Shown: positions 1 through 50,051 of the stretch, piece after piece
How the letters are laid out: every line of letters starts with the position of its first letter
How positions within the stretch are numbered: the first letter of the stretch is position 1
Origin: Triparma columacea
Lineage: Eukaryota; Sar; Bolidophyceae; Parmales; Triparmaceae
DNA length: 50,051 nucleotides
Assembly (NCBI GenBank): GCA_030267965.1
Contig: BRYA01000188.1
Coordinates: forward strand, 1 to 50,051
Direction of reading: 5' to 3'
Program-made: the position numbers and the translations under genes
The notes under the pieces: model-generated
What the model was told of the DNA's origin: nothing
Databases searched by the model: none
What the model saw: only the letters and a program-made list of their open reading frames with translations

Positions 1-81
1 ACACCCTTTACACCCTTTACACCCTTTACACCCTTTACACCCTTTACACCCTTTACACACTTTACACACTTTACACACTTT
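1..81. repeat. Telomere-like 9 bp tandem repeat
   Basis: Nine uninterrupted copies of a 9 bp unit start at the first base. Six are ACACCCTTT and three are the variant ACACACTTT, after which the pattern decays into ACACCC/TCACACACC. The C-rich strand runs 5' to 3' inward from the window edge, which is the orientation a left chromosome end would have, with AAAGGGTGT as the G strand. The unit is not the TTAGGG or TTTAGGG common in algae. It may therefore be a variant telomere, a subtelomeric repeat, or an ordinary minisatellite. Confidence 0.85.
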
Positions 82-159
82 ACACCCCTCACACACCTTC
101 ACACACACTTTACTCTTACATACATTTTACCTTTACAACAACACACCATCCCATCTTTT

Positions 160-745
160 ACCCTTCTCTCTCCTACTCTCTCTCCTTAAATTTCCTCACT
201 CCTCTCCAAAACTACACTCACCATCCTTTAATTCATCTTCATACACATCTACTACACTTACACACATCATTCTATCTTATACCCCCTCTCTCTTACTCTC
301 CCTCCTTTACTCCTTTCACTCATCTCAAAAACTACACTCACCTTTCTTTAATTCAACTTCATACTCATCTACTACACTTACACATATCATTCCATCTTAT
401 ACCCTCCTCCCTTCTACTCTCACTATTTAACTACTCTCTCTTTTCTCCACAACCACACTCACACTATTATTATTTATCTTCATACACATCTACTTCACTT
501 ACACACATCATTCCACCTTATACCCTCCTCCCTTCTACTCTCACTATTTAACTTCTTTTTTTTCTCCACAACTACACTCACCTTCTTTTACTTTTTCTTC
601 ATACACATCTACTACACATACACACATAATTTCACCTTTATACCCTCCTCTGTTCTACTCACATTCCTTATTTCCTCTCACTCCTCTCCACATTCACCCT
701 CATTTTCCTTTAATTTATTCCCATACACATTTACTACACTTCCAT
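160..745. repeat. About 120 bp tandem satellite, about 5 copies
   Basis: The phrase CTTCATACACATCTACTACA recurs with changes near 237, 357, 478, 597 and 718, giving a spacing of 119-121 bp. Between the phrases there are aligned blocks such as ACTACACTCACC, CATTCCA and TTATACCCTCCTC. Copies differ at perhaps a fifth to a quarter of positions by eye. The + strand of the whole block contains one G (position 652). This is a degenerate satellite lying between the 9 bp repeat and the 3' end of the large minus-strand gene. Confidence 0.8.
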
Positions 746-750
746 TATAC

Positions 751-925
751 TCACAAACAAATCACTATAACACTTTCACAATTCTTCAAAACTCCATATA
801 CATTCACTACACTTCCTCTATACTCACAAACCACTATAACACTTTCACAACTCTCAAAAACTCCATACACTCCCACTACTCTTCCTCAATACTCACATAC
901 CACTTTCACACTCCCACAATACATT
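751..925. repeat. About 60-70 bp tandem repeat, about 2.5 copies
   Basis: The phrase CACTTTCACA occurs at 771, 840 and 901. It is followed by AAAACTCCATA, CACTAC, CTTCCTC and TACTCACA in each full copy, so the unit is about 61-69 bp. It continues the G-free bias of the preceding satellite. The bias ends abruptly after about 925, where ordinary sequence and then the stop codon of the neighbouring gene begin. Confidence 0.65.
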
Positions 926-1003
926 GACTGTACGTAAAACACTTTCAATTATTCACAACTATAACAAATAAAATCAATTTTTCCTACAAACATTGCTGCC
1001 CAT

Positions 1004-4000
1004 TTAGCTACCCCCCAACCTATCTTCACTTGGCACAACACTGCCTACTTTAGCCTTTCCACCTCCTACCCCTACAATATCTCCACCATCAGCGCCTCCA
1101 ACACTTGCTCTCCTAATACTTGCTCTCACAGCACCTGCTAGTCCATCCTCAGCTTCAGCGTCAACACTTGCTCTTCTCACACTCTCTCTCCTTCTGGCAT
1201 CTCCATCTGCTGGAATGAAATCTACAGGCACTGTAGCTTTTGTCACATCAGTTAACCACTCTGGTTTCTCCTCTTCCCATTTAGCCCAGCTCAAGTTGAT
1301 CCATTTCTTAATTTCTTGTTCAATTGAAACCCAGTGATGTCTGGAGCTTTCAAACACTTTTATCTTTGTTGCATCACTTTGACCTTCAAGGAAATATGCC
1401 ATAGAAAAGTCCTTTGATTTCTGCTTGCTCCAGAAGGTGTGCCAGTACTTCCTGTCAATATTCAAAAGGAAGCCAGCAAAGCACAGAGTAGTCATTGGAA
1501 TGAATATTCTCATAATTGATGAGGCAATATCAATTGCGTTCTCATCAACATAAGGAGAAGCTACATATATTGACACTGGTAGGCTTCCAATTGTCAACAC
1601 AAAACCAAACAACCAATAGGCTCCCCCAACTTCGAGAGGATGTCTCATATGCATGATTGAGGTAAAGTCTGTAACAATCTTCACTAACACTCTGACAAAG
1701 AAACTATTGACAATCTCTATGTTTCCTCCCAATGGTATCCAGTACCAGAAGTCTCCCATCATTATCTTCACAAGAATGTAAAGACTGAGGTCCAATCCAA
1801 TGTAGAGAAAGGCCCAACTACCTCCAATCGACCCAAGAAGGACTATTGTTGTACATCTTATTAGAAGCATTCCTGCAGTGAACAGCAACATTGACACAAA
1901 TACTACTGTTCTCTTGCTTGCTTTTGCTGGTATATACCCATAGAAGTCTGGTGCCTTTTTTCTATTAGCAGGGTCTGTGTCCCAGTCATAACTTATTGTT
2001 GCAGAGGCAAAGCCTGTTGTAATAGCTGACACTGCGAGTGAAAGCCATGCTGAAGTTCCAACATCTTTGTCACTGGTTGCTATAGCCATAAGTTGGATAA
2101 TCACTCCAGGGATTGCCTCAGCAAACATCTCAACCCCTTTCATAAATGACATCTCAAGCATTGGGTCAAAGGGCGTCCCAGCCTCTTGCTTTGCTCCCTT
2201 TGCAACCCTGTAAGCATCAACTGCAGGCTTAAAGCCAATCAAAATTGGAAACCACTCCCGAAGCACCCTGAACATTCCCAACCTCTTATTCTGCAACCAA
2301 ACACAAAATATCTGAAACCCAATTGACGCTACCAAACTTGCCAAAGAAGCCTTGAAGTACCCATACTTCTCATCACTCCAAAACATGTATGTCACATACA
2401 CATCAGTCAGCAAATCAGTCATGCTTGTGATAGCCCCAACAGTCACTCTTGCCTTCAACCCCCAAGGTACTTCTTCCAAAAGCCTGTAGCTAATTGTCTC
2501 CAACATAGGTCTGAACCACTGATATTCCTCATCAAGGTCCTGTAGAGCAAGGAAATTCAATATGAAGGCATCCACTGCAGCAACTGGCTGAGTATTGATT
2601 GCCAAACTCCTTGCTAGAGACTCTCCAATCTCCTTTCCTTCCTTATCTCCCAGCTCTATAGCTTTACCTTCTACCTTCCTCAAATTGCACAGCTTGTTCT
2701 TGACAACAGCGCCAAGCATTGGTGTGACAAACGCGTACTTCTCTGCAGCCTGTCTCAGAACATATTTTGACCCTATAAATGACCTGACAGCTTCCTTCTT
2801 TGTCATTCCCTTTTTCCTGAAACTCATTGCAACCAACATTTGCTCGCCCAACAACTGTCCTATTTTGTTAGGATCTAAACCTGTATAGTCTTGTGTAGTA
2901 TCATTCACAGCTAATGAAGAAACCAATGCGCCTCCGTTGTCCAAGCCAATACTTGCTCTCCTAATACTTGCTCTCACAGCACCTGCTAGACCACCCTCAT
3001 CTTCAATATCAACACTTGCTCTTCTCACACTCTCTCTCCTTCTAGCATCTCCAGCTGCTGGAATGAACTCCTCTGGGACACTTGCTTTCCTCACATCGGT
3101 AAACCACTCTGGCTGCTCTTCTTCCCATTTAGCCCAGTTCAACTTCACCCATTTCTTTATTTCTTCTTCAATTGAGACCCAATGATGTTTTGAATTTTCA
3201 AAGACGAAAATCTTTGTTGCATCATTTTCTCCTTCAAGGAAATATGCCATTGAATTATCCTTTGATCTCAGTGTGCTCCAGAAGGTATGCCAGTATTTCC
3301 TATCAATGTTGAAAAAGAAGACAGCAAAGCATAGAGTAGTTATCAGTATGAAATAGCTAACAATTGATGATGCAATATCAATTGCCTGCTCATCAACATA
3401 AGGTGAAGCTATATATACTGATGCTGGTAGGCTTCCCATTGTCAACAAAAGACCAAACAACCAATAGGCTCCCCCAACTTCATTATGACTTCTAAACTGC
3501 ACAATTGAAGTGAAGTCTACAATGACCTTTATAACCACTCTTCCAACAATGCTACTCACAATCTCCATGTTACCCCCCGCTGGCATCCAGTACCAAAAGT
3601 CTCCCCTCAATATCTTAACCAAAATGTACAGGCCAAGGTCAGCGCCAATGTAGAGAAAGGCCCAACTACCTCCAATTAACCCAAGAAGTACTATTGTTGT
3701 ACACCTTATTAGAAGCATTCCTGCTGAGAAGAGCAACATTGACACAAACACTACAGTTCTCTTGCTTGCTTTTGCTGGTATATACCCATAAAAGGCTGGT
3801 GTTTCTTCTCTCCTAGCAGGGTCTGTGTCCCAGTCATAACTTATTGTTGCTGAGGCAAAGCCTGTGGTAATTGCTGACACTGCAACTGAAAGCCATTCTG
3901 AAGTTCCAACCTTTTTGTTGCTGGTTGCTATAGCCATAAGTTGGATGATCACTCCAGGGATTGCCTCAGCAAACATCTCAACGCATTTCATGAATGTCAT

Positions 4001-7000
4001 CTCAAACATTGGGCTAATTGCAGTCCCAACCTCCTGCTTTGCTCCAGTTGCAACCCTATAAGCATCAACAGCAGGCTTGTACCCAAGCAAGATTGGAATC
4101 AACTCTCTTAACATCCTTGTCATCCCCAACTTCCTGTTCTGCCCCCAAACACAAAGCATCTGAAACCCAATTGACACTGCCAAACTTGCAAAAGATGCCT
4201 TAAAGTACCCATACTTCTTTTCTCTCCAAAACATGTTCGTCACATATACATCAGTCAGTAAATCGACCATGCTTGTTGCAGCCCCAACAGTAACTCTTGC
4301 CTTTAAGCCTAAGGAAGACTTCATGAATAGTTTCATAACTATCTCCTCAAGCATGGGCCTTAACCACACTTGTTCATTCATGACTTCTTGCACTTCAGTG
4401 AATTGATTTGCCCACTCATCTACTGCATGAGCAGCAGTCAAAGTAGTCAATATGACTGCTGTCATTGCACTCCCAATCTCCCACCCCCTGGCTTCCTCCT
4501 CACTTTTAACTTCTCCCTCGTTTGTCGCTCTCCTTTTAAATTTATTCATAACCACAGCATAAAGCATAGTTCTCATGAACCTGTGCTGCTCTGTAATTTC
4601 TCCTAGTGTCCTATTAGCAGCAATGAATTCCCTAACAACCTCTGCCTTACTGTCCCCTATTTTCCTTTTCTTCACTCTCTCCATCAGCTGCTCTCCAAAC
4701 CTCCTCCCATCCTGCTCCCTTGCTTCAGTGCCTTTCAGAAGGTTATCGAAGTAGTAAGCAGCATCAGTTGCAGTGCCCAGATGCTCAATTACACTCTTTT
4801 TGCTTGCAGCCTTTCCTAGACCCTTTTGTCTAGTCATCATTTCAACGTCTGTAGTCATCTGGCCAGCCTCTGCGAACCTTACAGCAGTGAATTGCCCTTC
4901 GTATTCAACTTTGATTACAAGTTTCTGGTTGTTGACTCTGTGCAGCTCAAGCTGGGGGTCAACTTGGCTTTCAAGGTCCCAGAAGAATGCTGCAACTTCC
5001 TTGTGGGATGCTCTCACAGTCATTGAAGTCTTCCCCCAACCCATTCCCTTCTCTGCCTTTATTAATGCCTGCCCAGTCAACCCACTACTGATCTCTTGAG
5101 CTCCATCAATCTCGTCAAAGTGACTTTCAATCCCTGGTGCTCCCTGAATTGCAATCTCCTCAAACTTTTCAATGATCTGCTGCCTCTTGAAGGCGTCAAT
5201 CTCTTTGCTCCTGTCAAACTTCTTTCTGATGTGAATCATATTAGAAGCAAACTTGTGAGTTGTTCTATTCATAAAAACTTTTGGGACGTTTCCGCCAACA
5301 TCAATTGAAGGCACCATCAAAACCCTTGTCTGAGGAATGTCTCCAAGTTTGTCTAGTTCTTCAAACAACCACACAGTCTTTGAAGTTGCTAAAACATTTC
5401 CTGCCTTGATAGGAATCTCTTTGTTTAGTCTTGTCGTGTCTTCATACACACTCCAGCATTTATTCTTTGCTCCAATTTCCTCCTTTTTCCAGACGCAGCT
5501 TGTCCTGAATTCTCTGTTCGAGAATCCAGGAATGCCCAAATTTCTCTCGCTTAAATAGAGTTGTGAGTGGTTGTTTAGCTTTTTTATCTTCTGCTTCACA
5601 ACTCTCTTCTTTTTCAACTCAGCTAGCTTCTCCCTTGAGTCCTTAGAGAATTCAAATGCTACACACTCTTCAAGAGAAGCGTCTATAAGTGTCTCGGCTA
5701 CACCCGAAACAAGACTCTGGCCATCGATGTGCACTGACTTCATCTTGACCCTTGGGTCAGGACTCTTGAGATCTTCAAAGTGCTTACTATTTATGCACTT
5801 CTCGTAGAATTCCTTTCCCTTCCTGATTGCATCCTTCTCCTCCTCAGAGTAATCTTGGCGCTCATTCTTGATGATGTTGGCAAGAGAGGCCAGTGCAGCT
5901 TTATCAACCTCTTCATCCCGATTGAAAGAGTCCCTGAGAGCTGCTATCGTGCTTAGTGCTTGTGGTATTTTTCTATTGACAACTTTTAAAGGAATATATC
6001 CCCCTGCATCTATAAAGTGGGTCAATGTAAGTTTACATCGGTGAACACCATTATGATCCTTAATGTGTTTGGCAGTGAGCATACCACTTGTTGTAGCTTT
6101 CACAAGCTTTCCTAGATTTCCCCCATAGTCTACCTGCTCTTTAGCTGGGACAAAAGCTACAGACATCGTGTTGTTGTGTTGTACTTTTTGCCATACATAT
6201 CTCATCACAAACTCTCTTTTCTGAAGAGGGAAAGGAAAATTCTTGACTGTCGCAAACAGCTTCTCGTTTACCCTTTCCTTGCCGTCCTTCCTCATCTCCA
6301 GCCTTGCAGGGTCCCCTTCCTCTCGGCTTTTTTCCATCCTCTCCCTGCTGCAGTACTCAAAGAACCAAGCAGCTGCTTCCTCAGCTGAGCAGTCAGCTTC
6401 ACAATGAGCTCTGCCTAATGCAATGCTCTGCTCTCCCTTCTCCTGCTGCCTGTACTTGATCTCCATCTTCACTCCCTCATAAGGTGACTCGAGAGGTCTC
6501 CACCCTCCTTCATCCTCCCCACCAAAGAGCTTCTCAAAACCCATTGGACCCTTTAAAGTTGCCCAACTCTTCCACTTCGATTTCTTCAAGCTCTTAGTTT
6601 TTCCTCCTTCCTCTTCCCCACCAAAGAGCTTCTCCAACTCCCCAAACACCTTCTTCTGGTCCTCCTCCAACTCAACACCCTCCCTCATCCTCTCCACCAA
6701 GGTCCCCCTGACTTCAGCATCAACTTCCTTCCCGTCCCTCCTAAACTTCTTCTGCAAGCTGTTGGCCTCAATAAGCTGACTCTTTGTAAGGTAGTCGATT
6801 GCTTTGTCCATCACTGCCTTTTGAAGAAGGCCAGTAAATTTCAGATCAACTGTTTGAACGCGTGTCACCCTACAGACATTTGGGGCAACCTCGGCCATGA
6901 TGTAGATCCCTCTTGTTACTCCAACTACGAAGCCGTCCTTGCTAAGGTTGGTGAAGCTTGCCCCATAATATTCATGCAAAGGCACAAATCCTACCATGTA

Positions 7001-8425
7001 TGCAGTCTGGCCATTGTCCAATTTAACCTCCTTCCACACAAACCAAGTCTCAAATAGTCGATTGGTAGCGGCAGGGACCTTCACGCCAACATGACAGTGC
7101 ATGCTTCTAGTTTCCTCAAAATCATTCCTGATCACCCATGGTAAGTTCCCATTATTTTTGAAGTGCTTCTCAGATAGCGCAAATGTGTCAAGCAGAAATT
7201 CCTCTGCCAATACACCCTTTGCTGACTTGTCCACAGTGACCACAAAGGCTCCCCACACCTTGTCCCCCTCTCTCCACAGGAACTTGTCAATGCCCTCCTT
7301 CAGTGTCCCCTTTACCCTTTTCCCCTTTGTGTTAAGTTCCTTCTCTAGGCTCCCAACCCTCTCCAACATTGTGTCCTCCTCTCTTGTCAGAGGAAGTGCC
7401 CTCGGCATGATCTCCTCCACAAAGTGTCGTTTCCTTCGCTCGTCAATGACCGCAGGCTGTCTGAACTCATCCATTACTTCATTGAGAATTCCCTTCAATG
7501 AGGTATAGGCAGACTTGGTGTCGCTTTTCCCGTCACTTTTGAAACTAGGGCGCGCACTCTTGAAACTAGAGTGCGCACTCTTTGAGCTTTTGTTTGCGCT
7601 AATGCCAACTTCCGATTTCATCTCTGTTGCCCTCTCCTTTGCCTTAAGAGTTCCCACCACTGTGACTGCAGTTTGTCCAAACTCGAAATCAGTGAAGCTG
7701 AGCTTGCCCTTAATGACACCTCGCTTGATAGTCTTGGTCTTTATTGACGCTAGACTTTCGACAAGCATCGCAGTAGCCTCATCAGAAAGGTCATCCTCAT
7801 CAAGGGGTGCCAACTCCATAATGTTCGTCGATTCGTCAGGAGATACGACCCTGACGTCGAGGAGAAATTCGACAAACTTATTCCTGCTGCCGTAGTGCTG
7901 CCAGTAGACGAGTCTGTGAATGACTCCTTCCTCTTCGTCATACTCCTGGAGGGTCTTCCTTCGGAACTTGCCCTGCTCACAATCGGTGAGGAGAAAGTCA
8001 ACGATCTTGTCGCGCTCGTCGTGGAAGACATTAGCGAGCTGCATAATTTTGACATCGACGCCGGTAGAGTTGTCAATAAGGTCTTTAACGGCTCCTCGGT
8101 CATCCAGAAGCTTGACAAGTTTACCTTGCTCGGGGCCAAGAGCTGCATAATCGATATCTACGGGGCCATAAATTGCGGAGGGTGTGTGATTGGAGCCTGA
8201 AGGGGGCTCGGTTTTCTTCAGCAGAACATTGCCCTGCTGCTTCGTTGCGTTGTCGTCTGGTTGACTTCTATCACCGGGAGGAGCCTCTTGGTCTGGAGCA
8301 TCAATCCTGCGGAGAGGCTTCTCCCCCTCCATGCCTTTGAAAGAGAGATCTTCATGATCGCTTCCCCCGCGTTGGTCCGTTGACGATCCAATTTCCTCGC
8401 TGAGTTCCATGACGCGGCGATCCAT
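1004..8425 (-). CDS. Large START-domain / duplicated multi-pass membrane protein
   Basis: One uninterrupted reading frame of 2473 residues from ATG at 8425 to TAA at 1004-1006; no intron is needed. Residues 1-350 are charged and probably disordered. Roughly 380-535, 665-830 and 895-1070 read as START/Bet v 1-like lipid-binding domains, and 1120-1195 as a shortened fourth. Two copies of a multi-pass module follow (about 1375-1730 and 1990-2340). Each begins with LGLKARVTVG and a DLLTDVYVT helix, contains AEAIPGVIIQL and SYDWDTDPA, and ends near YWHTFW. Each module is followed by a basic-serine tail with RRRESVRRAS. The DxxTD first helix and the E-x-IP-x-x-x-Q helix recall XK-related scramblases, but that is inference. 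A single-module relative lies at 18691-20586. I infer a membrane protein that senses or moves lipid. Function is not established. Confidence 0.85.
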   Translation of the reverse strand: MDRRVMELSEEIGSSTDQRGGSDHEDLSFKGMEGEKPLRRIDAPDQEAPPGDRSQPDDNATKQQGNVLLKKTEPPSGSNHTPSAIYGPVDIDYAALGPEQGKLVKLLDDRGAVKDLIDNSTGVDVKIMQLANVFHDERDKIVDFLLTDCEQGKFRRKTLQEYDEEEGVIHRLVYWQHYGSRNKFVEFLLDVRVVSPDESTNIMELAPLDEDDLSDEATAMLVESLASIKTKTIKRGVIKGKLSFTDFEFGQTAVTVVGTLKAKERATEMKSEVGISANKSSKSAHSSFKSARPSFKSDGKSDTKSAYTSLKGILNEVMDEFRQPAVIDERRKRHFVEEIMPRALPLTREEDTMLERVGSLEKELNTKGKRVKGTLKEGIDKFLWREGDKVWGAFVVTVDKSAKGVLAEEFLLDTFALSEKHFKNNGNLPWVIRNDFEETRSMHCHVGVKVPAATNRLFETWFVWKEVKLDNGQTAYMVGFVPLHEYYGASFTNLSKDGFVVGVTRGIYIMAEVAPNVCRVTRVQTVDLKFTGLLQKAVMDKAIDYLTKSQLIEANSLQKKFRRDGKEVDAEVRGTLVERMREGVELEEDQKKVFGELEKLFGGEEEGGKTKSLKKSKWKSWATLKGPMGFEKLFGGEDEGGWRPLESPYEGVKMEIKYRQQEKGEQSIALGRAHCEADCSAEEAAAWFFEYCSRERMEKSREEGDPARLEMRKDGKERVNEKLFATVKNFPFPLQKREFVMRYVWQKVQHNNTMSVAFVPAKEQVDYGGNLGKLVKATTSGMLTAKHIKDHNGVHRCKLTLTHFIDAGGYIPLKVVNRKIPQALSTIAALRDSFNRDEEVDKAALASLANIIKNERQDYSEEEKDAIRKGKEFYEKCINSKHFEDLKSPDPRVKMKSVHIDGQSLVSGVAETLIDASLEECVAFEFSKDSREKLAELKKKRVVKQKIKKLNNHSQLYLSERNLGIPGFSNREFRTSCVWKKEEIGAKNKCWSVYEDTTRLNKEIPIKAGNVLATSKTVWLFEELDKLGDIPQTRVLMVPSIDVGGNVPKVFMNRTTHKFASNMIHIRKKFDRSKEIDAFKRQQIIEKFEEIAIQGAPGIESHFDEIDGAQEISSGLTGQALIKAEKGMGWGKTSMTVRASHKEVAAFFWDLESQVDPQLELHRVNNQKLVIKVEYEGQFTAVRFAEAGQMTTDVEMMTRQKGLGKAASKKSVIEHLGTATDAAYYFDNLLKGTEAREQDGRRFGEQLMERVKKRKIGDSKAEVVREFIAANRTLGEITEQHRFMRTMLYAVVMNKFKRRATNEGEVKSEEEARGWEIGSAMTAVILTTLTAAHAVDEWANQFTEVQEVMNEQVWLRPMLEEIVMKLFMKSSLGLKARVTVGAATSMVDLLTDVYVTNMFWREKKYGYFKASFASLAVSIGFQMLCVWGQNRKLGMTRMLRELIPILLGYKPAVDAYRVATGAKQEVGTAISPMFEMTFMKCVEMFAEAIPGVIIQLMAIATSNKKVGTSEWLSVAVSAITTGFASATISYDWDTDPARREETPAFYGYIPAKASKRTVVFVSMLLFSAGMLLIRCTTIVLLGLIGGSWAFLYIGADLGLYILVKILRGDFWYWMPAGGNMEIVSSIVGRVVIKVIVDFTSIVQFRSHNEVGGAYWLFGLLLTMGSLPASVYIASPYVDEQAIDIASSIVSYFILITTLCFAVFFFNIDRKYWHTFWSTLRSKDNSMAYFLEGENDATKIFVFENSKHHWVSIEEEIKKWVKLNWAKWEEEQPEWFTDVRKASVPEEFIPAAGDARRRESVRRASVDIEDEGGLAGAVRASIRRASIGLDNGGALVSSLAVNDTTQDYTGLDPNKIGQLLGEQMLVAMSFRKKGMTKKEAVRSFIGSKYVLRQAAEKYAFVTPMLGAVVKNKLCNLRKVEGKAIELGDKEGKEIGESLARSLAINTQPVAAVDAFILNFLALQDLDEEYQWFRPMLETISYRLLEEVPWGLKARVTVGAITSMTDLLTDVYVTYMFWSDEKYGYFKASLASLVASIGFQIFCVWLQNKRLGMFRVLREWFPILIGFKPAVDAYRVAKGAKQEAGTPFDPMLEMSFMKGVEMFAEAIPGVIIQLMAIATSDKDVGTSAWLSLAVSAITTGFASATISYDWDTDPANRKKAPDFYGYIPAKASKRTVVFVSMLLFTAGMLLIRCTTIVLLGSIGGSWAFLYIGLDLSLYILVKIMMGDFWYWIPLGGNIEIVNSFFVRVLVKIVTDFTSIMHMRHPLEVGGAYWLFGFVLTIGSLPVSIYVASPYVDENAIDIASSIMRIFIPMTTLCFAGFLLNIDRKYWHTFWSKQKSKDFSMAYFLEGQSDATKIKVFESSRHHWVSIEQEIKKWINLSWAKWEEEKPEWLTDVTKATVPVDFIPADGDARRRESVRRASVDAEAEDGLAGAVRASIRRASVGGADGGDIVGVGGGKAKVGSVVPSEDRLGGS
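1092..4410 (-). repeat. Internal direct duplication of about 1.5 kb in the large gene
   Basis: The 3' half of the 1004-8425 gene contains two direct copies at about 1092-2560 and 2941-4410. They are offset by 1848-1850 bp: ACTTGCTCTC at 1103 and 2951, GCCCCAACAG at 2432 and 4282. Long identical runs at DNA level, including synonymous positions, point to a recent duplication or to gene conversion. Each copy encodes one multi-pass module plus its basic-serine tail, giving a protein period of about 616 residues. Confidence 0.85.
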
Positions 8426-9183
8426 GCTACCTCTGCAGATTTCTCAAACCTAGAGGAAAGATGTTAAGCGGGGAGGGGGCAAGATGAGTTAGTTACCTCA
8501 CTTAAATATTGAATACCACCGGTCCTCCGAGGGGAATAAATCTAAGAAAGACGACGACGTCATCCAAAAACACACGACATGTTTCATGAACCCCCCCTCT
8601 TTGGCCTCTTGCCATCTCCATCTCGGGCCACTTTGCAAATCACACCACATCGCGCGTAAAAAGAGCTTTTGCGTCAAATAACTCTTGTTCGTTCCCCGTC
8701 TCCCTCGTCTTAACTCACTGTTATGTTGCTTTGTCAGGTTACGGGTGAGAGATCAGGAGAATTTGCCTGCTGTTTTGTTTTCCAAGGTAGGTCGTTAAGA
8801 ATTCCGAAGGTTTTGACTCTATGATTAATAATTGTAAATTATGGCGCAAACAAATCGATGAGGTTTACTTATGCTGCGGAGCCTACCGCTGCAGTCAGTA
8901 GTTCGCTCAGTCTCATTGCCTTCACTCTCGTTGATTCTGTAATCCCCCCCTCTTCTCTCCCCAATTCCAACCCCCCCCTTCCCCTCCCCCCTTCCCCCCC
9001 GCGATCGTCCAAGCCACGGGATCCCCAGCTGGGAGCCTAGAATCGAACGCCCAGACCCTCCCCCCCTTCCTGTAGCTCAATACCGCCTCTCCCATGAACC
9101 CAGGAGCGTTTGGGGGTTGGAAGAGGAGACGAGGCTTCTGTTGGTGCGCTCAATAATATCGTTTTCAGATCAATCGCATCGTC
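8426..9183. other. Intergenic region upstream of the large START gene
   Basis: No convincing gene was seen. The part next to 8425 is the probable promoter of the minus-strand gene. Read on the minus strand, an AT-rich TATTTAAG-like stretch lies near 8501-8517, about 80 bp before the start codon. Further right are C homopolymers at about 8940-9000 and 9058-9066. A 60-aa open frame at 8858-9040 is Pro/Ser-rich low complexity and is not called. Confidence 0.45.
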
Positions 9184-9463
9184 CTAAATACCCTTCTCAC
9201 CCTCGACCTCCCCCTCGTCGGCCTCCCTTAAGAATCTCTTCACCTTGGCATAGTCCTTGACCCCTGTCGTTTTCTCCACGCCACTGCTAACGTCGACCAA
9301 GAACGGCATAACGTCGTTCTCCAACTCCAGCCCTCCCGCGACGATAACGGGGAGGCCGTCAGCTTGCACCCTCTTAGCGACCTCCCAGTCGAAGGTTACT
9401 CCCACTCCCACCCCCACTCCCTTGACACTCGTGTCCAGTAGAACTGCAATCGGAACACCTCCA
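9184..9463 (-). pseudogene. Phosphoribosylanthranilate isomerase (TrpF) C-terminal part
   Basis: The minus strand encodes the end of a PRA isomerase, the tryptophan enzyme that converts N-(5-phosphoribosyl)anthranilate to CdRP. Visible family blocks are AVLLDTSVKG, then TFDW, PVIVAGGL, DVSSGVEKTTGVKDY and a KVKRFLREA tail, ending at the stop near 9184. These are the last three strands of the TIM barrel and the phosphate-binding loops. The frame can be followed to about 9463, where an AG could be a splice acceptor; an in-frame stop lies just beyond. The first ~110 residues, including the expected K-x-CG-x-T start, were not found in the ~270 bp before the next gene ends at 9730. The AGGL-to-SSGVE spacing is a few residues short. 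It is either a truncated relic or the last exon of a gene with unrecognised upstream exons. Confidence 0.6.
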
Positions 9464-9729
9464 CTGAATCGACTATTTTATCTGCTCTCTACCTGTCGTC
9501 GTAGTGAGAAATTTTGGTCGGGGGAGGGAAGGAGGGGGGATCAAATCCTCGGACATTCGGAACAATAATACAATAGCTGAAATCCCAAAATTTTGGCCAA
9601 ACAAGTAGTCCCTTCATCCGGAACTTAACCATCTGGCGTTTTTTCATCCGAACAGATTACAAGCCTCCTCTCTTCACCTTCTCCCTCCAACCCTCTCCCC
9701 TATCTCACACCCTAACACCCTACCCTCGT

Positions 9730-12700
9730 TCATACCTCCCCTCTTGTCTCCCCGTTCCCCCCTTTGGTATGTTTCTGTTTGTCGAGTTTTCCCTTTTTCT
9801 TCTTCTTCTTATTTCTCTTCTTCCTAATTTTCTTCTCCACAATCTCGATCGCCATCCTCTCGCACCTAGTCTTCAAGTTCGCGTGTATAGCCCTCGCACA
9901 TCTCTTCACATTCTCCTCCGCCATCTTATAGATATCGTCCTTAACAGTCGTAGTTGTCGTACTACCCTCCTTCTCGTCTGCGTACCTCAACACAAGTCCT
10001 ACGAAAGCGTCCGACTCAACCACGAAAAGCGCGTGCTCCTCGTCCTCGCAGAAGTTAACCAAACACTTGGTCAAGTTGAACGCCACTATACTATTAACAG
10101 GCCGAACATCACCTAACGTATACCCACCTGCATCCTCAACCTTAGGACGGACGGAAGGGCGGGATATGGATGTGGAAGTACTACATACGGTACTGCAGTC
10201 ATCGTCGGTACGGTTGTAGTCACTGTACTTCTCCATGCTCGGGTGTGGGGGGTCGTAGTATACGTCGATGTTATTCCAGAGTAAATCGAGCGTCTGCGTG
10301 GTTGAACCGCTCTTGTAGAACTTCAGAGTGTTGTTTTTTAGGAAGTGGTTGCTTCCACTTTCGACCCCCTCCTTCACCTCAACCTGGTAAGATGGGTCGA
10401 GGTTGTTGAAGCCCCACCTAATGATACCGTTGAATAAAGTCGTCGGTCTCTCCTCCTCATCATCGTCTCCTACCAAATGAGAGGAATCTACCTTAGCGTC
10501 GTTAAGATCGTCTTCGTCCATGTAGTTACCAACGACAGTCTCGTCGAACTCGTCTTGATGATCCTCGTCGTCGTCAGGACCGTCAAATACTGAAGAAGCG
10601 TCAAACTCACAAGCTACGATTATACGACGACCGGAGGGTACGGAACTGAGGGTACTGCAGTACTGGGTTGTGAGGCACATTAACTTGCGGGAGTTTATTA
10701 GGAGGAGGTCCTAGGGACAGATGGGTGTTTGCAAGTTTGGGGGTTAGAGGTTATAAAACTCTTTCTCTCACAGGTATAGATACTCACCTGTTTGTCGTCT
10801 CTCTCCGTTCCGATTACCTCATGTTTGTACGCTTCCATGACCTTGTACGCATCCACCATCGTAGCCAATATTGGCTTCGTGAAGAACTTGGTTACGATTA
10901 TATCACGAATGCACATCTCGTACTTCTCAAACGTACCACCATCACGTGAGGGGGTAGAGGGGGAGGAGGAGGATGATAGGAAGTAGGATAAGAAGGCGTT
11001 CATTATCCTCATACAGTGAACCTTTGCACCTCTCGACGAGCTGTGTAGTAGTATCTTCCTAGCTGTCTTAAGTGTGTCGATGACCGTGTTGGAGGAGTTG
11101 AGGGATCGGACGTCAGGTTGGAACATGGCGGATATGAAGGAAGCGTCGCACAGAGATATGGCGAGCTTTGTGTTGTTACGACCGGAGTCGACGAAGGAGT
11201 TGAAGGCATCGCGAAGTAATAGGGTTATGGTCTCGTTCGTGCTGCAATGGGGGGGGGTTGAAGGGTGAGTTTTCGACGACAGTTAATGATGGAAGTTATG
11301 ACAGCTTGTTATTGTCGTGTGTTTGTTCCTCAGTATGGTCGTTTGGCAGCCGTTTCACGTACTGGCGTTTAATCATTGCGCGTGTCTCCGAAATGCACGT
11401 CGCATATCATAACTAGGTTATGCTTGTGGTATATTTACATCAGCGGAACAAACAACATTCAAAATCTCAAAGACTTCGCAATACTCCTTCTTTCCTTCCT
11501 TCCTTACCTGCATCGTCAAATGTGTTTGTGAAGGAGGAGAGAAGAGGGATAGGGTGGGGGGGGGGAGGCGGATGTCGAGTTGCGATTAAAGAATGTGTTA
11601 GGTTCACTCTTACACAAGAAAAGTACAGTGTTAACCAACCCTAGCTACGGGCTCGTTGTCGTCGTGTGTTTTGTTCCTCAGTATGGTCGTTTGGCAGCCA
11701 TTTATCCCGATGGCGTTTAATCATTGCGCGTGTCTCCGAAATGCACGGCGCATATCATAAGACTCTGTGACTTGTGTATTATCTCGTAAATCAGCGGAAC
11801 AAACAAACATTCAAAAGTACGAACGTACTTTCAACCTCCTCTATTCACCCCCACGTCTTCACTCCTTACCTTACGTCCTCGATATTATACGAGATAAGTC
11901 TGCTGATAATATCGACCGCAGTTTCCAGCGCTCTCGTCTCGTACTTCCTAAACTTCACAATCTTCAGCATGCTGTCGATTATATCCCTCCTCAGTTTCCC
12001 CTTCAGGCCGGTGTTAATAACGTTGAAGGATTTGAGGGATTCTGATAAGTGAACCGATTGGTGTGACGTGTCTTTGTTAGCTTGGGAAGGACGAGTAGAG
12101 AAGAACGAAGTTCCCTTCCCCAGTGTCGTTGTACCCTTTTGTACGATTGGTGGTGGTGAGAGTAAGTTCTGTAGCGTCTTAAGGGCCGTGAACATAACGT
12201 AGTTATAGTCTGATTTCTTCGCGTACTTGTAGCCTAGATTATTGGAGAGACGGTTGAGCGAGAGCTCACCGTTACGAATGAAGAAGGGGATAGGGACCAT
12301 TATCATTGTATTGGAGGTATTTGAGGGAACGAGGTACTTGGTACGACCACCGTTTATGTAGCAGAGGATTATCTTCGTCACGGAGGTTAGGTGACCGGAC
12401 GCGAGAAGAGGCTCGTGGATAAGGGCATCTGGGGAGATGGGGGGGGGGGAGAAGGGGGGGGGCGGTTGTGTTGGTGCACGTATATTAGATTTCTGTCCGT
12501 CAGGTCGTAACTCTGTCCTATCCGTCGCTTCTTCGTGTTCTCCCTTCTCACCTGATGTGCAAGCCTCTACGATTTTGAAGCTCCCCCTCAGCACACTCGC
12601 GAACGTGCTCCTCCTAAACGTCCTGCTAATCGATGCGTCCGCCGTCCCCTCCGTCGCGTTCGTGAATATGCTTGATGCTGAGTCGAATGATGATGCGGAT

Positions 12701-13655
12701 TTGAAGGAATCCATGTCGAGAAGGGAACGAACTATTGATACACCAAGAGGAGTCTTGGAGGTTGACGTGAACTCGTCGGCTACTTCAATCACTTCACTGT
12801 TTAGGAGGATACATTGGAGGACAACCGAGAGAATCTTTGGTAGGTTCTTCTCAAGTGATTCGCGTGAGGGTGAGGATGTTAGGTACCTATGAAGCATCTT
12901 AAGACAACGGTCGAGGTCGAGGAAATTGGCTACCTGACGGGGGAAGAAATTCTTGTCGGCTACCACTTTAGCGAACTCCTTCTCGGAGACGGAACGCATC
13001 TTTAGGAGGGCGGTGTCGTCGATTTTACCGACCTCGCCTGTACGGCCTGTAGGGATGGGTTGTGAGAAGAGGGGTGGGAGGGTTTTGAGGGTGAGGGTTT
13101 AGACGTGCTGTTGGGTTGATTGACTTCAAGTGATTGATAGAACGCATCCATTCTCTCTCCCTCCCTTCTGTTTTAGCACTTCTATCCCCCCTCCGCCCCT
13201 CCCTCCCCCCTCATCTCCCCCCCCTCTCTCTCTCTCTTACATTGCTGAAGGTCGATTGCGATATCCTTGATAACGTTGATACAATTAAGCACGTCAAAGT
13301 CGTTGATCTCACGCTTCCCCTTAACGCTTTGAGCGGTTATACCCTTGGATTCCTTGTCCTTCTTAAGTGATTCAACCCTCAAGAGCTCAGGCTCGAGCCT
13401 GGACTTCATTAGACAGGCAGCTTTCTTCCATAACCTGGAGGCGCTGGAGGAGGTACTAGAGGAGGAGCCGTAGGATGATGTTGATTCATCGTCTGAGATA
13501 GATGTCTCGATTAGGTATGTTGAGGTTGTTGAGGTGTTTTTTAGGGTTGGGGTGAATGGTCGTGTTGGGGGCTCAGAACTCTCTGATTCTGTGCTGTTTA
13601 CAGGTTGGAACATTGATTCTTCTGATGTTGATGGGGGTTGACCTATGAATAGCAT
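9730..13655 (-). CDS. Five-exon gene, helical repeat-like protein of unknown function
   Basis: Exons 13655-13241, 13046-12552, 12428-11870, 11241-10788 and 10710-9730 join in phase (sum 2904 nt, 967 residues). Each junction has GT/AG with a pyrimidine tract. The 12551-12429 intron has no stop and could be read through, but its splice signals are clear. The N-terminus is Ser/Thr-rich. The middle, for example FLDLDRCLKMLHRYL and KTARKILLHSS, is a run of amphipathic helices like an armadillo/HEAT solenoid. An acidic stretch (DDDEDHQDEFDE) follows, and the C-terminus is strongly basic (KKKKKKGK). I recognise no family and no catalytic motif. The basic tail could act as a nuclear signal (inference). 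The 11869-11242 intron carries two repeat copies, described separately. Start chosen at MLFIGQPP because no upstream in-frame extension looks coding. Confidence 0.75.
11314..11466 (-). mobile_element. Intronic ~155 bp element, copy A
   Basis: This stretch is closely similar to 11658-11818. Shared blocks include TTCCTCAGTATGGTCGTTTG, GGCGTTTAATCATTGCGCG, TGTCTCCGAAATGCACG and CAGCGGAACAAACA. The ends are imperfect inverted repeats (TTTGTTCC near 11321 and GGAACAAA near 11445), as in a MITE. It lies in the third intron of the 9730-13655 gene. Confidence 0.65.
11658..11818 (-). mobile_element. Intronic ~155 bp element, copy B
   Basis: Second copy of the element at 11314-11466, in the same orientation and about 346 bp away. 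It differs mostly in the segment after CGCATATCATAA and by scattered substitutions. Similar imperfect terminal inverted repeats are present (TTTTGTTCC near 11670; GGAACAAAC near 11796). Each copy is preceded on the minus strand by a GTAAGG donor-like start. Confidence 0.65.
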
Positions 13656-14080
13656 GATTTGGTGTTGTTATCGCGTTGTTTGCCTTATTGTTGGGGGTTG
13701 GGGCTGAAGAATGTTTTTTAGAGAGATTTCGGCGAGTGGAGAGAAAAGGGAGAGGGCTCGAGGAGGAGGAAAGGGAAAAAAAAGAAGTTCAGTAGTTGCT
13801 GCTAATAGATCCTACACGTAGCTACTGACAATATCTCCATCTGTAATCCCATTAGTATCTTATCTTTATCTCATTTGTATCTCATTTGGAGCAATTTAGG
13901 CTTAGGATTGAGGCAAACAGTTGTACACTCCAATAGGGATTCTCGATTAGATTTCTGTTTGTGTATAATATATGGAGATATAGAGCTATAGACGTACACA
14001 CTACATATACACACATAGAGAGAGAGTGAGATAGTTACGATATCACAAGAAGCATCATATCCACATCAAATCCGTACATA
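13656..14080. promoter_or_regulatory. Divergent intergenic region
   Basis: This 425 bp stretch separates the starts of two divergently transcribed genes. The half nearer the plus-strand gene is AT-rich, with a TATA-like GTATAATATATGG near 13965 and GATATAGAGCTATA just after it, about 100 bp before ATG 14081. No gene was seen. Confidence 0.4.
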
Positions 14081-17000
14081 ATGACAATTAAACTCCCAAA
14101 ATCCTCCTCTTCCTCACCTCAAACATCAACACCTACACCTACACATACGCCTACAAATACGCATACACACACTTCGTCATTTACTACATCATCTTCTAGT
14201 ACATCGTCTCCAATATCTGACGTAATTTCTCATGTTTCCAACGACATGAATGACACTACCACCACCAACTCTACCACCACGGACTCTGCCTCCACCACCA
14301 CCATCCCAAATGCAGAGGAAATGGAAATGAGAGGAATGGAAATGGACGGAATGAATTCAACAATAACAATAGGATCAACAATGAAGAAATATGAGGCACT
14401 CAATGAAACACTACTTAGAGAAATTAAAGAGAAAGATAATGAGATACAAAGACTAAAAGAAAGAGTTAGACAACTTGAGACGAAGCAATACGACCACATA
14501 GACACAACACATAAACAGATAGATGAAGAGGTAAGAAGGGTCACGCGAATAGAGCGAATAGAAACAACATCAATATCAACGAAGAACAACACCAGCACTG
14601 AATGACATTCAAGATGATGACGGCAATGACTTTTAGTTACGATACCAATTTAAGACAACAACCACAGCAACCACCACAACCACCGCAACCACCACAACCA
14701 CCACACACACAAACCACAAACCTAACTTACAAAATCACCCCTCCCTCTCCTCCCCTCCCATCCCATCCCACACACAGTCCACCAACCTTTCCACCTCCCC
14801 ATCCCCCCCCACCCCCACAACCCCCCTACCCCCCCCCGCTAAAAAGGGTGTAATAACGAACATGAAGTCCACCATGAAGTCCTTCATATCAACCACAGCC
14901 TCCTCAACCTTCAACCGTTCCCACCCCTCCTCTCCCCCCCCCTCTTCCCCCCCTCTATCATCTCCCCCCTCCCCCCCCTTAACCCCCCTCCCTCCACCTC
15001 ACACCGGCGGCACACCGACTGCAACAGCAGCGGGTTTCAACCTCCAAACAGCCCAACTACTAGAAGCCGCAAACCGTAGCATCCAGCGCGAACCCGTACA
15101 CGCCACGAACCCACACGATATAGTAGAGAGGGACGAGACCATGTTAAAAGGGTCGAAGTACAACGAAGGCTTCCCTAGTAGAGACAACAGGGGTTTCCTA
15201 TTCCAGCAAACTTTCGGGATTGAATGGACGTCCGACTCACCTATGTTCAGACGTAAGTTAGCTAAGGTTGATGCTAATGTGAATGGACTTAGGATGCATA
15301 TGTTAAGACTTGTGGATGTGTGTAGAAGGTACTGTGAAAGCGGCAACGCTTTCAGTGAAGTTGGACGGGAATTCGCGGAGGAATTAAAGGGGGATAAAGA
15401 CGAATTATTCGTAGATAGACTAGGGGAACTGGCACCGATTCTTAGCAGGTTTGGGGAAACGTTGGAAGAGATTGAGAATTATAGAGAGGCGTTATTGATA
15501 TCACTTGAAACTACATTCTCAGCCCCGATGGAGCAGTTTGTAAAACGGGAGGTCAAGGAAGTCAAGAAGAAGCGCGTCGAGATGGTCGGGAGTTTGGAGG
15601 AACACGAGCAGAATTTGGCGAAGATGTTGAGCTTGAAGAATAATAGCGATATGGCTACGGTTAAGGAAAGGGAAGCTACGGTGGCGGCGAGTAAGAGACA
15701 GGTGAGAGGGAACTAAGGAAGGACGTGCAGGAGGGGAGCGAGGTTTTTTATACAGACTAACAACAAGAATAACTAACCCTAACCTTCCCCCCAAACCCCC
15801 CCCCCTAAATATATCAACACTCCCACCACCACCCCCCCCTCTACAGTTTGAGTTGGTTCGTTTTGATCTAGTAAACCTCCTAAACCAGCTGGAGATAAAG
15901 AAGAAGTTCCAGCTCGTCGAGCGCGTATGTTCCGGTCTCTACGCTAACCTCGGTTTCTTCCATCAATGTCATACCCTCGTAGCTATCCGTGAACCTAGGA
16001 TGAGGGATTTACAAAGCGAGTTAAGGGTTGCGAGGATGGAGTTTAGATTTAAGGAGAGGCTGTGGGAAGCGAAGAAAACTAGATTAGAGGTGGAGCTAAG
16101 TCAAGGGTTCTTCCCGAGACCTAGGGAACTGAGCGAGGTGGAATATAGGGAAGGGGAAGAAAGCGAGGGGGAGGGATGGAAGGGGGAAGGAGAGGATAGG
16201 AAGGATATGATAATTAATACATCACAGGGGGGAACGGCGACATCCTCGGCAGCGGCTGCATCTGCTGCGACAGGGACGAAAGGGAGAGGTGTCGGAGTTG
16301 GTATTACTCCCGAGGTCCAATCAAACCTAGGAATCGGTGTCCGTCAAGTAAGCTCCGTCGAAGAATCCCAGGGTATAGTCAAGCACGGGTTCCTATGGAA
16401 GAAGTCAGCCAGCAACCTTAAACGCGACTGGAAGCGCCGCTGGTTCATGATCCAGGGGGGCAAGTTAAAGTACCTAAGGCAGGACGACGTGGATGATAAG
16501 GGTCAGTCTATAACCGTTTGTGACGTTATGCTATGCACGGTTAGGGAAAGACTGGGACCGAGCGATAGCAGATTCGTGTTCGAAGTTGTGAGCCCGATGA
16601 ACAGCAGGACGTACGTATGTAAAGCGGAGAATGAAGCGGACTATGGGGAGTGGGTGGGAGCGATTAGGGAACAGACGGAATCTATGCTTATTGAGGGGAA
16701 AGCTGCGGGGGAGGGGAACACAGGGGATATGGGGAACGGGGGAAATAAGATCGCGGGGAACAGGTGAGACACATTTTTTTGAAAACACTGAAAGGGGGGG
16801 GGGGTTGAACGGAACGTAGCACCAACCACCACCACCACCACCACCACCACCACCACCACCACCACACAACAAACCCTTTCCTGACAAACCCTCCGAACGC
16901 CGCCAACCTCTGCACACCCCAAAAAATCCAGATTCTCGCGACCTGCAGGAGTCTCGTCCCTCGGTTCCCCCCTATCGTCAACCTTGTCATTAATAAAGTC

Positions 17001-17703
17001 TCTCAACCCCCTCTGCGCCGATTGTGGTAACCCCGATCCAACATGGGCTTGTACGAACTTAGGTGTAATGGTTTGCATACAATGCTCAGGCATACACAGA
17101 TCCTTAGGTGTCCACATAAGCAAGGTCCGTAGCGTTGACTTGGACCAGTGGAGCTTACCCATGCTTGGGATTATGGGGAAACTTGGTAACGGAGTCGCAA
17201 ACCATGTACTTGAAGCAAGAATTGGAGGAGGGGAGAAACCAGGGAGAGGATGCGGGAGGGGGGAAGCCGAGGTTTTCATTAAACGCAAGTACAAAGACAG
17301 GGAGTTCGTCGACTCGAGGGGGGGGGGGGACATGGATTTGGAGCTCAACCTCTGGAACAGCTGCTTTAACGCGGACGTTATAAGCTGCATGAAGTTCGTG
17401 GCGATGGGGGCGGATGTTGACTTTGTTAACGACGGTGTCAGCAACCTGCAAGCGTGCGTTGGGGGGGGGGGGGAGGATGATGCCCGGAAGGGGTTAGGGT
17501 TAGGGGGGGGGGGAGACGATGGGGAACACCTGGTTACGGAGGGACTCATGAACAGACTGGAGTGCCTGGAACTACTGGTGCTTAACGGGGCGGACATTAA
17601 GAGGGTCAACGGAGACGAACAGACACTGCTGGACGTGGCGGTTGACAGCAAGAGGAAGGGGATTATTGCGTATATTGTGGCCAAGATTGAAGGGCAAATG
17701 TGA
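14081..17703 (+). CDS. BAR-PH-ArfGAP-ankyrin protein (ACAP-like)
   Basis: A GTPase-activating protein for Arf-family GTPases, expected on membranes that it helps curve. Core exons 14862-15701, 15847-16763 and 16932-17703 join in phase (842 residues from ATG 14862). A BAR domain spans the first junction (FGIEW, DSPMFRRKLAKVD; then FELVRFDLVNLLNQ). A PH domain follows (GFLWKKS...DWKRRWFMI...W near 450-550). The ArfGAP zinc finger reads C-x2-C-x16-C-x2-C starting at LCADCG, with the arginine finger in IHRSLGVHIS. Two or three ankyrin-like repeats end the protein, interrupted by Gly runs encoded by poly-G. An upstream exon at 14081-14530 (Ser/Thr-rich, then the coiled coil LREIKEKDNEIQRLKERVRQ) ends at AG|GTAAGA and could splice in frame to AG at 14846 or 14867. 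If so the protein has about 1000 residues. That join is less certain. Confidence 0.8.
16764..16931 (+). repeat. Intron with (ACC)n microsatellite
   Basis: The second intron of the ArfGAP gene (core model) begins GTGAGACAC and ends TCCAG. It holds a run of ten G at 16795-16804 and about 13 perfect ACC units at 16825-16863. The acceptor at 16931 was chosen because it restores the ArfGAP frame. The stronger-looking CTGCAG at 16943-16948 does not. Confidence 0.7.
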
Positions 17704-17753
17704 GGATGAGATTAAAGGGGACTACGTAACGTTTCATGTCAAATATGGGGTTT

Positions 17754-18656
17754 TTATTCGATGCCGTCTACATTTAAGTCTTCGTTGCTATCTTTTGGGT
17801 ATTTGTCGTTTTCGTTGTTGTCATCGTCGTTGTTTTCGTTCACACCCTTGCATGGTAAATGCTTCCTCAGCCCCCCCCCCTTATTCCTCTTCACAATCCT
17901 CCCGCACGCCCCGCAGACGTCCCTACCCCCCTCCAGCACCCTAACCCTCTCCTCCAACGCCTCCCTGATAGCGATCCCGACAACGCTCCATGTCCCCTCC
18001 AATCCCTCCACCTGTTTCTTCAAAATTTCAATAGTACCCTCCACCCCTAGCCCGCAACCCATCGCTGCCCTGACGACTTCCTCGACCCTCTCCTCCGCTA
18101 TACCCTTCCCCTCCCCCCCCACAACCTCTAACTCCCTCCCCCCCCTCATACCCTTGTTCCATGGAACCTGACCCTTTTTAAATTGGGACCGTTTCTGAGC
18201 CGAAGTCTCGTGCCCGCTCCTGAAGGTTGACGCGTTCCTCTTTTGAGGTTGTGGGTTCTTCGTCGTCGGGAGGAGGGGTCGGCGGGATGAGGAGGTGGAG
18301 GAGGAGGAGTGGTTGGAAGAGGATAAGGAGGAGGAGGAGGGGGGGAGGGAGGGGGAAGAGGTTGTGGGGGGGGGGGTGGAGGCCAGGTGGGCGAGACCTT
18401 NNNNNNNNNNNNNNNNNNNNNNNNNNNNNNGGGGGGAGGACATTTGGGAGGGAGGAAACAAGGAAGAAGGAAGACGAGGATACGAGAGGGGAGAAGAGGG
18501 GGGGAGAGGGGGGGAGAGGGGAGAGGGGGGGAGAGGGGAGAGGGGGGGGCGTTGGTGTACGGCTTTGAGGATTGGGATGTAGAAGGCTGTTTTATAACCC
18601 TTTCTTACTCCAGAACTTACCCCGGATTTTCTTCGCATCCCACGTCCCCTTTTCAC
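17754..18656 (-). CDS. WNKG-motif / CCHC zinc-finger protein, gap inside
   Basis: An open frame of about 300 residues from ATG 18656 to the stop at 17754, broken by 30 N at 18401-18430, so its true length is unknown. The N-terminal half is Pro/Ser low complexity. In the middle is QFKKGQVPWNKGM, the F-x-x-G-x-x-PWNKG motif seen near NUMOD/HNH and other DNA-binding proteins. A helical segment follows (EERVEEVVRAAM...EILKKQVEGLEG). The end is a C-x2-C-x14-H-x2-C pattern starting CGACGRIVKRNKGG, likely a zinc site, then an Asn/Asp-rich acidic tail. No nuclease catalytic motif is visible. A GTAAGT 33 bp after the chosen ATG could be a donor, so the real start may differ. The start lies only 35 bp from the divergent gene at 18691. 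Function unknown; nucleic-acid binding is inference. Confidence 0.55.
   Translation of the reverse strand: MKRGRGMRRKSGVSSGVRKGYKTAFYIPILKAVHQRPPLSPLPPSPLSPPLPPSSPLSYPRLPSSLFPPSQMSSPXXXXXXXXXXXGLAHLASTPPPTTSSPSLPPSSSSLSSSNHSSSSTSSSRRPLLPTTKNPQPQKRNASTFRSGHETSAQKRSQFKKGQVPWNKGMRGGRELEVVGGEGKGIAEERVEEVVRAAMGCGLGVEGTIEILKKQVEGLEGTWSVVGIAIREALEERVRVLEGGRDVCGACGRIVKRNKGGGLRKHLPCKGVNENNDDDNNENDKYPKDSNEDLNVDGIE
18401..18430. other. Assembly gap (30 N)
   Basis: Thirty N sit inside a purine-rich, G-homopolymer-rich stretch (about 18290-18550 on the + strand). The gap falls inside the coding frame of the WNKG protein, so the number of missing residues is unknown. Confidence 0.99.
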
Positions 18657-18690
18657 AATTCGAGGAGTAACTTCTATTTAACGAAAGCAG

Positions 18691-20586
18691 ATGAAAGTCG
18701 TTCCCCAATCTGACCCCTCCGGCGGCGACATTACCGCACCTACATCACCCGTTCCCCCCCCCCCACGACCCTCCAGTATGCTCAAGGAAAAGCTGAAAAA
18801 TAGCGGCGAAGTCGTATCTGGATACTTGTTTGAGCTCATGAACACCCATAGCATCCCTGCTAGGCAGCCAGTGTGTGACACTGACTTGAGCGATCTGACG
18901 ACGGGCGACGTGAAGATACTTGCTGTAGGGATGCTGTACTTCCTGAGACAGGAATTGTCGGAGGAGGACGCCGCAGAGAAGTTCCAAGAGTGTTATCCTT
19001 GCATGAGGGAGCTGAGCAAGGTCGTAGGGAACTTCGATAAAATGCACGTCGAGTTCTTGAAAGAGAAGCTGGGGGATAAGCAGAAGCTAGCCAAGGCTAA
19101 GCTTTTCTTCGCAGCATTGTTGAGTATAGGAGATATGGTTACGGACATTGTGATGATCGTGGAGTACTTTCAGACAAGGAGCTTGTGGGGGTACGCATGG
19201 GCGTCCCTTGCGAGTCTCTTGATCAATCTCACTTTACAAGCTCTATTTGCATTCGCTCAGAATAAAACGAAGCCGTGGCAGAGACAGTTAAAGGAGCAGT
19301 TTTATGTCTGGTCTCTTGTGAAGCCAGGGGTTGATGCGTGGCGCGTTGCAAGTGGGGCAGCACACGAGGAGGGACATGTGATAGATGCACAGACTGAGTT
19401 GACGGCTAATAAGAGTGCTGAATTGGTGGCAGAGGCTATTCCTGGGACGCTGATCCAACTGTCTGCGCTATTGATGTCAGAGTCCAAGCCTACCAGGAGC
19501 GCGCTTTTCTCATTTGCTTTCTGCATCTTGACGGCCGCTTTCACGTCGGCAATCACGTCATGGGATTGGGATTTGAATAAGGAGTTGCGGAAGGTTGATC
19601 GATCATTTTACGGGTATATTCCGAGCGATGTGAATGGTAAGGTGAAGGTGTTCACTTCGCTGTACTTCCTTTCGGCTTTCAACCTGCTTACGCGCAGCTT
19701 TGCCTGTGTTCTTTTCTATATCAAGGGCGGGTTTTCAGAGGTGGCAATGCTGCTGGCAGGAGAGCTTCTCATTTACTTCGTGATCAAAGGGCTGAGGCGA
19801 GATCTTTGGTATTGGACGCCTGTATACGGTGGCTTCGGAGTGTTCGCTTCGTGGCTGTTTCGTTGGATAATCAAGGTCATTGTTGACTGGACCGCTGTTG
19901 TCCAATTTCGACATCCTAACGAGGTTGGCGGTGCGTATTTCACTTTCAGTCTAGGTTTGACTGTAGTCATGGGTGTTGTTGCAGCGCTGCAGTATGAGAA
20001 GGTAGTCGACGATGTCATATCCTCGCCCAACTCAACGTTCTTCAACTCAACGTTCCTCGAGGACGTTGAGTTGGGCGAGGATAATCAGAAATTCGGAGGA
20101 GAAGAGAGCGGATTGGAGGAGAGCACCGTCGTCACAAGCATGATGGTTGCATCATGTGCTGGGATGGTGGTGTCTTACGCAACTCTACTTGTGTCGGTGA
20201 AAAGAGAATACCTGCATACCTTCATCAGCACGAAGACAGGTAATGAAAGCACTGAAGAGGTATTCACCAAGAACGAGGAAGGCGAACAGAGATTTATGAT
20301 TTTCGAAAATAATAGGCACAAGTGGGAGTACAAGATTGGCGCAGAGGTTAAAGCGTGGATCAATGAGAGGCTGCCATTGTGGTTGGAAGAACCTCCAGAG
20401 TGGTTCAACGATCATAAACGATCCATCATACCTGATGATTTCGTGACCGACCCCGAGATCCTGGTGAGGCTCCGGACGAATAACGTGAAAAAGATAATAG
20501 AACAGAGGCGACGAAGCTCCTTGGGGGACATATTTGCGACGCAGACGGCAGGTGGGGATGGGGGTGGAGAAGAGGAGGATCGATGA
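18691..20586 (+). CDS. Multi-pass membrane protein, single-module relative of the 1004-8425 gene
   Basis: Single-exon frame of 631 residues. After a short Pro-rich N-terminus and a helical segment, residues about 130-510 form one multi-pass module. It lines up with each module of the large minus-strand protein: SIGDMVTDIVMIVEYF, WASLASLL, AEAIPGTLIQLSALL, SWDWDLNKE, FYGYIPSD, DLWYWTP, VVQFRHPNEVGGAY and YLHTFIST. The C-terminal motif WLEEPPEWF matches EEEQPEWF there, and a RRRSSLGD tail echoes the RRxS tails. It has no START domain. An insert with two N-glycosylation-type sites (NSTFFNSTF, about 449-457) lies between the last helices, encoded by a DNA hairpin. The E-x-IP-x-x-x-Q helix recalls XK-related proteins (inference). 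It shows that the membrane module also occurs without START domains. Confidence 0.85.
   Translation: MKVVPQSDPSGGDITAPTSPVPPPPRPSSMLKEKLKNSGEVVSGYLFELMNTHSIPARQPVCDTDLSDLTTGDVKILAVGMLYFLRQELSEEDAAEKFQECYPCMRELSKVVGNFDKMHVEFLKEKLGDKQKLAKAKLFFAALLSIGDMVTDIVMIVEYFQTRSLWGYAWASLASLLINLTLQALFAFAQNKTKPWQRQLKEQFYVWSLVKPGVDAWRVASGAAHEEGHVIDAQTELTANKSAELVAEAIPGTLIQLSALLMSESKPTRSALFSFAFCILTAAFTSAITSWDWDLNKELRKVDRSFYGYIPSDVNGKVKVFTSLYFLSAFNLLTRSFACVLFYIKGGFSEVAMLLAGELLIYFVIKGLRRDLWYWTPVYGGFGVFASWLFRWIIKVIVDWTAVVQFRHPNEVGGAYFTFSLGLTVVMGVVAALQYEKVVDDVISSPNSTFFNSTFLEDVELGEDNQKFGGEESGLEESTVVTSMMVASCAGMVVSYATLLVSVKREYLHTFISTKTGNESTEEVFTKNEEGEQRFMIFENNRHKWEYKIGAEVKAWINERLPLWLEEPPEWFNDHKRSIIPDDFVTDPEILVRLRTNNVKKIIEQRRRSSLGDIFATQTAGGDGGGEEEDR
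20018..20083 (+). repeat. Perfect 21 bp inverted repeat inside a coding region
   Basis: Arms 20018-20038 and 20063-20083 are perfect reverse complements (TATCCTCGCCCAACTC... and its mirror), with a 24 nt loop. The loop holds a further direct copy of CAACTCAACGTTC. Both arms are coding: the left encodes the SSPNST stretch and the right the VELGED stretch of the extracellular-type insert. Confidence 0.9.
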
Positions 20587-20687
20587 GTGTTAAAACTTAC
20601 CATGTACTTTTGGTGGATTGCTCTGGCATCCACCAAACCTGAACCTCTCATTATATTATTGAAACACAAATAGGAACCCTTCCTATG

Positions 20688-20737
20688 TGTAAATTGGCCG
20701 TAAACTGAAATATGTAAATTAGCCGTAAACAGAAATA
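20688..20737. repeat. 25 bp direct repeat, two copies
   Basis: TGTAAATTGGCCGTAAACTG at 20688 recurs at 20713 as TGTAAATTAGCCGTAAACAG, each followed by AAATA. The pair lies in the 183 bp between two convergent genes (20587-20769), in the shared 3' region. No gene was seen there. Confidence 0.8.
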
Positions 20738-20769
20738 TGTCTATATATACGTAAATAAGTTGTAGCTTG

Positions 20770-22840
20770 CTACTCAAGCGTTGTGCTATTCCCGACCGCA
20801 GTCGCGTTGTTGCTCGCTTCCAGATCCCACCGCATCAGCGGGTCCATTCCTAGATGCTTGAGAAGGAAGGCGACAGGCAGAATCGAGACTCCTATGCCCA
20901 AGAGAAGCGCCGGTACGAACAAGTTCATCCTCTGGAAGTACATGACGCCGACGCCATAGACGTTGACGTTTGTCAGAATCATGAAGACAACCAGCATGGC
21001 ACAGAAGGTCAACATCTCAAGGCCGAAGTCGATGGCGCTGAAACGAAGCGCCCTGTGGAACCCCTCGTCGTCGAGGTCCACGATAGTGTACAGGTATTCT
21101 TTGTTAGGACACCAGTACAGGATGGGGAGCATCATCATCATCCAGGCCGACGACACCATCTCGCTCAACTCGCTCGCCAAATATGAGAGCAAAAGCCGCA
21201 CGGCGCGGTGCAGGTGGAGATTCTCCGCGCCAATAGCTTCCAAGGAGGTCGGGTCCATGGTCCTCTCGCGCCTGGTGCGCAGCAAAGGGCTGGACATCGT
21301 CGGGGGTTCGTCCTGCTGCAAGAAGCGGCCTCCCTTCATCTTGGAGATCCCCTCCGCCATCTCCGGCAGTTCCGACCCCTCCTCCAACTCCAATCTCTCG
21401 TCAAAGGCCGGGAGTTGTCGCCCTTCCTCGAGCCTCTTGAGTCTCTCGTTGATCTGCTCGTACTGAGTGTGGAGTCCCTCGAGCAGCTTGGTCTTCTGAG
21501 CATTATCCCAATCTAGGCGCTCGTCGTGCCGATCCAGGCGATGCCGCAGGTCGGCAATCTCGATGTCCTTCTGGGTCTGGATCCTGATCACGGAGTCCTT
21601 GAGCGACGACTGGACGATGCCAACCACCCGTAGCGCAATGAAGATGTTCTCCATGATGTCTACTGAAATCATGGCGAACACGCTGGAGACGTCAGTTGCC
21701 GAAATGAAGAGGAAGTTGCCGCACATTCCAGCGACGGCATCGAAAGTCATTAGCATGAAAGGGGAGGCGTCCGGGTTCTTGCCCATCTCGACCAGCTTTG
21801 CGGCTAACTGCTTCAGGCCCAGCTTCATGATCGGCCACACAGGGCCGAAGGCGGCCTGCTGACCGGTAGTCATCTGCATAAAAGCTGATCGGTAGAAACA
21901 GAACCCCACCATGAAGACGGCGGGAAGTAGCCCTACCCCAATGAGAGGGAGGAGAGGGAAAAGAACCTGCTTGGTGAAGAAAGTCCTTCCGAAGATGTCG
22001 TGGAAGAGAGCGAGGCAAGCCGAGGGCGCAGCGATTACCGTCACGATCAGGAGCCCGAAGGGAATTGGGAACCGCCAGGACTCTCCCAAGATCCAGTAAC
22101 CCGCGATGAATGTGCCCGCATAAACGGCCGTGAATTTGAGGACCCCCCTGGTAGTTGGAGGGACGCTCACTGCCACACACAAGAGGAGCCCAATCCCGGG
22201 GACTGAAAGACAGGCAAGGAGGGCGAAACCGGGCAGAAAGTGCGACCCGATGATGCCGTGGTCCGGAGAAGCAAACCTGCACAAGCGAAGCGAGCGCAAA
22301 AGACGAGACGAGTAAGTAGGAAGCGCATTAAGCTCGTTCTTGAAGCCGAACAACAGGGGGCAGACAAGTGACGAAAGGGTTGGTGACGATGCACCTTCGC
22401 TCGCGCCCCACTTCATTAACTTACGGGTAGAACCCCCAAATGAGGCTGCTGAGCATGGGCGGGACTAGCAGTATCGCCAGGAAGCACTGCGCTACCTTCA
22501 AGGTCCCTACCTCGGACTCTTCCTCACCGAGTGCGATCTCGACGAGATAGTCTCCAGTAGCCCTGCTCAGGCAGCCCTTGGGCACGATCTCGCCTTCCTC
22601 AATCAACCTGGCCGCTCCACTCTTAGATTTTACTACTCGCAGCTGTGCGGTCGACTGCATGCGCTCATGTACGGAGTTCGCCATCAAATGGTCCAGAGAG
22701 CGTCTTCTGTTGTTACTCGCAGTTGGAGCAGCGGGACCTCTTGCTGGCTCGAGACCGACACGGGCTCTATTGCCGCGCCCGGTCGAACGGGCGCTCAAAC
22801 CCACCTGCCCGGCCCACCCAGCATCACGCCCAGACATCAT
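20770..22840 (-). CDS. Unrecognised multi-pass membrane protein with coiled coil
   Basis: Two exons, 22840-22425 and 22276-20770, join across a 148 bp intron (GTAAGT donor, TTGTGCAG acceptor) to give 640 residues. The split codon becomes CCG and the frame continues YPFASPDHG. The N-terminal ~100 residues are basic and soluble. A hydrophobic helix (LKVAQCFLAILLVPP) sits at the end of exon 1, followed by several helices (GFALLACLSVPG, FTAVYAGTFIAGYWILG, LLPLIGVGLLPAVFMVG). A cytoplasmic-type coiled coil follows (ADLRHRLDRHDERL...QYEQINERLKRLEEG), then four more helices near the C-terminus. No pore, transporter or enzyme motif stands out. G+C is higher than in most neighbours. The frame from 22416 alone has an apparent start that is really intronic. 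Function unknown. Confidence 0.75.
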
Positions 22841-23433
22841 GGTGACCTCAGCAGGTCAACCAGGGAGAGATGTCCGAGGTCGGGGACAGGGGGTGGGGGT
22901 TGGATAGGTGTTGAAAGGCTCTGGGGAGACGGGGGGGGGAGATGGAGGAGGGGAAGGAGCAGTTTCGGAGGGGTTGAGAAGCAGTCGTGGGGTTAGGGGT
23001 TGGAGGCGTTCGTAAAAAGATGGGAGAGGCCAAAGTTGGTTGTTTTAACTTGGTTGGTTTTCTAAATTAATTGGGTTCTTGGGTTCTGGAATGTTATTTA
23101 TTTCAGATATATTGGCCAGATGGGATTTGGCTCTGGATTTGGGGTGATCCTCAATCGGTTGAGGGTTGACGCAAAAGCGTGTGGCGCAACCGCAGCGTCT
23201 GGACTCACTTTTTTCAATGAAATGAAAAGTGCCAACTGGTTCTCCCTTAGATTAAAAGCGAAGGGCCTTACTTAAAAGAAAGAAAATAGACAGGGCCAGG
23301 GCCAGGGCCTTGATTGTCGTCATTTTTTTTTATTGAAGGTGCTGTTATTTGGATCATTACTCTAAATTTGACATGAAGATGTTAGGGTTGCAAGATATCT
23401 AAATAAAAATTCTCCTCCCTTCCCCCCTTTCCC
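22841..23433. other. Intergenic region
   Basis: Between the start of one minus-strand gene and the stop of the next. The right part near 23090-23430 is AT-rich and probably holds the 3' end of the DGAT2-PDE gene. The left part, with G runs around 22930-22940, should hold the promoter of the membrane-protein gene. No gene or RNA was recognised. Confidence 0.4.
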
Positions 23434-26400
23434 CTAATCCCATATGCTCTTCTTTTTCAATTCGGGGGATCCCACCCCTGGAATGACGAAGTCAATCTCG
23501 TTCTCCCCCTTTTCGCCACCTGTGCTGATCAGGTCGGGCACCTTCTCTGCATCAATAACATCATGGTCAGGAACGTCCTTAACGCTGTCCTTCCTAACTT
23601 TCGTCACCGCGAACAGTAAATTAGTAACGGATGACTTTCTTCGTAAGGTTGTTGCTCTGCGGCTATCTTTGCCGTATTTCTCGACCGTGTCCAAGTGCTC
23701 CTTCCATCTCTTTCGGTTCGTATCCAGACGTTGCACACAGTACTCGTTAACTAGAGGTAGAAAGTCGGCAAGCGCGTGGAATGCTGGAGCAACGACGTAG
23801 TCAATGAATCTTAGCTCCATGAGAGCTGTGTTGGCATCCCCACGGTCCATGAACGTAGAGACCTTAAGTCCGAGCTGCTTCTCCTTATCACCCTGCATCA
23901 AGAACTCCTTCTCAACGGCACAAGCCCAGTATGTTGCAATATTCTGAGGACGAACAGGATTCGAGACGTCAGCGATATGAAGTAGAGTGGTAACCAACTC
24001 TTCTGATGTAAGCGTGTGCTTCTCCAGGCGGTCAGTGAAGTTGGAGATGACGTCGTAATGCCTCAAAGGATCTGTTTCCAAGATCATGCGAACCATCCTG
24101 TCACGGGCGTCTGAGCGTTCAGCTGCTGAGAGATTTTCGAGCAAATTGCACCCCGGCTTTTCCAAGATCCTACGAGTGTAATTGTTTATGAATGGGTTAC
24201 GTATGTGATGAGTGAGAACTGCGTTGCTGCTTGATGATCGCCTTCGTCCATCCCCGCACAGTGCTTGGCTCTACTTACCTGAAGAGCATCGATGCACTGT
24301 TCATCTCTTGAACCGAATAACCAGCGTAGGTCTTAGCCCTGTCTGACATGATCTTTTTGTGGAAATCATTATTGAAGCCGTCGTGACCAATGTCATGGGC
24401 AAGGGCGGTTATGAGCAAGCACAGTTCGTCTAACTTGCTCAAGTACTTGCCTGCATGACAACTTGTGATAAGCAGGTAAGATACGTGCATCACGTCAAAG
24501 GCGTGATACTTGTTGTGGTAGGACGAGTCCGTGTAGCCTTCGACGACCTCCTCTGCAAACGTAAGTAGCTTCTCCTCGCTGATACCGAACGCCTCGAGCA
24601 GACCACGATCCTTGAACATGTCGACCGTGGCCTTGTAGAGCTCGTCGTCAGTGTGATGATGAACGTCATAATACCAGGTTTGCAGATACTCCGCGTCAAC
24701 CGCGCCAGTATCTTCAACGGTTTTCTTCTCATTGGCCAGCTTGTCGTTGCGAGCGGAATCGCGTGTCTTTGAAAGCTTCGAGTCGAATGCGAAGTCTCTT
24801 CTCGCGTCCAGGGCGCCAACGAAAAGCATGAAGAGACAGCTTGCTAGCATCGACAATCCAATTATGCCGTCAAGCACATCGGTGAGTGCTATCACCAGCA
24901 TGAGTAACCCAAACTTTAAAATCTTGATGTTGCAACTCACGACAAGTGTCTTGACGCTCCATGTGCGAGTCTCCGAGAGGGTTTGTGGGCAGGTTCGATT
25001 GTCCTTGCTGACCCCCTTTGTCTTGGTCTTGGTGGCGTTGCGCTGGCTCGCAATAATCTGCCCAACTTGCCAGAGAATCTGTGTGAGGCACGCAAGGCTG
25101 AAGCTTGTGTCAGTGCTCCAAAACGCGGCACCTAACCAGCGAAAAAAGGCAGCTGAGAAGCGTGGGACGAGGGATACAGCAAGGTTCATGAAGAGAATCG
25201 TCATGACCTTACTGTGCTCGGCACGCTTCTTGTAAATATAGATGCTAGAAATGCCGTACGAAACCAAGTAGAGAGTTATGTACGCGATCTGGAAATTACA
25301 AATGGTATGAAAGCTCTTGTTGATGACGTTCCAGCTTGCCTTGTGCTCGAAAAGAGACTGGCAGCTCAGGCTTACAGCACTCCAGGACATGACAGCGGAA
25401 GCGATAATGGCCACGGTGCCAATCTTCCGATGCCAGCGTGCAATTTTCCTGAAAGGTGTTGTAACCAAAATCGTACTCAGCACAGCCCACACCGCACACG
25501 AGGTGAGGTGGACGTAGAGGAACGTCAATTTCTCAGTAGCAGCAACGGACTCCTCCGCTTTCTCGTACGCCTCCCAAGTTGAGAAGCTCCACCATGTCCC
25601 TCTAGTGACTAAGTACGTGCCAAGAACCAAGCCTAAGAAAACCAGGCCCACAAGTCCTGCAATCTTGGAACTGAGTTTCTTCGCCCTTGCGGCTTTATCT
25701 GCTTTCAGTCTCTTGGCAGCGTTGGCAGCGTCTTCGGCAGATTCTCTTTTAGCTGCTGGTTTCTTCTCCTGGCCCTTTGGTGCATGCTCGATCCACTTCA
25801 ACTTCCTGTTGGCGTACCTCTTTCCACCAACTGACACCTTGTACTTCTCAAAGAGCTCCTCCAAGATGTCAAAGTAAAAGTGCTCAAGGTCTGAGTCACT
25901 GCGGAACTCGTGGGTGTCAATGTCTGGACCTACGACACCTATGACTCCGCTATCTGCAGAGTACTTGAGGTTTGGAAGCCACAGAGGGATGCTGCGCGAA
26001 GGGTTACAAGCGTGCCGAGGCGAGAAGGCGTGAGGACGCGTGCTCCCTTCAATCAGTTTTCTTATCCGAATTTCTCTCACCTTGCACCCGTCTTCTTGTA
26101 CATGGCCATGTCGAACTTTCCAAAAACGCTAACGTGCGAATCGTTCATGCCGAACCAAAAGGTTGGAACGACAACGGCGCCATTGGCCCTCGCTAGCCTT
26201 AAGAAGCCCGCGTGCTTCACCATGCAAATGTCGTTGGAGTCCGGCTCGCACACGATCATCTCCCGGGCCCCTCCTGGAAAGAGGGCGATGTCGTTGTGTT
26301 TCAACAGCTCGCGCTCGATGGCCTTCCTTGTGACGTCGACGACGTTACCGGCGAACCATGTAGTCCAACCAACGGTAGGAACCCACTTCCCTAGGGACGA

Positions 26401-27609
26401 CTGGGCCACCTTGAGGTTGGGAAGCTTGTCCGTGCTGGAGAGGATGCCCGGGAAGATATTCATGGGATACTTGTTGTGCGGGTGTAGCCCGTAAACCCTT
26501 GGTATGTGATCCCCGAGGCTCACGGCATCTCTTGATCCCTCCATGGGAGGTGGGACGAGAATCTGAATATTCTTGTCCTTGGCGATCCTGTTCCAGATCT
26601 TGGGAGAACGCAGGAGCTTATGAAGTCCAGACGTGACACTCCTTGGTGCAAGAGCGGGGAAGAAATATATCGCAAACCACACTGGACGCATGCTCAGAGG
26701 GCTCTTGATAAGGGCGAACATAAGGAACCACGTCAGGTGGGGAATAATATGATCGAAGAGTACTGTGATGATACTGCGATGGAAGCAAAGAGGGTTGCAT
26801 GTATGGATTAGAATTATTGTGGAGATGGTATATTGTCAATTGCGCGCGTGACGACACTACTTCGGTTTACTTCCCAAGTCTCACCTCCAACTTCGCGCGG
26901 CTGGAACATCGTCAAGGGAAACTGTGTCCGTTACCCAATTCAGACCGTCGTCGTAATCACCTTCCTCGTCGCTGCTCGTCTCGTCGGAGGATACTTCTTC
27001 AAGTGATCCTTCTCCAAGTGTTTGGAATGAAACCCTACGACTGCCAGTGGATGCACCGTCCTTCTGAGCCTGGAGAAATTTCGCCAAGTTGCCTCCCCCC
27101 ATTAAGTCGCCTTTCACTTGTGGTGATTGAACGGCACTCATGGCACTCATGCGGCGGTTAGGCATGGTTTTTGATTTCTGCAGCAGTTCTCCGTCACCGT
27201 GACCGTGAAGAGCACCAAGTTTCGCGAGATCGAACTGCAGTGCGCGAAACGAATCGGGAGATGGTTAATTTCTTTAGTACGGGGCACAGACTAGTACGGG
27301 GCAAAGACTAGTACGGGGCAAAGACTAGTACGGGGCAAAGACTAGTACGGGGGAAAGACTGCCATTCCGACCTGTTTCATTCTTCCTCACCTGCTCTCGA
27401 GCAAGGGTGGAGAAACGCCTTGGCCCTTTAGACATCTTGCGGAAATTCTTCTCAGCAGTCGTCATGCGGTCGCTGATTGTGTCTACGTCATGCGTGAGGA
27501 GGTCGTAAACGTTTGAGGGAGTTTCAAAAAGGGGGTCGCTCTCATGGTCTGCATTGTTGCCCCAAACTAAGGAATCATACTCGACACTGTGCTTCTTTTT
27601 AACGGACAT
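23434..27609 (-). CDS. DGAT2-type acyltransferase / membrane domain / cyclic-nucleotide phosphodiesterase fusion
   Basis: Exons 27609-27391, 27234-26885, 26773-26081, 25991-24279 and 24169-23434 total 3711 nt, giving 1236 residues in one frame with GT/AG at every junction. Residues about 195-490 are a DGAT2/MGAT acyltransferase: GLHPHNKYP near 285, IALFPGGAREMIV, KHAGFLRLA, VPTFWFG, and after the 26080-25992 intron GVVGPDIDTHEF plus the usual tail LEELFEKYKVSVGGKR. About 560-800 hold six to eight helices with VHLTSCAVW, WHRKIGTVA and EHSKVMTI, resembling DUF2306. The C-terminus is a class I PDE: YHNKYHAFDVMH, ALAHDIGHDGFNND, SASMLFRILEKPG, LLHIADVSNP and MDRGD. The HPHG motif is HPHN, and the usually invariant nucleotide-binding Gln before F-I-D appears as Glu (MELRFID). 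It is expected in a membrane, linking glycerolipid acylation to cyclic-nucleotide breakdown (inference). Transcript evidence is needed to exclude two overlapping genes. Confidence 0.8.
27275..27359. repeat. 17 bp tandem repeat, five copies
   Basis: The unit TAGTACGGGGCAAAGAC is repeated five times; the first copy has one change (CACAGAC) and the last has GGGGGAAAG. It fills much of the first intron (27390-27235) of the DGAT2-PDE fusion gene, close to its donor site. Confidence 0.95.
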
Positions 27610-27792
27610 CCTGCGGCTGTACCTCCGACCATGGTTAGCGGACTGGTTTGAGCGGGGTTAGAAATAAATAGAAGGCCCCGCTGAATTGTTAATTAGGATT
27701 TCTGTTCTGGTCGTGGAAAATAGATATCATTCTGTTTGTTTGTGGGAAGGGAGAGATGAATACGGGATGAATATGTCCGCGACGTTGATTGA
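27610..27792. promoter_or_regulatory. Short divergent promoter region
   Basis: 183 bp separate the start codons of the minus-strand fusion gene (27609) and the plus-strand small gene (27793). The stretch GAAATAAATAGAAGG near 27661 and TTAATTAGG near 27690 are AT-rich. Both promoters must share this interval. No defined motif was assigned. Confidence 0.4.
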
Positions 27793-28107
27793 ATGGCCTC
27801 GACGTACCATTACTTGTCTGTAAGTGACGAAATGTCAACAGTCACAGTGGGAATCAAAGGCAGAGTGAAGAAGAAGGTGCGACGAACATTCCAACAGAAG
27901 TTAGTTCATCACTCATTCATTCATTTGGAAAAACATGGCAAAACTGCAACCACGTTCAAAAATTATCATCAGTTTTTGTCTATGCTTGCTGAAGCTACTG
28001 TAAAAAAGGAAGTGGCTCACTTCGAACGAGAGGGTTGCGCAATCCGACGAGCGCACGTAAATATAAAGAAGCCCCATATTATCCCATCTCCAACAGGCAG
28101 TTCTTAG
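27793..28107 (+). CDS. Small protein of unknown function, possibly histone-fold
   Basis: Single-exon frame of 104 residues. The N-terminal third is basic (GRVKKKVRRTFQQK). Three helix-like segments follow: LVHHSFIHLEKHG, FKNYHQFLSMLAEATVKKEV and the ending FEREGCAIRRAHVNIK. The I-R-x-x-H-V pattern after a long amphipathic helix resembles small histone-fold proteins such as CENP-W, but the match is weak and I do not assign it. It ends about 50 bp from the stop of the convergent ATP synthase gene. The ATG follows a short divergent promoter. Confidence 0.5.
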   Translation: MASTYHYLSVSDEMSTVTVGIKGRVKKKVRRTFQQKLVHHSFIHLEKHGKTATTFKNYHQFLSMLAEATVKKEVAHFEREGCAIRRAHVNIKKPHIIPSPTGSS

Positions 28108-28159
28108 ATTAGCATCCGCCCCCTACCCTCCTCATCCTCTCTCTTCCCCCCTCCTAACT

Positions 28160-28375
28160 CTAAGCCTTCGCCGCCTTCTCAAGCACGTCCACGGCCTTCT
28201 TCTCCCCCATGGCCCCGGCCTCCCAAGTAGCCCTGTTGTAGCTCAAGGTGAAGCCCTGGCTTACCTTGGACTTTAGGGGCTCCTTGAGGGAGGCGCGGAG
28301 AGAACCGGTGGCGCGGGAGACGTAGGACATGTAGGTGATGCCGGCGAGACGCCAGAAGGTTGTGGGGGTTGACAT
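28160..28375 (-). CDS. Mitochondrial ATP synthase subunit epsilon
   Basis: 71 residues, the usual size of the mitochondrial F1 epsilon subunit, which sits in the central stalk with gamma and delta. The family pattern is clear: TFWRLAGITYMSYVSRATG near the N-terminus, then LRASLKEPLKSK. The C-terminus is extended with an Ala/Lys helix (KKAVDVLEKAAKA). No cleavable targeting signal is seen, as is normal for this subunit. TTTTTCACAGAT lies just before the ATG, so a 5' UTR intron ending there is possible. Confidence 0.85.
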   Translation of the reverse strand: MSTPTTFWRLAGITYMSYVSRATGSLRASLKEPLKSKVSQGFTLSYNRATWEAGAMGEKKAVDVLEKAAKA

Positions 28376-29198
28376 ATCTGTGAAAAACTGAGGGGGAAGA
28401 AAGGGGAGATGAAAGGGGAGATGAGGGGTTAGGTTGGGAGGAGGGGGGAAGGAGGGGGGAGATTGGCGAGGTATTTCGAATTGGGGGATGGGGGGTCGGC
28501 CATAAGGGGTCTATCGTTTTCGTCTTTATCTTTAACAGGGCAAAGAGAGGAGGAAGGTGAAGGTGTTTCGGAGGAAGTTTTCGTCCCTGGATATGTATGG
28601 TTTGATTTATCTTGTTCTATAGGTGTTGAATATATATTGGAGTAATCTAGTGATCTATTTATACATAATGCATCGTTTAAGATGTAGTATTGTTGATATG
28701 ATAGAACATGGGGTGTGAAATCCAATGCATCAGCCGGGCGTGGGATCGGTGAAGAGAGAGGGTTACTAGTCTCTAATGAGGCTTATATCTATATTCTTTG
28801 ATTGTGTGTCATCCCATATAATACATTATTGCCTTAATGACATCAAATTGTCGCTAAGATGTAAAATGAGGTCAAATTTCTCACATTAAGTTTTTGGCCA
28901 ACAACAGAGATTTTTGCCTTTTTTCATCGAATTCGCAAAATCATCAAATAAATCATCAAACGCCATATTTTGACAACGAAAATCAGTCACTACGATAAAT
29001 TCATATCTCAATACTACAAATACAAACCAATTTATCGCATACAACCACCAACCGCAAAAAGGAAAAAAGCCATTTCTTGTGGCCTTGGGCAAAACACTAA
29101 ATAAAACTTTTCAACGTCTTCAAATATCAACAATATCAACGCAACAACCAGACAGAGCGCTGGAAAAACAAACAAAACGTAAATTTATTGCGCAAACA
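28376..29198. promoter_or_regulatory. Divergent intergenic region, AT-rich
   Basis: About 820 bp between the ATP synthase epsilon gene (-) and the RRM gene (+). It contains G runs at 28440-28490 and a long AT-rich section at 28620-29150. Open frames here are short and low complexity. The plus-strand frame of the RRM gene stays open upstream to 29079, but the only ATG that fits is 29199. Confidence 0.45.
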
Positions 29199-30179
29199 AT
29201 GTCATCATCCTCAGCATCCTCCTCCTCGTCATCTTCATCTTCATCTTCCTCCTCCTCCTCTGCATCTGCCTCCACCACCCCCACCCCAAAGCCCCCCGTG
29301 CCAATCATTATCGCTACCCCCGCCGAAGAGGCTCCAGAAGAGACCGAAGCGGCAGAAGCTAGTGGAGAGACGACGGAAGAGATGAACTTTGTAAAGAAGG
29401 CTCGCAAGCGCAAGAGGAAGAAGAAAGGCTCCGATTCCGCTGACGCCGACGCCCCAACGGTAAACCTCTCCAACCTCCCCGCCACTGTCCCTGACTCTGC
29501 CAAGAACCTTCTCACGGAAGTCTCCCGAACCTGCTACATTGAGGGCCTACCCTTCTCCACGACCCCCGCATCAGTGACAGCCTTCATCACCTCGCACTCC
29601 CTCACCGTAGAGTCCCTCCGCCTACCAACCTGGCAGGACACCGGTCGGCTCCGCGGTTTCGGCCACGTCGTCTTCCCCGACTCCTCCACTGCCGCCAAGG
29701 CTGTCGAGGTCCTCGACAGGGTCCAGTACCCGCAGTCAACAAGGTACATCAGGATATCCATGTCCAAGCCCCCAAAGTCCGTGCAGGCCAGGGACCCCGG
29801 CGAGCAGCCCGAGGGTTGCAGGACAGTCTTCGTCAGGAACTTGCCATACGATTACAAGACTGAGTCCCTCCGTAATCTGATGTCGCAGTTTGGCAAGGTT
29901 GAGGATAACGGTGTCAGGATACCTTTGATGCTCGACGGTAGCGGGAGGAACAAGGGCTTCGGTTACGTGACGTTCAAGAACGCCGAGGGTGCAGCGGGCG
30001 CGGTAGGGAAGGCTAAGAAGGCTTACGGGCTATGCGAGGAGGGGGGAAGGCCACTGGTCGTGGGATGGGAGGAAGGGGGGAGGGTCAAGGGGAGCTTTAA
30101 GACGGAGGAGGGAAGGAACTGGGCTAAGGTGGAAGGGGGGAAGGGGAAGAAAGGAAGGAAGGAGGGGCCTAAGCTGTAA
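29199..30179 (+). CDS. Two-RRM RNA-binding protein (nucleolin/Nop12-like)
   Basis: 326 residues, single exon, starting at ATG 29199 within AAACAATG. A long serine run and an acidic stretch (EEAPEETEAAEASGE) precede a basic patch KKARKRKRKKKG, a likely nuclear or nucleolar signal. RRM1 has RNP2 CYIEGLPF and RNP1 LRGFGHVVF. RRM2 has RNP2 TVFVRNLPY and RNP1 NKGFGYVTF. The C-terminus is Gly/Lys-rich (KGKKGRKEG). The order Ser/acidic region, basic patch, two RRMs, basic tail is that of nucleolin-like and Nop12-like ribosome-biogenesis factors. The exact orthologue cannot be fixed by eye. It ends 70 bp from the convergent ankyrin gene. Confidence 0.8.
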   Translation: MSSSSASSSSSSSSSSSSSSSASASTTPTPKPPVPIIIATPAEEAPEETEAAEASGETTEEMNFVKKARKRKRKKKGSDSADADAPTVNLSNLPATVPDSAKNLLTEVSRTCYIEGLPFSTTPASVTAFITSHSLTVESLRLPTWQDTGRLRGFGHVVFPDSSTAAKAVEVLDRVQYPQSTRYIRISMSKPPKSVQARDPGEQPEGCRTVFVRNLPYDYKTESLRNLMSQFGKVEDNGVRIPLMLDGSGRNKGFGYVTFKNAEGAAGAVGKAKKAYGLCEEGGRPLVVGWEEGGRVKGSFKTEEGRNWAKVEGGKGKKGRKEGPKL

Positions 30180-30249
30180 GGGGGAAATGAAAAAATATAT
30201 TGGAAACTTGATGGGAGGCCCATAATTTTTGTTGCAACAGAAACAAACC

Positions 30250-31731
30250 TTAAGCGTCTCCCCCCTTCTTCTTCGCCCCCTTGGTCGCTCTCTCCCAAAC
30301 CTTCTCGTCCGCGTACTTCTCCGCTGTGTAGCCGAGCATGTCAGTCTTAGTAAGGTCAGCGCCGGCCTTCACAAGCTGCTCGATTATCACTTCGTGAGAG
30401 TGAAGGGCGGCGTCGAAGATGGGGGTCCAGCCCCTCTCGCTGATAGTGAAGGAAGCAAAACATCGAAGGTCGGGGGAAGTTGTGCTGTGAGAAATTATTC
30501 CTAAGCGAGCCCATATCGCTCAAACCTCGCCACATCGCTCTCGTTTCGTCTCACCTCTGCTCGTTGAGTGTCCCTGATCCCCCCGAGGATCCGAGTAGTA
30601 TCTTAACAATCTTGTCCATTCCCTTCCCCGCCGCCACGTGCAGCGCCGTTCTCCCCTCCTTGTTCTTGGCCTTTGGGTCGGCCTTGCAGTCCAGAAGCGT
30701 CTTCACTGTGTCCACGAAGCCGTTCGTCGCCGCGCACATCAACGGAGTCCAGCCCCTGTTGTCCGGGGCATCAACCGCAAGCTTCCCGACGTTGCCCTTC
30801 CCGGATAGGGAATTGAGGAGCTTGATGGCGTCCCTGGCCTGCCCGTAGAACGTGCAGTGGTGCAGGGGGGTATGACCGTTTCCGTCAGAGGTGTTTATCG
30901 GGCATCCACGGGCAAGGAGGGAGGAGACCAACTCGAGGTCGTTGCGCCCGCACGCGGCGCGGAGACGGGGACCGTGCTTGCCGGGGGCGGCAAAAGTGTG
31001 GGTGTAAAGGGATAAGGCCTGGTGGTGGGTGACTTGAGGGAGGGGGGAGGGGAAGGGGATTAGATATGTGCGTAGAGCGAAGGGCCCGCCAAAAGGCCAA
31101 AACGTAAATATCATCGTTGCTGCGAGTCGTGAGATATACCTATGTATCATCTACATATGTGTAGTGCGTTGACGTTGCCCCCCCCTCCTCCCCCCCCCTC
31201 CCCAACCACCATTCTCACCTTGCTGCTTATCGTCTCCCGGTTCCAATCCATTGTGCTCGAGATTATCCTCGACGTGCGTTATGTAAAGGTCCTTCGATAG
31301 GGATATCGACAGCGCGGAGAGCAGGTTGGGGAAAGCTGAAAGGGGGATGGTGTCTGCTCCCTTGGCCACGCCTGTTGGGGGAGCGAAAAGGGGTAAGAAG
31401 ACGCAAGGAGATATAGGGAGCGGGCGATCCCAAGCCTCCACCCCCGATATCTGCACGACAAAAGCTGGAACCATCCCATCCAACCACAACCCCGAGAGTT
31501 AAACCGCCCAACACTTGAATTTACCCCCCCTCCCTACCCACCGTTGAACGCCTCGTCGAACTCCTTGCGTTCCGTCTTCGTGAGGTGCACGTGCGGCTCC
31601 CCATTGAGGACAGTCCCCGCGTGTCTTGAGATGACCTTGGTGATTGTTGGGGCCGAGAACAAGGGGCGGTTGTGATACTCCTCAATGGTCTCCTTAGGAT
31701 CCTTCTGCGTCATGTCGTAGTCATGAGGCAT
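30250..31731 (-). CDS. Ankyrin-repeat protein
   Basis: Exons 31731-31542, 31371-31219, 31032-30555 and 30439-30250 join in phase (1011 nt, 336 residues). The first ~115 residues (MPHDYDMTQKDPKETIEEYH, then SAFPNLLSALSISLSKDLY) match no family I recognise. From about residue 130, four to five ankyrin repeats follow: PRLRAACGRNDLELVSSLLA, GHTPLHHCTFYGQ, GWTPLMCAATNGFVDTVKTL, GRTALHVAAGKGMDKIVKIL, GWTPIFDAALHSHEVIIEQL. The tail is KKKGGDA. Repeats of this kind mediate protein binding, and no catalytic domain is attached. The acceptor before VTHHQ is AAG, weaker than the others, but it keeps the frame. Confidence 0.8.
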
Positions 31732-32342
31732 TGTCTAGTCTAATGAGTGTGGTGTCGGGGGGGCTGTGGGGGTGACGGTGTATGTATGTGTAAAGAGATT
31801 AGGGGGGTTTTGTTCGGATTGTGGGTTTTTGAAGGATAATGGAGGCTTTCATGGCGTTTAAACGTTTTGCGAATATTACAGTCGTGTCATAAGATAATTT
31901 TCAGACGCGTTCAGCATACTTTATCTCTCCGAGTACAGCACTGAACACTCCGCAAGCAAAATGTTTCCTCTATTAACACATTCCTGTCCGCGTTAACGTA
32001 ATATTTTCGTATATTTAGCGTTACATAGTAGTTCGGGGCTACTTTGAGATTATCTGACATTTGCGTGTGCTGGTTTACGGATCTCATGTGAACTCTTTTT
32101 TCTCACCAAGAATTGTTTTCCTCACCAATTATTTCCTCCCAATCCAATTCATAGGTGAGATATTTCGTCATTCAATGTCCCATTTTTGCGTGGCATTATT
32201 TTGAGAATCTTTTAAGGCCTTTCAAAAGAATATCACCTCCCGTGTCCTAAGCAGCCAGAACCACCGCCACCGAATGGGCCTGCCACCCACCAACATTTTC
32301 TTCGTCTCCTTCTAACCCTTTCTCCTTGTTCTTTCATCACAG
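31732..32342. promoter_or_regulatory. Divergent intergenic region
   Basis: About 610 bp between the ankyrin gene (-) and the Hsp70-like gene (+). It is AT-rich in the middle. Just before ATG 32343 lies a pyrimidine-rich leader, TTCTTCGTCTCCTTCTAACC near 32300, ending CACAG|ATG, so a 5' UTR intron ending at the ATG is possible. No gene was seen. Confidence 0.4.
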
Positions 32343-34000
32343 ATGTCGCAAACAAAGCCTGTTACCGTGGGGATCTCATTGGGATCGTCTTACTCTCGCG
32401 TATCAATCTCCTCCATCATTCCTACCTCGCCCTCCTCCTTTGCCTGCAATTCCTCGGTGCTGAGCAACGACCTCGGCGACAGATACACTCCCATGGTGGT
32501 CTGTGAAGAGGATGGAGGCTTCGTTGTCGGTAGTGCGGCGCTGAAGGCGACCATGAGGTCAAAGGCAAGCTCCTCCAACAAGGGGAGTGTACTTCCTTCT
32601 TCCTCCATCCTTAATAACCTGAACTCGAACGAGAGCGACGCCTTCTTCGCGCATCTAAGGGACCTTGCGGCGAACGCCAGTGGCCTCGGCCTCAAGTCCA
32701 CTGATAGACTCAGGGTAGTTTTGTCTGTCCCAGACTCTACCTCAGAGGCCAAAATTTCAGAAATAGTCAAGGCCGTAGGCTCCGGCTTCGGGAAGCCCTC
32801 CACCATCTTGGGCGTAATTTCCGAGTCCTCCGCCATCTGCTGCGCCCACGGCCTTACCGGTAGCCACGACTCTAAAACCCCCGACGCGAACACCAACTGG
32901 AAGACTGGCGTCGTCCTCAAGTGGGGAACTTCCGGCCTAACCTCGACGGTCGTCAAGCGCAACGGAATGTCCGGAGCTGTTTCCGTCGTCTCTACCTCCT
33001 CCACCACCGACTGTGGGGGAGAGATGTTTGTGGACAAGGTGAGGGAGGGAGAGATAACATAAGGGCGGGGAGGGCAGGGGAGGCGAAGCGGAAACTGAAA
33101 TGTTAACCAAAGTAACGTCCCGAACGCATCCTGATGCTTTTTCTGAAAAATGTGTGGAAAAATTCGTCACTCAATAAACTAACCCAAGGTTGTCATTTCC
33201 CTCCCTTCCCTTCTACCTCACTTCCCTACTCCCAGATGATGGACCACTGCGCATCCCAGTTCAAGCGCAAGTCCGGTTGCGACGTATGGGATAGCAAGAA
33301 GGCTGTCGCCAAGCTTCGCCTCGCCGCCGAGACCGCGGTCAGGACCCTTGCCAGGGGCACCAGCGCGAGCGTTGAGGCTGACGGCCTCATGGAGGGCATG
33401 GACCTCAGGGTCGCAGTCAGCAAGCCAAGGTGGGGCATGCTGGCGGGGTCGATCGTCGCAAAGGGGAAGACGGCGATGGAAGAGTGCCTCGCGAAGGCTG
33501 GAGGGAAGGTCGACTGTGTCCTAATTTCGGGGGCTGTCCTCGACTCACCTCTCGCCCAGGAGGCCGTCAAGGAGGTCTTCGGAGAGGACGTCTACAGGGG
33601 GGCTACCGGTATGGCCGTCGATGAGGTCATTTCCGTGGGTTGCTCCCTCCACTGCGCCATGCTTGTCGAGGCTGAGCAGAAGGGAACCACCAGCCTGACT
33701 GCAACCGTCAAGACTGTCAAGGACGTTAGCCTCGGCATCGCCAAGATCAGTGGTGGAGCGATCGAGGGCGAAGTCCTCCCCGTCATTACCCCCGGTTCAA
33801 TGGTTGGAGTCGAGATCACCGGGACTCTGGGGGGAATCGTCAAGGGAGGAGAAGTTGCGGTCGTCAACATTGGAGCGGGCAACAGCATCGTGGCCAAGGT
33901 AGGGGACTGCGAGGAGGGGAACATCACGGTGGGGTTGAAGCTCGGGGAAGAGGGGGGGCTTGTGGTCAGGGTTGGAGACGAAATTGAAATGCAGTGTTAA
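32343..34000 (+). CDS. Hsp70-like protein, Ssz1/HSPA14 type
   Basis: Exons 32343-33038 and 33236-34000 join at a codon boundary to give 486 residues. The first exon carries the nucleotide-binding half (VGISLGSSYSRVSI, LRVVLSVPDS, ISESSAICCAHG) and the second the rest (FKRKSGCDVWDSKKAVAKLR, CVLISGAVLDSP, DEVISVGCSLHCAML). The protein stops after a short beta domain instead of having the full substrate-binding domain and lid of ~640-residue Hsp70s. This length and the diverged phosphate loops fit the ribosome-associated Hsp70s Ssz1 (yeast) and HSPA14 (human), which pair with a zuotin-type J protein on the ribosome. The usual DLGGGT loop reads TDCGGE. The assignment is by architecture, not by a distinctive motif. 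Confidence 0.7.
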
Positions 34001-34183
34001 TGACTTCACATTTTTTGAGAATTGCTCTTGCGTAAGGGATCCTACATAATATATCGTACCGTACTGAATAGGGGGGTTACGTATCGCAAAGGAATAGATT
34101 ACACTGTGGTCCGCGCCGCGAAAATGCCCCAAAAATCATTCCCTCTTCACCTGGCCATTTATTTCTGCTCAAGTGGGGGGAGA

Positions 34184-37100
34184 ATGCCCACCACAAAAAC
34201 AATGGCTCCTAAGCGAAAGACAGGAGACAAGACCCCCGCCAAGGGCAACAAGGGTCCCATTCGTAGCATCAGTCCAATCTGTGGATCGATGCAGAGGTGA
34301 GAGGGGATAATTGTAGTGTGTTGTGGATAATTGTAGTGTATGGCGGTGCATCTCCGAATTGACAGATTGGTTACTCACACTAATTTACACCCTCATAGTG
34401 CTGGTACTGCCTCGGATGTTCTCACGTTCAAGGGAGATCCGTGTACGCTGTACCTTGACGATGATACTTCTTTCAGAGGGTACTCTTTTGGTAAGTAAAA
34501 CACCTCTGAATTGTGTTGCCGCTCGTGACCCACCACCACGACCTGTATTTTTTTGGGGCTTCAAACGATGCATGTGCCTTACCTAACCCAATATATTACC
34601 GCCCTTATCACTCTTCCCCGCCCCCCCCTTATATTCAGGCGCCAAGACCTGCAAAGCGGGAGAGGTGGTGTTCAACACTTCCATGGTTGGGTATCCTGAG
34701 GCTTTGACGGATCCTTCCTACCGCGCGCAGATCCTCATCCTTACATTTCCACTCGTCGGTAACTACGGTGTCCCTGATGAATCCATCCTCGATGAGCTTG
34801 GGCTTCCCAAGTACTTTGAATCTGACCAGATCCACATTGCTGGGCTTGTCGTCTCCGAGTACTCATGGACCCATTCCCACTGGGCCGCCAAGAGATCCCT
34901 CTCCGAGTGGCTTACCAATGCTGGCATCCCTGCCATGTACGGCGTTGACACGCGCATGCTCACCAAGAAGATCCGTGAGACGGGTGCCCTGTGTGGGAAG
35001 ATTGAGATCGACTCCCTCGAGTCCATCCCCTTTGACGACCCGAACACGCGCAACCTCGTTGCCGAGGTCTCCTTGAAGGAACCCAAGGTCTACAACAAGG
35101 GTGCTAAGACCAAGATCGTCGCCTACGACTGCGGCATGAAGTACAACATCATTCGCTACCTTGCCAGGGAGCACAATGTTGAGCTAACCGTCGTGCCTTA
35201 CGACTACGACCTCGAGAGTAACCCCTTGAAGATTTCCTGGGACGGACTTTTCCTCTCCAACGGGCCCGGAGATCCCAGTATGTGCGCAGCTACCGTCAAG
35301 TCCATTAAGTACGCCCTCGCCCTCGAGCCCCCCAAGCCCATCTTCGGCATCTGCCTCGGCAACCAGCTCCTCGCTCTCTCTGCTGGCGCCAAGACCTACA
35401 AGATGAAGTACGGAAACCGCGGAATGAACCAGCCCTGCATTGATCTCCGCACCTCCCGCTGCTACATCACCCCCCAGAACCACGGCTTCGCCGTTGACAC
35501 CGCATCCCTTCCCGCCGACTGGAAGCCTCTCTTCCTCAACGCCAACGACTTGTCAAACGAGGGTATCACCCACTCGTCCAAGCCCTTCTTTAGCGCCCAG
35601 TTCCACCCCGAGGCCGCCGGTGGACCTACCGATACTTCCTTCCTCTTCGACAAGTTTATTGGAACCGTAAGGGGAGAGGTCCAAGCTCTCAGCCTCCTTG
35701 ACCCCATGCACTATGACACCAACCTCTACAAGAAGGTCCTTCTCATTGGATCAGGAGGTCTCTCCATCGGCCAGGCCGGCGAGTTCGACTACTCAGGCTC
35801 CCAGTGCATCAAGGCTCTCAAGGAGGAGGGCATCGAGACCATCCTCATCAACCCAAACATTGCAACCGTCCAGACTTCTCCCTCTGCCTCCGGGGCCGAC
35901 CGCGTCTACTTCCTCCCCGTCCGCGCCAAGTACATTCAGGACATTATCCTCAAGGAGAGGCCCGACGGTATCATTGTCTCCATGGGAGGCCAGACTGCCC
36001 TCAACGTTGGTATCGAGCTCTTCAACTCCGGCTTCCTCGCCAAGGAGAACGTCAAGATCCTCGGCACCCAGATCCCCGTCATTGAGGCCACGGAGGACCG
36101 CGAGATCTTTTCCGAGAAGCTCGCCGAAATTGGCGAGTCCATAGCGCTCTCCTACCCCGCCACCAACATCGAGGAGGCCAAGAAGGCTGCGAATAAGATC
36201 GGCTACCCCGTCCTCATCCGCGCCGCCTTTGCCCTCGGAGGGCTTGGATCCGGCTTCGCAGCCAACGATGATGAGCTCGTGAAGCTCGCCAAGAAGGCTT
36301 TCACCACCTCCGACCAGATCCTTATCGATCAGGACCTTCGCGGCTGGAAGGAGGTCGAGTACGAGGTCGTCAGGGACAGCAGGAACAACTGCATCACCGT
36401 CTGTAATATGGAGAACTTTGATCCTCTCGGCATCCACACCGGAGACTCAATCGTCATTGCGCCCTCCCAGACCCTTTCCAACAGGGAGTACTTCATGCTC
36501 AGGAGGACCGCGATTAAGGTCGTCCGCCACCTCGGAATCGTTGGAGAGTGCAACATCCAGTACGCTCTTCACCCTGAGAGCGAGCGCTACTGCATTATCG
36601 AGGTCAACGCCCGCCTCTCCCGTTCCTCCGCCCTCGCCTCCAAGGCCACCGGCTACCCCCTTGCCTACGTGGCAACCAAGCTCTCCCTCGGTCAGGACCT
36701 CGTTAGCCTCAGGAACTCCGTCACCAAGACGACCACCGCCTGCTTCGAGCCCTCCCTGGACTACTGCGTCCTCAAGATGCCCAGATGGGACCTCAAGAAA
36801 TTCAACAGGGTCGACAAGACCCTCGGCTCTTCCATGCTTTCCGTTGGTGAGGTTATGGCCATCGGAAGGAACTTCGAGGAGGTTATCCAGAAGGCCTGCA
36901 GGATGATGAACCAGTCCCTCGGGGGAATTGAGGGAGATGACTCCAACCTCGTTGATGAGGACATTCCCCTCGATGAGCAGATCAAGATCGGTCAGGCCAC
37001 CGACACTCGTCTCTTCGCCGTCCAGGCCGCCTTCGAGCGCGGCTACGACGTCGAGACGGTCTTCCAGCTTAGTAAGATCGACAGGTGGTTCCTTTCTAAG

Positions 37101-39023
37101 CTCAAGAACATTGCTGACATGAAGGCCGCCACCATGAACCTCAACCTCGACGGCCTTAGGGGAATCCCCACCGCCATTAGGGCCCTAAAGGTCGCCGGGT
37201 TCTCCGATCGCCAGATTGCCAAGTACGTCAAGAGCGATGAAAGCTCCGTCCGCATTGTCAGGAAGAACCTCGGTATCTTGCCTTGCATCAAGCAGATCGA
37301 CACCCTCGCCGCCGAGTTCCCTGCCCAGACTAACTACCTTTACGTCACCTACTCCGGGTCGGAGAACGACGTCGACACCGCTCCCGCCGTCGACGAGCGC
37401 GCTCTTAAGGACAAGGGAGTCATGGTCCTCGGCTGCGGAGCCTACTGCATTGGATCCTCTGTCGAGTTCGATTGGTGCGCCGTCTCCGCCACCCGCCAGC
37501 TCCGCAAGGACGGCTTCAAGGCCATCGTGGTTAACTATAACCCCGAGACTGTCTCCACTGATTACGACGAGAGCGACCGCCTCTACTTCGAGGAGCTCAC
37601 TCTCGAGAGAACCCTCGACATCTACGAGGCCGAGGGTGCCGGGGGAGTCATCGTTAGTGTCGGTGGCCAGATCCCTAACAACCTCTCCACCCCCCTCTCC
37701 GACAACGGGGTTAACATCATGGGAACTCAGGCCAGGGATATTGACAACGCCGAGGATAGGGAGGTCTTCAGTAAGATGCTCGATGACCTCAACATCAACC
37801 AGCCCAAGTGGAGCGTACTCAAGACGACCGAGGAGGCCATGAAGTTTGCCGCGGATGTAGGCTACCCCGTCCTTGTCCGCCCTAGTTTCGTCCTCAGTGG
37901 CGCCGCCATGAGGGTCTGTATTAACGACACCCAACTTACGAACTTCCTCGGCCAGGCCGCCGAGGTAGCTGGCGACAAGCCCGTCGTGGTGACGCAGTTC
38001 ATCATGAACGCCAAGGAAATCGAGTTCGATGGTGTCGCCAAGAATGGCACCATTCTCAACTACGCCATCGGTGAGCACTTAGAGAACGCTGGTGTGCACT
38101 CCGGAGACGCTACCGTCGTCCTTCCTGCGCAGAAGCTCTACGTCAAGACCATCAGGCACGTGAAGAAGTACGCCGCTCAGATCGCCAAGGGCCTCAACAT
38201 CTCTGGACCCTTCAACATCCAGTTCATGGCCAAGGGCAACTACGTGCAGGTGATCGAGTGCAACTTGAGGGCCAGTAGGACCTTCCCCTTCGTGAGTAAG
38301 ACACTCAACGCCAACTTCATCAGCCTCGCCACCCAGGTGATGTGCGGATTGAACGTCAAGCCATACAGGATCAGCCTCCTCGACATTGACTACGTTTGCG
38401 TCAAGGCTGCCATGTTCAGCTTCACAAGGCTGAGGGGTGCGGACCCCAAGCTTGGAGTCGAGATGAGCAGTACCGGAGAGGTCGCCTGCTTCGGCTCCAA
38501 CGCCCACGAGGCCTTCTTGAGGAGTCTCCTGAGTACGGGTTTCAAGCTTCCTGGAAAGACCAACAACATTCTTCTCAGTATTGCGGAGAACGAGATGCGA
38601 TCCGAGTTCACTGACGCCGCCAGGATTTTGGATAAGCTCGGCTACAACCTCTACGGCACAACCGGAACCGCCGCCTACTACGAGGGGTTGGGGATCAATA
38701 TTAAGAGCGTCGTCAAGCCTGAGCACGAGGACGATGAGGTCGAGGGAGGGGCCTTGAAAATGATCAAGGATGGGCTAATCGACATGACCATCAACGTCCC
38801 TGAGGGAACCGATCGCAAGGACGAGATCACCGCCGGGTACATCCTTAGGAGGGCGAGTGTCGACTTTGGAAGCTCCCTCATCTCGAACGTCAAGAGCGCC
38901 ATCATGCTCGCTGAGGCCCTCGAGGTTGCCAAAAATGAGGGTGACGTGGAACCCATGAACATTGGAGAGTTCCACAAGATGCCCATGATGGGTGGGTGGG
39001 ACGGAACCAAGACAACAAGATAA
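34184..39023 (+). CDS. Glutamine-dependent carbamoyl-phosphate synthase (GATase fused to synthetase)
   Basis: Exons 34184-34296, 34399-34490 and 34639-39023 give 1529 residues (ATG 34202 is an alternative start). It makes carbamoyl phosphate from glutamine, bicarbonate and 2 ATP for pyrimidine and/or arginine synthesis. The small-subunit part begins LYLDDDTSFRGYSFG, then GEVVFNTSMVGYPEALTDP. The triad region has Cys about 307 in FGICLGNQ, then NHGFAVD and QFHPEAAGGP. The synthetase follows with two ATP-grasp halves: LIGSGGLSIGQAGEFDYSGS with SMGGQTALN, then LGCGAYCIGSSVEFDW with SVGGQIPNN. NARLSRSSALASKATGYPLA and the NLRASRTFPFVSK counterpart are visible. A C-terminal MGS-like regulatory domain spans about 1390-1500. 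No aspartate transcarbamoylase or dihydroorotase domain is fused, unlike animal CAD. The strong codon bias suggests high expression. No clear mitochondrial or plastid signal was seen. Confidence 0.92.
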
Positions 39024-39368
39024 AATCTCATAAAAAATAGTGAGGGGGAGTGGGAGTGGGAGTGGGCATGCTAGGTTAGGTTAGGGGAAGGAAGATACGG
39101 GGAGGAGTATTCGGGGATCAGGATTATTGATAGGATTCTTTAGGGACAAACTGTTATATAGGTGTTGCACCGAAGCGAGAAACTGAGCGTGAAAGGATTT
39201 GTCCTTGCCCAAGTCGGTTGCTCAAAGGCCCTCTGGGACCATAAAAACGAAAGTTCGGTGCGCTCACGACGCCTTTTTAAAATGAACCTGAGTGATTTTT
39301 CCTTTATTTCTCGGGTTGAAAGGGGGGGGGGGACTAACTTACTTTAACCCTAACAGAGTGGGTGGTTT
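39024..39368. other. Convergent intergenic region
   Basis: 345 bp between the stops of the CPSase gene (+) and the MORN gene (-). It starts with AATCTCATAAAAAATAG and a GTGGGAGTGGGA repeat, then GGTTAGGTTAGGGG, which resembles telomere sequence but is too short to call. No gene was recognised. Confidence 0.4.
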
Positions 39369-40761
39369 TTATCCTTTAAGCCTCATCTGAACGGCCGAGG
39401 CCCCAGAACCAATGCCTTCGTCGTGGGTCTAGAGGGGGGTGGGGTAAGTTGGGTAGTCAAGTAGGTAGCGAATGGTGCGGCTGAGGGGAGACACGTCGGC
39501 TTCGCTTTTTGTCCAGTCTTACCTTGTCATGTCCTCCTGCTTGGGCAGCCCTCATGAGAGCCTCCTCTCGCACCTTCTTAATTATGTCCAAATTGCCCTT
39601 GCGATTCAAATGTGGGGGGCGCCCACGGTGATAGTTCACGTTCGCACCGAAGGTCTCCTTATTCATCCACTTGAGAAGGGAGTCATGGTTCCATACACCC
39701 TACGAGCGGCCAGCAAGGAGTGCTGTGTCAGTGGGTATACTAAAATGGGGATGAGTATAATGTTGTGTTAGCCGTGGGGACCTCTCACCTGGCGCGTCTT
39801 TCCGTTGTTCCACCTATAGATACCATCGCCGTGTCTCTTCCCCATGTGCCAGTGCCCGTCGAACTTCTCGCCCGACGTCGAGATGAACACACCGAGGCCA
39901 TGCTTGAGACCGCCCTTCCATTCGCCTTCGTAACGGCTGTCGTCGACGAGGTGGTACTGAGAGGCGTTGATGGGGGGGGAGGGGAGAGGTTGAGAGGGGG
40001 GGGAGGGGAGAGGTTGAGGGGAAAGGGAGCGAGACGAAATCCCAATCAACTCACCTCGCCCCACCCCTGCATGCGACCATTTTCCCACTCGCCCTCATAG
40101 AAATTGCCAGACGAGAAAACAGCTAGGCCATAACCGTGCTTACGACCTTCCTTGAAAGTGCCAGCATAGGTTGAAGAACCAGTCTTCAGAGTACCTTTAC
40201 CGTCAAACTTATCAGACTTCCATTCGCCAGTGTACACATCACCGTTAGGCCACGTTTCAGTTCCGCTTCCCTCACGCAACGAGCGCTTCCACTCTGCGCA
40301 GGGAGGGGGAGGGTTCGCGTTAGGGTTTCTTGACTGCCTTCCTCAACTCTCAACTCGCACCTCTCACCTCCATCATACACCCTCCATTCATGAGCCCCGT
40401 TTTTATACTTTGCGACGCCCTTCCCATGCCGCATACCACGGAAGAACTCCCCCTCGTATGTATCGCCGTTAATAAAAAGGAGAGAACCGGAACCCTGGCG
40501 AAGGCCCTCCCATGTATCACCAGTGTATTTGCCCTTGAGGGGCGCGGAGGAAGGAAAGAGAAGATGATGGGAGAGAGGGGAGACGAGAGGGGGGGATCAG
40601 TGGGGGCGCACAATAATAACCCTGGCACATGGGTGGCGGCTCACCTCCAAGGGGTCAATCTTCTTTTCCTCGTGCTTCTTTCCCTTCTTCTTTTTATGCT
40701 TTGTTGGCGGAGTAGACGACTTGATATCGTTGTTAGGGGTACCGGGACGGGATTTTGTCAT
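39369..40761 (-). CDS. MORN-repeat protein
   Basis: Six exons (40761-40645, 40533-40368, 40293-40055, 39956-39789, 39699-39523, 39428-39369) total 927 nt, 308 residues, all in phase. The N-terminus is Lys-rich (KHKKKKGKKHEEKK). About eight MORN repeats follow with the YEGEW/G-x-G pattern: DTWEGLRQGSG, DTYEGEFFRGMRHGKG, DVYTGEWKSDKFDGKG, STYAGTFKEGRKHGYG, NFYEGEWENGRMQGWG, SRYEGEWKGGLKHGLG, EKFDGHWHMGKRHGDG. The C-terminus has a conserved-looking helix (LDIIKKVREEALMRAAQ). MORN repeats bind membranes or scaffold proteins. Several MORN proteins of this length are flagellar or basal-body components, but nothing here proves that. Confidence 0.85.
39972..40019. repeat. 24 bp tandem duplication in a MORN-gene intron
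   Basis: Two exact copies of a 24 bp unit (eight G, then AGGGGAGAGGTTGAGA; the last base of the second copy differs) lie in the 98 bp intron between exons 3 and 4. On the transcribed strand this makes an extended C/T tract before the acceptor. Confidence 0.85.
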
Positions 40762-41383
40762 AGTTATTGCGGGAGGAGGCGGGGGGTTAAGGAGAAGAGG
40801 GGAGGTTCAGCGAACTTGGTCAAAAAACTTCGGGCAGTTAAATCCAAACTTGTTGATCTAAGACGGTTTTGATTCGAAGAGGTGATCAAGGGGTGGTCAA
40901 GGTACTAATACTAGACGCACAGAGATGCAAGTATGAAAATAATGCGTATGAGGCTTGGAAATTGCAATTTTATTTGCCGCGTTAAAAAAAAATATTTTCT
41001 CGCCTCTGAAATGTATTATTTGACCTTAGGTCATACTCCTTAGAATTGCAAAATTCAAATTCAAATATTTAATTTTACAACTAATAACATAGTGAAAAAT
41101 ATTTTTTACAAAATAAGATGCAATGTAAAATTTAATTCAATAATTATATATGGTATATAAAGATCACAAAATTAACCATTTCTCGAATCAAAATCATGAT
41201 TGGAAAACAAATAAATAATTATTTATCCGTAAATCCTGAATTTTTTACATTTTTTATGAATTAGTTCAATATATTCATTTTTGTGTATAATACGTATTCT
41301 GCTAAAATTTAAAGTCTAACATCGTCTCAAAACCTTGATTTTTGCAAGGAGACTTGAATTTTTTTGAAAGGACACAAATTCAA
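40762..41383. promoter_or_regulatory. Divergent intergenic region, very AT-rich
   Basis: About 620 bp between the starts of the MORN gene (-) and the kinesin gene (+). From about 40970 to 41340 it is strongly AT-rich, with A and T runs and TATATGGTATATAAAG near 41145-41162, a TATA-like element about 220 bp before ATG 41384. No gene was seen. Confidence 0.5.
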
Positions 41384-43386
41384 ATGGAAGATTTACGCTT
41401 GAATGAAGAGAATTTTGCTGATAATTGTGCGATTACGTCAATAGAATCCAAGTTAGGCACTTTAGACGCTACGTTAGAGTCTCCAGATGTAGATTTAAGC
41501 TCCATACTACAGGAAGAAGTGAACACATTTCGAGCAGGGTTGGTTACATCAACTACATCAACTACTACACCTACTACACGCGCTGAAGATGTACCATTCT
41601 TGATCACTGTGCGTTGTCGACCTATCATACCAACTGAAATAGACCTTAATACAGACACTACAGACATTACTGCATCCAATAGTCGTTGGGAATGTATTAC
41701 AATACCACAATCACAGACAGACACTCCCCCCAATAGAGGATTAGTATACATCCACAAAGAACAAACAAAAGCAGGGTTAAAAACAGGACGTATTAACACT
41801 AAGGAATATAAATTAGACAGAACCTACGGACCCAATGAGACTACCGGAACTATATACAACAACAGTGTGCAACCCATACTAGCAGCCGTGTTAGATGAGA
41901 CTACTTCTGATACTACTTCTTCAACAACTACTTCTCCGACAACTTCAGGTCGTGGTTACATAATAGCCTACGGTCAAACAGGATCCGGTAAAACCCACAC
42001 AATATCCAGCATAACAAAAGCAGTTATAAACCAACACTCCCATAACATAAAAACCTTCACGTACTACGAAGTTAGAGGTAGTAAATGTTACAACACCATG
42101 TGTGAGGGTGAGGAGTTGATTGTTAGAGTAAACGAGTTTGGTGATGAGGTTGTATGTGGTTTACGTAAGGAGTACGTTAATAGTGAGGCTGAGCTTACTA
42201 AACTCGTAAATAAAGCCGAAGGGTTAAGAAGGACAGCTACAACAGTAAGGAACGGTTTCAGTAGTCGTAGTCACGCCTTCTGTGCATTGGAGTTTGCAAA
42301 TGGTGGAATACTTACACTTGTTGACCTAGCGGGAAGCGAGGGTAAAGGAGACGCGTGGGGACATGGGGTTGGGGAGATGGGGGAAGAGAGACTTAAGGAG
42401 ATGAAGGAGATTAACGGGAGCTTGGGTGATCTTAAGGAGTGTATTAGATTGAATTTACTCAAAGCGAAGGGGGAGGGGGGGAACGGACACGTACCTTATA
42501 GGAGGAGCTTGCTAACGAGACTACTAAGGAGAGGGATGGAGGTAAGGGGGAGGGGGGAGAGGGGGGGGCGAAAGCGAGTTATGGAAGAAGCGAATTACGA
42601 GCGAAGGGAATTACGAGCGAACCGACAACTCGCTTAGGGTAGCTTGCCCTTGAGGGGATTGCTGTGATATTGCCATGATATTGCTGTGCTTGCTCTCCTC
42701 AAAATATTATAATGCATGCATGTATCCCTTCCCCCCCTACACTTTCCCAAACACAACATAACCTAACCTAACCCCTCTCCTCTCCCCCACCCCCCTTCAC
42801 CTCCTTCCACCCCTCCTCCCCCCCTAGGGTGCCCCTGGAGTAAAGTCCCTCTTCATTGCCTGTGTCGGACCACTAAGAGGAAGCCTAGCAATGACAGAGA
42901 ATACAATCAGATACGCGAGCTACATGGTAGAACGGACTAACCTTGAGAAGGAGAAGGAGACGTTCAAGGGGGTTGAAAGTTGGAGCGGGAAAAAGGTCAG
43001 CAAGTGGGTGGGTATGGTGGAGGGAGGGAAGTACAAGAGGATTGCGGAATACATGGTCATCAGCGGGAAACAGGTGAGAGGGGGCAACACAAAGGGAAAA
43101 GGAAAGAGGAAGAAAAGGGAATTTACAGACATTTATAACAACATGAGCACTCACCCCTCGCTCTTAGTTGAAGATCATGTGGCGGGGTGATGTGATAAAG
43201 AGAATCTGCGCGGCCGGTGGAAGCGAGGCTGACGCAGAGTGGATCTACGATAAGTTTCACGAGATCGCCAAGAGGGGGGCGAACAAGGGGGAGAAGAAGG
43301 GGAACAAGAAGACTCAAGGGGAGGGGGGGAAGAAAGAACTTTACGCACCAATGGGGGGAGAGTGCGTGGAGAACAGCGGGAAGTAA
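41384..43386 (+). CDS. Kinesin motor protein with C-terminal SAM-like domain
   Basis: Exons 41384-42541, 42828-43073 and 43168-43386 join at codon boundaries to give 540 residues. A frame open from 41342 begins with TTG, so ATG 41384 is taken. The motor shows VRCRPI, the P-loop AYGQTGSGKT, switch I NGFSSRSHAF, switch II LVDLAGSE and, in exon 2, SLFIACVGP with TIRYASY, the end of a complete though compact motor. After a short linker, about 430-500 reads as a SAM-like domain across the last junction: WSGKKVSKWVGMVEGGKYKR, then SGKQLKIMWRGDVIKRI. The Lys-rich tail follows. A SAM domain also occurs in the kinesin-13 relative KIF24, there at the N-terminus. The 5' half of the gene is much more AT-rich than its 3' half. 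Family placement within kinesins is not certain. Confidence 0.82.
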
Positions 43387-43480
43387 AGAGAATCGTGTAG
43401 CGGCCGGGGGAAGCCAGGATGATAAATTTCACGAGATTGCATGAAAAAAACTGGGAAAAATGAAACTTATTCGTCAACTT

Positions 43481-46153
43481 CTAACCAAGAATTTGTTTTA
43501 GCTCGTTTGCGAACATTGACTTGTAGAGGAGGTCGGACCCCTTAGCCGTATTGGGGATGACTTCGAACCCTACCTCAACGGGTATGCTCACTGTTTCTAC
43601 ACCCTTCCGCCCTGCCTCAACACCCTCCTCTACTCCCTGCTCCTTTCTCCTCCCCTCCTTCGCCTCATTCTCCACCAACATTTGGCCGGAGAAACCTATT
43701 ATGATGCCCTCGATGACGAAGGCGATGAAGACATTGAAAAGGACCAAAAGGACAAGGTAATAGAAGGTGAAGAAGAACATTACCGCGACATTTTCTCCGC
43801 CCCAGCCAACGAGTCCGTGCCCTTCGATGAGATTGGTGATGGGTCCACCGCTGACAATAACTGCGAGCAAGGTCATGAGGCTCATGGAGAAGTCATTAAA
43901 GTTGAGGACGTCGAGGTTCGAGCTGAAGTACTCTGAGTCCTTGAGATCCGGATTGTTGCCGTAGACGAGCCCGCCGTATATGTGGCTTCCGAGTATACCA
44001 AAGATAGACGTCGCGACAAAGACGGACAGCATGACGGGCGTGCTACCCTTTGCAATATTAGCGAGACAGGTAGAGATGAAACTGATGGGCGAAAGAGGTG
44101 AGCTTGGGACGGAGCAAGTGTGGCAAGTGCGCTCATCTCACCTGAATCTCTTTGTTTGCTTGATAAGCTCCAAGAGCCTCAGGAGCCTAAGGATGGTGAA
44201 GTAGCGGAGCGCCTCCTGAGGCACAGGCACGCTGGGCGCCGCCCACACGATGGACACCGTAAGAAGTACAACCGTGACGAAGAAGTCGAACCTATTTGCT
44301 GTTTTTATCCAGTACTTTGTGAAAGGGATTGTTGCAAGCTGCGGAGAAGAGCAAAGCGACGACCAAAGAGCAGCGTTAATATCGAACGAATCGCCGCGCT
44401 CGTTGTTGTTAGTCCATTCTCACCTTTACACATAGCTCTCCGGCGTACACAATTGAAAACCCGAACTCTACCCACCCCCACACGTCCTCGTTCGCAATTT
44501 GTATGTTGTAGAGGTCCTGCATCGACTCTAAAAATATGCAGGAGCTGTTGAGCAATAGCACCGAAGTGACCAGGCTCTGCAGCCCTGATCGCGACTCATC
44601 CAGGACATACGCCTTAAGCCTGCCCAGCCCCAGCGAAGAGCTCATCCTGGGGAAGGTCCTCATAACCCAGGACTCCGTCCTTGTTACCGTGTAGGAGTTC
44701 TGCAGCATCTGCGAGTGAGGAAAAAGGAGGGAAGAAGGGAGAGAGAGAAGGGCTGAGATGCGAGATGGTATTGCATGGACGCTATGTTTTGTTGGGCTCA
44801 CCTCGCAAAGGTCGTAGAACTCCTTGAGGTCGATGAATCCTGACCTGTCCGAGTCTAGGCTGTGGAAGAGGTATTGGACGTGGGCTATTGGAATCTCTTG
44901 TATGACCTCCGACTCGTTGATATTTCTAACCAGATGGACCATCTGCGACTTTGTTACTCCCGGTACCTGGTTACTCTCCGTCAGTACCTCGTACGCTTTC
45001 TTTAGCCCATTCGCCCTGTTCCTGAAGAAGGAAAACACGAACTTTGTCAGGTTCTCCTTGTAACAAAAATAAACCTGAGCTAGGACCAGGTTGAGGAGGA
45101 AGAAGTTACCCACGACGTAGAACACCAGCCACGCTACGCCGATCGGCCTTGAGTGGGAGTACGACGGCAGCTGCGTGTCTGGTACGTCGGCGTTTGTAGC
45201 GGCTGTCGCCATGGTGTAGATGGCAGAGGTTAGGGAGGAGAAACCGTCGTTGGCTTTGGGGCAGGAGGAGGGGTCGGGGGAGGTGGAAAGGCAGCGGGGG
45301 AGGTAGTCGTCGACGTCGTCTAGGAGCATTGCGAGAACCCAGCCGTAGAAGAGGTAGAAGGTGATTAGGAGGACGAGGACGTCAAAGAAGGAGGGGAGGA
45401 TAGAGAAGGAGGACTGTGGCGAGGGGGTTAGGAGCGATGTTGATGGGTTAGGGTTGGGGACGCAGTGTCGGTGTATGATGCAGCACTCTTTCTCCTTCTC
45501 ACCTTGAGAGAGTTGAAGACGGTAGGCAGGAGCGACAGCAGGACGATCCTGACGTAAGGAGCCAGCCTGAACAGCGGCTGCGGCATGCTCAGCAGCGACG
45601 AGATCAGGAAGTAGAACACGGAGTCAGCGAGTGCAAGGAGTGCTAGGGAGGTCGATGCTTTGCTGGTGGGGGGAAGTGAGTTGAAGGACTTGTAGAACTT
45701 GAGCTCTAAGTAAGAGAGGTAGAGGAGGAAGAGGTAACAGACGATTTCGGTAGAGCAGGATACGAGGGGGGAGAGGTAGGGTAGTTGGGAGAGGTAGACT
45801 TGTGAATCAGGGTCGTTTGGGGGATTGCACTGGAGGGTTGAAGGGTTGCACCATAAAGGTAGCTCGAGGAACGTCAGGGCGATTAGGACCGTTAGCACAA
45901 TCGGCCGTTCAGGATTTTGCGACTTTTCGAACTTGACGTAGTTCTGCCTATCCTCCCTCGTCTTCCCTTGAACCTCAGGTGGGACCTTTCCCCTTATGGC
46001 CGCCTCCACGTACCAGCTGGCTATCTCCGGTTTGCTCATGCCCTCCCTCCATTCAGTGGACTCGAGCCTTTGCACGAATAGCGGGGTCGACTCCGAGGCT
46101 GGGTGAGAACTTTCTCGCCTTTTCTCTCGGTTTGAGGAGGAGGATTCAGACAT
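43481..46153 (-). CDS. Two-pore cation channel (TPC-like)
   Basis: Exons 46153-45503, 45413-44802, 44708-44424, 44338-44142 and 44081-43481 give 781 residues, all in phase. Two six-helix repeats flank an EF-hand linker, the layout of two-pore channels of vacuoles and endolysosomes. Repeat I ends with a pore-type segment FSSLTSAIYTMATAATNADV and helix WLVFYVVGNFFLLNLVLAQV. The linker has an EF-hand DSDRSGFIDLKEF near residue 400. Repeat II has a modest S4 (RYFTILRLLRLLELIK), the pore segment FSMSLMTLLAVIVSGGPI and FNVFIAFVIEGII. The charge pattern in S4 of repeat II is weak, so voltage gating is doubtful. The N-terminus has REKRRESSHPASESTPLF, a possible dileucine-type or phosphorylation region. 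Calcium regulation through the EF-hand is likely from family knowledge. Confidence 0.85.
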
Positions 46154-46385
46154 TGGAGAGGGAATTAGAGGGATTTTGAATGAGGCGGAGTACGGGGAAG
46201 AGTACGGGAAGTATGGACAAGGGGTAATTGCGGTAAAGGGGAACGGAGGAGTGGGGGGTGGAGGGTCACAAGGTGGAGGGAGAAATCAGCAGGGATTTCG
46301 GAGGTCCGGATGGGGCTGCCGTGGGAAAAAAATTAAACTTCCTGGCCAAGCGAAAGCTATTTTTTTTTGCTAAACTTTAAACACC

Positions 46386-48361
46386 ATGAAGTGGGTTGAA
46401 TCCTTCGCAAACACCTTTTCACACTGGAAGGAGCCCGTTTATCAGGATACAAGGTAACGAATAATCCCCACGCGCCTCCATTCTCCCATTCTCCCCCACT
46501 GCCCCAAGGCCGCCCATCTCGCTCAGGCCAACCAAACTTAAAAATCTAACCCACAAACGCACAGGGCCCCAGGAACTCACTTCTTGGCGTTCGTTCTATA
46601 TCTCGCCGGAATGTGCCTCTTCACAGTATATGCGATCTACGATTTCGTGACTTTTGAGCCCTCATCGCTTTTCAGCTCCCTTCCGACATCAACTCAAGCT
46701 CCAGTCACTCTCAAATTCGAGATCGACTGTCTGGACTGTCGCCCTTTCTACGGCAGGCAAGGCTTCGGCTTCGGCGAGCTCTTCATCCTTAAATGGGACT
46801 ACACACACCTCCCTTCCGGCTGCGCCGCCGGTGTTCCCGAGACATCGGACACCGGAGCCCTGCGAGATTTCTGCACCAAGCAGAACGACCCAACTCAAGG
46901 ATCGTACACGAAGATTGAAGGGGCATTCTGTCCCGCGTTCATCGCTCCGGACCCGCCGAATCCTCCTCCCTCTTACCTAGGCGCACCTACGTTCGAAGAC
47001 AGCGTTGAAGAATGTCAAGCGCTCTGCGACGCGAGTACCGCTTGCAAACAATTTGTGTACAACCCCTACGGCGACGCCACCGGCGGAACACCCGCTGACG
47101 GAATACTGTTTCACAAAATGTGTTTCCTCCTAAACACCAGATCCTGCTACCCTACTCCACAAGGCCCTTTCCCCTTCACAGACACATACATCAAGACCGC
47201 CGTCCCCACTGACGACGACTATGTCGCAGACCCCAACCTCCTCCCCGCTGGCGCCAATCCAATGGACCGCTGCCAAATCTCAAGCCTTGACTCCGCCCTC
47301 TTCACCCGCAGCCCTTCTGAAGAGTCGGGCGCCGACTCTACGACCCCTTCCTCCCCTGCCTTCGGAGCGAACCCTAATTACGGCAAGGGCTCAAAGTTCA
47401 CAATCACCGCACCAATCCCGCTCTGCTTCCTTGGCGACCAGAATACCGATGCGGAGAAAGGCATCTCTTTGGAAGTTGTTAACATACCGCATCATTCCTT
47501 CGCGGATCCTTTCGAAATCGGCAAGGTCATCGTCGAGGTGGGATCAGATGACGGAGGTTTCAAGCAAAGGAATGAGTTCCAGACTTGGCACAAGAATACG
47601 CTTCACGTTGGTATGCATGTGGAGCGAGATTCTAATGAAGAGGTAACCAGCGTTGATCCGTACTTCTTCAACTTTCAATATGATGGGAGGACGTCGTGGG
47701 GCGTCGAAGAATCTATCGTCGAAGAAGGTTACGCTTCTCTGAAGGTGAGCGCGGTGGTAGTGGGTTGCGGTGCTTGTCCAAGCTTCACGTTGGTGGCACA
47801 AGCTCTCGAACAATGGCTTAACCCCCCTTCTCCCCTCTACCCCTTCTAAAGAGCAACCTCAAGGTTATCGACGGGCTTACTTCTTGGGAGGCTTGGGCGA
47901 TCGACGTCGCACTGCTAAACAACGCCATCACTGAAGCTGAAGCACGGGAACTCAACAGCACAAATATCGATGCTTTCATTGCTTCCCTACCCTCCAAGGG
48001 TGTCTACCCTGAGTTCGTCTCGGAAATTCAACGGCAGACCGGGTTGAGCGCCGAAGCGATTCAGGCAATGGTCGCCGAACACGAAGCGACGAAAAGCGGC
48101 GGCCGTCGTCGTCGTAAACTCCTGCAGCATGACGAGTGGGGAGGTGTAGAATACAAAATCCAATTGACGCGGCAGGCCAACGTTTACACAAAGGGCCCCT
48201 CACCGAAGTGGTATGATGTCGGTGCGAGTGTCGGAGGCGCCAGCGGGACATTGATTGGGCTCCTGGCAGGGTTGGTAATTATAGCGGAGGGTTGGAAAGG
48301 TGCGAAAATCGCCGGTCAGCACGATATCGAAGAAGCAACCACCACCGCTATGGTGAAGTAA
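46386..48361 (+). CDS. Two-TM protein with large Cys-rich ectodomain
   Basis: Exons 46386-46453, 46565-47744 and 47852-48361 join in phase (1758 nt, 585 residues). A short N-terminal tail (MKWVESFANTFSHWKEPVY) precedes helix THFLAFVLYLAGMCLFTVYA. A ~500-residue ectodomain follows with many Cys. It contains a PAN/apple-like stretch (EECQALCDASTACKQFVYNP) and a CLDCRPFYGR motif. A second helix, GASGTLIGLLAGLVIIAEGW, lies near the C-terminus, with a short Ala/Thr tail. Both ends should face the cytosol. The layout recalls ligand-gated two-TM channels (P2X, ENaC/ASIC) but no signature of those families is visible. Family not recognised; a surface protein is the safest reading. Confidence 0.7.
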
Positions 48362-48731
48362 AAAAAGTCCAAGAAGTTCAAGTTGTTTAAGAAGTTGATT
48401 TTGTGAGCTGTTCCTTTTTCTGGACCTTGAGATCTCAAAATAATAATAATTAAATCATGCCTAAGGACGGACCTATGCCAAAGAAACACAAGACAGGTAC
48501 GTCTATACTAGTATACACGCAAGAGAACATTTTGAGCTCGCGTTGCGAGGCTGGAGAAAAGAAATAGCCAACCTTGACAACAGCTCTGGAATTCTCTTTC
48601 CCCTATTTCCCTTTAATGCCTCTTTGAACAATAATTTACGACTACAAAACTCGGTTATAAGAAGATAATTCATTTACATCATGTCACATATCAACCACAT
48701 TCTCAAATAAATACACATAAGGGCAATTAAA
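48362..48731. other. Intergenic region
   Basis: 370 bp between two plus-strand genes. A 36-codon frame at about 48458-48568 (MPKDGPMPKKHKTG...) contains a GTACGT donor-like site but no partner exon was found, so it is not called. The section before ATG 48732 is AT-rich and is the probable promoter. Confidence 0.4.
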
Positions 48732-50051
48732 ATGGACACACAACACATTCAATCGAGGGAACAGCCCTTGCTGCATGCTGATATCGACCCTACTACTACC
48801 TATGACTGCTTTCCCGCACATCTCACCCCCTCCCCACAAAACATATACCTCTACAACCCTCTATCAGCTCCCAAGGATGACAACGATGGCATCCCTATCC
48901 CTGATAACACCCCCCTTGACTATATCAACCTGACGACCCACTCTGATTCTTTCGGCGTCGACCCCATCCCCGTGTCGTGGGGCCACCCCAACCCCATGGT
49001 CCGCGGTCCCGTCATCTGCACCATCCGCCACGCCGCCCAGCGTAACGCCATCGGCGCCCACCAGGGTTCCTACTGCGTCTACACTGGCCTCGCCGTTGCC
49101 GCCGGGAAGCTCAACCCTGAGCATATGCCCGAGCTCAAGCTCACCACCCCGGTCTTCGACATCGGACCGTTCCCCTCCTGGGCCGATCCCCGCAAGATTG
49201 CCTCCATCGACCCCTTCGGTCACGTCATCACTGACGCCTACCGTTCCTACCTCAACAAGGGCTACGACATCAGGCCCACCATCGCCGTCACCAAGGCGCA
49301 CATCGACCTTCCCGAGACCAGGGAGGCCATGGCCGCTGGCAGGTTGAAGGCTGATGGGAAGGTGAGGAATGGCGGGGAAAGAGGCGATGAGGGGAGCGAA
49401 TTATGTATCACAAAGACGGTTGCTCAACACCCTCAAGCATCCCTAACTCCAGCCCCTACCCCCCCCCCCACTCCCCAACCTAGATCCTCCTCGAGACTGG
49501 CCAGTCTATCGTCTCCAAGGCTGCCATCGAGCCTGTCTGGTACCTCCCCGAGGTTGCCCGTCGCTTCGGTTGCACCGAGTCCAAGCTCCGTCAGTCCATC
49601 TTCCGCATGACCAACGGCATGTACCCCGAGCTCATCACCCGCCCGGACCTCAAGATCTTCCTCCCCCCCATCGGCGGCCTGACCATCTACATCTGGGGCG
49701 ACCCCGCCACCATCCCCGACGAGGACATCCCCCTGACCTGCAGGGTCCACGACGAGTGCAACGGGAGCGACGTTTTCGGGTCAGACATATGCACCTGCAG
49801 ACCGTACATGACGCACGCTATCGAGGAGTGCATCAAGACGGCTCAGGCGGGCGGGTGCGGGATCGTCGTGTACTTCAGGAAGGAGGGCAGGAGCTTGGGG
49901 GAGGTCACCAAGTACCTGGTTTACAACACGAGGAAGAGGCAGGAGGGAGGAGACAGCGCCGAGAAGGTGAGAGAAGAGACGGAGCGAAGGGGGTGAAGTA
50001 CCAAGCCATTCAAAACGCCTAACAAAAACCCTTCCGCTGTTTCGCTTCCGG
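48732..50051 (+). CDS. URC1-like GTP cyclohydrolase II-family protein, cut by window end
   Basis: Exons 48732-49361 and 49484-49966 (371 residues) are followed by a GTGAG donor. The last exon(s) lie beyond the window. The C-terminal half is a GTP cyclohydrolase II (RibA-type) domain: CRVHDECNGSDVFGSDICTC holds the three zinc-binding Cys (about 302-315), and VVYFRKEGRSLGEVTKYL matches the family YLRQEGRG-x-G-x-x-x-K signature in diverged form. The long N-terminal region (VRGPVICTIRHAAQRNAIGA, GSYCVYTGLAVAAGKL) is that of fungal Urc1/Urg1 proteins in the reductive-independent uracil catabolism pathway, not of riboflavin enzymes. I infer a role in uracil breakdown. RibA activity cannot be excluded from sequence alone. 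Confidence 0.82.

Follow-up and report, generated by a model that had tools for sequence, protein, structure and literature searches.

Does one gene of Triparma columacea, a minute marine relative of the diatoms, encode a lipid acyltransferase and a cyclic-nucleotide phosphodiesterase (PDE) in a single chain? We examined a window of 50,051 nucleotides (contig BRYA01000188.1, assembly GCA_030267965.1). A preliminary description had proposed that five exons on its reverse strand join in one frame to encode a 1236-residue protein, with a DGAT2-type acyltransferase domain, a DUF2306-like multi-helix region and a class I PDE.

Gene structure and a proposed start exon

A splice-site check of the five exons (27609-27391, 27234-26885, 26773-26081, 25991-24279 and 24169-23434) found GT donors and AG acceptors at the intron borders. 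Their join gives 1236 codons and a stop, in one frame with no inner stop, as described. The exon at 25991-24279 is unbroken and leads from the C-terminal blocks of the acyltransferase through the helices to the HNxxH motif of the PDE, so that the open frame claimed for it was confirmed. At the level of sequence, the acyltransferase-membrane-PDE fusion is confirmed as real. A codon-usage score favoured the coding frame in 24 of 27 segments along this exon, and a reverse frame scored slightly higher in the remaining 3. The score was trained on three other stretches of the same genome and is not fully independent, because parts of the fusion protein have paralogues in two of these stretches.

The five exons hold, but the protein is likely longer than 1236 residues. 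The Triparma retinervis protein TrRE_jg952 (P0001) starts MSANLGRRYSRRKS, and its residues 2 to 86 align to 27642-27388 with 74% identity, extending upstream of the earlier ATG at 27609. Upstream of 27609 the window codes SANHGRRYSRRMS, after an acceptor that ends at 27643, and ATG|GTACGT at 27810-27808 offers a start codon with a donor. Because the P0001 match extends past 27609 and the acceptor and the ATG with its donor are in place, we favour a model that starts at 27810. The gene likely spans 27810-23434, with six exons and 1248 aa; its start exon is placed by homology to T. retinervis.

In this model, all exons are on the minus strand. Exon 1 (27808 to 27810) would be the start codon alone, followed by the GTACGT donor, and would restore the M-S-A-N start of P0001. 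Exon 2 (27391 to 27642; acceptor CAG, donor GTGAGG) encodes a basic N-terminal tail with RRYS, RRMS, DPLF..VYDLL and RRFSTL, and the alignment to P0001 has 69 identities in its first 100 columns. Exon 3 (26885 to 27234), as delimited by splicing, encodes the rest of this tail, which is little conserved, and a motif scan found two more RRx[ST] sites in it. The intron between exons 2 and 3 (27390-27235) contains a tandem repeat of a 17-bp unit in 5.1 copies (27275 to 27360). Exon 4 (26081 to 26773) encodes a hydrophobic segment and the acyltransferase core matched by Pfam DAGAT, is 91% identical to P0001, and has HPHN starting at 26484, PGGARE at 26277 and FGMND at 26154. Exon 5 (24279 to 25991) is the joining exon, which encodes the acyltransferase C terminus, a linker, the membrane helices and the first third of the PDE; it is 77% identical to P0001 and 98% identical to the ENA protein P0011. 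Exon 6 (23434 to 24169) encodes the remaining PDE domain and a C-terminal tail with RRATT and RRKSS.

The two predicted catalytic domains

The Pfam DAGAT profile (PF03982) matches residues 283 to 402 of 1236 (1.2e-11; 44.6 bits against a cut-off of 22). The match spans only profile positions 66 to 193 of 297, and P0001, P0003 and P0006 match nearly the same stretch. The active-site motif of DGAT2 is HPHG, and that of plants is EPHS. The fusion and P0001 have HPHN, the paralogue on contig C463 has HPHS, and P0003, P0005 and P0006 have HPHG. Like DGAT2, the fusion has a hydrophobic N-terminal segment and the PGGxxE motif, and the two histidines of its acyltransferase motif are kept. It differs from DGAT2 in HPHN, in the partial profile match, and in a long RRx[ST]-rich tail, with extra helices and a PDE behind the acyltransferase. 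The DGAT2-type label is a fair one for a divergent domain. A low-confidence model of the relative P0003 (mean pLDDT 46.8) had PlsC (5kym) as its top Foldseek match, with a probability of 1.00 but an E value of 0.02.

The assignment to class I PDE also stood. PDEase_I (PF00233) matches residues 912 to 1135 of 1236 (E 5.6e-65, 219.8 bits, profile positions 1 to 234 of 238). The domain corresponds to residues 924 to 1147 of 1248, at 23740 to 24520 on the minus strand, and is split by the intron 24278-24170. All five metal or catalytic residues that we checked (HNxxH, HD and D; H925, H929, H965, D966 and D1071) are present. The best solved relative in class I is PDE9A, which is alike over the whole domain and in these five residues (E 1.6e-45 to a PDE9A chain). 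In contrast to PDE9A, the fusion has membrane and acyltransferase domains in front, and Glu1122 (codon 23817-23815, minus strand) stands at the position of the purine-pocket Gln. We rejected a PDE9A-like subgroup for the fusion PDE on account of this residue. P0001 and P0012 have Glu at the position, and P0002 from Tetraparma gracilis has Gln. The genome has 12 PDE copies, 11 of them readable here (C97 is not): Gln occurs in 8, Glu in 2 (the fusion and C426) and Ser in 1 (C189).

HPHN and Glu1122 deviate from the usual residues, and the activity of either domain could be changed or lost. This leads to the most serious rival reading, a true fusion in which one half lacks catalysis. The acyltransferase would then serve as an anchor or lipid sensor, or the PDE would bind nucleotide and regulate the acyltransferase. 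We consider this possible but unlikely. Against the two substitutions stand the retained PGGxxE and acyltransferase histidines, the intact PDE residues and the Gln of T. gracilis. In addition, no part of the protein is better conserved than the acyltransferase core, where 97 and 91 of every 100 alignment columns are identical to T. retinervis.

The membrane domain and its histidines

The membrane region lies at 24809 to 25663 on the minus strand, as defined by a 7-sequence alignment and hydropathy. Its match to DUF2306 stayed under the Pfam threshold. The window protein scored 10.1 bits against the PF10067 cut-off of 31.6 (E 0.94), and we did not class it as DUF2306. The membrane part alone reached 14.2 bits, and four of seven relatives matched at E ≤ 10, the best with E 0.0014. 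A search of the alga's own genome with the DUF2306 profile gave no match at E ≤ 0.1.

Four histidines are invariant in all seven aligned sequences: His594 (25510-25508), His620 (25432-25430), His661 (25309-25307) and His692 (25216-25214), with codons on the minus strand. P709-R710 in the same region is likewise invariant. The histidines are spaced by 26, 41 and 31 residues in the window protein. Each sits at or close to the beginning of one of four consecutive helices, so that they would alternate between the two sides of the membrane. In the cytochrome b561 layout, two haems are held by four histidines on four helices.

These histidines are the main argument for a second rival, in which the protein is mainly a redox enzyme whose membrane domain binds two haems as in cytochrome b561, and the attached domains respond to redox state. 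A DUF2306 protein is also reported to be required for an epoxidation (PMC12895699), but the region fell short of DUF2306 membership. A profile search of the PDB with the membrane domain returned nothing up to E 10, and fold comparison gave low-confidence models with unspecific helical matches that did not discriminate. We regard this reading as improbable. We give even less weight to a composite in which a neutral-lipid acyltransferase, a dihaem redox-sensing domain and a PDE share a chain with kinase-phosphorylated tails, so that redox state and cyclic nucleotide would set local lipid synthesis and the signal would end itself. A PDB search with the two-part acyltransferase-membrane profile gave two matches, both at chance level. 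No relatives were found in the prokaryote genomes scanned with the membrane-domain alignment or in the viral contigs scanned with P0001.

Relatives, tail sites and a proposed model of regulation

Rather than separate orthologues in every relative, we found the same domain order in single predicted proteins of T. retinervis (P0001, 81% identity) and T. gracilis (P0002, partial, 50% identity). In the ENA protein P0011, from a cluster of nine member sequences, the frame of the joining exon is also uninterrupted, with four residues inserted in frame. The fusion is not credibly due to chance, because two species have the same order and P0011 is 98% identical over the joining exon. An acyltransferase gene and a neighbouring gene for a membrane PDE might have been joined wrongly, or the assembly or the gene model might be in error, since the window species was represented by genomic sequence and PDE-less relatives exist. 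This is very improbable: the junction lies inside a single 1713-base exon, the 70-residue linker from acyltransferase to helices shares 67% of its residues with T. retinervis, T. gracilis has the same order, and P0011 carries its insert in frame there.

Acyltransferase-membrane proteins without a PDE occur in T. strigata, in T. laevis and, as the C463 paralogue, in the window genome. The two-part proteins TrST_g14312, TrLO_g1644 and C463 resemble the fusion in the acyltransferase, the four-His membrane domain and a similar N-terminal motif. Unlike the fusion, they stop after the membrane domain and have two RRx[ST] sites each. The three protein searches scored only 7997, 7995 and 7988 candidates. 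From T. strigata and T. laevis f. longispina, PDE-less relatives came back and the fused form did not. This absence is weak evidence, because the second search (with the acyltransferase-membrane alignment) missed P0001, P0002 and P0006, all of them genuine relatives within the permitted length.

For the acyltransferase-membrane part, the three fusions fall into a single clade (100/100). Their PDEs also group together, with support of 87/87 with T. gracilis and 100/98 without it, and form a clade with two GAF-PDE proteins (100/99). P0012 (410 aa) falls inside the fusion PDE clade, on a 1670-base contig too short to show a fusion or its absence. The nearest PDE in the same genome, on contig C449, is 44-47% identical, but it follows a GAF domain and carries Gln in the pocket, and the open frame just downstream encodes a cyclase domain. 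Since PDE-less relatives occur and the PDE groups with the GAF-PDE family, the fusion probably arose when a pre-existing two-part protein gained a PDE of this family, ahead of the divergence of Tetraparma and Triparma.

The two tails contain seven RRx[ST] sites against 0.20 expected, and none of 5000 shuffles reached seven. Six of the seven align with sites in P0001. We compared 42 other frames from sequence of the same genome, each 350 aa or longer from stop to stop, and none is as dense in this motif; one 2479-aa open frame in the window has eight sites at lower density. Four PDE-less relatives have one or two sites each, and T. gracilis P0002, whose N terminus is missing, has a single one at residue 560, outside the tails. 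The looser [RK][RK]x[ST] motif occurs 14 times in the window protein and 11 times in P0001. It is also enriched in PDE-less P0003 (6, p 0.0135) and P0005 (7, p 0.008), so the tail sites may not be exclusive to the PDE-bearing form. RRx[ST] also fits other basophilic kinases. The same genome encodes a PKG-like kinase, on contig C254, and has 18 matches to cyclase domains and 130 to cNMP-binding domains.

The preliminary description was borne out in part. Its fused gene is supported. Absent from it were the 5' exon, a paralogue that lacks the PDE, the invariant histidines and the clustering of RRx[ST] sites. We suggest that the protein is probably a kinase-regulated membrane acyltransferase that carries its own PDE, and we infer the activities, topology, phosphorylation and direction of control. 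Both catalytic domains would be cytosolic; a low-confidence model places eight long helices between them. The RRx[ST] sites in both tails may be phosphorylated by a kinase dependent on cGMP or cAMP, which would alter the activity or location of the acyltransferase. The fused PDE would destroy this nucleotide in the same place, and therefore we propose that the signal to lipid synthesis stays local and switches itself off.

In the titles and abstract openings searched, we found no enzyme in which an acyltransferase is fused to a cyclic-nucleotide PDE. The four invariant membrane histidines, the Glu in place of the PDE9A Gln and the RRx[ST] clusters in both tails are additions of this analysis. 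DGAT and cyclic-nucleotide signalling domains are reported as enriched in Parmales genomes, and the word "phosphodiesterase" does not occur in the main text of that paper (PMC10328945). The same paper names RNA reads deposited with these genomes (PRJDB13933), and RNA-seq entered the annotation of T. retinervis. That oil synthesis is coupled to a second messenger is a plausible hypothesis. Because the join is kept in relatives, lipid synthesis may be tied directly to signalling. The conserved fusion suggests that lipid synthesis and cyclic-nucleotide signalling act at one place in Parmales algae. It would be a natural construct for compartmented cyclic-nucleotide signalling at the site of lipid synthesis, and it would make the onset of oil storage in microalgae a question that can be tested with one protein.

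Gene structure and reading frame

The five exons proposed in the preliminary description were borne out: they have GT donors and AG acceptors, and they join 1236 codons with zero inner stops. However, its start appears too late. The T. retinervis protein TrRE_jg952 (P0001) begins twelve residues upstream of that start, with MSANLGRRYSRRKS, and its residues 2 to 86 align to window positions 27642-27388. At this stretch the window encodes SANHGRRYSRRMS, behind an acceptor ending at 27643. An ATG followed directly by GTACGT is present upstream of the acceptor, at 27810-27808. From these features we propose a six-exon gene model that encodes 1248 residues and spans 27810 to 23434 on the minus strand, with a predicted first exon. 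One intron of the gene contains 5.1 near-perfect tandem copies of a 17-bp unit (27275-27360).

Exon 5 (25991-24279), described as running without a stop from the acyltransferase to the phosphodiesterase (PDE), is indeed one open frame of 617 codons. It begins with the acyltransferase C terminus, continues through a linker and the helices, and covers the PDE domain's first third. When codon usage was scored along the exon in 40-codon windows, this frame came out best in 24 of 27, with a reverse frame slightly ahead in the 3 others. The score was trained on 2177 codons from three further gene stretches of the same genome, two of which are paralogous to parts of the fusion protein.

Downstream on the same strand (20773-22855, minus) are two open frames (564 and 144 aa), neither with a Pfam match at E ≤ 0.001; the former has hydrophobic stretches by eye. 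Upstream on the opposite strand (29202-30176, plus), an open frame contains two RRM (RNA-binding) stretches. The contig starts (1-1000) with about 11 copies of ACACCCTTT, then 121-bp and 69-bp repeats, with almost no G across about 900 bases. This end of the contig is possibly subtelomeric or satellite DNA.

Relatives and origin of the fusion

A first protein search scored 7997 candidates and returned seven proteins. P0001 (1238 aa) has 81% identity across the searched region. The domain order claimed for the window recurs in P0001 and in T. gracilis TeGR_g3547 (P0002; partial, 837 aa, 50% identity); the latter has both Pfam domains with helices in between. The available text of PMC10328945 reports that RNA-seq hints were used in gene prediction for T. 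retinervis and not for T. gracilis. P0003 (T. strigata), P0005 (T. laevis f. longispina), and P0006 carry the acyltransferase and the same membrane domain without the PDE. The name of P0006 marks it as the product of an MMETSP transcript, and its two parts are thus joined on an mRNA. P0004 and P0007 are PDEs with a different architecture. A two-part paralogue (three exons, 751 aa) is also present in the same genome as the fusion, on contig C463; beyond it, an opposite-strand open frame resembles superoxide dismutase by eye. The fused form was not found for T. strigata or T. laevis in the protein searches, one of which missed true relatives. A third search returned seven proteins, including P0011 (605 aa, ENA source, cluster of 9 member sequences), with 98% identity over 79% of the query. 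P0011 represents the open frame of exon 5 in a close relative and extends upstream into the preceding intron. Its linker has a 4-residue insert that keeps the frame.

The three fusions group as a single clade (100/100) in a 7-row tree of acyltransferase-membrane parts. In a PDE-domain tree (20 rows), the fusion PDEs cluster at 87/87 with T. gracilis and at 100/98 without it, with P0011 and P0012 inside both clusters. They form a clade with two GAF-PDE proteins, P0004 and one on contig C449, at 100/99. The simplest history would be a single joining of a GAF-family PDE onto the two-part protein, predating the Tetraparma/Triparma split; with support of 87/87 on the branch that includes T. gracilis, a more complex history is also conceivable. 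On C449 (L051, 4091-8434), the GAF-PDE open frame is followed by one with a guanylate/adenylate cyclase domain, possibly a single protein that makes and destroys cyclic nucleotide.

Catalytic domains and membrane part

In the 1236-residue version, Pfam placed the DGAT2-type acyltransferase domain (DAGAT) at residues 283-402 (E 1.2e-11; 44.6 bits versus a cut-off of 22) and PDEase_I at 912-1135 (E 5.6e-65). The acyltransferase motifs are HPHN, FPGGAREM, and FGMND. In place of HPHN, the C463 paralogue has HPHS, whereas P0003, P0005, and P0006 have HPHG. The motif stretch is the part most conserved with T. retinervis (two 100-column blocks with 97 and 91 identities). HNxxH, HD, and D of the PDE are all intact, and its top solved relatives are PDE9A chains (E 1.6e-45). 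However, Glu1122 takes the place of the PDE9A Gln. This Glu is common to T. retinervis and P0012; Gln is found in T. gracilis and in 8 of the 11 readable PDE copies of this genome.

The helices had been labeled DUF2306-like, but their Pfam score is far under the DUF2306 cut-off and does not place them in that family. The available text of PMC12895699 describes a fungal DUF2306 protein needed for an epoxidation; according to the authors, no member of that family had been assigned a function before. Among seven sequences, the membrane domain has 15 invariant columns; four are His (594, 620, 661, and 692), and the others include W, P, and R. Four hydrophobic segments follow one another, each with one of these His at or close to its start; neighboring His residues should therefore face opposite sides of the membrane. 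Three of the four segments pass the hydropathy threshold in the window protein; the one after His661 passes only in P0001 and some relatives. A four-His layout with alternating membrane faces is that of the dihaem cytochromes b561, which the membrane part may resemble. In a low-confidence model of exon 5, the acyltransferase and the PDE are separated by eight long helices, counting 256-286 as one, which would place both enzymes on one membrane face.

Predicted phosphorylation sites in the tails and a possible control loop

RRx[ST] is the consensus of cAMP- and cGMP-dependent kinases. The window protein has seven such sites, every one outside the domains, in the tails. Shuffled tails had a mean of 0.20 sites and reached seven in 0 of 5000 trials. 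P0001 also has seven, and six of these line up with sites in the window protein. Reversed, the motif has one match in the window protein and two in its T. retinervis counterpart. None of 42 other stop-to-stop frames (at least 350 aa) in sampled sequence of this genome matched the density of the fusion; one frame of 2479 aa had eight sites at lower density. Relatives without the PDE have fewer: two in P0003, P0005, and the C463 paralogue, and one in P0006. For the looser [RK][RK]x[ST], the counts were 14 (window), 11 (P0001), 6 (P0003), 7 (P0005), 3 (P0006), and 2 (C463). P0003 and P0005 also exceeded their shuffles (p 0.0135 and 0.008), so the enrichment is partly common to relatives without the PDE.

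Candidate partner enzymes are encoded in the genome, which has 18 cyclase-domain and 130 cNMP-binding-domain matches. A 700-aa open frame on contig C254 (L058, 2075-4174) encodes a kinase with two cNMP-binding domains, whose top PDB match is cGMP-dependent protein kinase 1.

Literature searches on the fusion and its parts, covering titles and abstract openings of the papers listed, turned up no description of an acyltransferase-PDE fusion. According to the available text of PMC10328945, DGAT and domains of cyclic nucleotide signaling are enriched in Parmales; the word phosphodiesterase is absent from its main text. Each part of the protein is of a known kind, and the combination, found in two genera, appears undescribed in the searched literature.

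The gene with its conserved domains, the RRx[ST] cluster, and the candidate partners are observed; beyond these we suggest a mechanism. A cyclic-nucleotide-dependent kinase would phosphorylate the tails and thereby alter the activity or placement of the acyltransferase, and the fused PDE would reduce the local messenger level at that same position on the membrane. Either direction of control is possible. The fusion would hold the PDE at its site of need, in the way that animal PDE4 is kept in place by anchoring proteins.
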